Shown here one piece after another: positions 1-64,000 of a stretch of 64,000 nt of DNA. A model generated the notes under the pieces. The model had not been told where the DNA came from, ran no database searches, and saw nothing but the letters and a program-made list of their open reading frames with translations. This DNA is from Polytrichum commune. Its lineage: Eukaryota > Streptophyta > Polytrichopsida > Polytrichales > Polytrichaceae. Location: assembly GCA_950295325.1 (NCBI GenBank), contig OX485804.1, forward strand, positions 27,650,001 to 27,714,000. Reading direction: 5' to 3'. The position numbers and the translations under genes are program-made. How positions within the stretch are numbered: position 1 is the first letter of the stretch; each line of letters begins with the position of its first letter.

Positions 1-363
1 GAAAATGGGTTCGGTGTCTGCAAGGGGCTGCAAACCCTAAACCTAACAAGCAATGAGCTTGTGGGTAGCAACCGTAGCATACCTGCGGGGATGTACACAC
101 AGCTGCCGTCCATCAAAGTGATCGACCTTTCTCACAATTCTCTCACTGGGACCCTCCCAACTGAGATCAATTGCAGCAGCTTGCAGGTGCTGAGCCTCTC
201 TTTCAACGACTTCACCGGCGCTATCCCTACTGGGCTTGGCTGGTGCCCGCAACTCACTCAGATCAAGAAGACCAATTCGTCGGAGCCTGTGGTTGTGTGG
301 TCCAAATCTTACTGCCCGTATGTCATTCTGGACGATTCTCTCCTGGATTGCTTCTGTGTTTGA
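1..363 (+). CDS. Leucine-rich-repeat protein, C-terminal part (5' end outside window)
   Basis: The frame is open from base 1 to a TGA at 361-363 (120 codons visible). It encodes about three plant-type extracellular LRRs with the LxxLxLxxNxLxGxIP pattern: LQTLNLTSNELVGS, IKVIDLSHNSLTGTLP and LQVLSLSFNDFTGAIP. In the family such repeats form a ligand-binding solenoid of receptor-like kinases or receptor-like proteins. Here the repeats are followed only by a short tail with cysteines, with no transmembrane segment or kinase before the stop. The gene is therefore an LRR-only or receptor-like protein, a truncated pseudogene, or the stop lies in an intron I cannot place. The LRR assignment is secure; the gene-level identity is not. 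Confidence 0.75.
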   Translation, partial: ENGFGVCKGLQTLNLTSNELVGSNRSIPAGMYTQLPSIKVIDLSHNSLTGTLPTEINCSSLQVLSLSFNDFTGAIPTGLGWCPQLTQIKKTNSSEPVVVWSKSYCPYVILDDSLLDCFCV

Positions 364-541
364 ATGTGTGCGAATTCTTGTGTGCATTCAAGTGACTGCA
401 TTGTGTGCAACAGGGAAATTTGTGGCACTGGCAATTTTGAGATGACAGAATTGAAAAGAAGAAGTGACGACTCCATGTTGCCTCGGTTGTGAATTATGTT
501 GTGAATGCTTCATCTTTGAGCTTGTTATAGTCTATTTGTAA
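364..541. other. 3' flank of the LRR gene
   Basis: AT-rich sequence between the LRR stop and the hAT remnant. No further open frame or clear polyadenylation site was recognised. Confidence 0.3.
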
Positions 542-856
542 GCCCAAAATGTTGCTTCATCTTTTCAAGTCGGTCTAATTCTATACGAAATCCCTAATTT
601 GACCTTTAGCATTCAAAATTTGATTAAAACACGGGTAAGGAATAGATTGGGAAGCAAAAACTTGGAAGCTTTACTCAAAGTTGCTTTAGAAGGGCCTGAA
701 GAGGAGTATGATGCTATTTTGATGGATGCCATACCCATGTGGAAGAATGAAACAAAATACAAGTTTCTTTATGCTAACCCAACTACTTATCTGTCTGGTG
801 CAGCCACGGGTCCTACAGCTAACACTTCCACTTCAGTATATGATGATTTGTCTTGA
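542..856 (+). pseudogene. hAT-type transposase C-terminal (dimerisation region) remnant
   Basis: The frame is open from after a TAA at 539-541 to a TGA at 854-856. The stretch KTRVRNRLGSKNLEALLKVA followed by an acidic ALEGPEEEYDAI segment resembles the conserved C-terminal dimerisation region of hAT transposases and domesticated zinc-finger/hAT proteins (pattern RNRLxxxNLxALLxIxxEGP). The catalytic domain is absent upstream, so this is only the tail of the protein. There is no good ATG at its beginning. The family call comes from recognising the motif and was not tested by a search. Confidence 0.55.
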
Positions 857-1057
857 TACCTTGCATTTGGTTGCATCTTATGCTTTCCATTCTCTTCCCA
901 CATGTTTTGATTGTTATTAGTGGTGGATTGTATGTTCTTTCCTCTATGTTTTTTAACACATGCTTTGATTTTTGCATATGTGTGGGCATGTCGTACTAAC
1001 CAGCTTCCCAAAAATGCATGAATCTTATTCTAGGTTTGTGCATTTTTGGGAGGCTGA

Positions 1058-1111
1058 ATCTCTGGCCCTAATTTGGTAGGGGCAAAGCCAGGTTCAAATC
1101 CTGACAGAGAT
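1058..1111 (+). ncRNA. tRNA-like sequence lacking an anticodon arm (tRNA fossil or SINE head)
   Basis: Seven bases at 1058-1064 (ATCTCTG) pair perfectly with 1105-1111 (CAGAGAT), like an acceptor stem. A 4-bp stem CCCT/AGGG (1066-1069/1078-1081) closes an 8-nt loop containing GG, like a D arm. CCAGG/CCTGA (1088-1092/1100-1104) closes the 7-nt loop TTCAAAT, like a T arm with one mismatch. Only GCAAAG separates the D and T arms, so the anticodon arm is missing. GGTTCAAATCC (1091-1101) matches the Pol III box B, and TGGCCCTAATTTGG resembles box A. It cannot be a normal decoding tRNA. Confidence 0.5.
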
Positions 1112-1907
1112 ATGGAACAAAACAATACTTTAGAAGTACAAAAAAATCAAAGAATACATGAAAATAAAAAAACCGGCTATATTTTCTTAGTGTAGGAAAT
1201 TTGCCAATTGAAATTGGCCAATGGAGGCAATGCCACCGGAAGAAATTGAAATTCTAGGAAATTTTCCGACTACTCTTACCACCTCACTGCCACTTCCGGG
1301 CAAATTTTAAAAAAACCGGGATGAATGAAAATTTGCAGGAAATCTACCGGTTGCCTCCCAGAACTTCCCGGACTCTGGTATTGATTGTCTGAAAATTCCA
1401 CAGTATCCATCAGGACATTCGACGCAACTCCACTTTTGCTGCTTAGATTCATAGCATCTTTCACTGTAGTGGGTGTGTTTTTTTCCCGAGATGAGCATCT
1501 TCGCCAAGGGATGTAACCGACATTCCACTAGAAAATGCAGTGCGATGTATAAGAGGGTTTTGTTTTGGTTTTCAATCTCAGAGGTGTAAAAGAGTTGTAA
1601 TATCAGTGTGATAGTATACTAAGTATGTTTCAATAACATTCATCAAATAAGTGCAATAGAATGATAATGATATCCTTACATATGCGCATTTCTTCATAGC
1701 CCCCCCCCCCCCAACCCCATGTGCATGCATCTTAGAGAGTATATACATTTGATGGCTTTTTCTTTTCTTGACAAGGACATTAGGTTGAATCTTGGTGGGT
1801 ATGAAAATTCTTTGTAAAGGATAAAGATAGCAATTATGTGTTGACTATTGAGAGCATGTCACTTGACTGTGCTTGGCATTCAATGTGTATGTCACCAGGG
1901 CCGAGGA
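1112..1907. other. Intergenic, with a poly-C tract at 1700-1712
   Basis: No gene or recognisable transposon was seen. The stretch contains a run of 13 C at 1700-1712. Short open frames on the minus strand at 1276-1528 have no recognisable domain and look like chance. Confidence 0.4.
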
Positions 1908-1910
1908 TTA

Positions 1911-2363
1911 GGGCTACTTCACACACGAGCCAAGAGCTTTGGCCACGAAATTGTGAGAGCCCGAAAGAAAGTGTCCAACGGCCGTCCCAAGACACCTCCA
2001 AAATCATGCAGTGTGGTCATGGGCCCTAAGTGTAGTGTGAGGTCATATGTGACCAGGTTCTCAACCAAATGCTATTTCAATTAATTTTTATTCATGCATG
2101 GTCCTTATACATGATAAAATATAATAAATCAACAGTTCTAAGATTTCCGGGTGCCATGTTGTCCTGGTTTTGTGTTAGGCCTGCCTCCAAGAGGTGGTTT
2201 ATGAAAATCCATGTAGACTTCACATCCATCTTGCATTCATTTGCTATGTTGGTCCCTCAAAGTGGTGTGTGAAGTGAATTTAGACCGGCTCTGCCTTTTC
2301 CACCAATGAGAGTGCTTGAAGTGCAATGGTCACGGGCCCTCAGTCTCGTGTGTGAAGTGGCCC
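1911..2363. mobile_element. Harbinger/Tourist-like MITE, family H1, copy 1
   Basis: The left terminus GGGCTACTTCACACACGAG is the inverted counterpart of the right terminus ending in GTGTGTGAAGTGGCCC. Both are flanked by a TTA target duplication (1908-1910 and 2364-2366), which is typical of PIF/Harbinger elements. It is 453 bp with no coding capacity. Copies at 39202-39790 and 60217-60722 share both termini and subterminal blocks. This copy lies in the opposite orientation to the other two. Confidence 0.8.
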
Positions 2364-2520
2364 TTAGTATCAAACACATATATGTGCTCACCAATCCTTC
2401 CCCTCACATTGCCTTGGATGCAAACTTCAACAAAAGTTAAATGAAATTACATTTTGATTGAAAACAAAGGGCAAACAACAACGCAGTTATAAAGTAATTA
2501 ATTAAGAAAATGAAGACACA

Positions 2521-2596
2521 CCCGATTGGAGGGAAGGCGGAGTCCCTTAAGCATGCCGCACCGCCACATAAAAGAAAAGGACAGGAAGCCAAGGAG
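2521..2596 (-). repeat. Dispersed repeat D1, copy 1
   Basis: Read on the minus strand, it contains GGCGGTGCGGCATG followed by GGGACTCCGCCTTCCC. This matches blocks at 10191-10252 (plus) and 26032-26095 (plus). Class unknown; it could be the 3' end of a LINE or SINE. Confidence 0.45.
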
Positions 2597-2640
2597 ATCC
2601 AACATTACTACAAAACATGGTTTTAAAAAACACTTCCCCA

Positions 2641-3194
2641 TCTAACACGGACAATTATTAGGATATGACTTCACTAACAAGAATTGAATGTTACAATCTA
2701 TGACTAGTGTAGATCAAACTCAACACGTGTAAGTGGGATTAGGTTCAAACGACAACCCCTGTTAAATGAGAAGTGTGTTCTAAGACCACATTTTCTAAGC
2801 AGTGCAACTCATGTGAACAATTCCTAAACCACCAAGTTCATGCGTCGTCAAGTTCATGCATCGTTCCTAAAAGCCAACATAGATGAGATCTATATTTTTT
2901 TGAAGTTTATGTGGAGTCCGCTTGTAATTGATTAAACCCACAAGAGTTATGACAATTGTCGTAGCCAAGGAGTAGCAATAAGATGAGCAGTCATGGGTTA
3001 ACCTATAGATTGACTATATTTAACCCTAAAATTTACACCTCAACATTTCTAGCAACTTCCATATTCATAATTTTTCTAAAAATAATTGCACCCTCCTTAG
3101 AATATGTTTCTCTTTGCGAGAAAAACATTTTCTCACTATTATTCCTCCTAAATAGATTCAAACTCTTATTTTTTGAGTTATAGATGCCTCAACC
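2641..3194. other. Intergenic AT-rich spacer
   Basis: No gene, repeat unit or regulatory element could be supported here. Confidence 0.3.
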
Positions 3195-5140
3195 ATAATA
3201 AAAAAGAAGAAGCAATTGACCAGGGTTTCACTTCTGAAGGGAAACTATCGATAAAGCATGTGATTAACTTGGAAGTTATGAATGTTAAAAAAATCCTCAT
3301 TAGCATTAAGGTTGTAATTTTTTAAATTTAGCCTTTTTCATTTTAAAAATGAACTTAAACAAAATGTGCTGATTTTAGCTAATTCATTTTATGATATTTT
3401 AAATAATATCTTCTCCTTTCAGAAGTATTCATACACATTCAAAATAATTAAGCCCAAATAGAAGTGATTAAGTGTAAATGAGCGTAATCAATGCAAGGTC
3501 TAGATTTCCACAAGAATTCATACTCATTCAAACTAATTAAGCCTAGTTAAGTGCAAGTAAGTAATTAAACCTGACCAAGCATGATGAAACCTAAATAAGT
3601 GTAATTAAGTGCATCAATTCAAGTTTCTCAATTACATCATAATTAATTTAAGCAAGCAAAACTAATTAGATTTGATTAGACTGAATTAGTTTGATATAAT
3701 TCTCAGACTTGCCACATTCATCTAGACAACATAGCAGGCACCAGATTAGGCTTGATTTTGCTTAATTACTTCTAAATGTGATTAGTTAGTTTGAATGTGT
3801 ACGAATACTTGTGAAAGCAGAAGACGTTTATATAATATAGTATAAAATGATTAGCTAAATACAGCACATTATTTTAAGTTTAATAATAAAATAAAAGGGT
3901 TAAATCACATCACAAAAATTATAACCTCAATGCTAGTAATGAGGGTATTTTTAATGTTCTTAGCTTCCAAGTTAATTATGCTTTACTATAGGCTTTCCCT
4001 TGGAAATGAAATCCTAGCCAATTGTTTATTTACTTAGTGGAAGTGAACATATGTATTAAATTTGGACCTTGAAGGTGAGGTGTACATAGTACAGTCCTAC
4101 CTCTTTAATACGACACTTGATAATACAACAACCTCGATATTATGACACAAATTTCGTAAACCAAACTTCCTAGTTCAAATCTACCTCTATACTACGACTA
4201 TGACAATGTTAATACGACACTCCTAGACCCCCCAAATGTCATATTATAGAGGTAATAAATGCATTTATATGGTGGGTCCCACACACTTATATATACAGAA
4301 ATACATAATTTATGTTAAATTCATAAATCTTATACATATGAAGTTTGGATTAAGGAAGTTTAAATGTAAAATGATGAGAACCATGAGAAAATAAACATGA
4401 GAACCATGGGAACTAGGTTCTCTTTCTAAAACCCTACTGACACTCGCAACACTCATCAGTTGGTGTCTTTTTCGCAACAGCTCTTACCCTAAACTCTAAA
4501 CTAACATCCACAAATCTGGATTCGAGGTTTTTAGATCAATTTTTATCTGATTGATGTGTTTTTCATATTTTTGGAAAGCTATTGAAATTTCGCTTCTTTT
4601 GGTGGTAGTCTTGCTTGATTCCGAGTTGTATAGACAAAGTTATGAGCATATGAAGGTCGCCTAGTTCTAGAAATTGATCGATTTGGTTTTGCAATTTGTG
4701 AGGTCAGTTCTTATCCGATTACACCCTTCTTCAAGTCCACATAGGTTTAGTGAGGAGAATTTGCATATTTGTAATACATTTGAAAGAATACTCATTTTTA
4801 TATATGGCAAAATATCTCAAGTGTGTTTTTATGAAGTACCTCGTTATTGTGACAACCAAGTCCAATTTGTCATATTATTGAATATGTGACACCTCGATAA
4901 TACGACCTTTTTCTCGTTTCCCAAACGTGTCATATTAAAGAGGTAGGACTGTATGGTCTTGTGGACAACCAATCTTCAAGAATGCAAGGGCAAAATTTTC
5001 TTTAAGTCGGGTAGGGCGGGCAACATTTTTTTGGTCAAGTTTTGTCAAGGGCTGCCTGAGAGGTTGCAACTTGTGGGTCATGAGCCCCAACCCTTATTCC
5101 GGCCTAGATGCCTCACCCAAAAATTTCATAAGGGGAGGTT
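3195..5140. mobile_element. Foldback element F1, copy A (interrupted)
   Basis: The left arm (about 3200-3560) and right arm (about 3730-4090, resuming at 4954) are imperfect reverse complements. They share blocks such as AAGCATGTGATTAACTTGG / CCAAGTTAATTATGCTTTA. It is homologous to the better-preserved foldback at 15300-16740. The outer left arm is missing. The right arm is split by the pogo-like insertion at 4092-4951 and then continues with the same TTCAAGAATGCAAGGGCAA block as copy B. No coding potential. Confidence 0.7.
4092..4951. mobile_element. pogo/Tigger-like non-autonomous DNA transposon with TA duplication
   Basis: The termini CAGTCCTACCTCTTTAATA and the reverse complement of TATTAAAGAGGTAGGACTG form inverted repeats of about 25 bp. 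They are flanked by TA on both sides (4090-4091, 4952-4953). CAGT ends with a CCTC..TAATACGA continuation and a TA target are characteristic of pogo/Tigger elements (Lemi1-like in plants). It is 860 bp with subterminal repeats of the TCGATAATACGAC type at both ends and no transposase ORF. Foldback copy B (15300-16740) preserves the uninterrupted sequence. Confidence 0.8.
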
Positions 5141-5149
5141 TACCATGTG

Positions 5150-6250
5150 CCGTGGGCAAGTGCTCCGGGTATGTAATTTTAGTTCCAAAAGACTTCACAT
5201 CTTGACAGGTCACTATGAAATTGATGCACAAGGAGGTCACCTTCTATGCAAGAGCTTGACATTCTACATATGACAATTGGAGAGCACTTCATGAGCTTCC
5301 TTGTGCTTTCTTGTTCAAGCAAAGAACATTTTATCCACAACCTCCAATTCTTATTCATAAGCAAACATATATTGCCCCATACACGGCTTTAGTAGGGGAT
5401 GTTTGAGTCCTTGTGTTTGCATAGAACTTGTCATATACTCTCCTCTCCAACTAGCTCACAATTGATCATTCATCCAATTAAAGAGCAATTTCAGTTTCGT
5501 CTCGTAAACAATTCAAGTAAGTGGATATGTTGATGCTACTGCATGTAGCTTGTCATCCAATCTCTCCCCTCGCAAACTTTGTATTTCTCCATAATTATTG
5601 GTCGTAGGCACTCAACATTTCATCCACAACCTTTGGCTTATGTGCCTGAGTAGACAAGTTATTTTTTGTCCCATAAATAATCTGAGTAGGTGGATGCCTC
5701 GCTACCACCAAATGCAACTCGACATCCACTCTCCTCTCGTCAATTATGTAGTTCATAATTGGTCGCTCATCCAAGTGGTAAGCACTTGTATCATCAACTC
5801 CTTGCAATTTTCTATCCTCCAAATGACAAACATAATCTCATCCGTGACAACCTCTAATACAACTCCCTTTTGTTTTCCTATCCAAGAGAGAACATGTCAT
5901 CCACATTATTACCTCCAATTTCCATCCAAGAGCACATAGATAACCCATAATCGGTGCTCATCCAATTGGAGGGCACTTTCAACAACTTTAAAGATTATGT
6001 TTTTCCTATCCACACACATGACATTGCATCCACATTCTAATAATAATTTACGTCCTTGCGCAAATCAATTTGTTCCACAACGAATGAGAGCTGATGGATG
6101 TCTCACTCTTATTGTAACTTGTCATCCACACTCCTCTTGCATATTATGTAGTCCATAAACAACTATAGTAGATGAACGTCTCGTTGCTCAATGTGTAAGC
6201 ATCCACAACTCATCTTCATCCACCTTCTTCTCATTGATTATATAGACCAT
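5150..6250. repeat. Degenerate tandem or dispersed repeat tract
   Basis: Similar blocks recur near 5520-5620, 5690-5780 and 6090-6180. Each has a GTGGATG...CTCG or GATGGATGTCTC start, then a CTTGTCATCCA or CGACATCCACTCTCCTCT core, then TATGTAGTYCATAA. The unit length is irregular (roughly 170-400 bp) and divergence is high. No open frame survives. The origin is unknown. Confidence 0.4.
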
Positions 6251-6594
6251 ATTTAAAGGTCAATTTGGGGCTCTAACATGTATAAATCTTTGTAAGTGAC
6301 TAGTACTAATCCACTTAAACAGCCCCAAGGCCTTTACATGGCATTCCTTGAAATTTCTATTTGAATGAGATAAAGTTAGATTTTAATGCACTAAAAACAA
6401 TTCTGACGCGGCTTGAGGGATGAAAATTGAGTTGGACCAAACTAGAAACCCAATTTGCTTTGTTGGGACTCTGTCAAAGCTTCCTCCCTTCTTGGCCTGG
6501 GTTAATGTTTCGCATGAAATGGCTTCAAATTTTGAAGACCTTGACCCGTCACGTTAAGTGAACCTTATATAAGTTCAGAATAATGCTATTAAAA

Positions 6595-7042
6595 GGTAAT
6601 GCATTTGGAGAAGTGCATCATGGAGAATAAGGACACCCTGCAAGCTCGGGGGGGGGGGGGTAGTCATTGGTTGAAGTAGCAATATACGTGCGAACAAATG
6701 ATAGGGTATTTTAAAAACATGGGGGCAAAAAATTATAAATGGACTTATGAGTAATATAGGGTATCAAAAGTGGCACTGGACATCTTTAAAGTACTATAGG
6801 GTATGGAATAATAAGTAATGCAAGCCATTTTCTATTAACCCAAAGTAGAAAATTACATAATGATAGCATGTGAAAAAAGAAGAGAATTGAAAGTAATACC
6901 CCCCTTATAAAATAGTGGTTGTTCGCACCTATATCCTTAACTTTTTAACACACTGCCCCCCCCCCCCCCCCGAGCCTGCAAGACAATAACCAAGCACAGA
7001 TATCCATGTTCCTCATAATGCACTCCTCCGAATGCATTACCA
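6595..7042. mobile_element. Inverted-repeat element with G/C homopolymer tracts
   Basis: The left end GGTAATGCATTTGGAGAAGT and the right end (reverse complement of ACTCCTCCGAATGCATTACC) pair over about 55 bp. Each arm then runs into a homopolymer: G13 at 6648-6660 and C17 at 6956-6972. Just inside, GTGCGAACAA and TTGTTCGCAC also pair. It is 448 bp with no ORF. A MITE-like element of unassigned superfamily. Confidence 0.55.
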
Positions 7043-7572
7043 AATGTAAAGGCCCAAAGACGGATTTCAACAGCTCCGATTAGTTGAGAAATGTAATGCC
7101 TTGCCTAGAAACACATTGCACTCCGAAATACGTGGGATGCAATATGCAAAGTAAAGCTATCTTGGATTACAACTAAGGGAAATTCGGCCTGGGTCTTTAC
7201 GGAACCATCATGGGTGGGAATGTGCTCATGTACTTGCCCATTCTCAGTAGGGCGGACTCCATTGGGAATCTACACCGCTGCTTTCCTAGCAGTGCGAGGG
7301 TGATCGGAAAGCAGCTACGAGGACAATTCGGTTTCTTTGGGTCACTTTAGTTGAGTAGATGCCCCCAACCCTCCAGGCTAACAGGATCGCAGTTAACGTT
7401 GGCCTCAGGTGCAGAAGAATGGGGAATGCAAATTTGCTCGCAGAAGTTAGGATTATTTTGTCCATAGATCGACGTCGAAGGAGAGTGCAGTGATGGAGAT
7501 GCACAAGACTAGTGAGTCTTTACCTCTGGCATTAGCATTTAGATGTAACAACGATACACGGGCGTTTGTTGA
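7043..7572. other. Intergenic, upstream of the transporter gene
   Basis: No gene or repeat was recognised in this stretch. The minus-strand frames at 7286-7504 and 7453-7650 show no domain. Confidence 0.3.
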
Positions 7573-8107
7573 GCTGATGCCAACTTTGTGATGGGTTGGA
7601 TGGACCTTTTTTGAGGCCAAACCCAAAAAATCCTCACACCGTAACTGCAAAATCGTCTGAACAGAATAGTAGTGTGGACGTTCTGTTTAGCTGATGCCAA
7701 TTTTGTGGTTGGTTTGATGAATTGCTCAGAAATCTTTCTCAAACCATGTGTGCATGCTCACTAGGGAGGTGCTGTGAGCCAAGAGTGTATAACAAGTGAA
7801 GGAAAAATTAGTTGTCACCCTGCAACTAGCGATGGCAACTAAGAACCACCATTAGTTTCAAATTTTCAGCTGATGCCAACTTTGTGCTGAGTTGGATGGA
7901 CCTGTTTTGAGGAATGAATTAACCCACAAATCTTTCTCAAACCGTGGCTGCATCATCAAAAACGTCCCAACAAATCATCTGTCCATCCTCACTAGCTAGT
8001 TGCTGTGAGCCAAGAAACTCAAGTGTACAAGTGGAGGTCAAGGAACTCAATGTTGTCGTCCTGCAGCTAAGCGATGGCAACTGAGAACCACCAACTGCAA
8101 GTTGCTC
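7573..8107 (+). repeat. Degraded tandem copies of the transporter gene's 5' end
   Basis: Units begin with AGCTGATGCCAA at 7573 (truncated), 7689 and 7868, and a diverged one begins at 8108 just before the gene. Each full unit contains GCTGTGAGCCAAGA(G), then TCCTGCAGCT or CCTGCAACT, then an ATGGCAACT, then CAACTGCAAGTTG or a decayed version. The gene itself reads CTGTGAGCCGCCAAGAG, CCTGCAGCC, ATGGCTACT and CAACTGGAAGTTG. The copies' ATGs lie at 7832 and 8074 and the gene's at 8309, spaced 242 and 235 bp. In-frame stops follow the ATG in both copies, so they are non-coding. Confidence 0.7.
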
Positions 8108-8308
8108 AGCTGATGAAGAATAATTTTTGTGATGAGTCTTATTAATCTGATGACATGCTTTTGAGGAATCCTCACTCAAACCGACCCGTACTTGCACCAA
8201 AATAACATTCTGGACCACAAAATGTGTCCATGTTCAGTTAGTACTGTGAGCCGCCAAGAGTGCAGTAGTGGATCTGGAGGTAGAATGAGTTCATGTGGGC
8301 CTGCAGCC

Positions 8309-11300
8309 ATGGCTACTACTACTGACTCGGATCTTCACCAACTGGAAGTTGTGGTGATTCCACTGGAGCCTGAGCTGGACCAGAATTTCAAACCTAGCAT
8401 TAACAACGTACGCATCAGCAGCAGACGGCTACCAAGCAAGATGCTATTGATCCATGTGGCGCTGGTGGTGGCACAATTTGGGTACTCCGTCAACCAGATC
8501 CTAGCGCGAACTGCGCTGGTGGGTGGAATTAACCAATTTGTGTACTCCATCTATCGCAACCTCGTCGGATTTGGAATCCTTGCGCCCACCGCTTACATTC
8601 TGGAAAGGTCTGATTCAAGGAGGAACTGTACTTCCATCAACATAATCTGCAAGTTGGACTCTCAGCTACTAGTACAATGATCTGGGAGTTAAGGTCATGC
8701 AAATCTTAGTAGAATCTTAGAAGAAGGAAAAGTACTGAATCATACGCACTTTGTTGTTTTGTGTCTGGAATTTGCAGGAATGTGCGGCCGAAGATGACGA
8801 TTCCAATGTTTTTGACGTTCAACCTTCTCGCATTTACAGGGTAAGCCGACACATGATCATTTCCTCCGAGTTAGCTAGCAAGAAGCTTGATGGAGATGAT
8901 TGAAAAGATTTCAACACGGGGTGGGATTTCTTCCTTTTAGAATTACTGTTGCGCCTTCTATATCACTTCGACTAATACTTCGAATGGATCGAGGGTTTGT
9001 TCTTTCACAAACATTAGGAGAAACGTGCTTGGGAAGAGGGCATTGAGAGGAATCCATTCATACGATTTGTGTTGGATTAGAAAAGGTTTTCATTTTCAAA
9101 ACAGGGGTCTCCATCCACACCCACTAGTTGTTAAATTCGATTTGTAAGGAGATTTATCACATTGCTTAAGATTCAGTCTTAAAAATGCTTATAATGCAAA
9201 AGTAGCACCCAAAACATGCTTCAGCAGCTCCATCAATCCAAGTTCTAAAGACTGACCCCTGCGAATGCGAGTGCTACAGATGGTTGCCACCTTTAGGATT
9301 TCAAAACCAGCCTCTTCGACTGAAATGAAGAAATGAATGCATTCATGTTGAGAACAGGACTAGATATGAAGATCACTTTTGAGGGTTCAAATACTCAGAG
9401 AATTTGATGATTTTAAAATGTCATATATCTATACCTAGTTTGTTGAGCCCGCACAAATTGATTGACCTTGACAAACATTTGATGAAGAGCACTACTCCTG
9501 TGAGTTGGCTAGAAGCTTTGTCAGGTTGAACTCCTGGCTGGTTTGATATGCATATTGTTATTCAGCTAATGAGTTGTATTCATGGGCCCAGTAGTAGATT
9601 CGAGAATAAGGACTCCAGATGCTGGAATATGTGTTTCAAATTGAATCCGAAGCTAGGGAACCTGAAGACAAGTCATGAGTTGAGTAGTGTTATGTAGAAA
9701 AAAAATGTATTCATATGAGTAAATCATGTTCCTTACACTATTGAGCAATGGTGGGTGGTGGTGCAGGATTTTAGGGAACCAACAATTGTTTTTGGCAGGT
9801 TTGTCACTCACATCGCCTTTGTTTGCAGCAGTGTCGCAAAACATGATTCCTGTCATCACCTTCCTCTTGGCTTCACTTCTTGGGTACAGTTGCACTTTGT
9901 ACCCTCCACTACACTCACTCACTCACAAAAACCTCTTTTTGTATGCCAAGGTCGCTTGGGAGAGGGCGGTCAAGTATATTGAGATTAGTGCCTTCTTGGC
10001 CAAAGTCCTCTTCAAAAGATTCGAAAAAATTTAAGGCGCTACGAATGTCTTTCGTAGACATGGCATTTTGAAAATCACTTGAAATTGGAAATGTCAACCT
10101 ATGTAGGTAGTTAGGCACTTTGGTTGTTACTTGGTGACTTGGTGGGTTGTCCTTGGTAGAGTCCTTGTTTCTTGGTTTGTTTTTTACTTCTTACTTGGCG
10201 GTGTGGCGTGTCCAAGGGACTCCGCCTCCCCTCGAAGTGGGTGCATCTTCCTTGGTTCTTTATGCATATGGTGTTAGATTTTTTGACCTTTAATCTTTCA
10301 GTCAATCACTTGACAATCCTTACCATCTCTAACTCACTTCATAGCACTCTATTCCAAATTATGTTATAATGTCACATTTTCATATCTATATTAGACAATA
10401 CTATGAGAAGTTTGATCAAGTTTAAGCCCAAGCCCAAACTTCATACATGTGCTTAAAATGGATTGGTCAAGCCCAAGCCCAAGCCCAAGGGGATCCAGCT
10501 TACAAGTTTGTGCCGAAGCCCAAGCCCAATCCAACTTACATGTGCTTAAATGGGGTCCACCTTTGATTCATCTTTTTCAGGATCAACTCTCAAATATCAG
10601 ACCCGAACTTGAACTTGTAGCCTTCGGACTTGGGATTTCTATAAATTGAGGTTTGGGCGCGATGTTGAAAACAATGAATCTGAAACCCGCAGTTCCACTG
10701 TCTTAGGCAAAAGTAAGGCCGTATGTTATTTCTCATTAATTTGATGTTGTGTGTGTTGAGTTACCCCATGGGCCGTGTTGTTTGTTGACTCTACGTCACC
10801 TGTGTTATTGCAGGTTAGAGGAGATTTGTTTTAGAAGAAGAGATGGGATTGTGAAAATCTTAGGAACCATCATTTGCGTGAGTGGCGCAGTCACCATGAC
10901 GGCATACAAAGGAATGGTGGTCTACCAACACGGTGTAGAGGCCACCCAACCCCCAGGCTTGCAAGGCTACACTCAGCCCTTCAAGCACTTGGCCGGCTAT
11001 GGCCTTCACTCCTCCATTCTTCAGTTCCAGATTGGGAACTATGAACTGGGTGGGCTCTGCCTCATGTTCAACTGCATCTCATGGGCCGTATATCTCATAC
11101 TTCAGGTGTGTCACCTAAATCCAAATATGTCAAAATTTTGCAAATCATCAGCTATCAAGCATGCCACTATGGTAGATTTGAATTGCGAATTTGTGAACAA
11201 CGCAAGATGCGAGTACGAGGACTCTTATGCTAGTAGTGAAAATGGTTTGACCGATAATCGGATACTTGTTGATCTTGCCCAACAATCATAGCTACTAGCA

Positions 11301-14003
11301 CACAACCTACACAATTGGAAATTTTGCATTGCAAGTCAGCCATCAACAATGCCACTACCACCAACATATGAGTCCCAGACAATCGTTCAAAGTTTGTGAA
11401 AGAACAATGCAAATCTATCACAAGAATAGATTTACAAATTTTCCAATGCCATAGAATAAGTTTCCAACGATGCAAGTCAATTGCCCAAGATGCATGTGCT
11501 TGTAGTGCACTCTGGTAGATTCAAATGCGAATTTATAAGTTGAGCAATATGTGTGCTCCAAGATTCGTATGCTAGCAGTGCAAACAATTTGATGCATAAT
11601 ATGATCTTTCAAGTGCATTAACTAAAGTTGACGCTATCCACTCTTGCCCAACTCTCCCCAACACCCATCTTGCGCACCTGAAAATTTGCATTTACCTATC
11701 AATATGGTAGATTTGCAATTTTGTCAATTTCCCTGGTTATGTGCTCTAAGATTTCTGTCTTGGTAGTGAAACTTACATGTTTTCTCTTTTCTTTTCTTTC
11801 TGAAGATGTTAGTCCTTGACAACAATACTTGTGCAAGTTCTATATACTAGCATACGAGTCCCATAGTACAAGTCGTATGCAGTTGAAAAATGTGCAAAAT
11901 TTACCAATCACTTTGTACACAACTGAAACAATTGCAAATATGCCACTTTGCAAAAAACAAATCGGGTGCACAATGTGCGCCTCTAGCACTTGTCTGTTGC
12001 TGTGTTGATTTGTGTCATTCTTTGATAATGTTGGTCCTCGGATAATGATATTTAGGCTGTGAAAATTAATGGATTCTCTCCCTCTTCAATTTGCTCAGGG
12101 CCCTGTGCTGCGGAGCTACCCTGCACTGCTGACAGTAGCCAGCTACACACAACTTTTGGGCGTCATTCAAGTCACTCTTTTTGCAATGGCGTTTGAGGGA
12201 AAGTTTTATTTCGCCGACTTCAAACTCACATCAACACTGGAAGTCCTGAGTGTTGTCTATGCGGTACCGATCAAACCCTGACTGAGCTTCCTGACATTCC
12301 TATGAAATCAGGCATGGCAAGGAGATGGAATTAAGAGATTCATTCCAGGTTTCAGTCTTGGAAGAAATCTATTCTAAGCTAGTAGCTTGTGTCCAACATC
12401 TGCGGTTGTTATTCAGACGCTTTTCGTAATCAGACCCCTTATGTTTGATCCGTGTGTGATTTGGTGAGGATCGAAGAATAAACGCCCCAAAGACACGTGC
12501 CTTCGATTTTTGTTAACTACTCCACTCTCAATAATGAACACATTTGGGAAAATCTATGTATTCAATCAAGAAATCGATAAACATGTACATCTCATGAACA
12601 TAATTAAATTAGAGGAGGTTTGATTTTCATTCCAAGGTTTGCTAACGTTTCATTATAGAATTGCGAAATGCAACACAAGTTTTGTTGTGTATATTAAATT
12701 TTTACTGGAGCACTTCTAAAAACAAACCGAACAACACCCAGTGACATACCTTATTTGAAATGTTTCATAGATGCTTTTAGTGAGTTAGCTAGCATTAAAG
12801 CATAGAATATTGTCTCAATCTATGTGATTATTTACATTTTCTTTGCAGGGGGTTGTTCCTTCATGTATGAATCTCGTGATACTAGCGTGGTGCGCACGAA
12901 ACGCAGGCGCCTTCATTGTATCTCTTTATAATCCATTCCAGATGTTGATTGTGGCGGTCCTGGCCATCCTCCTACTAAGTGACCCGCTCTACTTGGGCTT
13001 GTAAGAACTTGGAACCTGCCCTTCAAATTTTATTATATTTTCAGTGCTAACTACTCTAAATAGCCCTAAAAGTGTGAGTGGAGACTAGAGATTTGGCATG
13101 AGTCAAAAATGAATTGTGAGATCTAGATTTGTTGTGGCCCATGCTATGAGGACTATTTGGTGCAGTCATCTACACTTAGCTAATTATTCATTCAACATGA
13201 TTTGACCTCGTAATTCAACCTTTTAGGTCTTGACAAACAACTAGAAAACATCAAAACAAGCTATTTAAATTTCGACCCCATGTTTGGTAAGCATCGATTC
13301 AGTGTTGTAGTTCGATGTGATTGAGTGTTGATCAAATCCATCAATGCTGAAATAATATGATATAAAAGTTTTTGTTGTTGCACATGTTGCAACACTGTTC
13401 AGAATAAAACTTTAACCTCGTGTCATGTGTAGTGTTCTAATTTATTCAAAGAATTTATGGAGACACAATGAAACAACCCTCAAAAAGTAATTGTCTGGTG
13501 TTGAATGTCAAGTCAACATACCTTTCAAGGTTAATTAATATATTTTCAGTGTTAACCTAACATTTAGCTAATAACACTGTCATTCAGCACTGTTTCAACT
13601 CCATAATTCAACTCTTTAGGTCTAATAACTCTTGAAATATCGAAACAAAATAGCTAAACTCATATCCAACCCTAACATTTCTGGTAAGCATTGATTCAGT
13701 GTTGACGTAGTTTGGTGTGATCAAAATTCGATTGACCCGGTGTCGACATATAACTTTTGGAGGTTTTTGGTGATGTCGTACAGAGTGATGGGAGGGGCAT
13801 TGACTGTTAGCGGGTTCTACCTCGTTGTCTACGGCCAATTCTTGGAGCTTCGACGCAAATCTAGTCATGCTTATGCCAGAACTATTGTGGAGATCAAGCC
13901 AGTGGAGAAATGTGAAGTAGCAGCAGATGGTCAAGAAACAGGATCTACGTTGCACTCAGACCAACATGCAGATGATCTCACAACACCACTCTTGGGATCT
14001 TGA
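8309..14003 (+). CDS. WAT1-related (UMAMIT/MtN21-type) EamA transporter, 7 exons
   Basis: Exons by GT-AG sites with consistent phase: 8309-8607, 8778-8840, 9767-9883, 10814-11105, 12099-12263, 12849-13000 and 13784-14003, giving 1308 nt or 435 aa. Family proteins are plant integral-membrane exporters or facilitators of amino acids, auxin-related compounds or other metabolites, with about ten membrane segments in two EamA halves. Visible family signatures are SVNQILARTALVGGINQFVY, YRNLVGFGILAPTAYILER (exon 1), SLTSPLFAAVSQNMIPVITF (exon 3), LGTIICVSGAVTMTAYKG (exon 4), LRSYPALLTVASYTQLLG (exon 5) and YNPFQMLIVAVLAILLLSD (exon 6). The C-terminal tail after GFYLVVYGQ is hydrophilic, as usual. 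ATG 8309 is in a GCCATGG context and is the one conserved in the upstream tandem copies; an in-frame ATG at 8285 is the alternative. The length slightly exceeds the usual 350-400 aa because of N- and C-terminal extensions. Substrate and membrane are unknown. Confidence 0.88.
10191..10252 (+). repeat. Dispersed repeat D1, copy 2 (in transporter intron 3)
   Basis: TTGGCGGTGTGGCGTGTCC and GGGACTCCGCCTCCCCTC match the block at 2521-2596 (minus strand) and, less well, 26032-26095. It lies inside the 930-bp intron 3. A neighbouring stretch at 10410-10540 is rich in the hexamer AAGCCC. Confidence 0.45.
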
Positions 14004-14159
14004 GAAATATCATCTGTGCAATCCTGGAGCCACTATAAACAAATTAATCGCAAGAAATTAGGAATAGATAGACGTGTGTTCTTCAGATACTTTCTCTCTC
14101 TACACCCATTTCCTGTGGATATGAAATGCGCAATTAGTGCAAAGTGATTAGCAGTTCCA

Positions 14160-14460
14160 AATTGTGAGCTTTACTACCATTTGTCTCATACTTTTCAGAT
14201 TTCGTATGTATATCTTATTCATTGTCAAAGTGACGATTCTCATGTTCATCAAGTGGTTATACAAGTACCCTCGATCATGTTGATTATTGAACCTAGAATG
14301 GCGAGCATATTTTGAACACATATCCAATTTGTTTTGAGCACATGTCTTTTTGGTTTCCGTTCTTAGGTCCACACCTAACCACCTACCACTCAAATATAAT
14401 TGCCCAGATCGTTGTGTTGGAATTAAGCACATCTACTTTAACAGCCTTTGCGCGGAAACA
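14160..14460. repeat. Dispersed repeat R1, copy downstream of the transporter
   Basis: It shares ordered blocks with 43350-43600 and with the sequence flanking the LINE (51250-51371 plus 54531-54730). The blocks are a GTATATCTTATTCATTGTCA-type block, a GTTGATTATTGAACCTAGAA block, GAACACAT, CATGTCTTTTTGG or similar, and ACCACTCAAATA. It is non-coding and its element class is unknown. Confidence 0.5.
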
Positions 14461-15299
14461 TCTTCGCACGTGAAATAATTTGAAAAAAAAATCTTATTGA
14501 AGCAGCGAATTTGGCATGTTCTAAGTTATTAACTTTGTTGGTCACTTTGTCATAACTCCTAGAGAGAGGCCTACAGCTTCCACAACACAGATCCAAAGAG
14601 AAATCATGTGGAGTGTATATTGGAATATGGTTCTTTCTAGTCCGAAATGTTGACCATCATTTATACTTTGGCCTTCACTTATGTTACCCAGCCATATTGT
14701 CTGGGTTATTGTAAACAGTTGAATTGTGTTTACTTGTATACATCCCAAATGACCACTTAACATTATTTTGTGACATGGGCCTTAAGAATATAACAATGGG
14801 ATGTTGGGAGTTCGGTTGAATTCGAATCTCCTTGCGCAACTTTTCGAACATCGGATTGTTATATTTTGAGGGTCCACAGAACGAGAGTTGCACATTGAAT
14901 AGTGTTATGCAAAGTCTACTATGATTGTTGGTTTCAAACATCTCTCACAAAATAAGCTTTGAAATACACACTTAGTGCAAGCTTGTGCGTCACTCCAAAT
15001 CGTGAAGCTTGCCCTCTTCTTTCTAAACCATGTGAAGCCTACGCCCTCTCATCAACCCACTTCAAATTCAAGTTGAGATTGATTTAAGAGCCTTGCAGCC
15101 TACTTTTTATTTCGGAATCAAAAGTGTAGCCAACTAAGATAATTCTTAGGGAAAGCGAACGTGCCATCCTTGCTTGAAAAGTGTTATGCATATACATATA
15201 GATCCCACTATGAGTACCCTCACTTGCGATTTTTAAAAGACAAGTCAGAACATTAAATTGTTCCTCAATTTATAACCAAATTTCTTCATTGTCCACATA
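14461..15299. other. Intergenic spacer
   Basis: No gene or supported repeat. The minus-strand frames at 14542-14941 have no recognisable domain. Confidence 0.3.
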
Positions 15300-16740
15300 T
15301 GATGATAATTATGGAGGATAGTAAGTTCCCCCGCCCCCCCCCCCCCCCCCTCACGAATTTTTTGGGGAGGTAGATTCGGGTGAGGGCAACCGCCCGTCCA
15401 GAAAATCCAAATTTTATGGACCCAACTGAAAATTGTTGCGCGCTCACCCAACTTCGAAAAAACCATTGCCCTTGCATTCTTGAAGGCCACTTATCCACAA
15501 ATCCCATATTGAGTGCACTTCACCTTCAAGGTCCAAAATCCAATATATATGTTCACTTCCATTGAGTAAATAAGCAATTGACTAGGATTTCCTTTCCAAA
15601 GTGAAACCGCCAATAAAGCATGTAATTAACTTGGAAGTCAAACATATTACAAAACCCTCATTAACACTGAGGTTATAATTTGTGTGACGTACCATTGAAA
15701 GGGTGTTTGTCATTTTAAAATGGAACTAAAATTAGTGATTTAATTTTAATATGTTAAATATTATAGTCTAGTTAATACCTTCTACTTTCACAAAGTACAC
15801 ATATGCATTTAAACTAATTAAGTGTGATTGAATGTAATTAAGTCTAATTAATCCTGATTAACCCCAATCAAATCAGAAAGTATGCTTATCATTATTTATA
15901 AGGCCCAATAAATCATAAATTATATTTACTGGAGTTAATTTCAGTAAATCATGATTAATTCCAGTAAGTATAATTTATGATTAATTAGGCTTAATTAATT
16001 TGGTGATTAATTCCAGTAAGTATAATTTATGATTTATTAGGCTTAATTAATTTGGTGATTAATTCCAGTAAGTATAATTTATGATTTATTAGGCTTAATT
16101 AATTTGGTGATTAATTCCAGTAAGTATAATTTATGATCAATTAGGCTTACTTAATTTGGTGAGCATGCTTTCTGATTTAATTGGAGTTAATTAGTATTAA
16201 TCAGGATTAATTAGACTTAATTACATTCAATCACACTTAATTAGTTTAAATGCATATGAATACTTTGTGAAAGTAGAAGGTATTAACTAGACTATAATAA
16301 TTTAGCATATTAAAATTAAGTCACTAATTTTAGTTCCATTTAAAATGACAAACACCCTTTCAATGGTATGTCACACAAATTATAACCTCGGTGTTAATGA
16401 GGGTTTTGTAATATGTTTGACTTCCAAGTTAATTACATGCTTTATTGGCGGTTTCACTTTGAAAAGGAAATCCCAATCAATTGCTTATTTACTCAATGGA
16501 AGTGAACATATATATTGGATTTTGGACCTTGAAGGTGAAGTGCACTCAATATGGTATTTGTGGATAAGTGGCCTTCAAGAATGCAAGGGCAATGGTTTTT
16601 TTTGAAGTCGGGCGGGTGGGCAGCAGTTTTTGGTCGGGTCCAAAAAATTTGGATTTTATGGATGGGGCGGCTGCCCCTGCTCGAATCTACCTCCCTCAAA
16701 AAGTTCATGGGGGGAGCATACTGTCCTCCGATAATTATGA
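15300..16740. mobile_element. Long foldback element F1, copy B
   Basis: The two halves are reverse complements over roughly 590 bp. Left blocks GATAATTATGGAGGATAGTA, GCATTCTTGAAGGCCACTTA, CACTTCACCTTCAAGGTCC and AAGCATGTAATTAACTTGGA all recur inverted and in reverse order on the right. The left arm carries a C17 tract (15334-15350) where the right arm has only a short G run. The centre (about 15890-16170) has a 52-bp unit once in the left arm and four times in the right. No ORF of interest. Copy A at 3195-5140 is homologous. Confidence 0.8.
15961..16168 (+). repeat. 52-bp tandem repeat, four units, in the foldback right arm
   Basis: CCAGTAAGTATAATTTATGA begins at 15961, 16013, 16065 and 16117, an exact 52-bp period. 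The unit includes TTAGGCTTAATTAATTTGG. An inverted single unit lies at about 15905-15945 in the left arm. Confidence 0.9.
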
Positions 16741-16996
16741 AGGACCTCTTCATAAAGACCTTGGCTCATTAAATATGGATATTTGATGAACCAATGCTTA
16801 GTAGGGCTTGGGGTTTGTGGCTTCATCCATTGTGGATGAAGGGGCTCTAGTAAAAACAAGTCCCCTACAAGTTCGAGGGTCCATTCACTCCAACTTCAGC
16901 CCACAAAACCTATATGGACTCTCTGGTTTTATTTCCGAAATTAAGTGACCTAAATATAATTGTTTTCGTATCATGAACACAGTTCGTTGCGTTCAC

Positions 16997-17400
16997 GGGG
17001 GGTGCACTTCATTGTCAAGTTGAACATCACGTGCGATAAAACAAAATCTACTTTTTACATAAAGCATCACCAAAATGGTTCAAAAGTTTATGATTTTTTT
17101 TTCATGAGTAGATATACATAGTATCTATTACATAGTAAAAATTGGTAACCAAATTTGATGATTTTTTTTTTTTATAAAACATACCGTTTCTAACTAGAAT
17201 GACGCAACATTGAACTAAAAACATTACTACAAAAAATGAAGATGACTAAAAATTTCAAAAAAATATACAAAAGATATTATCAATGGTTATGTGTATGTAG
17301 AAAAAATATCATAATTTTAAAAATTATCTATGGCATGTAATATAGGGTAGCAAACTTTTATCGCACGTGGTTATGAAATGTAAGGGGGTGTGATCCCCCC
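16997..17400. mobile_element. Terminal-inverted-repeat element with GGGGGG ends
   Basis: The left end GGGGGGTGCACTTCA...CACGTGCGATAAAA pairs imperfectly with the right end TTTTATCGCACGTGG...GTGATCCCCCC over about 45 bp. It is 404 bp and AT-rich inside, with no ORF. A related single terminus occurs at 23243-23290. No clear target duplication. Confidence 0.55.
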
Positions 17401-17423
17401 ATGGTTGGGTTTTCACCTTCCTA

Positions 17424-17462
17424 ATGGATGAGTTTACGTAGACACCACAAATCCCTAGCCGC
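17424..17462 (+). repeat. Short dispersed motif S1
   Basis: AATGGATGAGTTTACGTAGA followed by CACCACAAATCCCTAGCC. The same 35-40 bp block occurs inverted at 57480-57520 and, less well, at 51130-51170. As an inverted pair it forms the palindrome at 61458-61546. Class unknown. Confidence 0.5.
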
Positions 17463-17991
17463 CTAGGAGTATACGTACGAAAAGATCCTAATGAATGTAA
17501 CATAGTCGGTAGACAATGAAGAGAATTGTGAATTCTACTTGTATTTCATATGTTTTATATTGATCATCAAGATAACGTCTCATAACAAATTGATGGATGA
17601 CAAGCATATCTTACAAGCCTATGGTACACAGTCACTTGTAGCCTCCTTCTTCTATTGGTGATTATTTGGATGTCCTTAGTCACGTGCCATGTACGGTAAG
17701 CACATTGTAGTTTGAGCAAGATTCTTCGGATAAATTTGCATATCTTGTTGACAATTTGCCCCGTTTCATATGGCCCTTGTGTTTGGAAGTATTGAGTTCA
17801 CACAAACCAATCAATTCCCTTGAGAGATGTGAATAGTTTGCTCAATTCATGTGCTCTCGTGTTATAATTTAATAGGACCGTGTTGCATATTTCATTTGTA
17901 TCGAATAGGTTCTTCATTCACTTTTTCCTTTTGAATTGATAAAGATCTTAGAACCAAAGACAAAAGATCGGACATTGTCTACAATAATAAA

Positions 17992-18172
17992 ATATTTAGT
18001 GTCACTATTTGGAGTTACACAGTGCTATATTATTATTCTACTGTTGTATTTTAAAGTTGTTAAAGTTTTGTAATGCCCAAACAATCAATTTGACATTCAT
18101 CAGTATAATATGAGATATATAGTAAATAAATATAGCATTACATGATTCCAAATAGTAAGTGACACTAAATAT
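17992..18172. mobile_element. Small palindromic MITE, family P1, copy 1
   Basis: ATATTTAGTGTCAC...TATTTGGA...ACA(C)AGTGCTAT at the left pairs with the reverse complement at the right (ATAGCATTACATGATTCCAAATAGTAAGTGACACTAAATAT region). The arms are about 40 bp around a 100-bp AT-rich centre. Related copies are at 34764-34970 and 57110-57190. Confidence 0.6.
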
Positions 18173-21100
18173 CATATTTAGTGTAGTGTTTCACTAGTAG
18201 TCATTGTAGCCTTAAGGTAAGTGCCTCTAAAAGTAACAACAATTTTTTGGCAACACTTATTTTTCATCTTTAAACCATCAAAAAAATGAGTGTAACGGTG
18301 CCATTAAGTATGTCATTGTTAAAAGTGACTATTCATATGTGGTGTTAAGTACAAACTATAATTGTTTTGACCACTCATAGCGGTAGTGAAAGAAGGGCGT
18401 AAGAACGCTTTAAAACAAGCACCAGCTTTAGCCAATAACAATGATTAATCCAAGATGTGCTCAACGAGATTGTGTAAGAAGTGTTCCACAAGTGGTAAAC
18501 AACACCCTCATTTGATAAAAGACTCGCCCGCAAAAAAAAGTTGACTTTGTGACGATTCTCACCAACAATCCAACATTAAAGAACCTCCCACAACCACCAA
18601 CACACTAGTGGATAGTAAAAGACTTGTTCTTTTTATCAACTTTGCAAATTTTTGGAGGATTAAGTTGAAAAAAAATTACATGGAAATTCTTTTGGGGTGG
18701 ACTCTTCACAATTTTGCATATATATGGATCATTTTGAGAATATTCCATGCTATATATCATGCTTGAAAGTGTGAAGTTTTTTTGGAAGTATCGCTTTCAA
18801 GTTGAGTTACTTAAAAGTTTCAAATGGGCCTCAAATTTTTGGAAGTCTGTCTGAGCAATCAATTGGATTTTAGCCATGTCTATGGATAGAGTAGCACCTC
18901 CCATTCATGTTCAAGGCTCACAAGCATGGTCATTTCTCTCTCTCACTCATCCTTTGAGGTAACTTCATACCGATGTTGAATTTAAGACATGATAATTTAG
19001 TATGTTGAAATACCTTGTCAATTGCTAATGAGAATATTTTTAATTTATTAAGTTCAATAATAGTTATATATATATATATATGCGTAGTGCTTAAAGTGAC
19101 AGTTTTAGCTCTATTTGTCTAGAATTTGCACAACCAACGCAATGGATTTGGGAGAATTTTTTTATCATTGAAGAATTTTGAAAGATTTGAAGTTTTTTTC
19201 ATATTTTGTAAATTTATATGAACACATTGCCTAGAAATCTGCACCCAACATCCAATGTTTGTTGTATGACATGAGTCCCCCATTGAATAAAGTAGATTAT
19301 GAAAAATCCACTCGCCACACTGCATGTAGAAGCATGCAAAGTTGGAGCTACGTAACTTTTAGAGGACCGACTTGCTCTTGTGCAACTGTAGCTAGATACA
19401 TAAAAAGGCATCCAAGTGCAAAGATCTTTGATACCTTTTAGATGTGTGTCTTAGGAAGGTAGTGTTATCATTTGGGATGTCGTACTCTACTTGTCTGAGA
19501 ATAGTTCAATTCCCAATGCATGCAAGCTATCCTATGTGATGGAGATATTTGAATGGTTGGATCCATCTTTTATGGCTTAGTTTGTGTTCATTAGTGCTCA
19601 TCTAGTAACTACCTTAGCCAATACTATTTGCACTATTATGGTTGTCATCAGGGCAACACTAATAGTTTAAGGTAACATTGGGATCAAATAATATCTTAGC
19701 ATTACTTAGCACTAGGGTGCTATACCCTAGTGCAAGGAATTTTGGGAGCATCATGTCCCATTTATGTTGGGCCATCCCCACAAAATGAACATTACACAAC
19801 TTGAAAATGATTTAATGTGTGAGGGCAAACCAACAGTTCGGCCTACCTTGGGCTTTTTTTACCGTCGTTGTACCAAGATGTTAATTTTTTAATCTCCCAA
19901 GATGCATATACAGTATGTCAGGTTGCCTACCCTGAAATCTTGCTCACTGTTCATGCCCATCATCATGTACTATGTCTACACCTCCCCTTCGGAAAGGGTG
20001 TAGAGGGGGTAGGCTTAATTATGTTAAGATACCCATCACATAAATTTGCAATAAAATATCATTGGATTGGATGCTATGCATCTCCACAAAACTATGCTAT
20101 GAATTGAACCACATCATTATCATGTCCATGATAGTTGCAACCCAAATTTTACATTTCATTGAGTCCCCTTCCGAGGGCAACAAAACAATCACAATCATAT
20201 GAACATGTTGAAGATAGATGGTGCCAATATTATCACTTAAATGCCAAACATATGTACTTTTATTATTTTATTATTTTCTTGAATCGTGCAAAAAGAAAAA
20301 ATCTCATAACCAAAATACATACTTGTTGTGCAAGATTTTATGATAGCGGTTTCAACATCATATACCTTAGGCTACAATAATAAATTTTGGTTACACGACA
20401 ACTCTGCATGAATGCCATGCTTTAGATTGAAGATGAAAAGCAAAGAGCTCATAATGATAGTAGCCCAATTATGATAGTCATTGTGGGCAGACCTGTTGTG
20501 TAGTTCACAACTTATGGTCAAGTCTGTAGTGTGGCTCACACTATCAACTTATCGTCAAGAAAATTTTTGGGTAGACTAAAATAATATGTCATAATCTTTA
20601 TTTCATTAATTTAATTTAAATGTGTAAATATCTTGTATTTGTACACATATTTGTATATACACATTATTTTCAATACTAGACAATTTATGTGCCCACAATA
20701 TTTACCATGATCAATGTAGTTGGGCTCAATACTAAAGATATAATTTTCAAGGTAGAACTTCTAAACTCATTAAGTTTGTTGGCCCATTGACACATAATCA
20801 AAGTAAATCATAACCTTTAAATACAAGTTATTTTACAATGGATGCGATTAGTGATGGATAAGTGATGCTATTCATCAAGTTGTTTTATAATGGGACTAGT
20901 GCCAAGGTTCAAAGAAACTTATGTGAAACATAGTCTGAAGATTTGAAAATATATTGAACAAAATCTGTATAAATGGTGGCCAAAATAAACTATATTTTTT
21001 TATGGAATTATGTGTTGTATTATACATATTATATTACTATGTGACTACCTCTATCTTTGATTTTTTAATTAAAATTTAGTCTAAAATTACATTTTTTTCT

Positions 21101-22572
21101 CTCCAAAATAAGCTTTCTTATGAACAAAGTTGTTTCATATTGGGCTACTTCTCTAAAAAATCACTAATATTGAAGTTCACAACAAGAAAGTTTTATTTTC
21201 TTGTCTTGAAGGCCCTGTCAAGGTCTTAGTGACAACCAAAATTTAAGGGGCATAGATGTTCACAGTTTAACACATATATACAATTTCCACAAGCCTCAAT
21301 AAGTCTAGAACTCAATTTTTTAAACAATTGGGATCATAAAACTTTATTTAAATCAATTAACCTATCTCAAGGAACAACTTTCAAAAACCTCATATGTGAC
21401 ATTGATATTATCCTTTGTATCAATTGGAGTTTTGGTCGGGAATTCAAATGTTTAATCTAATTAGTGTGGGCCATACAAATCCCCAATTACACACACTATT
21501 TTTTATTATATTTGGAAGAGGCCCACAGTAATTTCCAATGTGACAAATTAGTGTGGATTTTTGTGTCTACATATTTGGATTAGATTCAAGGCAAGGCTAG
21601 TACTAAAAATTACCAACCTTAACCAAGGCAAGTACTATAATATCAATATGGGCATGAAAAATAGTGTAATTGTTTTGCATACAAAGGTTTTCATGTTGGT
21701 TGTTTTTCGGTGCATGTTTGGAGTTAGTGTGGATGTTGGAACGAAGAACGCTCTATATTGGTTCATTGGGGTTATGTTCGATTTATTTGTTCAAGGGCAC
21801 TTGTGTTGTGTATTTGAGCCTAGGCCTTATTCAACCAATTTAAATGTACACTTCACACCAACTAATTTTAAGATAAAGTCACTTTTGATGCAATTAGATA
21901 AAAATAGAAGTATGTTGCTCTTGCACATGGAAAGCCCTACATTAAGATCTTTGTGAAGTACACCTCCAATGTGAAGTGCTTAATGAACGAGGTTCTTATG
22001 TATTGTTATGAACTTTGCAAGTGGATATAGGGTCTTTGAGGATAGATATCTAAAACAATAAAGAACTTTGTCAAAAACTCAAGTAGCCATCGTGTTTGGT
22101 AGACTTCAATGTATGCATACCTACTCCTTGTCAAGAGATCAACAAGTAATCAAGTGTATTGCAAGGTGGTCGACAAACTCATTAACACTTTGTGTAGGTA
22201 GGTATCCAAATGTCATCGATTGAAGCCGCACGTAAATTTCTCAAGGCAAAATGACTCTTCCAAGAGAAAACTAAGTTAGACAATGGCAATGTGAGCAAAT
22301 AAGGTTGATAAGGATTGTCCTTGCCATGACATTGGGCAGGTGGATTCAATCTAGGAGCACAAGTTCTCTGATTGTCCGCTAGCTCAACACGTATAACGGT
22401 ATGTGGCCAACATTGTTTGTAGCAACTGCACATCATTGGCCCTCGCAAATTGCTCTCTATGTTGCAATATATTGTTTGACATAAGATTGAATAAGTCTCT
22501 CAAGAAGTTTCATAGTATATGATTTTCTCTGAGGAGTAGACTCCCCTTGATCATTTAGAGGCAACAAAATTA
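18173..22572. other. Gene-free spacer
   Basis: No recognisable gene was found in this 4.4-kb stretch. It contains a (TA)n microsatellite at about 19065-19081. The open frame at 21561-21956 (131 codons) shows no domain, and its composition matches the AT-rich background, so it is not annotated as a gene. Confidence 0.35.
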
Positions 22573-23175
22573 AATGATCTTGTTTTTAATGGGTTTCAGT
22601 GGCCAGTTGAGAAGGTTCGTCGAGTTATTTGAGATTCCTCCTAGACTATGGACGGATTGTGTGGATACAAACGTGAGAAAGCTCAACAAAAGGTCAGTTG
22701 TTGCCGATCCATACATTCTCAATGAGTTTGATTATGTGTGGTGTTTAGGGTTTATCGTCACTCAAATGATTTAGTGGTTACTTGGAAGGTTAGACACTAG
22801 ATGGATATTATTTCTTGATTCCCCTTGGGGCCCTATGATTGGAGTCCTCCCTTGATGGTTGTGCTTTGGTTACCTTTGGAATAGAATGTGTTCATTTGTA
22901 TCAAAATTCAAATAATTAGAAGTTACACATGAGCCACTTGAGTACGAGAGATAACCAATGTATGTTCAAGAATTTAAGCAAAATGGTAGTCAATTCAAAG
23001 GACTCTATTGGATACCTTTAAAATATTATAAAAAACAACCAACCAAAATCAACATTTACTTGTGGGTCTTGGAATGTTTTAGATTTTGACCAGTTTTGCC
23101 CAATTATTCCCCCATTCACTAGGATGCACGAGTTCATCTTTTACATTACATAATGCAAATATGGAAAACTTTTGG
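22573..23175 (+). pseudogene. LINE 3'-end fragment within a local duplication (copy 1)
   Basis: The frame from 22573 reads NDLVFNGFQWPVEKVRRVI then a stop. It matches NDMVFNNLQWPIEKARQVI of the LINE at 54184-54245. The DNA then follows the LINE tail (ACTTGGAAGGTTAG, GGATATTATTTCTTGAT; compare 54402-54439). Sequence beyond the LINE tail is also shared with 24090-24575. The two loci are therefore a segmental duplication rather than separate insertions. Confidence 0.6.
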
Positions 23176-23242
23176 TTGTGCACAACATACATGTGCTCTA
23201 GGACTTGTATGTTGGTGTGTTAATAATTTGCACAATTCACAC

Positions 23243-23290
23243 GGGGTGATCACACCCCCCTAACGTTTTGTAACCACATGCAATAATGGG
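23243..23290. repeat. Single terminus related to the 16997-17400 element
   Basis: GGGGTGATCACACCCCCCTAA and then TTTGTAACCACATGCAATAA resemble the reverse complement of the right end of the 16997-17400 element. No partner terminus was found nearby, so it is a truncated relic. Confidence 0.35.
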
Positions 23291-24089
23291 ATATGTAATG
23301 GGGGGATATTTATGCACCTCTCAATATTTTTTTCCGCACTGTTTGTAAACATATAACTACTTTGACGTATTTTTTAACACCCCATATTTATTTGTAATTA
23401 TTTAGAGAGGCTAATGTTTGGCACCATATTTTTTTTATAAATCGTACAAGTACCAAATAGTGGACGGAATACTATAGCATTGCAAAATCGACTATGTGAG
23501 CAACAAACATTCCACATCATCCATCTTGTTATTCAATTGGTTTCAATTAGTTATACCAAACCTAAACCATTCAAAGTACCATTCAAAACATAACCAATAG
23601 CATTTGGGTATTAGTTAAAGGGTGACCAATAAACATGGAGATAACAAAATATACAAGCTAGCATAGACAAGTTGTAAACACGGAGAGAACAAAACAAAAA
23701 TTACAATCTATTGTGACAAGACATAGAATTTTGCACAACTACCTACTCAAAAAAGAAATTGCATTCAAATACAAGAAAGCTAAATATAAAAGCCCTAATT
23801 ATTGTATTGATCCTACTACACACTTTTAGGGGGATCCAATATCTATAATCCTGTTTTTTTTTTTGTATTGATTACTAAAATGGAGGAATTATTTACCACC
23901 CTATTTTACATATAATCATGTAGGGGACATATTTCCAATGCTATGGTAGACCTAATAAATTTATAATTCTTACCCTCAACGAATTAAATTGATCTTAATT
24001 TTTATCTCACATGGTTTCTAAAATTCCGATTGTCACCTCCCCGAGACAATTCATTGACAATATTGGTCCTTGGAAATGATATGTAGGCT

Positions 24090-24575
24090 TCTATGGCAAC
24101 ACAAGCTTCACAAAGCATTGAATGTTGCCTACAAGGATGTTCTAAATGTGTTTGACTATGTGTAGTGTGTCAAGTGCTTTTTGTCACTCGGAGTAGTTTA
24201 GTGTTCACTTGGAAAGTTAGTGGTTACTCAAGATGGGTGTTATTTCTTGATTCCCCCCGTCCAACTTGGGATTGGAATCCTCCCTTGGTGGTTGTACTTT
24301 GGTTACAATTGCAATTCAATGTGTTCAATTTGTACTAGAAAAAAAAGGTTACATATGAACCACTTGAGTTTGGTTGAGCACGTCCAAGAATTTAAGCAAA
24401 TTTGTGGCCAATTTAGAGGAATCTCATCATCATCATCATCATCATAATAATAACAAATAGTCGAAATGAACATTTAACATGTGGGTCTTGGAAAGTTCTT
24501 TTTTCCGACCAATTTCTCCCCATTCAATAAGAGGCACAAGTTCATAGTGCATAATGCATGGATGCTCATGCATTC
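24090..24575 (+). pseudogene. LINE 3'-end fragment within a local duplication (copy 2)
   Basis: A frame near 24100 reads KALNVAYKDVLNVFDYV then a stop, matching KALDVAYQDVLNKFDSTWG of the LINE at 54308-54360. It is followed by TTCACTTGGAAAGTTAG, GTTATTTCTTGATT and an A8 run near 24340, corresponding to the LINE poly-A end. Downstream GTTACATATGAACCACTTGA and CAAGAATTTAAGCAAA are shared with copy 1. Confidence 0.6.
24424..24453 (+). repeat. (TCA)n microsatellite
   Basis: About seven TCA units followed by TAATAATAA, inside the duplicated LINE-flank segment and absent from copy 1. Confidence 0.9.
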
Positions 24576-24786
24576 CGTGCAAGATAATGTTGGGCACGCC
24601 TCTACGTACTTAGTTCATTAAGTTACATGTTAGTGTTTTTGTGTTTGGTGTAGAGTATGTGATTGTACTAGATAAGATTTCAATCCAAATATTAACCCAC
24701 TTTATTGATTCTCAGAAGTGCATTTGTTTGAGAACTTTTTTTAACGAGCTCAAAATGTTTGGGGAATATTCCCTTCCCCAAAAAAT

Positions 24787-25065
24787 GTTTCATTATAAAT
24801 TTATTATAATAATATTTCTTTGTCATGGGCCCTTGTCTTTTTCTACTAGAGCACATCTTTTGCCTCTCCAGTGCAAAATCCATTGGACCATGTCAATGGA
24901 TAATGTAGGCCTTAAAATATGTCTTTCAGGGACCTCGAACTCCATGGTCACTTTGACATTTTTTCCTTGGTGTAAACCAAAGTGGTCTTGAGATGCCTTC
25001 AACAACCAATGATGGATTTTACAGGGCATTGGAACAACTTCATGGTCCATGATGTGAAGAACCCC
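24787..25065. mobile_element. Right-end fragment of the large Harbinger-like family H2
   Basis: It matches the right 280 bp of the element at 55161-56525 (TTCTTTGTCATGGGCCCTTG, CATTGGACCATGTCAATG, AACTTCATGGTCCAT). It ends in CCCC followed by TTA at 25066-25068. The rest of the element is missing. Confidence 0.65.
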
Positions 25066-25451
25066 TTACTCACAAAACTGAATATGAATTGTAATTTATA
25101 TTCATGTTTCATTTGGTCCCATTGGCACGGATGATGGCGGTTAATGAATGGAGAGCTCGTATCATTCCAACACATGTGAATCTATCAAGCATAGGTTTTT
25201 GGGGTTGCATCCAAAATCAAAGGGCATCGAAATGGGCATTTACATCATCCTCAAACTCAATTGTGTTTGGGTCTTAGCCGCTTAGAATAAAATTGACTCG
25301 GAGCATGTAATATTTGGCAAAGCTATCAACAAGAAGTATGCCAAGTAACCACGTTTCTCATTTGCTGAGAGGCATCTCTACCTAGACTATATGAGTTGAG
25401 CATAATTGCGGACTTTAACCAAGAACAATGGCATGACATGAAAGTCATGTA

Positions 25452-25725
25452 CTCCCTCTGTCTCAAAATGCTTGTCCTACCTCCCGGATTATTTGTTTGA
25501 AAAGGATTGTTCTACCCAACTAGAAATTTGAGGCTCAAAGTCAAAAATTTCGTGCCAAACTTTCATCATTAAGAAGTCTTTCGACACCACAAGTTCAGGG
25601 GGCATTTCGAAGTAGTTGTTGTCTTTTATTTTAAGAGTCATACTTACAACTGCTCGGTCAATGGTCAGCGGGCCTTAATCTAGCCAAAGTTAGGATCACG
25701 GACAGTTGTTTTGGGACGGAGGGAG
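25452..25725. mobile_element. Stowaway-type MITE (Tc1/mariner)
   Basis: CTCCCTCTGTCTCAAAATG at the left and the inverted CATTTTGAGACGGAGGGAG-like end (TTTTGGGACGGAGGGAG) at the right. A TA target duplication lies at 25450-25451 and 25726-25727. The length of 274 bp and the termini are the classic plant Stowaway signature. Non-coding. Confidence 0.92.
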
Positions 25726-26031
25726 TACCTCATTTGAGATGAGTGTCGCAATAATAAAAGGTTGCCATGGGAAAGGTCAGGGGTACTGCAAGATTAGCCT
25801 AAATTTTGAAGAAGCGCTTGCTAAGAGACTTTGATCTCACATGGGAGGTTGGAGGTGTGTTGTGTCATAGAGATAAGCTTGTGGTTACTTGGAACCATCA
25901 AAGTAATTAGAGTTAGGGTTAGGGTAAGACATTTGGTGTTTTTTCTTCTTCTTCTTCTTTTTTGGGGGGGGGGGTGTGGGAGGAGGATCCTTTCCTTATT
26001 GGAAGGGGCGGTTGGGTTGCTCTCGGTTCTC

Positions 26032-26095
26032 TTTACATGGCGGTGTGATAGGCATGAGGGGTTTTGCCTTCCCCTTCAAATAAGCATGTCTTTTC
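26032..26095 (+). repeat. Dispersed repeat D1, copy 3
   Basis: ACATGGCGGTGTGATAGGCAT and GGTTTTGCCTTCCCCTTC align with 10191-10252. A G10-like run and CTT repeats lie just upstream (25940-25976). Confidence 0.4.
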
Positions 26096-28299
26096 AATTC
26101 TTATTTTATATTGAGCACTATCCCATCAATTTTTTCTCTCCAAAATTATTAAATACAATGTAGATGCGAATTCCAATTCATAGTTTTCTTAAGAATCAAA
26201 GTATGCAAGTCGATCATAGTGCAATGCATTCATTAGTAAGCTAGTACGTCGTACATTTTAATAGAGTGTCTTCTTCTCATATTTATAGTAAGAAAAAACT
26301 AGCAAATGTTATCTGAATGATGACATCATGTACACCCCAACATTGCATAAATGAAAATGCACACATTTGCCCAAAAAATGTTTTAACCATTAATTGCACA
26401 AGAGCCCCCTAAACACTTCTCAACTTATGAAACTCAAACTTGATTCATAGCAATCATCATGATTGCTCTTGTCAATCTCTAGAACTAAGAAATTGATTAG
26501 AACCTCTTGAAATTCATCTACTAGAGTTGTCCATGCACAAAGACAATGAAAGTTGATTCATAATGATTGCTCATAAAGAAAGGAAAAAGGTTCCAAGTTT
26601 AACCCTATTGATGTCCACTATAATGAACAATTTGTACATTTTAAAATATTTTAAAATAGAAAACTACACAAACCCCTCAAAAGCTCACAAGGATTTTTCT
26701 ATCCAAATATGAGAATTGTGGATAGGAATGCCAATGCACTCATTTTTGTTTCATTTTCTTTCTAGGGAAATAAATAATTTATGTAGTATTTGTAAAATAA
26801 ATAAAAGGAATTTCTTTAGCCATAAGGAGCTATTGAATTTGTCAAAAATGTTCACCTAAAAACAATGTGGAATTGGTAATCCATTTTTTACTTATTCAAT
26901 GTAACCCAATCAGAATCTTGTTGGAAACATGAGGATCCCATATTCAAATACATGCTTCCCAAAAAATGGAAAGTCACATGCAAGCTTTTGTATGAGGTAA
27001 ACACATGGGTTAGACCTTATAGCACTACGGAATTCATAGAACATGTGGAGAAAATCATGTTTGTATGAGCCCTTCACACATCAACATTGATAGTCATTAC
27101 GTATGACATTTTATTCAACATCAATGTGAGCATTCGTCAAGTTGATTTGTTGAAACCATCATTTCTTTCTATATCATTCGTAAATCGTCATTTTTACTCT
27201 CATATCTTGGCTAATCATGAATGTATAATCAAGGCGTATTGTATGTGTGAAATGTTTGTTAACAAGCAGTTAGTCATCTTCACAATCAGTCTTCATGGGG
27301 ACTTCTTGGTTGAACTCAAGAACTTAGTGTCAATCCTCCTTGGTGTCACCCTCTGACATGACCACTCTTCATCCTTAGTAATCATTGAAGCATTGTGTTA
27401 TATGGGGTTCACCCCAAGGTTCACACCCACACGTAACATGTTGCAAACAAAGTTGAAGTACACAATAGAGTATTGTGGTCGGGCTGTAATTGGGCATGGG
27501 GCATATTAACACTATAAACGCATAATTATGCCATGAATGAGATTGTTTGCAAGTTTGAAACATAAATTGTACATATCAATTGGGCCAATGTTAGGTTATG
27601 AACGTCCAATCACGCACAACTTGAAATCAAACTAAAATTTGCAAGTTTGGTGGGCCAAGGTAGAAGAATTTGGACCCTTAGATGGGTCAATGATGATGGA
27701 GTTTTAACTTTTCTATTTAGTTTGGATATTCAAGCTCAATCCATAATATGAACTTGCAAACATTGGATTTGAAGATTCTTCAATTTCAAGTTTGGGCTTG
27801 GGATTCAAACTCAAACCACCCCCACCCCCAATAATGTTTTTAGAAAACAAACAAAAAAACAAAAAATAGGGAACGACTTGAGACATAACTCCACCACTTA
27901 GGCATATGAAGGCTCTTATCAATTTACCATGATGTTAATGGTATAATCTTATTTTTACTACTATATGATGAACAATAACACATTGTTAAAGGGTTATATT
28001 CAATGATTAGGGTGAGATCCTTCTAGAAATGACCAAGATAAGCATCAAGGTCCCATTTTCAGAAAAAATAAAAATAAAAATAAAAATCACTCGTTTGATT
28101 AGTGGTTAAGGCATGATAATTTGTTTTTGTGGACTGTAAGTATTATAAGCAGGTGAACAATACCTTAGTGAGTGGCCATTCATTGTATTGTGATAGGTTA
28201 CCTCTTGTGGAGTGTATGAAGTAGTGGAAGTTGTGTTCTACCGGGAATTGAGTGTGTATGTGTATATATTCAGTATTTATTGTTGATGCGGAATTAATG
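26096..28299. other. Gene-free spacer
   Basis: No gene or supported element. It holds an (AAAAAT)n run at about 28066-28087. The short frame at 27087-27356 has no recognisable domain. Confidence 0.3.
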
Positions 28300-28550
28300 T
28301 TGATTCTATGTAAGAGGTACATCGTTTATGGTATTTGGTGTCACATGCATAATAGCATCACTTACCCTATTTTAAAGGCTTATGCTAGGTCACAATGATG
28401 ATTAACAACTTCACCATAAGTGTCACCTCATGACACTTGGTGTTCAAATGCCCTTACTAATATTCTCAGCATGAGTATGTTCGATAATATTGTGAAGTGC
28501 ATGTCTAAGATACACAATAGTTTACAAGTTGACTAAAGTGTACATAAACG
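28300..28550. repeat. Left arm of a 2.85-kb inverted-repeat structure
   Basis: GTTTATGGTATTTGGTGTCAC, CACTTACCCTATTTT, GATGATTAACAACTTCACCA and CATGACACTTGGTGTTC recur inverted and in reverse order at 30895-31150, over roughly 250 bp with about 80% identity by eye. Confidence 0.65.
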
Positions 28551-29230
28551 GGGCAGTCTATTAGATGTAAGTTTGAGGGATCCTCACTAAGGAACCTTAG
28601 AAAGAAATTTTGTATGCACAAAGTAGAAATATCAAAGTGGAGGAATGTAAGGGATAAGAAAAATATTACCGGTAAGGTAGAAATACCATAACCCATGAAA
28701 ATAAGGTGATTCACATTGAAGATATGGTCTTACAATCATGAGATAATTTTCCAAGATAGATGAGAAGGATTCATGAAGAATGCAAGTTGTTTCATATATT
28801 TATGCCATGTACAAAAACTTCTACAATTTTTCAAAGTGGAAAGTTGTCAAACCCCCTACTCGTTCACTAGATGCTCCCTACACCGAACACAATAATCCGC
28901 ATTTCCATACAAAAAATCACCTAAATCAGTTACCTCATGAGTACATTAACACTTGACTCCCATTGGCTACACTAAGTGTACACGCATTGAAGTCGCCGCC
29001 TCGCCATGATCGGTTTCAGAAAAGGCACTTCACTATTATGACGGCGGTCTAGTGCACGGGTAGAGGGTGGTTAACCGGTTTGGGTATTTCTACCTCAAGG
29101 CCGGTTTACACTATGGACCATGAAGTTGGACCAGCGCTCTGCAAGGCAATTGATTGGCTGTTGAAGTTGTCCTGGGATAACTTCGGTTTACACTAAGGAA
29201 AAAATGTCAGAGGGACCATGAAGGTCGAGG

Positions 29231-29455
29231 TAGTGATCGGGGAGATGTGTGGGCATAATGGGTTGAGATCCTAGTGTTTGCAAGTCCAACCAATTACATG
29301 TTGACATCCTTCGGTTTTTCTATATTGATTTGAGGCATATTCCATAAATTCCTCTAAAGTGATCGGTAATTCTCTTGAAGTCTTGAACTTCAACCGGTTA
29401 TTTCTCAAACTCAACCGGTCATCTATAACTAAATGCCGGATCTCCTCGATCATTG
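29231..29455 (+). mobile_element. hAT MITE, family A1, copy 1 (nested)
   Basis: The termini (T)AGTGATCGGGGAGA and TCCTCGATCATTG are inverted. The 225-bp element is flanked by a perfect 8-bp duplication GGTCGAGG (29223-29230 and 29456-29463), as expected for hAT. The Harbinger copy at 55161-56525 has the empty site (GGTTGAGG near 56395 on the minus strand). The interior contains AACCGGTT-type motifs common to all eight family members. Confidence 0.9.
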
Positions 29456-29787
29456 GGTCGAGGTCCCCAAAATATAAATTTTAAGGCCTAATAAATGCAC
29501 GGACATGGTCCACCAGGTTTTGCGGTGAGAGAGGCAAGAGAGGTGCTTTGATAGGAAACTGGAAGGGTCCATGGCAAAGAAATGCTATTTTAATTAAATT
29601 TCAATAAATCTACCCTCTGTGTTCCTTAATCATATCATAGCCATGAGACATACTATTACTAACTTGCCCTACCCCTTAAACCGGCTCCCATGTGTTTCAC
29701 TAAACAACATGGGACATCTAAAACTCAAGAATTTGAGTGCAAATTTGTCTTTTTGACCTACCAACTGCAATGTTTATTATTTGGGGG

Positions 29788-29840
29788 CTTGTAATATACC
29801 GTTGAAAATACCTTTCCAACGGTATATTACAAGCCCAAAA
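29788..29840. repeat. Near-perfect stem-loop inside H2
   Basis: GGGCTTGTAATATACCGTTG and CAACGGTATATTACAAGCCC pair around a loop of about 12 nt. The equivalent position in the other H2 copy (56009-56071) keeps the same stem. Confidence 0.8.
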
Positions 29841-30894
29841 AAAATCAAAAAATAAAATTGCAAAACGAAAAAGAAAAAATTGTAGTCGTTTAGTGATTGT
29901 AGATCAGGGTGGTCAAAAGAACTGCAATGGGAAATCTTCTAACACTAATTATCAAAGAATTGAACTTTAGTGTTGAGCAAGGTAGGGCGGTAACAACATT
30001 AAATATAATCAAACACTAAATATCCTATTTAGTGTAGTGACAACACAAGGTACATGTCACATGTACAAATTAAATTGCTCATTTTTTCTGTAAAAATTGT
30101 TATGAGAAGATTTGCAAGCCACATCTTCGACACATTTAACAAGAAGTGAAGACAAGTGAAGCCCAAGAGAAGACAAGAGAATGGTCAAACTTGAATTTTA
30201 ATTTATTCTCAAAATTGCCCTTTTTGGGCATGTATTAAAAAAAATCAGCACCTTCCCTTTTTGGTGCATGGTCATTCTTCTTGGTCCACATTCGGTTTAC
30301 ACCTAGTGAGGGGCCCAAGACTCTCAAAACTAAGTTTTAATGAAGTCCAATCATGGAAGTCGGACCATGAAGTCGGACCATTGACAAAGGCCATCTTCCA
30401 TGGTCCGACTTCATGGTCCATAGTGTAAACCGGCCCTTAGTAGTCTTAGGAAGACGGAGTAGAAGAGAAGGGGTCAATAGAATAGTGAAGAAGGAAGTCA
30501 CCTGCAGGATTAAGAGTTGGTAGTACAAATAGAGGTAGTTGGGATCACCAAGTATTGGTCGTTATAGGAGCAAAAGAGAATGGAAATAGGAAGTACCCGT
30601 ACCGTTAGAATCGGGGACTTGTTTAGGTACACCGTTTATAGTATTTAGTGTCACGTACACTATTTGTGAGGGGCCTAAACTAAATTCCTAGAGGACTCAA
30701 AGTGCCACGCCCACTAGTTGCCAATATGATTTCATTCGTCAAAATAATTAATTTTCTTAAGTGGAAAAAATTAAATCTACACCGTGATATTTAGAGTAGC
30801 ACATTGGGATACTTTAGTTGAAAGATATTTTTTAGCATATTAACGGCAAGTGTCATGTGTTTATATTTGGTATGCAAGAGGAAGATATTCTTGA

Positions 30895-31150
30895 GCACAC
30901 TAATGGCAAGTGTCATTTGCGTACACTTTAGTCAACTTTGTTGACCATTGTGTAACATAGGCATGCACCTCATAACATTATTGAACATACTCATGCCAAG
31001 ATATTAGTAAGTGCACTCGAACGCCAAGTGTCAGGAGATGACAATTTTGGTGAAGTTGTTAATCATCAGTGTAGCCTTGCATATTGCCTCAAAATAGGGT
31101 AAGTGACACTATTACGCATGTGATACTAAATACCATGAACAATGTAGTGG
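30895..31150. repeat. Right arm of the 2.85-kb inverted-repeat structure
   Basis: Inverse of 28300-28550. Blocks include GAACGCCAAGTGTCAGGAGA, TGGTGAAGTTGTTAATCATC and AAAATAGGGTAAGTG. A short extra terminal motif (GTTTATAGTATTTAGTGTCAC) also occurs at 30628-30650. Confidence 0.65.
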
Positions 31151-32646
31151 TATCGGTATAGTGGTAAGAAAGGGGATGAAATTAGAGACCCTAGCCAAAA
31201 ATAGCAACAAACTACCTTGATTTCAAGCTAGATTGAGAAGTTTTCCTTCTATTTGACTTCCAAGCATACTTGGCTCACTTAGACACCTCATCGGGAAAAT
31301 CCAAGAACTTGGAGCCGTAAGATTGGGAACTTCTATGTATTTTCAGCACCTCAAACATTATTTGATGTTGTAATCTTGGACACGGTGAATATTTAATGTG
31401 CCAATGCATAAATTATTTGAAGACAATTGGCATACACGATCACATAATATTTGAATTGTTACGTGACATCCTTAGTTACCATCATAACATTAGGTGTTCA
31501 ATCTTGAAGTCGAAGTCTATTCATAAAGAAAACAATTTCGTCATCCCACAGTTTATTTTCCACTTTGAACCTTGTCACCACTTAACATTATTCAACTGCA
31601 TGCTTGTATTCCATTCTATATGTAGCATTTGACATGGTCCTCCATGATCTTATTTACATGGGAAGAAACTTTTAAAATGAGAAGAAATTGATGCCGGTAT
31701 GAATAGTATGAAGATTGTGAATAGCGTCGGTATTTTAAGTGACTGGTGCTATGTATAGTATTTTTTAATGAATAATACCAAGATGAACAATATTTCTTGT
31801 GAACAATGCTAGGGTGAATAGTGAGTCATGTGAATAGTGCCAGGTGTATGACTCCACCCAAATTTCCAAGTGTCAACCTTAATGTATGAATAGTTAACAA
31901 TTATTTTTTCTTTGTTTAATGGCCTCTCAAAATATAATTGACATGTTCTAGGATCATGGAATTGACCCACATAGCTGAATAATGCTATGGATCTAAATGT
32001 CATTGGAATATTTTAATTCTTATGATAATAACTATGTCCGATCGCACAACATTCAACAATGCTCCTTTCTACAGGTCCACCTTCATTTCATGTAATGGGT
32101 TACATTTTTTTGGCCTTTCAATGTGACGGAGGACATCAAAAACTACCTTTCAAATGATGAGTCAAGAAAATCTTGATCTTGTACACAAAATTGAAGATTG
32201 ATTCAAATTCTTTCAAAAACAAATGTAGAGAAGTTTGAACTTCTTACAGTACTAGTCCAAACTAAGAACTTCTCGATTCCTCATGTTGCCCCATAGCTCA
32301 AATATTGCCCCCTAATCCATATTCTTTAACTATGTCTGCATAATGGTACTCGCATCAAGGCATCCAAAGTGTCCACCTTCAATGAAGATCGCAAGTAGCT
32401 CTTGATAGCAAATTTTCTTGAACCAAGTGCAATACTCACTACTATTGTACAAGTATAAAGTTGTGTTTGGCAAGCACACTAACTGCAAGTCAAAAATCTC
32501 CAACAAAAGTAATTTAATTTCAAACCAATTCTTTTGTTCAACTCTAGTCAGTGATCACATCCATTGGTGATCTCCCGGACTAGTTTGAGATTGTAAATTG
32601 GAATTCGACGTTGTACATATAGATCAATCTAGTATGAGATCATGTA
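31151..32646. other. Gene-free spacer with a degenerate GAATAGTG repeat at 31690-31850
   Basis: About eight imperfect copies of a (T)GAATAGTGCC/GAACAATG-like motif occur at 31690-31850. No gene recognised elsewhere in the stretch. Confidence 0.4.
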
Positions 32647-33620
32647 TGTAACGAACCTCTCACCGGTTTATCACCAACTTCCACACTAACATGTATCAAC
32701 CCAAAACAATCATAGACCAAGTAGGTCTTGGTTAAAGCTCAACCACCCGACCATAGGAGAGAGACTAAAGGTCCTCTCTCCTCCCCCGAACTTCTTCTTA
32801 TGCCGAAGCACTACTTTTACCTTCTATCTAAGTTACATATAGTAAAAGTATCATATTCATAGTTCTATCTTTTAGTTCTACTATGAATCTTCTATCTTTG
32901 GTTCTTCTAGAACCTTCTTCCATCTCTTATCTCAATCTCATTCTTCCAATTGGAATTGTCTAATTCCAACTAAATTCATCCATTCATTCTTCTAGTTGGA
33001 ATTGTCTAATTCCAACTAGATCTATCTATTCATTAAGAGTTGTCTAATTCCAATGAATAACATTCATCTTTCCAATTCTGGAGTGGTCCAACTCCAATGC
33101 ACCTCATCGAGAGTTGTCTAACTCATGTGCACGTGTTCTCAATATGGAATGGTCTAATTCCAATGCACTATATGCGGAGCTGTCTAACTCCAGTGCACAT
33201 GTTGTCAATCTGGAGTTGTCTAACTCCAATCCATCCATCCATCTTCAACTAGGAGTTGTCTAGCTCCCATCATCCTCCGCTTACACACTGGCACATGTGG
33301 TTAGAATATTCAATTATCCATCAATATTGGTAGTTACCTTACAATGACACTACCGTTGATGACTAGGTGTCCATACACCCAACCTCGTCATCATGGTATA
33401 CATTAGATATCACATTGTCAATTAGCGTTGAGGACGCCTCGTCGTCGTAGGATGGCAACTAGGTGTAGTTACTTTACAATATCATATTGTCAATTAGCAT
33501 CGTCGTTGAGGACGCCTCGTCGTCGTAGGATGACAACTAGGTGTAGTTACATTACAATGTACATCAAAGTCTCAACACAAACTCAAATTGGATTCAATTA
33601 GGTGTCACGGGGGTGTTACA
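32647..33620. mobile_element. LTR-like repeat L1, copy 1
   Basis: The 974-bp unit starts TGTAACGAACC and ends GGTGTTACA, so it has TG..CA ends with TGTAAC/GTTACA inverted termini. Read on the minus strand it begins TGTAACACCCCCGTGAC, the style of many plant LTRs. An inverted copy lies at 39839-40973. It includes a CGTCGTCGTAGGATGGCAAC-type duplicated block at 33425-33545 and the hairpin array at 32950-33270. No coding sequence and no clear 5-bp target duplication, so calling it a solo LTR is an inference. Confidence 0.6.
32950..33270. repeat. Array of nine small hairpin units
   Basis: A 16-nt palindromic unit of the form GGARTTGTCTAAYTCC recurs near 32951, 32996, 33037, 33080, 33111, 33147, 33176, 33212 and 33253. 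Each has a 6-bp stem and a GTCT loop, spaced 31-45 bp apart. Stem variants GGAATT/AATTCC and GGAGTT/AACTCC are mutually compensated. Confidence 0.85.
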
Positions 33621-33859
33621 AGTGTAGAAGTTGACTCGTATCTCTTAAGTTGCTATGAAATCAAAGCTTAGCTTATATATTATAGGATACAACATTTGTT
33701 TGCCCATAGTTATGGGATATGGTCGACGGGTAGTGGTTGAAGGGACCTTTCTTTTGATGGGCTACATTTTTATTTATTTTTGCCTTTCCATGTGATGGGC
33801 CATTCATTTTCGTTTTTCTTTCAGTAAGCAAGACCGATTCCAAAAAAGAAAAAAATTAC

Positions 33860-34010
33860 CCTTGTATCTAGGTACTGACATGAATGTGAGCCCGTTGGCC
33901 CTATGCTAATCAAGGTGTTTTGTGATGCAGTATAGGGTGTTATGCTTCCTTTGGGAGGCGGGGTCTAGTGATGTACTAGTTATTCCATTTCATTAGGGTG
34001 GGGGGACGGG
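33860..34010 (+). repeat. Dispersed repeat D2, copy 1
   Basis: GAGCCCGTTGGCC, then TGCTAATCAAGG, GTGATGCAGTATAGGGT, GGAGGCGGGGTCT and TTAGGGTGGGG match, in order, 57800-57940. About 140 bp, non-coding, class unknown. Confidence 0.5.
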
Positions 34011-34763
34011 GGCTTCTTCATTTTCTAGTAATCTTTTGTTTAAGACTAGGTATGTGAGACATTTGATGACATTTTGGTGTATACTTTTCATGAGGGTTTT
34101 AAGACCCAAACTTTATATGCCTTTCCTTTTGCTTGTGATAGGTGCAAAAAAGAACCTTGGCATTCAGATAATATATGTAGTAATCTTATGATGTATTGTT
34201 GTTACCAGTATATTTCACACACTTTATGGATACTTGTTCCTTCACAAAGTTTTCTCAATATCATGGCTGTGGAATCTTTGACTTCTATGGACATCATGTT
34301 AGTTTCTTCATTTGCTACTTTATTTGTAATACAAACAACAACATTTTAAGGAGGTCAAGAGTGGCACTCAAATAAAACTGAAGCATGCTTACATGGCAAG
34401 AAATGAAGGGAATTGGTGTGCACTTTGTAAGTGTGATTCGTTGTGTGTGTAGATTACTTAGCATATGCTCACGGAGCATGGAACACATGTGCCGGGTCCC
34501 ATTATGGAAAAAAGCCACCAAGCAACTTACATGTGGGAGGTTGTGTTCCGCATTGGTAATCATTAAGTCAACTAGATAGTCAAGGTGTCGAGGCAAATTT
34601 CATCAAGTAACTTGGATGGATTTTGATCACAAAAAGCAAAATGAACGTGGGACGAATCACCTTGAAGTCACTACAAGGATCGCGAAAACAAAGCATTGGT
34701 CCGCAACCACTAAATGGTGCCTATATTTGTCATATTAGTAGATCTAGACATCACCCTACAATG

Positions 34764-34970
34764 ATTATTCCGAGTAGTGTGTGTTACTATTCGGAATTAC
34801 GCAATGCAATAACATCTTACTGAAGAGTTCAATTTTTACTGACGAAAGTTCAATAGGTTGTTTGGACATTGTAGAACCCAAATGATTGTGCTTGGTAGAA
34901 TATAACATTCTCGTTAAATAGCTACATCACTGCGTAACTCCAAATAGTAACACATAGTGATTGAGATAAT
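34764..34970. mobile_element. Small palindromic MITE, family P1, copy 2
   Basis: The left arm ATTATTCCGAGTAGTG plus GTGTTACTATTCGGAATTACG pairs with the right arm inverse (TGCGTAACTCCAAATAGTAAC, ACATAGTGATTGAGATAAT). 207 bp, related to 17992-18172. Confidence 0.55.
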
Positions 34971-35462
34971 CAGTGTAGTGGTTGTGGATCAATGTTTTTT
35001 GTCCACGTAAGTTTTGTAGCGAGTAGTGGGAGGGTGACGGGTGCATGTCTACAACACCTACCAACAAGGAGGTTGTACCAGAAAGGGGAGGGTGAAAGCA
35101 TTGAATACTATTGTAGAGCCCGGTTATTATTGTTTTTGTTACATTGATGCTTGAATTGGGGACATAGACCCCAAAGTAGTAGAGTGAGCTTAAATTGGGA
35201 TGAATCAACAACCAACATGTCGGGGGTCAATTCTTACCATTACCCTTTCAGTAGTTGTTAGGAAAGCAAACCAGATTGGGACTCTTGTGGGCCACAAGAA
35301 GTGAAATTGTCAATGAGGGGGAAACTAACAAGCATTCGAACTGAAAACTGTTAAGGTATACTCTCGCGAAATTTGTCATGGCTTCGGAAGCACTTATTGA
35401 TTGGCACGAATTAAAACCATTTGGATTGCAGAGTCACCTAGCAACTTCAACTCAATGAATAG

Positions 35463-35726
35463 GGAGAAACCCTTACTCTCCCTCACAAACTTGGTGGGCT
35501 CAAAGTCATTGATCCCGAATCCAAAGTTTATGCTCTTCTTGCCAAGCGCTTCACCTGTGGACTTATGCCGGTAACACTCAATTTTTTTTTTCCTTTTTTC
35601 CATGACATGTTTAACTACATTAAGCTCAAGAGAACGACCTGCATCGAGTGCTCATTGGATTGTTCAAGCACAAAGAAACCAAAGGAAGTGGGTTTAGATG
35701 TATGGCGGGGAACCCGGAGAGACTGA
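35463..35726 (+). pseudogene. LINE reverse-transcriptase C-terminal fragment
   Basis: An open frame of 87 codons begins after a TAG, with no plausible ATG. LPHKLGGLKVIDPESKVYAL and LLAKRFTCGLMP match the post-RT region of plant LINE proteins (pattern GGLGxIDPxxQxxALLAKxIxxxLxP). A poly-T run at 35581-35590 may mark a frameshift site. It is isolated from any RT catalytic domain. Confidence 0.55.
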
Positions 35727-36493
35727 ACTTTGATTCTGCATCACACCCCTCACACGCAACCCCTTTGAAACTCAATGGCAACCTATTTTTCTTAGTCCCA
35801 TATCACACTGACCTTCAAGGCACATGCCATTGCTACTAGGCGACCAACATTACACTTTTCGGGTGAACCTGGACCAAAAAAGGAAAAAGGAAAAATAGAA
35901 AATAGACAGAAGAAAAAAAATGTTCTCAACATGGGGGAGCTTTGGGACACTAGGAGTCGGGATCGGATTAACATTGTTGAGGATCGGACGAGGCGAGGAA
36001 TTCTAGGGAGAGAAGGGACTCGCTTAATCAATGTTCTTCTCTGAGATTGGAGTCTTAGGATTCCTACCTCGCCAGATGAAAGAGATCGGGTGACCAGGGT
36101 GGACAACAATCAGTGCTCAAGATTGAAATCTTCAATTCCCTTCAAACGCAATTTGGCCCTTCAAAATACACCTCTCAAAATAGCCCTTCAAAACACAACC
36201 CCAAATTGAAATTGAAGGCATCATCACTTGAAGTCCTCAATATAATCCGCCCGCCACAAGAACCAACAAATGTAGGGCATTGCCACTACAAGAAGTGGAC
36301 GAGTTGATTCTCAATTCTTCACATCGTACTGGAAACATGTATCCATATAATTCATGCACATGTTTAATATGAATTTTGTATTTCATTTCTATGTTCTTGG
36401 ATTGACGTCTTGGATTTGAACCAGCCCTTCAACTAAAGCGTTGAAATTTGAGAACCCTTCAAAATGAAACTCATATGAGGGCTTCAATCTTGA

Positions 36494-36736
36494 ACACTGC
36501 CAACAATCTCCAACCCTCTCGCCATTTTCCACGTCAATTCCAACATCTTCGGGTTCGTGTCATATTGTAGGAATAGAAATGACCTGCAACTGCTCATCAA
36601 ACAGGACGACCACCAGGGCATCGAGGAGGCTCGTGTAATCAAACTTGAGAAGACCAAAATTAATTCCGCAAAGGACCTCAGGAATCTCATTGTCTATGGC
36701 TGCTTCTCCACTTTTTATTTATGGTTTCTTGGGTGA
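36494..36736 (+). pseudogene. Unidentified coding-like fragment (80 aa)
   Basis: An open frame after a TGA encodes a soluble, charged segment: NIFGFVSYCRNRNDLQLLIK and then QDDHQGIEEARVIKLEKTKI, ending in YLWFLG and a stop. The amino-acid composition looks protein-like compared with background frames, and the minus-strand shadow frame does not. I do not recognise the family. It could be an exon or captured fragment of a cellular gene, or chance. Confidence 0.3.
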
Positions 36737-36769
36737 CTTGAGAGTTTCTCAAATTGGACCCCTCTGATG

Positions 36770-36995
36770 CAGTGCCCGGGAAGTTTTTAGTCACAGTCAG
36801 TCAAGATCCTGGTGATTCTTAAATCCAACCGGTTACATGCTGACATCTTCCGGTTTTGCTTTATTAATTTGAGGTATATTCTATAGATTCCTCTAGAATG
36901 ATTGGTGATTCTTCTGAAGTCTCGAACTTCAACTGGTTATTTCTCAAACTCAACCGGTTCATCTGTAACTAACCACCAGTTCTTCCCGAGCCCTA
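36770..36995 (+). mobile_element. hAT MITE, family A1, copy 2
   Basis: It starts CAGTGCCCGGGAAG and ends TTCTTCCCGAGCCCTA. Length 226 bp. It is flanked by a perfect 8-bp duplication CTCTGATG (36762-36769, 36996-37003). Interior blocks TCCAACCGGTTACATG and CTCAAACTCAACCGGTTCAT are shared with the family. Confidence 0.92.
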
Positions 36996-37259
36996 CTCTG
37001 ATGGACATGGGAACATGATATCGGTCTCAATGAGGGTGGGTGGCTTTTTCAGCTCTACCACCAAGCTTGGATATAGCTTATGTGATGACATTTGGAAGGG
37101 TAGAGCTTCTCTTATCTCCAATGAAATACAATGAAATCGATTCTAAAGTTCAAGAAGTCAAAAAGTCTAATGGGACTGAAAGTACATCAAGATGGTTTCA
37201 AACCTAGCTTATTCTCTAGAGTGGTGGAGTGCGGTAGCCTCGGTGAGATAGAGGTTACG

Positions 37260-37484
37260 TCAACTTGATGATCCAATCGGAAAAAAAAAAGACCTGAAAC
37301 TCTCTCGAACTACGTTTTGAACTAATGATGAAAACTTTTTCCTAATGAACTTATATATGGGACATTCCAACACAAAATGTGCCTCATTTTGAACTTCATT
37401 CCGAGAGCAAAAGTGACATAATCTAGCATCTCTAATCCGAGGTTTGAGTTGATATAAATCAGCAATGGAACTATTTGGACACAT
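37260..37484 (-). pseudogene. LINE zinc-binding (zf-RVT) C-terminal fragment
   Basis: On the minus strand the frame reads LCHFCSRNEVQNEAHFVLEC followed by PIYKFIRKKF. The CxxC...E..H....C arrangement is the zf-RVT domain found at the C-terminus of plant LINE reverse transcriptases. The fragment is short and no RT domain adjoins it. Equivalent residues of the LINE at 51372-54530 are near 53930-53990. Confidence 0.6.
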
Positions 37485-38373
37485 TATTAGTGCATCCTCA
37501 TCATAGGTGTTGGGAAACGAAATCCGAAATTTGTGATGTGAGGAAATCTATATATATAACTCACGGTTATTTCGGCCACAGAATTAAAGCTAGGCCGGGT
37601 AGTGTCTCACATGCAACATAAATGTGAAGCGCAGATTCAGCTGATCATGCATGCCTAGAATTTGCATCCATCTTGCACCCAAAAGTCAGTCCACTTTATG
37701 GAGGCATGCTGCTCATAAAGACTCTCCACTTTCGGGGGCAGATAATTTCACATGAACGAGTACGAGCAAAAAGATCACCACCTATATATTCACTGCTCCG
37801 AGTGAACATAAAGCCTTCTGCATTTAGAAAATGTTAATTCCTGTGAGTTTCCACGTAGGCCGCACGCCCACCATATTCTAGTGTGAATAAGGGCATGCCC
37901 GTCCAAGTGTAGAGGGAGTAGGCTACTCCCATCTTCTCAAACCCATGCCCACCTACTAACCTCCTCCAGGTTGAAACACCTTCCTTCTCTAAAACTCAGC
38001 CTTCACTTATTTGATGACTCGTAATTGTAAGTTTAAGAATTTTTAGTGGACGGCATGGAAATATGGAGGTCCGTGTTCATGGCCCTTCATATTCTAGTGG
38101 ACCACCGAAATGTGGTTGGTTGGCGTCTTGTGTCGAATTACACGCGAACACCTCCGACCCATTATTGTCTAAGAATTCAATGGGCGAGTGACCTACATGG
38201 AAACTCGCTCTTAACAGTCTTGGTTGAAGAGACTTTTATGGGTTTTTTTGTTTGTTTGTTGTCACAACACAACCCTATGCACCCATATATGTAGGAGGAG
38301 AGGACCTAGTTGTGTCTACATGGCATTCAAAGAATCTAGATAAGCTTATGTTTGAGTGAACATGTTTATATTT

Positions 38374-38374
<1 letters not shown>

Positions 38375-38422
<48 letters not shown>

Positions 38423-38434
38423 TAGATAGATAGA
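38375..38434 (+). repeat. (CA)n(TAGA)n compound microsatellite
   Basis: About 20 CA units followed by about five TAGA units. Confidence 0.97.
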
Positions 38435-38709
38435 TCACTGCTATCTCTTGCATTATTTAATTTGAATAAAAAATATAAATCCACATTGTCAAATTTATAC
38501 CTATTTCTATTATAAACACCATGTCTCAATCTAGGTTTGCTTGCGGATTTATACTATGTCCCATGACCAAGGCTTTTGCAAAGTGATTGGATTTCTATCG
38601 GTCGAGGTCTTCGGACTACCAACGCTGACTACAACAAATCCTCATCATCTCTTTTGACAGCCCTTGATCACATGTGTAAGGTAGCCCTGAAGACCGTCTT
38701 CAAAGTCAT

Positions 38710-38923
38710 GAGTGTCCGGGGAGGGTTTTGAGCATAATCGATCAAAATCCTAGTGCTTCCAAGTCCAACCAGTTACATGTTATGATCTATGTTGCGGAGT
38801 TTCTTTATTGATTCAAGATAGATTCTATAGATTCCTCTAAAATGGTCGGTAATTTTCCTGCAAGCCTTGAGCTTCAACCGGTTCATCTGTAGCTAGCTAG
38901 TGGTCGGTTTTCCCTGTGCATTG
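38710..38923 (+). mobile_element. hAT MITE, family A1, copy 3
   Basis: It starts (G)AGTGTCCGGGGAGG and ends TTCCCTGTGCATTG. Flanking 8-mers AAAGTCAT and AACGTCAC match at 6 of 8 positions, consistent with an older duplication. Interior blocks TCCAACCAGTTACATG and TTCAACCGGTTCATCTGTAG. Confidence 0.8.
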
Positions 38924-39201
38924 AACGTCACAACATGGTACAGATAACTAAGAGAATGCTTTTCTGATGACCCACTTTTGTGACGATGCCAAAGTTTGGT
39001 AGTACGGTGACCAGTCACAATAGCTCCATTATGATGGAGCCACGAATGATAGTATCCAAAAAAGGTTGAGTCCCTTCCGCACAGCTCTTCGGGTTTCATT
39101 TCACGGATGCAATGTTAACATAGTATAAGTCTACCCTTAAATTACAAGTGTTACCCCTTCAAAGTGTATACTTTTTGTAACACTTCTGAGATTTTAATAT
39201 A

Positions 39202-39790
39202 GGGCCACTTCACACACAGCACTGAAGGCCCCTGACCATTGCAATCTAAGAGCTCTCATTGGTCGAAAGGGCAGAGACCGTTCAAGTTCACTTCACACAC
39301 GAAGGTGAAGGTCTAAAGACTTCATGGATGGAAAGCCTATATGGAGTCCTACATGGTGGACTATGGATAAGGTTTCATGGTCTCCTGGAATTTTCATCAA
39401 GCCCATCTCCAAGAGGTGGGCCTGATGCAAATTCTGGGAGACTATATTTTTTAATAATTTTTCTAGCAGGACATATTTCAGGACATATTGCATGGCAGAC
39501 TCCATAACATATTCCACATTAGATTCCATGACAAACAAACACCACCAAGTAATTCTCTCAAACTGATAGAGTTTGAGACACATTATATTAAACTAAATGC
39601 TCCCCTCTTTTTCCACCAACAAAATATGCGATGGTCCCACAACATGGTTCATTCTCACTTCACACTATGCTTGAGGGCCCGTGACTACATGAAACGGCTT
39701 TCCCAACACCCATGGTATGGCCTTTGGATGAGAGTCAAGGGTCCTCACCATTACAAGGTCACGGCTCTTGGCTCATGTGTGAAGTGGCCC
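39202..39790. mobile_element. Harbinger/Tourist-like MITE H1, copy 2
   Basis: The left end GGGCCACTTCACACAC and right end GTGTGAAGTGGCCC are inverted, with ATA on both sides (39199-39201, 39791-39793). 589 bp. Subterminal blocks such as AGTGCTCTCATTGGT-like and TGAGGGCCCGTGAC are shared with the copies at 1911 and 60217. Confidence 0.8.
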
Positions 39791-39838
39791 ATAGTAACAC
39801 TTAAAGAGAGTGATCAATTCAAAAATAATACTTGTACA

Positions 39839-40973
39839 TGTAACATCCACGTGGTAAAAATAAAGTCATTAATAACACTTATAAAATATCATCACATATT
39901 TTAATAATAGTAAAACCTACAGTTATTTAGTGACCCGAACGAGAGTCTATTGTTGTTTGAAGATACTCTTGAATACGGGAGATAGTGATGGGTTTCTCTC
40001 ATAGATTTGATGTGTAATGTAACTACACCTAGTTGTCATCCTACGACGACGAGGCGTCCTCAACGACGAGGCTAATTGACAATATGATATTGTAAAGTAA
40101 CTACACCTAGTTGCCATCCTACGACGACGAGGTGTCCTCAACGACAAGGCCAATTGACAATGTGATATCTAATGTATACCATGATGACGAGATTGGGTGT
40201 ATGGACACATAGTCATCAACGGTAGTATCATTGTAAGGTAACTACCAATATTGATGGATAATTGAATATTCTAACCACATGTGCTAGTGTGTAAGCGGAG
40301 GATGATGGGAGCTAGACAACTCCTAGTTGAAAATGGATGGATTGGAGTTAGACAACTCCATATTGACAACATGTGCACTGGAGTTAGACAGCTCCGCATA
40401 CAGTGCATTGGAATTAGACCATTCTATATTGAGAACACGTGCACATGAGTTAGACAACTCTCGATGAGGTGCATTGGAGTTGGACCACTCCATAATTGGA
40501 AAGATGAATGTTATTCATTGGAGTTAGACAATTCTTAATGAATAGATAGATCTAGTTGGAATTAGACAATTCCAACTAGAAGAATGAATGGATGAATTTA
40601 GTTGAAATTAGACAGTTCCAACTAGAATGAAGGATGGATGAATCCAATTGGAATTAGACAATTCCAATTGGAAGAATGAGATTGAGATAAGAGATGGAAG
40701 AAGGTTCTAGAAGAACCAAAGATAGAAGATTCATAGTAGAACTAAAAGATAGAGCTATGAATATGATACTTTTACTATATGTAAAGATAGAAGGTAAAAG
40801 TAGTGCTTCGGCATAAGAAGAAGCTCGGGGGAGGAGAGAGCACCTTTGGTCTCTCTCCTATGGTCGGGTGGTTGAGCTTTAACCGAGACCTACTTGGTCT
40901 ATGATTGTTTTGGGTTGATACGTGTTAGTGTGGAAGTTGGTAATAAACCGGTGAGAGGTTCGTTACATGATGT
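39839..40973. mobile_element. LTR-like repeat L1, copy 2 (inverted relative to copy 1)
   Basis: It begins TGTAACATCCACGTGG and ends GAGGTTCGTTACA. From 40012 onward it is the close reverse complement of 32647-33550. The first 170 bp diverge from copy 1. It contains the duplicated CATCCTACGACGACGAGG block and a ten-unit hairpin array (40310-40680). No clear target duplication. Confidence 0.6.
40310..40680. repeat. Array of about ten small hairpin units
   Basis: Units of the form GGARTTAGACAAYTCC recur along 370 bp, the reverse complement of the 32950-33270 array plus one extra unit near the distal end. Most stems are fully paired. Confidence 0.85.
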
Positions 40974-43070
40974 TACAGAAGAATCAAGGTTTGCACAAGA
41001 TACTGGTGGTAACATGCAAAACTTGACTAGATTGTATAACAAACCAAGTGAATAACACTTGACATATGTTTAATCATAAGAATGACAGTCACAAGAAAGA
41101 GAAACTAAGGCAAGAAATGGACATTGATAGACATACCAGTGACTCAACAAACAAATTCTTAAGTTTTTAAAAACTATTTGGAGACTCGACAATAAAACTC
41201 CTCACCACCTTAATGAAGAGGCTTACATGTGAGTCAGTTTGGATGATCAAACTGGTGAGGCTCACTCTCCACCACTCTCCACATTTACCCAACGCCCAAT
41301 ACTATCTATGCATTGGTTCACTCTCCACCTTCCAACATTGTCACTTACAGTAAAGATCATAAATTCACAACCCTAAATTATATATTTCATGGGTTTTGGT
41401 GCAAGTAACAAGTATATAATGCAAATAAACAAAGAGGGGAGAAATTTTAAATAACAAACTAATATATAACACATACTAGAGTATTTTTCAAGGGAGCATG
41501 AAAAATAACACTTAGGGCAAAATAACAAGTATACAAATAACACTTAAAATGAGTAGACTATACATGGATAGACTTCATGTGTGTCATTAAATACTAACAA
41601 ATGATGACATTCAAATGAAATTCTTTAGTAAGGTAGAGTGTGCTAAAATAAGACTCTTTAAGCACTAACCATAAATAATAGTGTTAGCAATTGACAAGGG
41701 AATTCAAGTTTAAATGCACAAAGTATGTTATGTTTGAGTTTTGTACGCAAAAGTTATAAGGCTTTGAAGTTTTATTAGTAGATAACCCAAAATGAACATG
41801 GGAGCTTGGTGTAAAGGGTGTGGACATTCTCATGATCAATAAAGTTATTTGTAAAGTAAAGCAGATGAAACCATAAATACAATCCTATACCTTAAGTTTA
41901 TGCAAATCAACACAAAGCCCAAGTTTTCTTAAAGCTCCAATTACCATACACAAAGAGTGGGGTCATGCTATTAAAAAATCAGCTTTCTAGCTTGTGACTC
42001 CTATTAGGATAGGATGGGCCATGCCTTGCATAGCCCAATATGAGATTTAGGACAACAAATCCCATGCACATACTTTCTTTTAGATGCCAAAATTCTCTCA
42101 AAGTTTGAGAGATGAAAAAAAGAGATCCCAAGAGTTTCACCCAACTTACAAATATACGACGACCTAACAAGCTCTCAATAAAAGTCTCTCAAAGATGGAT
42201 CAAAGCCATGATTTCATCCCTCTTTGAGCGACTTTACGGATTATTCTAATATACGTCTATTGTGCAAAGTTTGAGGGTGTTGATTTTAGCACCCTCTATC
42301 TTGTGGGAGAGTATAGAAGATTCAATTTGACATTTGAAAGTGGTATAAGAACATAGAAAACCATCATGTAGCAAGCACATTTAAGGAAACTGAGCCTCAC
42401 TATGCTACATATCTGAATAGGAAACCCATGTTTGAGTGTTATATTTGGTGCTTACACGCGGCTTCAAGAGAGGAAATAGAAAGTACATATGTTTGAAAGG
42501 GATTGATGAACTGTGTGTTTAAAATTTGTTAACTGTTTTGGTTCAATAGTGAACATTAGTTGGACCTATATGATCTACCAAGATGGAAACAAATCTTCAC
42601 TTTGATAATGAGTAAGACATTCCTATGAGCTTCGATGGAAATTGTGAGGAAATGGTTGTGAGGCTTCAAACTACATTGATAAATCTTCTTGTACAAAATT
42701 CTATATAAAGTATTCAAGGAGAAGAGGATGCATAGCATAACATTATTCAAATCCATAACAATGAATGTGGGAAATATCCAGGGATATTATGCGGAATACT
42801 ATCAATCTTACATAATATTGTTATGAATCTGAATCATGTTATGGCTCACATGAGCTAAGGCATGTGGCCCCGTTATAAGCACTTCCCAATCCAAACACAT
42901 TCTGGTCAAAGGAATGGAATAGGGATTGTGGAATTGTGTGACTTCCTGATTGTTAGCATTTGCAAATCACAAAGATTGTTAATATTTCAAATTTGAGAGT
43001 TGAAGTTCAAATGCAAGGACTATAATAAGTCAAAACAAAATTTCCTTTTCTCTGTAAATAGTCATGTACT
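40974..43070. other. Gene-free spacer
   Basis: AT-rich with no recognisable gene or supported element in about 2.1 kb. Confidence 0.3.
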
Positions 43071-43600
43071 AGGACATTGCAATTATGTTAAATATTGAAC
43101 TTAGAATAGTTAACACCATCTTTTAGCACATAATCCAAACCTCATTGTAACGTGTGTCATTTAAGTGCATGTTCTCGTATACAAGCCTCGCTACATATAC
43201 CTACCACTCAAATATATGTGTCCAGTAAAGAAGAGTTACCCTATAAGGCTCACATAAAGTAGATAGGTCTCAAATGATCACTTTATCCAACTAGCACACT
43301 TCTCCTTGGACATGAAACACGAGATTAGTACCAAATTATTAGCCAATCCAAATGGAGGCCGTAGCCACTTTCCTCATGATTTTTGTATGAATATCTTGTG
43401 TCGTTAGCAAAGTGGCGATTCTCGTGATTATTAAATGGTCACATACGTCATCCCAATTATGTTGATTATGGAGTTTGCAAAGGTTATAAAATTTTGAGGA
43501 CGTACTCCAATCTCTTCCGAACACATGTCTCTTTGGTCTCCATTCTTGGAGCCTCATCTTACCATATACCACTCAAACAAGGTGTTTGATAATAAATAAA
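43071..43600. repeat. Dispersed repeat R1, two adjacent copies
   Basis: 43350-43600 shares ordered blocks with 14160-14460 and with the LINE-flanking repeat (GTAGCCACTTTCCTCATGAT, AATATCTTGTGTCGTTAGCA, TTATGTTGATTATGGA, ACCACTCAAA). 43071-43260 carries a more diverged version ending CTACCACTCAAATATATG. Confidence 0.45.
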
Positions 43601-44181
43601 AATAGGCACGTCTACCTTACATTATTGTTGTTGGAGCCTCTTGGGCTAGGCATACAACCTAGCTTTGCTACCCTGCTATTGTTTTCAGGCAATCGGGCGA
43701 GCAAGTGTACAACACACAAAAGAAGTGGCTACCGCCAAGGGAAGCCACCACACAGGTTGCAGAAAAACAATCAAAACATAGACTGCGTTTTACCCGAACG
43801 CCATAAACACATTTCCTACATTTTAACCAACGATAAATAAAACCTTTTTCATCAATCCTCTTTTATGTTTTAGCCTAGGTCCTTCAAGGGCCGCTTATGC
43901 TATGGAAGCCAAGGCCATGTGCCCAGCCCTTATGCCTTAGCGACGACTGTCTTTGAAGGCTCGTTGCTCTAGGCACACAAAGTCTGGGTATATATGTACT
44001 ACACGTTTGATGAACTGATTTGTACAGGTGGCATAGGCAGATCACCGAAATGTGATGACTCACCGTCCACCTGGCATTCGTATATGAGGTGTCTGGATAA
44101 CTGGCTCTCTTTGCAAAGGGCTCTTCTCCCATATCTGCTGGGTACCCAATTGAACATTGAAGCATTAGCACTAACATTGTA

Positions 44182-44561
44182 AACTCTAACCTCCCTAATA
44201 TCATTCCCCTCCCTAATGTCATGCCGGTGGCAACCAAAGCGCACGTGATATTAAGGAGGTATGTATTATATACATGGATCCATGATAAAAATAAAAATAA
44301 AAAGACTTAGTGTAGCATGCGACACTATGGAACAACACAAAGCCAACATTGCAATAATGACAATAATTACGATGACGGCAACGAGATGCATGTCAACGTG
44401 TGCTTAGGTGGATTACTTTAATGTCAATACTTGTGATATATGGGAGGGAAATGTGACAACAACGAGGGAGATTTAGATTGAGAAATAGAGGTTCCTTACG
44501 GTTTCGTGATACAAGAGAGGGAGTGACATTAAGGAGGGGTGATATTACAGAGGTTAGAGTG
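44182..44561. mobile_element. TA-flanked MITE with pogo-like termini
   Basis: The left (A)ACTCTAACCTCCCTAATAT pairs with the right ATATTACAGAGGTTAGAGTG (with one insertion), and CCCTCCCTAATGTCA pairs with TGACATTAAGGAGGG. TA occurs on both sides (44180-44181, 44562-44563). 380 bp. The ends recall CAGTCCTACCTCTTTAATAC of the 4092-4951 element, so a distant relation is possible. Confidence 0.65.
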
Positions 44562-44563
44562 TA

Positions 44564-46149
44564 CATCTCAAGTCCCGTGCCCAAAAGATTTAGCAAACAT
44601 GGGAAAAGAATAAAGAAAGAAAAAATCCATGTCATGACAAAAAGTGATACGTTCCTTGGGCACATGGCTCAAGTGCAAAACTAGCACAAACTTATGATTG
44701 CACAAGGGTCAAGAAAATTATTGTCTTCTTGAAGAAGTTTTTCTTACATGTGCGCATACAATGAAGCGCCATCCATTCCATAAGCATCAAATTGTTGTGG
44801 AGAAAAGATTGAATGTCTGATTTATTGTGGCATATTGATTACAATGGTCTATGTGACTTGTCATGCAACACCAAGTGCTATGTGGCCTTCTCACTACACT
44901 ATTAATCCCATTTAGTGCGAGCTAGCTAATAATGCGTGTGGAAGATCAGTGAAGGTAATTTTAAATTTCTTCATGCCATGAACTTAGTGCCACCATAAAT
45001 ATCTAAGGTTTGGGAGCCCAAAGTGTTTTTACCATCGTTTTTGCCAAGTTTTGATAAGTAACTTGATGTTGCCATACAATTTTACAACACTTGAAGTTGT
45101 CATTGTTGTTGGACAATTGAGAATGATTCTCATAGTTGCGACCCCGGGCTTCAAAGCACCTTAGAGCATGCACTAATTTTCTTGAAATGAATGGTAAATA
45201 AGCATGTACTCATAAATTTAATATCACTTCTTAAAAATTACAGTCATCACTAACTTTGAGATTCACAAAATAATGTATGTTTTGGGAATTAATACCACAC
45301 ACACTAAATGGGATAAATAGTGTGGTTTTAACCAATGATTGCAATATAACTAATGCGGGTCGGTCATGAATAGTGTGTACCATACTCCATTCCGATATTT
45401 GGTGTAGCCTAAATGGGACTCATCCCCCTGACTTGCTATGAACGTTTGTGTAACACAAATTGGTTCAAGATTACCTACAGTGTGGTGCTCGCAACTCCCC
45501 ATGGTTCACATAGTTAGATAAACCTACAACCAATAAGAGATTTTTTGAATATTTTCTTCTAGTTGGACCCGCAAATTCATAAACTTGATTCATTTGCACT
45601 AGTACCACACTCATTGTACATTCAAGTTTGGTTAGGCACTTCTCCACCGAAGTTCAATTTCCATGTCATCTTTTGAGAGTTTCCAACCAATCGCACGATG
45701 ACACGTGGCTTTTTTGGGCTATAAATGACGAATCTATGCCTAATCTGAAATGCACTAATAATTACTGATATGATTTAATTTTATTGTACTTCTAGCAATG
45801 TGGTGTATAATCTTGTTTTCTCTAGAACATTTTGAACTAAAACAATGTTGTCATTAACTTGCAAGGCTCTCTTTTGCTAATTAACCCCCACAGGCTGAAG
45901 TTAAATTTCCTCAAAATCACCTAAACAAATTCAGTCCAATTGAACTGCTTACCAGAAAAACACAGGCACTCTTCTCATGGATACAACTGTACAAATGTCA
46001 TCTTTGTTAAATTATGATTGTTCACACAAATTCTCGAGCGTTTGCATGTTCAAAAGCATATTATTATAACGTAATCGTGTACGTTGGTATTTTATGGCAT
46101 ACGTGTAAATGGTCCGCCACCACCATGAATAAATTGTTCTTATCACTTC
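44564..46149. other. Gene-free spacer
   Basis: No gene or supported element recognised. Confidence 0.3.
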
Positions 46150-46154
46150 ATGAT

Positions 46155-46474
46155 TGTTATGATACTACCGTCGATGACAAGGTGTCCATAGACCCAACCT
46201 CGTTGTCGAGGACGCCCAGTCGTTGTAAACGCCTAATTGTTGAGGACGCCTAGCCGTCGCAGACACTTCGTCGTCGTAGAATGGCAACTAGGTTCCGATA
46301 CGGGGCCCCATCATCCTGAGAGGTGGTGATGATCAAAGGCTTTAAATAGATACTGAGGTTGAGAGAGAAACCAATCGAAATCTCGGTCTTGCTCTCTAGT
46401 TCTCAAAAATTATATGATCTTGGTTGCGTGATATGCTTTTCATTTCGTATTCATTTCGTACCGATCTTGTAACA
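46155..46474 (+). repeat. 5' LTR of the copia element
   Basis: 320 bp, TGTTA...TAACA ends. It aligns along its length with 50587-50873 (GTCGATGAC, AGAATGGCAACTAGGTTCCG, GGTGGTGATGATCAAAG, CTCTCAAARATTATA). CGTTATTAGCACGAGGCTC follows directly and is a plausible primer-binding region of the CGTTATCAGCACGA type. Confidence 0.9.
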
Positions 46475-46765
46475 CGTTATTAGCACGAGGCTCGAAGCAA
46501 TAAAGTTGTGATTTTATAGTGGAGTTTTGTTGAACAGTATTTTTGTTGAGTGTTATAATGTGAAGAAAAGAAATGTGTAGCCAAACATTATATGAAGAAG
46601 AGAAAGGTGTATAGCGTGTATGATATTCCGTATAGAATTTGTAGCATTCAATTTGGGATTTGAAATTGTTGTATCTCTGAAGCCATTAGCGGTTTAAAGA
46701 GAAGAAGAAATGTTTAAGATGATAGTACATACATATGTGTCTCTAGAGATGTTTACTCACTAATG

Positions 46766-46894
46766 TCTACAAGAATTTTATTGAGTTTTCAAGACATTCA
46801 ACGCAAGGGTTTTCACCTTTGTAAAGTTGAGGAAGACAATCAAGAGTTGGTGCAGATTTTGAATCATGATGGATTCCAATTGAAAATATCATAA
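46766..46894 (+). pseudogene. copia Gag-Pol fragment (pre-integrase region)
   Basis: The frame reads STRILLSFQDIQRKGFHLCK and then VEEDNQELVQILNHDGFQL before TAA. It matches the SxKDIRxNGYHxET...E pattern just upstream of integrase in plant copia polyproteins. The integrase core itself was not found. Confidence 0.5.
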
Positions 46895-47174
46895 CATACT
46901 TTTCATGTATGTACATCGTTCCTTCAAATTTGTTTGTCTAAGGGGGAAGTTGTTGCATTTTATGTAAATATATGGTATAAGCACATGAGACACATGAGAA
47001 TTCAATAACGAGGCGAATTATTTCCAACACAAAATGACACGAACGTCAAGTGTCAAATTTGTTAAAAGATCCTCGTACACAAGAATTTGAAAGAGAGGTT
47101 GACACATTTTGCATTTAAATCAGTTAGCTGATAGATTATCCGATTCATTCAATAATACAACAAATGTGACTAAG

Positions 47175-48155
47175 TGTCACAACCCTTATTAGCTTCCCTT
47201 AACTAACTTAGTCATTTTTTGAAATTCTAGCAAGGGTCACGAGTGCTAACCCTTCGCATTCCGCCATGCTAATGGTTAGCTCCCCATACCACGGACCTTA
47301 TAGTTCACAGGAGGGGAACCAACCCTCTTACTTTGCTTTCGGGACTTACCCCTTAATTGGTAACCAATTCTTAGATGTGAACTTCCATTCATAGGAGTCC
47401 AATCTTATGATGATCATCGCATTGCCGGAGTAACACCACAACAACCTGAGCCATACTAGGCAACTATGCCCTCACAGTGGACCAATGCCCATGGAGGTTG
47501 TGCCGTTCGGCCTCGGACAGGTTTGGCGGCCACACCGCCTCACCCATATAAGCCTCTAAGACTTTTGGCAGGGCCCCTACCCCACCGTCAAGAAACTTTT
47601 TGTCTCTCTATCAAGAGTTGGGGCCAAACAGACATTTCTCCTTAGCAGATGGGGTTGGAAGCCCTCAACAGCTTTAGAACACCATAACTTCCTTGTATGA
47701 TCTTTCATGCTCACATCCAACCACTCCAACGTCATTTGCGTTTTGCGTAGATGCCGATGCATTCCTCACTTGCCTCATTGGGACAAGTATTAAGGAAATT
47801 ATGCATGTTCAAACCTTGGCAGTCCCGGGAGCCACTCCCAGGCCACTGTTGTCCTAGAGCGTTGTTCCGAGACAACGCCCCACTCAAATTGCCATATCTC
47901 CTAGTTCACACCTCTAATTGAGGTGTTCATAGGCATTCTAGAATCCGCACGCCATAAACTATGCATAGCATATGACCATACCCTCGTGACTCCTAATCTC
48001 TGTGGGTGGGAGGCATTCCCAACTACTGGGGCCCCCGCCCACACTAGGATCATTTGGGCCCTCCCACCAACGGTGCCACAAGTCCCGGGTGTCACTCCGG
48101 GGTCCCCCTTGTGCCCATGGCATTTCAAACATTCCTCATGAAGAGGTGTGTGACA
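47175..48155 (+). mobile_element. Nested solo LTR
   Basis: 981 bp beginning TGTCACAACCC and ending GTGTGTGACA, with a perfect 5-bp duplication CTAAG (47170-47174, 48156-48160). The start resembles TGTCACACCC-type LTRs of plant gypsy elements. No internal domain is present, so the element was probably lost by LTR-LTR recombination. Removing it rejoins the copia internal sequence. Confidence 0.85.
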
Positions 48156-48488
48156 CTAAGTCACACATTCATATTACTAATGTTCTTATTTATCTAGAGA
48201 CACCCGCTATGTAAACCACACTCATGAAGAGAGGTCGTGGTAGAGATCTTCAACCTCGCAAACGACGTACTCAGAAGGAGGTACGTGCGGTATGCAAAGG
48301 TGTGTTTCCAAACATTGATCGAGTTGGATGACTATGAAAGAAAAACACCGGTTGACTCAACAAAGATTGCAATCAACTTTGTGAAGACATGAAAGTTATG
48401 GGATCGTACACATGTAAACCTAGATGATGCCTTTTGTTTTCATTTATCACAATATTTGGACGATGATTGTGATCCAACTATTGTAGCT

Positions 48489-50000
48489 GACGCTCGTAGT
48501 CGAAGTGATTGGCCCATGTGAGAAGAGGCCATGAGATCCGAACTAGAGTCTCTAATATCGAGGAAGGTGTTTAGTTTAGTTGAGACTACGCCAAAAGGAA
48601 TTAACCCAATGGGTTGTAAATGGGTGTTTGAGAAGAAACGAGACAAGTTTGGAAACGTTTCCCAGTATAAAACACAACTAGTTGCCCAAGGTTTCATCCA
48701 ATAGCCAGGCATTAATTATGAAGAGACGTATTCCGTTGTGATGGACTCAATTACGTTCATATATCTACCAAGTCTTGCAGTTGACAAGAAATTGGAAACA
48801 AGGTTGATGAATGTAATAACTGCGTACTTGTATGGTAGTTTGGATACTGACATATATATGAGGATCCTTGCGGGGTTGGTGGAATTCCAAAACTCTCAAA
48901 GACAACCATAATGCCTTAAACTTGAAAGAGCATTGTATGGCCTTAAACAAGCCGGTAGGATGTGGTACAAACATCTAAGAGATTTTTTAATAAATCGGGG
49001 TTTTATAAATGATAAGGTTTGTTCATGTATTTTTATTAAACAGACTCATAGAAAACTAGTTATCATGGCTATATATGTTGATACCTCAAAATCATCGGTA
49101 CGACTGACGCCATCTCTGAGATTATTTCTCATCTCAAATATAAATTTGAGATGAAAGATCTTGGTGAAAATACCGTATGTCTTGGCTTACATGTTAAACA
49201 CGTGGCTTATAAGAAGTATTTTTCTGCATCAGAGTTTGTATACTCGCAAACACTCAAACGTTTCTCAATGGATGCGGTTCACCCACTAAGTTCCCCATTG
49301 GTGGTACAATCATTGGATCTAGTCAAAGATGAGTTTAGGCCATGTGATGAGGAGAAGAAATGTTTGGGACCTGAAACTCCATATTTGGCAACAATAGGTG
49401 CATTAATGTATTTGGCAAATTGCACCATGCCTGACATTGTATTTGCCATTAATTTATTGGCTAGATTTAGTGCTAGGCCAACAAAACGACATTGGAATGG
49501 TGTCAAACATATACTACGATACCTCAAGGACACTAAGGATCTAGGATTGTTTTATAAGATTGTAGAAGATAGCAACATTAAAAGATATGTGGATGCGGGT
49601 TACTTTTCCAATCCACATAAAGGAAAATCATAAACTGGTTATGTTTTCCTTAGACAAAGAACGTCAATATCTTGGAAATTAAGAAAGTAAGGCCTTGTAG
49701 CAATATCGTCAAACCATTCAGAATTCATAGCCTTGCACGAGGCTTCCCACGAATGCATTTGGTTGAGACTGGTGGATGGCTTCATCAAAGGTTTTTGTGT
49801 TTTTTCTAATGTTCCAAAATCTCCAACAGTGATCTATGAAGATAATGTGGCATGCATTGCTCAGATAAAGGCGGCCTACATCAAAGGATACTGAATCAAG
49901 CACATCTTACCAAAGTTCTTTTTTACCCATGAATTATTGGGATCATATATAAATGTGATACAAGTTAGGTATTCTGATAACCTAGTAGACTTATTCACTT
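48489..50000 (+). pseudogene. copia reverse transcriptase and RNase H remnant
   Basis: RT landmarks in order are PMGCKWVFEKKRD, LYGLKQAGRMWYKHL and MAIYVD (the catalytic YVDD reads YVDT before a frameshift near 49085). From 49151 a 160-codon frame carries MKDLGE and HWNGVKHILRYLKDTKDLG; later frames carry RNase H-like SISWKLRK, HEASHECIWLRL and IYEDNVACIAQ. Stops at several points (for example TGA after WPM, TAG after VAQGFIQ) make it non-functional. Confidence 0.9.
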
Positions 50001-50184
50001 AATCATTACCAACAATTAGGAATAGGCAGATTATTCATGGAATAGGGACGCGGAGGATTTCATCCCTACATAACATGTAAATAATCATGTCTAGGCCCTT
50101 CCATTATTTATTCCTTCATGGTAAGGTTTTTAATGAGGGAATGCAACATGATGTCTAAAATAGACTCATTGTGTCTAGGGAGAG

Positions 50185-50873
50185 TGTTAGAGCATCCTCA
50201 GTCGGTCTAGGTAAAGCTCATTGCAAACCAAAACCTATCTTTTGACTGACCTAAAATTAGAAACTGAAATTACCATCATTAGAAGCACACCTAAATAAAC
50301 GTGAGATATTTCTCAAGAAAAAAGAATTGTAAAAATTTGACGTAGGTGAAATCCCTCATTGAAAACACCACATTTTCAAAATTTAGAGGGAGTGCACCAA
50401 ATCTTGCTTTAAAATGGAAAGATCCTCCCACACTCCCTCCAAATTTTTGACATTTAGAGGGAGTGTGGGAGGATCTGTCCATTTTAAGCAAGATTTGGTG
50501 CACTCCCTCTAAATTTTGAGCAATTTTAAGCAAGATAGGTCTTGGTTTGCAGTGAGCTTTACCTAGACCGACTGAGGATGCTCTTATGACACTACCGTCG
50601 ATGACTAGGTGTCCGTAGACCCAACCTCGTCGTCGAGGACGCCCAATCGTTGTAAACGCCTAGCTGTTGAAGACGCCTTGTCGTCGTAGAATGGCAACTA
50701 GGTTCCGGTACAGTGCCCCATCATCCTAGGAGGTGGTGATGATCAAAGACCTTAAATAGACACCGAGGTTGAAAGAGAAATCAATTTAACTCTCGGTCAT
50801 GCTCTCTAACTCTCAAAGATTATACGATCTTGCTTACGTGATATGCTTCTCATTTTGTACTCATTTTGTAACA
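50185..50873 (+). repeat. 3' LTR of the copia element, split by a MITE
   Basis: LTR bases are 50185-50189 (TGTTA) and 50587-50873, together 292 bp. Compared with the 5' LTR it lacks some of the GTCGCAGAC region and about 15 bp near the end. Confidence 0.9.
50190..50583. mobile_element. Palindromic Harbinger-like MITE in the 3' LTR
   Basis: The left GAGCATCCTCAGTCGGTCTA and right TAGACCGACTGAGGATGCTC are perfect inverted ends extending about 50 bp. TTA is duplicated at 50187-50189 and 50584-50586. The interior forms a second long hairpin: TTTAGAGGGAGTGCACCAAA pairs with TTTGGTGCACTCCCTCTAAA. 394 bp, non-coding. The 5' LTR preserves the empty site. Confidence 0.92.
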
Positions 50874-51249
50874 ATGATCACTTATTGCATGGAGCCCAGT
50901 GGGTACTTCTTTTGCACTCGTAAGTTAGATGTGCTACGGATGTGAGGCTTGGGCTTTGTAGCATCCATATAACTCATCCATCTTATATGAAGAGTCTATT
51001 TAAAGAATTTTAGTTAAAGAAGTTCCCTAGAAGTTAAAGCTCAATTCATTTCAGCTTGGTATTTAAAGAGTCGAATACTTCAAGGCATATAAATTGCATG
51101 CGATATAGTACCTCCCTATGTTCTCACCTTCTGAATGGATGAAATAACCATAGACACCATGAAACTCTAGCCACTAATATAACCTTCGGTTCATGTTATC
51201 TAAGGCAAGCATGCCATTATAACACATTTTTAACTTTCCACCAATTAGT

Positions 51250-51371
51250 GCAAGATGATCAGCAAACCCAAGTCATGCCCATAGCCATCTTTCTCATAAA
51301 TTTTGGAACTCATGCAAATATCTTATTTATTGTCAGCATGAAGACTCGCTTTCTTACTAAGCATTCATACA
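51250..51371. repeat. Dispersed repeat R1, left part (target of the LINE)
   Basis: CCATAGCCATCTTTCTCATA and AATATCTTATTTATTGTCAG match 43356-43410 and 14180-14240. The repeat continues at 54531 after the LINE, with CTACTAAACCTAGAATCATT. Confidence 0.55.
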
Positions 51372-54300
51372 AGCCAACTAAGGCCAGGAATAAGCTTCTT
51401 AGGGATCAATTGCAAAGGGTAGTAGATAGGAAAGAGGACAGGCATAAAATCCGGTCTCAAACCCGATGGATGCAATTTGGGGATAGAATGAATAAACACT
51501 TATTCTCCTCATTAAGGGAGCGATCGGCGGGTGCGCTTATCACATCACTCTATGATGAAGACAATACAATTGTCTCCTCAAGCGCATACCTAACTAGAGT
51601 CTTTAACTCTTTCTACTCCAAATTGTACGCGAACCCAAGCTTGGACGAGCAACAAAAGGAGTATGAGGAGGAACTACTAAATTATGTACCAAACAAAATT
51701 TCACTAAATGTCCAGAGGATTATGGAAGCCCCGCATACTGAAGAAGAACTCACCAATGCGATCTAGGCACTTGCAAAAGGAAAAAACCCATGCCCAAATG
51801 GGTTGATGGCCAAATTCTTCCAATCTTACTAGAGCTTCATGAGTGATGACTTCATAAGGATGGTAAATGAGTTGTTAACAAGTAACCAATTTCCAAAAGG
51901 GATAACAAGAGGACTTATTGTATTACTCTTCAAAGAAGGGGACCACTCGAGATTAACTAATTAGCGATTGATCACGCTCCTCAACACCATCTACAAGATC
52001 TTTGCTAAAGCCTTACAACGGCGGCTCCAAGCATTGTTGATTAGGCATTTATGTTCCAAGTTATGATGAAACTAGGAATGCCAAGCACCTTTGTCAAAAT
52101 GATTAGAATGTTGTTTCATGACGCAACGGTCTCTGTTAATATCAACTACCAAGCGACAAAGCTTTTCAAACTTCATAGAGGAGTTTGCCAAGGTTGTCCT
52201 CTGGCCCCCTATTTATTAATTATAACGGGAGAGGCACTTAATGCAACACTTAAACATGCAATAGGAATTGGTAACCTCAAGGATGTTACCCTTCCATGAT
52301 GCAATTCCCAACAAATTATCAGCCAAAATGTTGATGACGCGTCATTCACAGTAAAAGCAGAAGAAACTAGTGTATATAACCTTGTAGGATCCTCCAAAAT
52401 TTTAGAATTGCCTCTAGATTGAAGATCAATTGGCATAAGAGTGTTGCGTATTGGTGCAGCCGGGAACGACCGCCAAGATGGGTGGGAAAATACCAATGGG
52501 AGTGAACCACATTTGGAGGTTTGTCAAGCCTATAAGACACGTCGTTTGGACTACAACTAGAATTGTAGGATGTTGACCAATTTCTGATAAACATGGTCAA
52601 AGGCAAACTCAAGTATTGGAGTTCTACAAACTTGTCACTTGCACGGCAAACCCTCATCGTTCTGATGTTATCCCTCTGGTACTTTATCGCAGTTTGGGTT
52701 GGGTCTAAGAGAGTTTTTGGGAGAATAAAAGCTCTACTTCGCAACTACCTTTGGTCTAGATAAGAGAAATACAACCATAACACGTGTAAGTTGGGACAAT
52801 TGCACAATGCCTAAGAAAGTAGGAGGCCTTAGTCATATCTTGCCCGATGATGTTGTGAAAGCTCTCATGAGCAAATGAGTTATTCAAGCTCCACTTCTTG
52901 GCACGTCGAACCTCCAAATTATACCAAGGTACCGCATCATGCAATCGCAACCTTCTCCCCACGGTCCATGGGGTCCTGCTTCCTTGTGGTTGTTTTCCCC
53001 ACAATTCTCTACCAAAGGTGGATCCAAAGTTTGGCATCACCTTACTCAATCGTGGAAGGTGATGGCAAAGACGGTGACATACCTCCCTCCGATATTATGC
53101 ACCTCAATCTCTTGTAGAGGACGGAATACCAAGGTCTTTACTTTGGCATTATCATGAGTAGGGCTTGCACCTTGTATAGAATAGGATTGAGGTACTTTAG
53201 GGTTATTTGGGACCCCGGGAAATATGACTTTCTAAACTTGGATACTTCCAAAATATAATTTCCCTGAAAGAGGTCTACCAAAACTTTTGGCTTAAATTAA
53301 TTGAATTCTACGAAGCTTTCCGTAATAGGATGCTCAACCAACAAAATGCCAAGCTCACTTCACATGAATGGGTTGGCTGCTACAGAAACACGGAGAATGC
53401 ATTGCCGGAATGGGTTGTCGTCGTTGGGTACCTCGAGGAATTTAGCCATGGCCTTGTTCAGACAACGCTGAGTTCATAAGTATTTTTCCCAAACCTACCG
53501 TGGGTTTGCAATATTTCACCCTTACTAAGATTAAACCAAATAATGAGAAAGCAACACCATCAACAACCTTCGAGAGTTGGATGGCACGCGGTAGGGTGGA
53601 TAGCCTTACAAGAGGAAGCAGTAAAACTTGATTACAATTTGTTCTTTGGGAAACTTAATCAACTTTTCTTTTACCTTGTTCGTTGGTAGTGACCAGAGGT
53701 AACTTTTTTTTTGCTTACTCAGCCAAAGAAGGAAATAAGTGGATCACTAATCAAGTGGCCCTTGAGAAGCCAATTCTACACAAATGGCTGAATGAAACCT
53801 CCCTAAGTGAAATATCATCTAATACAAAGCTAAGGCACAAAAAAACGTGGCATTTCTCTGGTCGGTCATCCATAAGGTAGTGGCAGTTAATGAATGGCGA
53901 GGTAAAATCTTAGTAGAGATTGACAAAAGTTGCCCTCACTGCAGTCCTTAGTCAGTGGAGTTGGTGGAATATAGGTTCTACAGTTGGCCACTCGCTCAAC
54001 AAAGGTGGCGATACGTGGCCAACATCATTCGGGAGCTCTTTGCCAAAAAAGGGAATCCATGTCCACTGAAGTCCTCTTCTATGATGCAATGCCTCTTTGA
54101 TCAACCTTTGTGCAAGACTCTTCAACAGTTCAGTCGCATTTGGTTATTTTTAGAGGTGATATTCCGTGGATTATCTAGCACCAACGAAATGATATGGTTT
54201 TTAACAATTTGCAATGGCCCATTGAGAAAGCACGTCAAGTCATTTGGGACGCCTTGCATGATTATGGTAGGATTGAGTGGGGACGGATTCTTGAGGACTT

Positions 54301-54530
54301 GGAAAAGGCCCTGGACGTGGCATACCAAGACGTTCTTAATAAATTCGATTCGACTTGGGGGGTCAAAGGCCTTATTGTGACCCGGAGCAATGTAGTTGTC
54401 ACTTGGAAAGTTAGGCCACAAATGGACATTATTTCTTGATATCCACTCGGGTCGCATTAGTTCGCCCATGTTTGGTTGTATTTCAGTTACTCTCTTGCAA
54501 TTGAATTTTCAATTTGTGCAAAAAAAAAAA
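51372..54530 (+). mobile_element. LINE (L1-like) retrotransposon, 5'-truncated, decayed
   Basis: 3159 bp ending in a poly-A run (54520-54530). It is flanked by a 15-bp duplication CTAAGCATTCATACA (51357-51371) / CTAGGTATTCATACA (54531-54545), 13 of 15 identical. The endonuclease domain is missing at the 5' end. Coding remnants in order are RSQTRWMQFGDRMNKHLFSS, GKNPCPNGLMAKFF, KEGDHSRLTN and RLITLLNTIYKIFAKALQRR, then RGVCQGCPLAPYLLI, QNVDDASFTV (a degraded YADD active site) and the zinc-binding IDKSCPHCSP...HRFYSWPLAQQ region. Residues between QRRLQALL and FQVMMKLGM, normally containing the FSKAYD catalytic motif, are deleted. Many stops and frameshifts. Confidence 0.9.
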
Positions 54531-54740
54531 CTAGGTATTCATACAGATCCCCCCTCCCAATTTTGTTGGCTACTAAACCTAGAATCATTAACAATTTTTG
54601 AACACGTAATTCAATCTCTTTTAAACTCATGTCTTTTTGACGATCTGTTCTTAAATCCACACCTAACAACACACCACTCAAATAACGCATGTCCGTCTAA
54701 AACGAGTAACCAAATTAGGGCCGACTACAGCACACAGTGC
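54531..54740. repeat. Dispersed repeat R1, right part (after the LINE)
   Basis: GTTGGCTACTAAACCTAGAA, TGAACACG, CATGTCTTTTTGACGATC, TCCACACCTAACAACACACC and ACTCAAATAA align with 14270-14400. Confidence 0.5.
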
Positions 54741-54785
54741 CTCACTCATTCGAGATTGCACATGCAAAGTTATTATTATCCCCTA

Positions 54786-55011
54786 CACTGAACAGGAAGC
54801 ACCAGCTGCTCGATCGGTACAGACGAACTGGTTAAGTTTGAGAAAGAACCGCTTGAAGTTCAAGGCTTCATGCACATCACCAATTATTTTAAAGGAATTC
54901 ATAGACTATACCCAAAAAACCGAAAGCATGTCTGTCACCCGGCCGGTTGGGACTTGGAAGCACTAGGATACAGTACTGGCTGACGATGCCCTAAAATCTG
55001 CTCGGACACTG
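54786..55011 (-). mobile_element. hAT MITE, family A1, copy 4
   Basis: Inverted orientation: it begins CACTGAACAGG and ends GCTCGGACACTG. The flanking 8-mers ATCCCCTA and GTCCCCAG share TCCCC. Interior GAACTGGTTAAGTTTGAG and AACCGCTTGAAGTTCAAG are the complement of the family core. Confidence 0.75.
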
Positions 55012-55523
55012 GTCCCCAGCTTGTTGCCTAGGCCAACAGTTTAATTTAGATCAGGTTTGGTTGTCGAGGTTCCACTTTAATTGGCACTCCCAAGATGTTG
55101 GAGACAGGCAGGCATCCCGACTATAAAAATCCCGTGTCTAGCTATGTGTTGTGAAAATTAGGGTTGTGATTGCTCATCCATAGACCATGAACTCGTCCCA
55201 CATATAGAAGATGCCTTATTCCGCAGTACGGTACGAGTTCATGGTCTACATTTCATGGTCCGAGTTCTTAAGAAATTGATTTACAAAGCCGTTGGGCCCC
55301 GGCCCTCACTAGGTGTCAACCGAATGTGGACCAAGAGGAATGACCATGCGGCAAGAAGTGGATGTGCTGATTTTTCTAATATAAGCCCAAAAAGGGCAGT
55401 TTTGGGAAAAAAATGAAGTTTGACCATCTTGTTGACTTCAATTTGCCTTCACTTGCCTACACATGCCTTCACTTATCTTGTCACTTAGTTTTTGTCTTCT
55501 TTTCGCCTTCAAATTCAGCAAGT

Positions 55524-55751
55524 ATGGTCGAAATGGAGGAGAGGAGGAGGAAGCTAGTCGTGCTACTAGGATTGTACATCTTTTTGTACATGCTTGTGAA
55601 GAATGATGTGGGCATTCAAACACTGATTTTGCAAGGAGAATGGGAAAAATTTGCAATTTTGAGCGTGGTTTACAAAAGCATTGGACGTAGAGAGAGGAAC
55701 ATATGGAGTCAAGAGAGGTCTTCTCACAACAATTTTTACAAAAATGAGTGA
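55524..55751 (+). CDS. Short ORF in the H2 element (75 aa), possibly a transposase N-terminus
   Basis: It reads MVEMEERRRKLVVLLGLYIF then LYMLVKNDVG and ends in KNE. A basic start followed by a hydrophobic stretch, then a polar C-terminal half. It lies between transcription-neutral flanks of a Harbinger-like element, so it could be the surviving first part of an element protein. I cannot identify a DDE motif. No signal for splicing was evident. Function unknown. Confidence 0.35.
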   Translation: MVEMEERRRKLVVLLGLYIFLYMLVKNDVGIQTLILQGEWEKFAILSVVYKSIGRRERNIWSQERSSHNNFYKNE

Positions 55752-56008
55752 TTCAATTTGTACATGTTCAATGTAATTTACATGTGACATGTACCTTGTG
55801 TTGTCACTACACTAAATAGGATATTTAGTGTTTGATTATATCTAATGGTGTTACCACCCAACCTTGCTCAACACTAAATTTGAATTCTTTGATAATTAAT
55901 GTTAGAAGATTTTCCATTGCGCTTCTTTTGACCACCCTCATCTACAGTCACTAAATGACTACAGATTTTTCTTTTTTGTTTTGCAACTATAGTTTTTAAA
56001 CATTCTGG

Positions 56009-56071
56009 GGCGTGTAATGTACCGTTGGAAAGATGTTTTCAAGACCTTTCCAACGGTATATTACAAGCCCC
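56009..56071. repeat. Stem-loop inside H2, copy 2
   Basis: GTAATGTACCGTTGGAAAG pairs with CTTTCCAACGGTATATTAC around a 16-nt loop. Same position and sequence as 29788-29840. Confidence 0.8.
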
Positions 56072-56541
56072 CAAATTCCAAACATTGCAGTTGGTAGATT
56101 AAAGAAACAAATCTGCACTTGAATTCTTGAGTTCTAGATGTCCCGCGTTGTTTGATGAAACACGTGTAAGCCGGTTTAAGGGGTAGGGCAAGGTAGTAAT
56201 GGTATGTCTCATGGGCTATAATATAATTAAGGCACATGAAAGGTAATTTCATTCAAACATTCTTGAAATGGCATTTCTCTGACATGGGCCCTTGCCTTTT
56301 CCTACCAGACCACCTCTCTTGCCTCTCTCACCGCAAAACCCGTTGGACCATGTCAATGCATTTATTAGGCCTTAAAAATTATATTTTGGGGGCCTCAACC
56401 TCCATGGTCCCTCTGCCATTTTTTCCTTAGTGTAAACCGAAGTTGTCCCGGGACAACTTCAAGAGCCAATCAGCTGCCTTGTAGAGCCCTGGTCCAACTT
56501 CATGGTCCATAGTGTAAACCGGCCCTAACTTACCTTACTAC

Positions 56542-56780
56542 CAGTGATCGGGGAGATTGCTTTGGGCATTCATAATCGGTTGAGATCCTAATGTTCTCAA
56601 GTCCAACCGGTCACATGTTGACATCCTCCGGTTTTCCTTTATTAAATAGGGGTATGTTCCTTCTATAGATTCCTCTAAAATGATCCGTAATTTTCCTGCA
56701 GTCTTGAACTTCTTCAACCGGTTAATTCTCAAACTCAACCGGTTCATTTGCAACTGACCGCCGGTTCTCCCTGATCATTG
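56542..56780 (+). mobile_element. hAT MITE, family A1, copy 5
   Basis: It starts CAGTGATCGGGGAGA and ends TCTCCCTGATCATTG, inverted termini with one indel. Flanks CTTACTAC and TGCACTAC share five of eight bases. The interior has three AACCGGTT-type sites. Confidence 0.88.
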
Positions 56781-56859
56781 TGCACTACATAGCCAGATAA
56801 GCTTATTACCTACTTTGTGAAGGAGAGTGGTTGTCTTTTCGGACACTAGAAATCACAAA

Positions 56860-57085
56860 CAATGATCGGGGAGAACTGGCAGTTAGTTACAGATGAACCG
56901 GTTGAGTTTGAGGAATAACCGGTTGAAGTTCATCAAGACTGCAGAAAAATTACCGATCATTTTAGAGGAATTTATAGAACATACCCTAATTTAATAAAGA
57001 AAAAAACGGAGGATGTCAACATATAACCAGTTGGACTTGCAAACACATGGATCTCAACCCAAACAATCTCCCGCCCCGATCACTG
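56860..57085 (-). mobile_element. hAT MITE, family A1, copy 6
   Basis: It begins CAATGATCGGGGAGA and ends CCCCGATCACTG, with a perfect 8-bp duplication ATCACAAA (56852-56859, 57086-57093). Opposite orientation to copy 5, only 79 bp away, so the two could form a large hairpin. Confidence 0.93.
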
Positions 57086-57109
57086 ATCACAAACGACTTC
57101 GCTTCATAA

Positions 57110-57190
57110 TAATATTACATGCTCATTAAACAGTTATATAGCACTGCGGAACTCCGATTAGTAGCATTCACTAAATAGATATTCAGTGGA
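57110..57190. repeat. Fragment of P1 MITE family
   Basis: TAGCACTGCGGAACTCCGAT and TAGTAGCATTCACTAAATA match the right arm of 34764-34970. Confidence 0.4.
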
Positions 57191-57479
57191 GTGGAGTACG
57201 AGTGTAGTGTTCTCGTATAGATAGCTAGATCCAAGCTTGAAAGACAACCAACGCCAGCCACAAAAAAACTCCAGAAAGATTCCGGTCGCATTTGGCACTA
57301 GACTAGCTAGCTAGGTGCATGCTGCAAAAAGAGCGAGCAGAATTGCAGGTCCAACCCCAGCTACTAATTTCTATGTGGCCACACTTTGGCCACGGACGGA
57401 CTAGTCATGTGTGGCCTTGTAGGGCCTTGTATGGGAGATGAAAGGGGGTGTAGCTAGTAACTTAACCTAAAAACTTGGC

Positions 57480-57520
57480 GGGGATTCGTGGTGTCTACAT
57501 AAACTCGTTCATTAGGGAGT
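57480..57520 (-). repeat. Short dispersed motif S1, inverted copy
   Basis: GGATTCGTGGTGTCTACATA followed by AACTCGTTCATTAG is the reverse complement of 17424-17458 with few changes. Confidence 0.5.
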
Positions 57521-57799
57521 TGAATATTGAGTTTCATGGTTTGGATAGGTGTTTATATATTTAGATTAGTTGATTATTGGAATGGTAGTCATGACTTTGG
57601 TTAGGTTTGTGGAGTCTGATTGGAATGAATAAGCTCGTGGGTTGTAGAGGACTTGTTGTTACCGGAGTCCCTTCACCCACGATGAAAGTGTTCACTTAGA
57701 TGTCACGAACTTCATATTTGAGTTCTTTTGTTTGGTCTTTATGGTGTTTGTGGAGTGATAAAGAAAAGAAAAGAAAAAATAACGCCCGTATTTTCACAC

Positions 57800-57940
57800 G
57801 AGCATGACTACGAGCCCGTTGGCCTCATACTAATCACGGGGTTCCGTGATGTAGTATGTGGTTTTATGCCTCCGTTAGGAGGTGGGCTCTGTTGGTTCCC
57901 TAGAAGTCCATTTTGATTAAGGTGGGGGTACGGGTGTTTG
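57800..57940 (+). repeat. Dispersed repeat D2, copy 2
   Basis: GAGCCCGTTGGCC, TACTAATCACGG, GTGATGTAGTATGTGG, GGAGGTGGGCTCT and TTAAGGTGGGGGTACGG parallel 33860-34010. Confidence 0.5.
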
Positions 57941-57969
57941 TGGAGTGATAAATAAGATACGTGGTGGTC

Positions 57970-58260
57970 GTGTGGACATCCGACTCCACACTCATTTTTG
58001 GCCGTTGAATTGGTTCGGAAAATTTCCTTATCCAGTTGGCGATTGCAACTCATGAAGATCCTCGTTCCAAGTTTTAGATTCGACGTAGAGATCCAAAGTT
58101 TGTTGTAAAAGCTCAAAGTGAAGATTCCCTCTTTCTCTATTCGAAAAAGATTAGATAGGCGGTCCCATTTATGTTCATAGCCGGATCTAGAATGGTGTTT
58201 GCCTCTTGAGCTCATCATCCAATCTCCTTGTAAAAGGTGTCTTTTTGGTGTGTGTTCTTA
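57970..58260. repeat. Dispersed repeat R2, copy 1
   Basis: Ordered blocks (TGGCCGTTG, TTTTCCAGTTGGCGATTGCAA-like, CAACTCATGAAG, TTCTTAACTT) recur at 63140-63500 (GGCCGTTGG, TTTGCAACTCACAAATG, GTTCTTGATTT). The two are divergent; class unknown. Confidence 0.35.
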
Positions 58261-59984
58261 ACTTCACGCCTTGCCATAGACCAATCAAGAATGGTTGTTC
58301 ACTTCATAAGAACGATCATGTAAGACACACGTACTTTATCATGGATGGATATCATTAACGTACGCGAGTGTGATTCAATTTGTTTTTCTGCATCTTCCAA
58401 CTTCTACATATTATACATGCTCAACAAAACTCGTGTTGCATCAACAAATCCACTATGAAACATGAACAAATTTTGAATTTGAAATCAAACCTCCCCTTAT
58501 TTGGTTAAGGTTTATCGAAAGTGCACATTGTTTGTTGATTTCTTAAGTGAGAAAGAAGGTTCTCCAGGGTACTTAATAAAATTTGAAGGCATAGCCCAAT
58601 CTCTTTTGAACATGTATCTACACGGTGTTGTGGCTCTTCGGTCCTCACCAAACCAGATACCAATGAAATATCGGCTCGGTCCTAATAAGAAAAGTGACTA
58701 CATAACACCCACATAACTTAGTGGACGAGAGATACTTGGTGTTTTGGGGAACGTACCCCCGGGCCTAGTGACTGCTCATTGAGTGTTTTGGGTGGATATT
58801 ATGGTGGTGTTTCCCACCACTACAAACGGATAGTATCTTCAACTTCTTGAGCCGTTTTTTTTGTTACCGGAGTCTCGCATGATCAATCATCGCCTCATGC
58901 AAGAGGGCTATGGAGCTAGAGGCTTCGTGATTTTTAGGTAAGCTCATCCATAGGGAAGGTGGAAATGGTGTGAGCTATGCTATCAGTTTGGTTTCCCGAC
59001 ACCTATCAAGGGGGTAGTTGTCAAACTAGTTTCTCTATAGATTGGTTGTTCACTCATCCTAATTTCAGTTCATTAGACTAGATTAAAAAGCAATAGTTGG
59101 GTTTTATAATAATAACCCATAGTGTTCATCCTCCCATCCTCCAATGTGTCCTCTTCCTTGATAGGTGTTGTACGTGAACATTCACTCAATTCTATAGCTT
59201 GGATATTTATACTTGATGTTGATTTGACTCCATTGTTTTGGGGGAAATCAAAGGTCTCAAAATTATGTAGCATGTCGGGTCTAGTAGTAACGAACCTCTC
59301 TTCAACCTACACGAGATTTGTATAATGAATGCCTCCTTCATCTGTGATGGATGAGTACGCATAATTGCCACAAAGGTTGTACCCTGGTTGGATATGTAGT
59401 GTAAGTTTCGCATTTTACAACCTTCCAACTTGAATAACCAAGTCACAAGTCCCAAAGCACACATCACGTGCAACTAAGAAATCTGCATACATACTAAATA
59501 GATTTACATTTTTTTCAAATGTGTGACGTTCTTTCTAGGTTTCTTATGTTGGTAGTGCAATTGTGTCACATCTCTTTCATTTTTTCTTACCATAAGAGAA
59601 TACATTGCTTCTCTATCCCTCCTCCACATTCTTGTGAATGAAGACTCATGGCATCGTGGGCCATAAGTTCCCACAAAGATTTTACATCATGTATAGATAG
59701 ACAAATAAATGTGGGTGTGTGTAATTAAAGCACCACTTGTTGGAGGGAAACTACTAAAGACCAATGCCTATGTCATACCCCCCTCCTCTCTCTCCCAAAC
59801 CCACTAAAAATGAAAAATGGGAATAATAGGATAGTTTTCAAGCATATATACAATAGGTGCATGCGCCACAAGATTTTGGCTTTTCATTAAAGGAGAATGG
59901 TGCTCCAATGTGCAGATATATGGTTCACGGTCACGTCAAAGAGCCATCCAAAATTTGAGGGCCAACTCTACATGCTATTAATGC
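58261..59984. other. Gene-free spacer
   Basis: Several overlapping short frames (58501-58716, 59122-59325, 59207-59473 minus) show no recognisable domain. No element could be supported. Confidence 0.3.
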
Positions 59985-60175
59985 CAGTGTCCGGGGAGAC
60001 TTTTGGGCATAATCGGTCAATTTCCAAGTCCAACCGTTCGCATGTTGACATTGTTCGGTTTCCTTCATCGATTCAATTGCTATATATATTCTCAAAACTC
60101 CCCTAATTAAATTGACTGGTATTTCTCCGGAAGTCTTGAACTACTTCTCAACGGTTTCTAAGTTTGATTATATCA
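59985..60175 (+). mobile_element. hAT MITE, family A1, copy 7 (right end diverged)
   Basis: It starts CAGTGTCCGGGGAGACTTTTGG, of which the first 14 bases are the family terminus. TCCAAGTCCAACCGTTCGCA and GGAAGTCTTGAACTACTTC follow. The right terminus is not clear before the H1 MITE at 60217. Confidence 0.65.
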
Positions 60176-60216
60176 CATTCAATTTGTCATTGTGTGACCG
60201 GCCACGTACTAACTTA

Positions 60217-60722
60217 GGGCCAATTCACACACGAGACTGGGAGCCCATGAACATTACACTTCAAGCACTCTCATTGGTGGAAAAGTTGGAGCCGGTCCAA
60301 GTTCGCTACTTCACACTACGCTTGAGGGACCAACGGAGTATGTATGTGAATGCAAGATGGATGTAAAGTCTACATGGTTTCCTACATGGCATTGAATGGA
60401 GCATATTTCATGGTCACTTGGATTATTTTCGAAAACCACCTCTTGGAGGTAGGCCTAACACAAAACTCGGAGACCGTGGCACTCCGAACGCTCACAATCA
60501 TTGATTTACTCTATTTTATCATGATTGAGGACTCGCGTGAGTAAAACTTCGTTGAAGTAGCATTTGGTTGAGGGCCCGGTTACATATGACTTCACACTAC
60601 ACTTGAGAGACCGTGACCACATTACATGATTTTGGAGGTGTGTTAGGACGGCCGTTGGACACTTTCTTTTGGGCTCTCACAAATTCATGGTCACGGCTCT
60701 TGGTTTGTGTGTGAAGTGGCCC
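60217..60722. mobile_element. Harbinger/Tourist-like MITE H1, copy 3
   Basis: The left GGGCCAATTCACACACGAG and right GTGTGTGAAGTGGCCC ends are flanked by TTA (60214-60216, 60723-60725). 506 bp. Subterminal AGCATTTGGTTGAGGGCCCG is the complement of the block at about 2055-2075 in copy 1, showing opposite orientation. Confidence 0.82.
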
Positions 60723-61457
60723 TTAACGAGAGCCCATTTGAATTATAAAAAAAATGAGAGAAGAAGCACTAGTGTGACCGGGCGAATGGCCCCATCATCA
60801 TCACGCATTGAAAGTGAATGAGTGGGGTGAGGTGGCATTAGCAATCCAAGGGGGTCACAGCTGGGCTCATGAATCACATGTGCTCATGTGGCCATATAGT
60901 AGGCTCCATCTAAGACACCCAAATTGTGCCCTATTGACCTCCATGGGGGATACTAAAGATTATTCCAACTTTTACAATGTATGTATAAAGGGGATTGTGA
61001 ATTCAACCATGTGGTTTGTTAAAATGACCACAACTATGCGTCATGTTGTCACATGACCTGTCGAAATTTGGATTCTCATTGCACATGTGTAAGAGGAGCA
61101 AAAAATCATGTTTTCTTCCCTTTTCTTTACATTCAAGCTTACAACTAGAATTGTTCAAAATTTTGATTGGTCATGTGACCATGTGGTGTGTCTTTGTGGT
61201 TGGTTTTAAAATCCCATGTCTATCTATCTTTCTTTCTTTCTTATGGTCACAATTTCCTCCTCTTATGGGGGTAGGAATGTAAGCTTGAATGACAATGGCT
61301 TGTGAGTACCATAGCAAGGAATAGAGGTGCGTATGACTCCCCTGCAAGGTTTAGGGTGAATTCATTCCAGTGCACTAATTGGGGGTCTTCGATTATTTAT
61401 GGAGTCATATATGGATTCATATATTATAATATAACTTACTACGTTTTTGCCCTTGCA

Positions 61458-61546
61458 ATGGATGAGTTTACACTGAGTCCATATAATCCTAGCCTTTTTG
61501 TAGGGCTCGGAATTTGTGGTCTCTATGTAAGCTCATCCATTTCGCA
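61458..61546. repeat. Palindrome made of inverted S1 motifs
   Basis: AATGGATGAGTTTACACTGA...AATCCTAGCC is followed by GGCTCGGAATTTGTGG...TAAGCTCATCCATT. The halves pair over about 38 bp around a short loop. Confidence 0.65.
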
Positions 61547-61819
61547 AAGAGGAAAACATAGTGAATCATATTAAAGCATGTAAATGTTTATTTTTAGATC
61601 ATTGGACTTGTGAAGTAGTAACAAAGACCCCAAATCAGTCGAGTGGAGTCAAGTTGGAATGAATCAACCATCAATCATGTAGGGAATTTAGTTTTTATTG
61701 AAACGTCCGGTTGACAACCATGGATGAAATTGGCAACGAATCAAATAAACTAGATGGAATTGTCATAATTGGATTGACTACGTACAACTTTAATGGAAGA
61801 TTGTATTATCGTCCATATG

Positions 61820-62545
61820 TGGCTTAGTCACTCCAATAATACTCCTTCGCTCGGCTCACATGAAATTTTGAAATACCATTGACCATGACATCCAATTGTT
61901 CAAAAATTACAACCAAAAACCTATGGCTTAGTCACTCCAATAATACTCACTAGCGCAACTCACATTAAATTTTGAAATACCATTGACCATGACATCCAAT
62001 TGTTCAAAAATTACAACCCAAAACCCGTGGCTTAGTCACTCCAATAATACTCACTAGCGCAACTCACATTAGATTTTGAAATACCATTGACCATGACATC
62101 CAATTGTTCAAAAATTACAACCCAAAACCTGTGGTTTAGTCACTCCAATAATACTCACTAGCGCAACTCACATTAAATTTTGAAATACCATTGACCATGA
62201 CATCCAATTGTTCAAAAATTACAACCCAAAACCTGTGGCTTAGTCACTCCAATAATACTCACTAGTGCGGCTCATGTGAAATTTTGAAATACCATTGACC
62301 ATGACATCCAATTGTTCAAAAATTACAACCCAAAACCTGTGGCTTAGTCACTCCAATAATACTCACTAGTGCGGCTCATGTGAAATTTTGAAATACCATT
62401 GACCATGACATCCAATTGTTCAAAAATTACAACCCAAAACCTGTGGCTTAGTCACTCCAATAATACTCACTAGTGCGGCTCATGTGAAATTTTGAAATAC
62501 CATTGACCATGACATCCAATTGTCCACATATTACAACCCAAAACA
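61820..62545 (+). repeat. 104-bp tandem array, seven units
   Basis: TGGCTTAGTCACTCCAATAA begins at 61820, 61924, 62028, 62132 (TGGTTTAG), 62236, 62340 and 62444, an exact 104-bp period. Units 2-4 share the variant GCGCAACTCACATTA; units 5-7 share GTGCGGCTCATGTGAAA. A weaker eighth unit (TCACTCCAATGATTGTCACC) lies at about 62650-62720. No ORF spans it. Confidence 0.97.
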
Positions 62546-62925
62546 CCAACAAAATGTATGAAATCACCAACAAAATCATATAAACTATATGACATTGGCG
62601 CAACGGGGATGAATACGCACAAAGTAAAAGTTGTATTATAAACCATATTAGGCTATCACTCCAATGATTGTCACCAGTGCACATTCCATGAAAGTTTTGG
62701 AATAGAATTCACTGACCATGCCTAGCTTAGCTCCGTGCAACATCAATAAGTTAACTCCATCGAGCTCCGATCCTCAAGGATTTTTGGAATCGGACACGCT
62801 CACCTTTAATTTCTGTGGCTTTAATGTGTACTTTAATGAACACGCGGCACTAGCTAGTTTGTGGCTTGAAGTACATCAAAAGTTATGGCAAAAGTGAAGG
62901 ATATATTTCACATGAGATGATTGAC

Positions 62926-63127
62926 CAGTATCCGAGAGATTTTTAGGCATAATCCCTCAAAATCGTAGTGGTTCCAAGTCCAACCGGTTGCCTGTTGTGA
63001 TAGTCCGGTTTTTCTTCAACAACGTGAGGTCTATTCCATAGATTCCTCTAAAATGATTGGTTGTTTTTCATGAAGTCCCGAACTTCAACCGGTTATTTCA
63101 TCAAATAGTGGTTGGTTCTTCACGTTT
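62926..63127 (+). mobile_element. hAT MITE, family A1, copy 8 (diverged)
   Basis: It starts CAGTATCCGAGAGA, then TCCAAGTCCAACCGGTTGCC, TAGATTCCTCTAAAATGATT and CGAACTTCAACCGGTTATTT, the family order. The right end is eroded into a (GTT)n tract at 63122-63142. Confidence 0.7.
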
Positions 63128-63139
63128 GTTGTTGTTGTT

Positions 63140-63500
63140 GTTGGCGATACGTGGCCCATTCGTGTGCACTTTCAACTCAACAAACAAGTTTGGCCGTTGG
63201 ATCGGATTTTTCATTTTCTCCAGTGCTTAATTAACATTTGCAACTCACAAATGTTGCCACATCAAGCTTCATAACCAAAGTTGAAATGCAAAAGTTATAG
63301 GAGGTGACGACAAACTAAATGCTTCCTCTCTCTACTGGGCCATGTCAATTATGTTGACTATTCAATATGGAATGGTGACAAGATGTTGAACACATCGTCC
63401 ATCTCGTCGTGCCACGTATATTTTGAGTGTATGTTCTTGATTTAAAGTTTTGAACCATGTAGCACTCAAATAAAGGTATTTAATTTAGAAGAGCGACCAC
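63140..63500. repeat. Dispersed repeat R2/R1-like, copy 2
   Basis: It shares ordered short blocks with 57970-58260 and, in its right part (TTATGTTGACTATTCAATAT, GAACACAT, TAGCACTCAAATAAAGG), with the R1 family at 14270-14400 and 43430-43580. Confidence 0.35.
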
Positions 63501-64000
63501 ATAACATTGAGTCCACATGTTTTGTATAAACCAACGTGAATGGAAGACCCTTTTCCCTTGGATTGGTCATGTATTATCAAGCCTCGTGACACGGATAATG
63601 TCTTCTTTTGGGGAAGATGGTCTTCACATGGGCATGCCTTATAATTAAGGTTTGTTATTTCATGTCAGCCAAGGCTTCACACAACACAAAGGTACTTACA
63701 ATGCAAGGCAAGGGTCATTTGCAACCTCAATTTGACAAAAAATAACGTTTATTTTGATTTTTGAAAGAAATTATGTTAAAATTTCCCACGTGAAGGTTTT
63801 GTATATGGGAATTCTCAAGAGAAAGCCTTTGTGTTGAAATTGCTAACATGCTTGTCTGATGTTGCTCTTTGTTCCTCCAATATTATTAGTTTCACATCAT
63901 GGGCAAGTTCTATGCAATTGGAATATACACCTTATGTGGTCCCTCTCATTAACGCTTTGATTTGAATGCTCTATGAAAAGGCTTAAGAATGAACACCAAA
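63501..64000. other. Right-edge spacer
   Basis: No gene or supported element recognised. Confidence 0.3.

Follow-up and report, generated by a model that had tools for sequence, protein, structure and literature searches.

Short tandem repeats in the U3 region are found in LTR retrotransposons and retroviruses, for example in the tobacco element Tnt1, and a role for them in transcription has been proposed (PMC3601003, in the portion drawn on here). Repeat arrays in U3 occupy a usual site of a retrotransposon's on-switch. A different line of work concerns template switching, which reportedly gives rise to perfect stems, repairs them and leaves an enrichment of multibase matched changes (PMC8794818, likewise cited from a portion of the text). 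Our literature search, with most subscription journals outside its scope, returned no title or abstract opening that describes the unit motif discussed below or a palindrome array in U3. Neither palindromes nor hairpins turned up in a term look-up in PMC11656987.

The array analyzed here lies in a 64,000-nucleotide stretch of the moss Polytrichum commune (GCA_950295325.1, contig OX485804.1, positions 27,650,001 to 27,714,000), which is referred to as the window.

An array of nine dyad-symmetric units

The array consists of nine 16-bp units (Table 1) separated by spacers of 14-30 bp. In the sense orientation the unit reads GGARTT-AGAC-AAYTCC, with a core of TT-AGAC-AA. Twenty sites in the window match the 16-mer with three or fewer mismatches, whereas shuffled sequences give 1.98 on average and never more than 6. 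The nine-unit palindrome array of the original prediction is therefore real. Its units are less uniform than was claimed, since three of the nine are exact and the other six carry one or two mismatches. Stem position 4 switches on both sides together in eight units, as proposed, and is mixed in the one at 33036. The loop is as nearly constant as described (GTCT on the plus strand in eight units, GTCC in one). The 6-bp stem was an underestimate for some units: the one at 32998 has a predicted stem of 13 bp, and in the predicted fold of the one at 33036 outer arms ATTCATT and AATGAAT pair beyond a bulge.

Table 1. Coordinates of the array, its units and the LTRs that carry such arrays in the window
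Feature	Position	Strand	Basis
Array of nine dyad-symmetric units, sense core TT-AGAC-AA	32952..33267	-	sequence
Unit GGAATTAGACAATTCC, apparent hybrid of arms from two neighbouring array positions	32952..32967	-	
Unit with predicted 13-bp stem, outer arms TCTAGTT / AACTAGA	32998..33013	-	
Unit with mixed position 4/13 (plus strand: G with T)	33036..33051	-	
Unit with loop variant GTCC (plus strand), T-C mismatch beside loop	33080..33095	-	
Unit with T-T at outermost of six pairs	33110..33125	-	
A-T type unit inside 66-bp repeat, T-C mismatch beside loop	33146..33161	-	
G-C type unit, T-G at second pair from loop	33176..33191	-	
Exact unit GGAGTTAGACAACTCC	33212..33227	-	
Unit with C-A mismatch at second pair from loop	33252..33267	-	
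Solo LTR, 910 bp, TGTAA...TTACA ends	32647..33556	sense = -	similarity to most fetched relatives stops there
Target site duplication ATGTA, 5 bp, left	32642..32646	.	sequence
Target site duplication ATGTA, 5 bp, right	33557..33561	.	sequence
TATA-like CTATATG, presumed core promoter	32836..32842	-	sequence; also in L010
Second solo LTR, same family, opposite orientation; ten units at 40308-40665	40013..40967	+	

TRF reports 46- and 66-bp repeats, so the units are not independent of one another. The apparent hybrid unit at 32952 is probably the product of the loss of one 46-bp repeat. This dependence, together with the few independent pair events that tree-based tests leave (see below), would suit an origin by chance or a simple tandem repeat without special symmetry. 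Such an origin is very improbable. It is already contradicted by the comparison with shuffled sequences, by the genome-wide count of the unit against its reversed control and by the slot-level permutation of its arms, as described below.

The LTR and the element that carries it

The location of the array in an LTR, proposed from the outset, is borne out by TG...CA ends, a 5-bp target duplication and a PBS-like sequence in relatives. Both LTR termini are found in 28 of 30 close copies, and under a strict rule 17 of these 28 have an identical 5-bp duplication. In two of the 28 (L002 and L024) the LTR's sense end is directly followed by TGGTATCAGAGC, which we take to be the initiator-Met tRNA primer site. 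The reading frame adjoining it in L002 matches Retrotrans_gag (1.9e-06). At L016, the other LTR of the same element, the adjoining frame matches Integrase_H2C2 (4e-21) and SH3_Tf2-1 (8e-25), and an rve match in this element (6.7e-05) is below its cut-off. From the gag and integrase domain matches, the carrier is a Ty3/gypsy retrotransposon whose LTR, in the window, reads in sense on the minus strand. It is perhaps a chromovirus, the Chromo match of the L016 frame (E 0.00076, 19.8 bits) being below the curated cut-off of 25.1.

In the sense orientation, the window's array is located 110-425 bp upstream of the TATA-like motif. The same order is seen in the 955-bp LTR of L010, where CTATATG occurs at position 763, downstream of units that start at 296 to 638. 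The array thus probably lies in U3, the limits of the promoter and of U3 being drawn from motifs. Its position upstream of a TATA-like motif, in an LTR with a PBS-like sequence, gag and integrase, supports a reading of the array as a row of dyad-symmetric cis-elements that lies in U3 of a Ty3/gypsy LTR, has grown by tandem duplication and acts as DNA, with rare double or templated changes preserving part of its arm symmetry. We adopt this reading tentatively, at somewhat less than an even chance.

Several other features of the window can be recorded here. The second solo LTR lies about 6.5 kb from the first and is flanked by a separate target duplication of 5 bp, which reads CATCA on the plus strand. 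A hairpin-forming stretch at 32752-32788 (GGAGAGAGGACC...TCTCTCTCC) is found downstream of the TATA-like motif in sense. Both LTRs contain a 78-bp tandem with the motif GAGGACGCC (33399-33558 and 40013-40168), and weaker relatives of this tandem occur in another repeated sequence (46157-46460 and 50584-50870). A 104-bp tandem repeat of seven copies with 95% matches spans 61818-62544, and an A+T-rich 52-bp tandem repeat of four copies with 97% matches spans 15952-16162.

Copies across the genome

The exact unit pattern occurs at 643 places in the 408-Mb genome, and its reversed control at 1. Place-by-place positions cover the first 100 of the 643, all on C1. Among these listed matches, 51 of 51 C1 loci fetched for the exact unit are members of this LTR family, and the remaining listed C1 places fall in LTRs that had already been found by similarity. 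The match between unit and LTR at the 51 fetched loci supports the reading as DNA sites. The confinement of the C1 units examined, among the first 100 of 643, to these LTRs also counts against it, as it would be odd for a site read by a host factor. A host-wide motif was considered and is not supported by the listed C1 units, all of which are inside these LTRs (first 100 of 643).

Thirty close LTR copies were collected, including the window's own two; apart from these two, identity to the query is 90-95%. Ten units are present in 25 of these copies, nine in 4 and eleven in 1. A further 35 LTR copies were found with a query taken from outside the array. Units are present in 31 of these flank-chosen loci (259 units in total), one of the 35 has two units only, and in four (L086, L091, L096 and L104) the fetched stretch contains no unit. 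The recurrence of units in 31 of 35 copies that were chosen without using them again supports the DNA-site reading.

Two families are seen among the LTR copies. Family A is young; family B is old, and most of its members align at around 65-85%. L036 has no match to the family A LTR and matches family B. Identity between the families (16 A and 11 B copies) is 0.85 for loops, 0.76 for units and 0.57 for spacers, where columns were labelled by unit hits, array spacers may be partly misaligned, and the location of slots by a core match with two or fewer mismatches biases their loop conservation upward. This comparison uses 27 of the 35 flank-chosen loci, leaving out L086, L089, L091, L096, L104, L113, L114 and L115. 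The claim that spacers drift faster than units thus holds between the two LTR families, and the conservation of the core between them favours DNA sites. In the 93 columns downstream of the array identity is 0.81, comparable to the units.

Among the 30 young copies, the units show no better preservation than the sequence around them. The minor-letter fraction is 0.0146 for stems, 0.0162 for loops, 0.0093 for spacers and 0.0172 for the rest. The lack of excess conservation is as expected of dead copies; constraint, if any, acted in active lineages. Both this result and the conservation of the stretch after the array count against the DNA-site reading.

Array instability and inverted copies

The LTRs L016 and L002, which belong to one element, differ by 1 mismatch in 909 aligned bases and by one 46-bp gap, with ten versus nine units. 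Their near-identity and the 46-bp difference imply that the element moved recently and that the array is unstable. Array length therefore changes at or after insertion. Such a difference of one unit between otherwise nearly identical LTRs would be expected if the array were a functionless mutational by-product, in which hairpin-prone units multiply by slippage and unequal exchange, template switching on folded single strands makes and repairs their symmetric arms, and the LTR merely carries the result. This by-product reading is the strongest rival of the DNA-site reading, and we rate it as rather unlikely. It is opposed by the core TT-AGAC-AA, which is common to array positions with unrelated-looking spacers and to two LTR families.

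Inverted units bear on the same question. Sense-oriented array spans from 110 loci, from which L057 and L065 were excluded beforehand, contain TAGACA 636 times and TGTCTA four times. Of the four TGTCTA matches, two fall beyond the array; the remaining two are unit copies that lie inverted within it. These copies lie around position 653 of L078 and around position 471 of L095, in sense-oriented coordinates. They probably arose by templated copying, and they are in keeping both with a by-product and, at 2 of 110 loci, with sites that act as DNA. The nearly constant orientation of the loop inside arrays (636 to 2) speaks against a by-product, although descent by tandem duplication could also explain it.

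A possible further trace of templated change is seen in units 8-10. Rows with the right arm TTG at pairs 9-11 mostly have CAA on the left (41 rows); the old-type left arms TAG and AAG account for 3 rows each, and no one-step left arm occurs. This pattern fits a two-base templated change and is not proof of one. Slot-specific perfect arms and two-base changes matched on both sides resemble the multibase pattern that PMC8794818 describes in the portion cited, which likewise favours the by-product reading.

Stem shape and folding

Some stems are considerably longer than the core unit, reaching 12-13 bp. Long stems in family A include TCTAGTTGGAATT-AGAC-AATTCCAACTAGA and TCCAATTGGAATT-AGAC-AATTCCAATTGGA, family B has GTTGGAGTT-AGAC-AACTCCAAC, and the seventh array position is a bulged long stem. 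Different array positions have different arms, which nevertheless pair within their own unit. When the left and right arms of ten position types were re-dealt among slots, 0 of 20,000 permutations reached the observed pairing at positions 1-10; seven family-B types gave 0 of 20,000 and five family-A types alone gave 350 of 20,000, some of the position types probably being duplicates of others. The corresponding permutation of arms within copies treats copies as independent, and its significance is overstated. Units 8-10 show all four perfect combinations at pairs 9 and 11: TAG/CTA, CAA/TTG, CAG/CTG and, in a single copy, TAA/TTA.

Complementary arms specific to each slot and the four perfect haplotypes of units 8-10 would also be explained by an array of RNA hairpins. 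Its units, supplied by the 3' LTR, would reside in the untranslated 3' portion of the element's genomic RNA, and a protein such as Gag or a host factor would read the AGAC loop while the sequence of the stem remained free. We regard this reading, the next rival after the by-product, as unlikely.

Folding calculations point in both directions. The ten-unit array of L010 folds with a z of -8.13, compared to -1.26 and -3.03 for the flanking parts of this LTR, as expected for RNA hairpins. The part with -3.03 is the third of L010 that matches the hairpin stretch at 32752-32788. For the window's array, the z relative to shuffles is -6.57 for sense RNA, -6.46 for antisense RNA and -8.07 for sense single-stranded DNA. 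The equality of antisense and sense RNA counts against hairpins that function as RNA and in favour of DNA sites. Mismatches are also inherited at particular positions: C-A occurs in unit 1, T-C in both unit 4 and unit 6, and T-T at the end of unit 5. Their presence in at least four of ten positions is evidence against RNA hairpins, and their stable, position-specific inheritance is expected of degenerate half-sites in DNA. Two other searches weigh against the RNA reading. Positions 32600-33600 match no Rfam family near threshold (best E 0.69, far below gathering), and the loop complement TTGTCTAA is absent from two 1500-base 5' internal pieces and occurs once in a 3' piece.

Wobble pairs

Stems maintained as RNA can tolerate G-T cells (G-U in RNA) in preference to A-C cells. 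In pooled cells of unit pairs 1-6, G-T exceeds A-C by 458 to 255 and is ahead in all three copy sets, which would suit RNA and counts against the DNA-site reading. Most of this excess is contributed by two pairs, the second from the loop and the outermost, at which a few array positions inherited it, and this weakens its value for the RNA reading. At pair 4/13 the ratio is 23 to 31. For pairs 3-9 from the loop it is 162 to 130 by cells and 21 to 20 by columns, with 12 ties, and the parity by column supports DNA sites over RNA hairpins. Pair 9 of units 8-10 is more favourable to RNA, with G-T in 25 rows and A-C in 2, several of these rows being misaligned and the pair having been picked post hoc. 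The wobble evidence is mixed.

Covariation with relatedness controlled

Covariation was evaluated on trees of unit windows, with substitutions re-dealt along branches over all columns. The all-slot re-dealing test used 450 of 568 sequences, and the pair-wise and double-change and repair tests used all 568. Position u7 was omitted from all-slot tree tests owing to its bulge. Paired cells exceed the tree null in units 8-10 (2012 versus 1640, reached in 0 of 200 nulls) and in all slots (3467 versus 1816, 0 of 100). Stems are therefore kept better than random columns, a result that RNA hairpins would predict. Changes on both sides are not clearly above the null, at 44 versus 43 in units 8-10 and 484 versus 404 in all slots (20 of 100). 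Neither is the summed G, for which 116 of 200 nulls (units 8-10) and 8 of 100 (all slots) are at or above the observed value.

Among individual pairs, pair 3 is the only one to pass the family-wise 0.05 level (75 of 2000, all slots). Pairs 7 and 9 in all slots are nominal only (22 and 13 of 2000), as are pairs 9 and 11 in units 8-10 (27 and 78 of 4000). When the 30 close copies are taken out, 100 and 116 of 3000 nulls match or exceed the values for these last two pairs.

Double changes on internal branches, with column rates kept, number 4 in all slots versus 0.6 in the null (reached in 1 of 200) and 1 versus 0.2 in units 8-10. Repairs are not in excess, either in all slots (51 versus 47.4) or in units 8-10 (23 versus 18.8), which counts against RNA hairpins. 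On tip branches, breaks are above the null and repairs below it. Single copies decay without compensation, as the by-product reading would have it. What covariation can be seen comes down to a few ancestral double changes that were copied by duplication and transposition, and such changes, few as they are, easily mimic strong covariation.

These results divide the proposal that the fold and not the linear sequence is kept. Arms pair better within units than between them and paired cells are above the tree null, in agreement with it. On the other side are a well-conserved linear core that includes the loop, the inherited mismatches, a single pair at the family-wise level and the lack of a repair excess. 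An excess of paired substitutions, whose absence was to speak against the proposal, is lacking for repairs and on tip branches and is present for internal double changes in all slots.

A candidate array of DNA control sites

Location in an LTR, the type of element, conservation of the core in two families, the 46-bp length change and position-specific symmetry are established. To these, the sequence adds a candidate role as binding sites. As DNA, the array would offer a series of binding sites upstream of the promoter of the element. A putative protein, probably a dimer, would read GAR...YTC about one helical turn apart around the fixed AGAC center. Binding to each unit may raise or tune transcription from the LTR, and several clustered sites would make this response robust to the loss of any single one. 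The symmetry of the outer arms beyond the core would stem from the birth of a unit or from occasional change, by inverted, templated copying during DNA synthesis, and would be dispensable for binding.

We know of no protein that binds the unit, which counts against this reading. Slot-specific arms of 8-13 bp are likewise unexplained by a simple dimer site. A heat-shock-element register in the A-type unit was considered and dropped, since GAA and TTC are out of register.

Another reading is a self-renewing hairpin array. In this arrangement, a row of units with identical loops and variable stems in U3 would be read by the element's own protein, as the 3' end of the RNA or as single-stranded cDNA, and its stems would be renewed by template switching during copying. 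We consider this combination distinctly unlikely.

Comparison with known systems

A dyad unit with position-specific arms that has been kept through a split into two families offers a natural series in which selection that keeps symmetry can be set against copying errors that make it. The array resembles U3 tandem repeats such as those of Tnt1, as far as the cited portion describes them, in that short repeats lie in U3, here presumed, upstream of a promoter. It differs from Tnt1-type repeats in its unit, a nearly perfect dyad whose complementary arms are specific to each slot and which is known here from sequence alone.

Arrays in plant Gypsy elements of the Retand type (PMC11963269, cited from a portion of the text) are similarly short, family-specific tandem arrays. 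Those arrays are found in the internal region between pol and the 3' LTR of a non-chromovirus lineage, whereas the present array belongs to the LTR itself, in an element whose chromodomain match is below threshold. Template-switch hairpins, as presented in part of PMC8794818, share perfect stems and apparent multibase matched changes with the units described here, which also include inverted copies. They have been described for microRNA and rRNA genes. In contrast, the units of the Polytrichum array form a repeated LTR motif.
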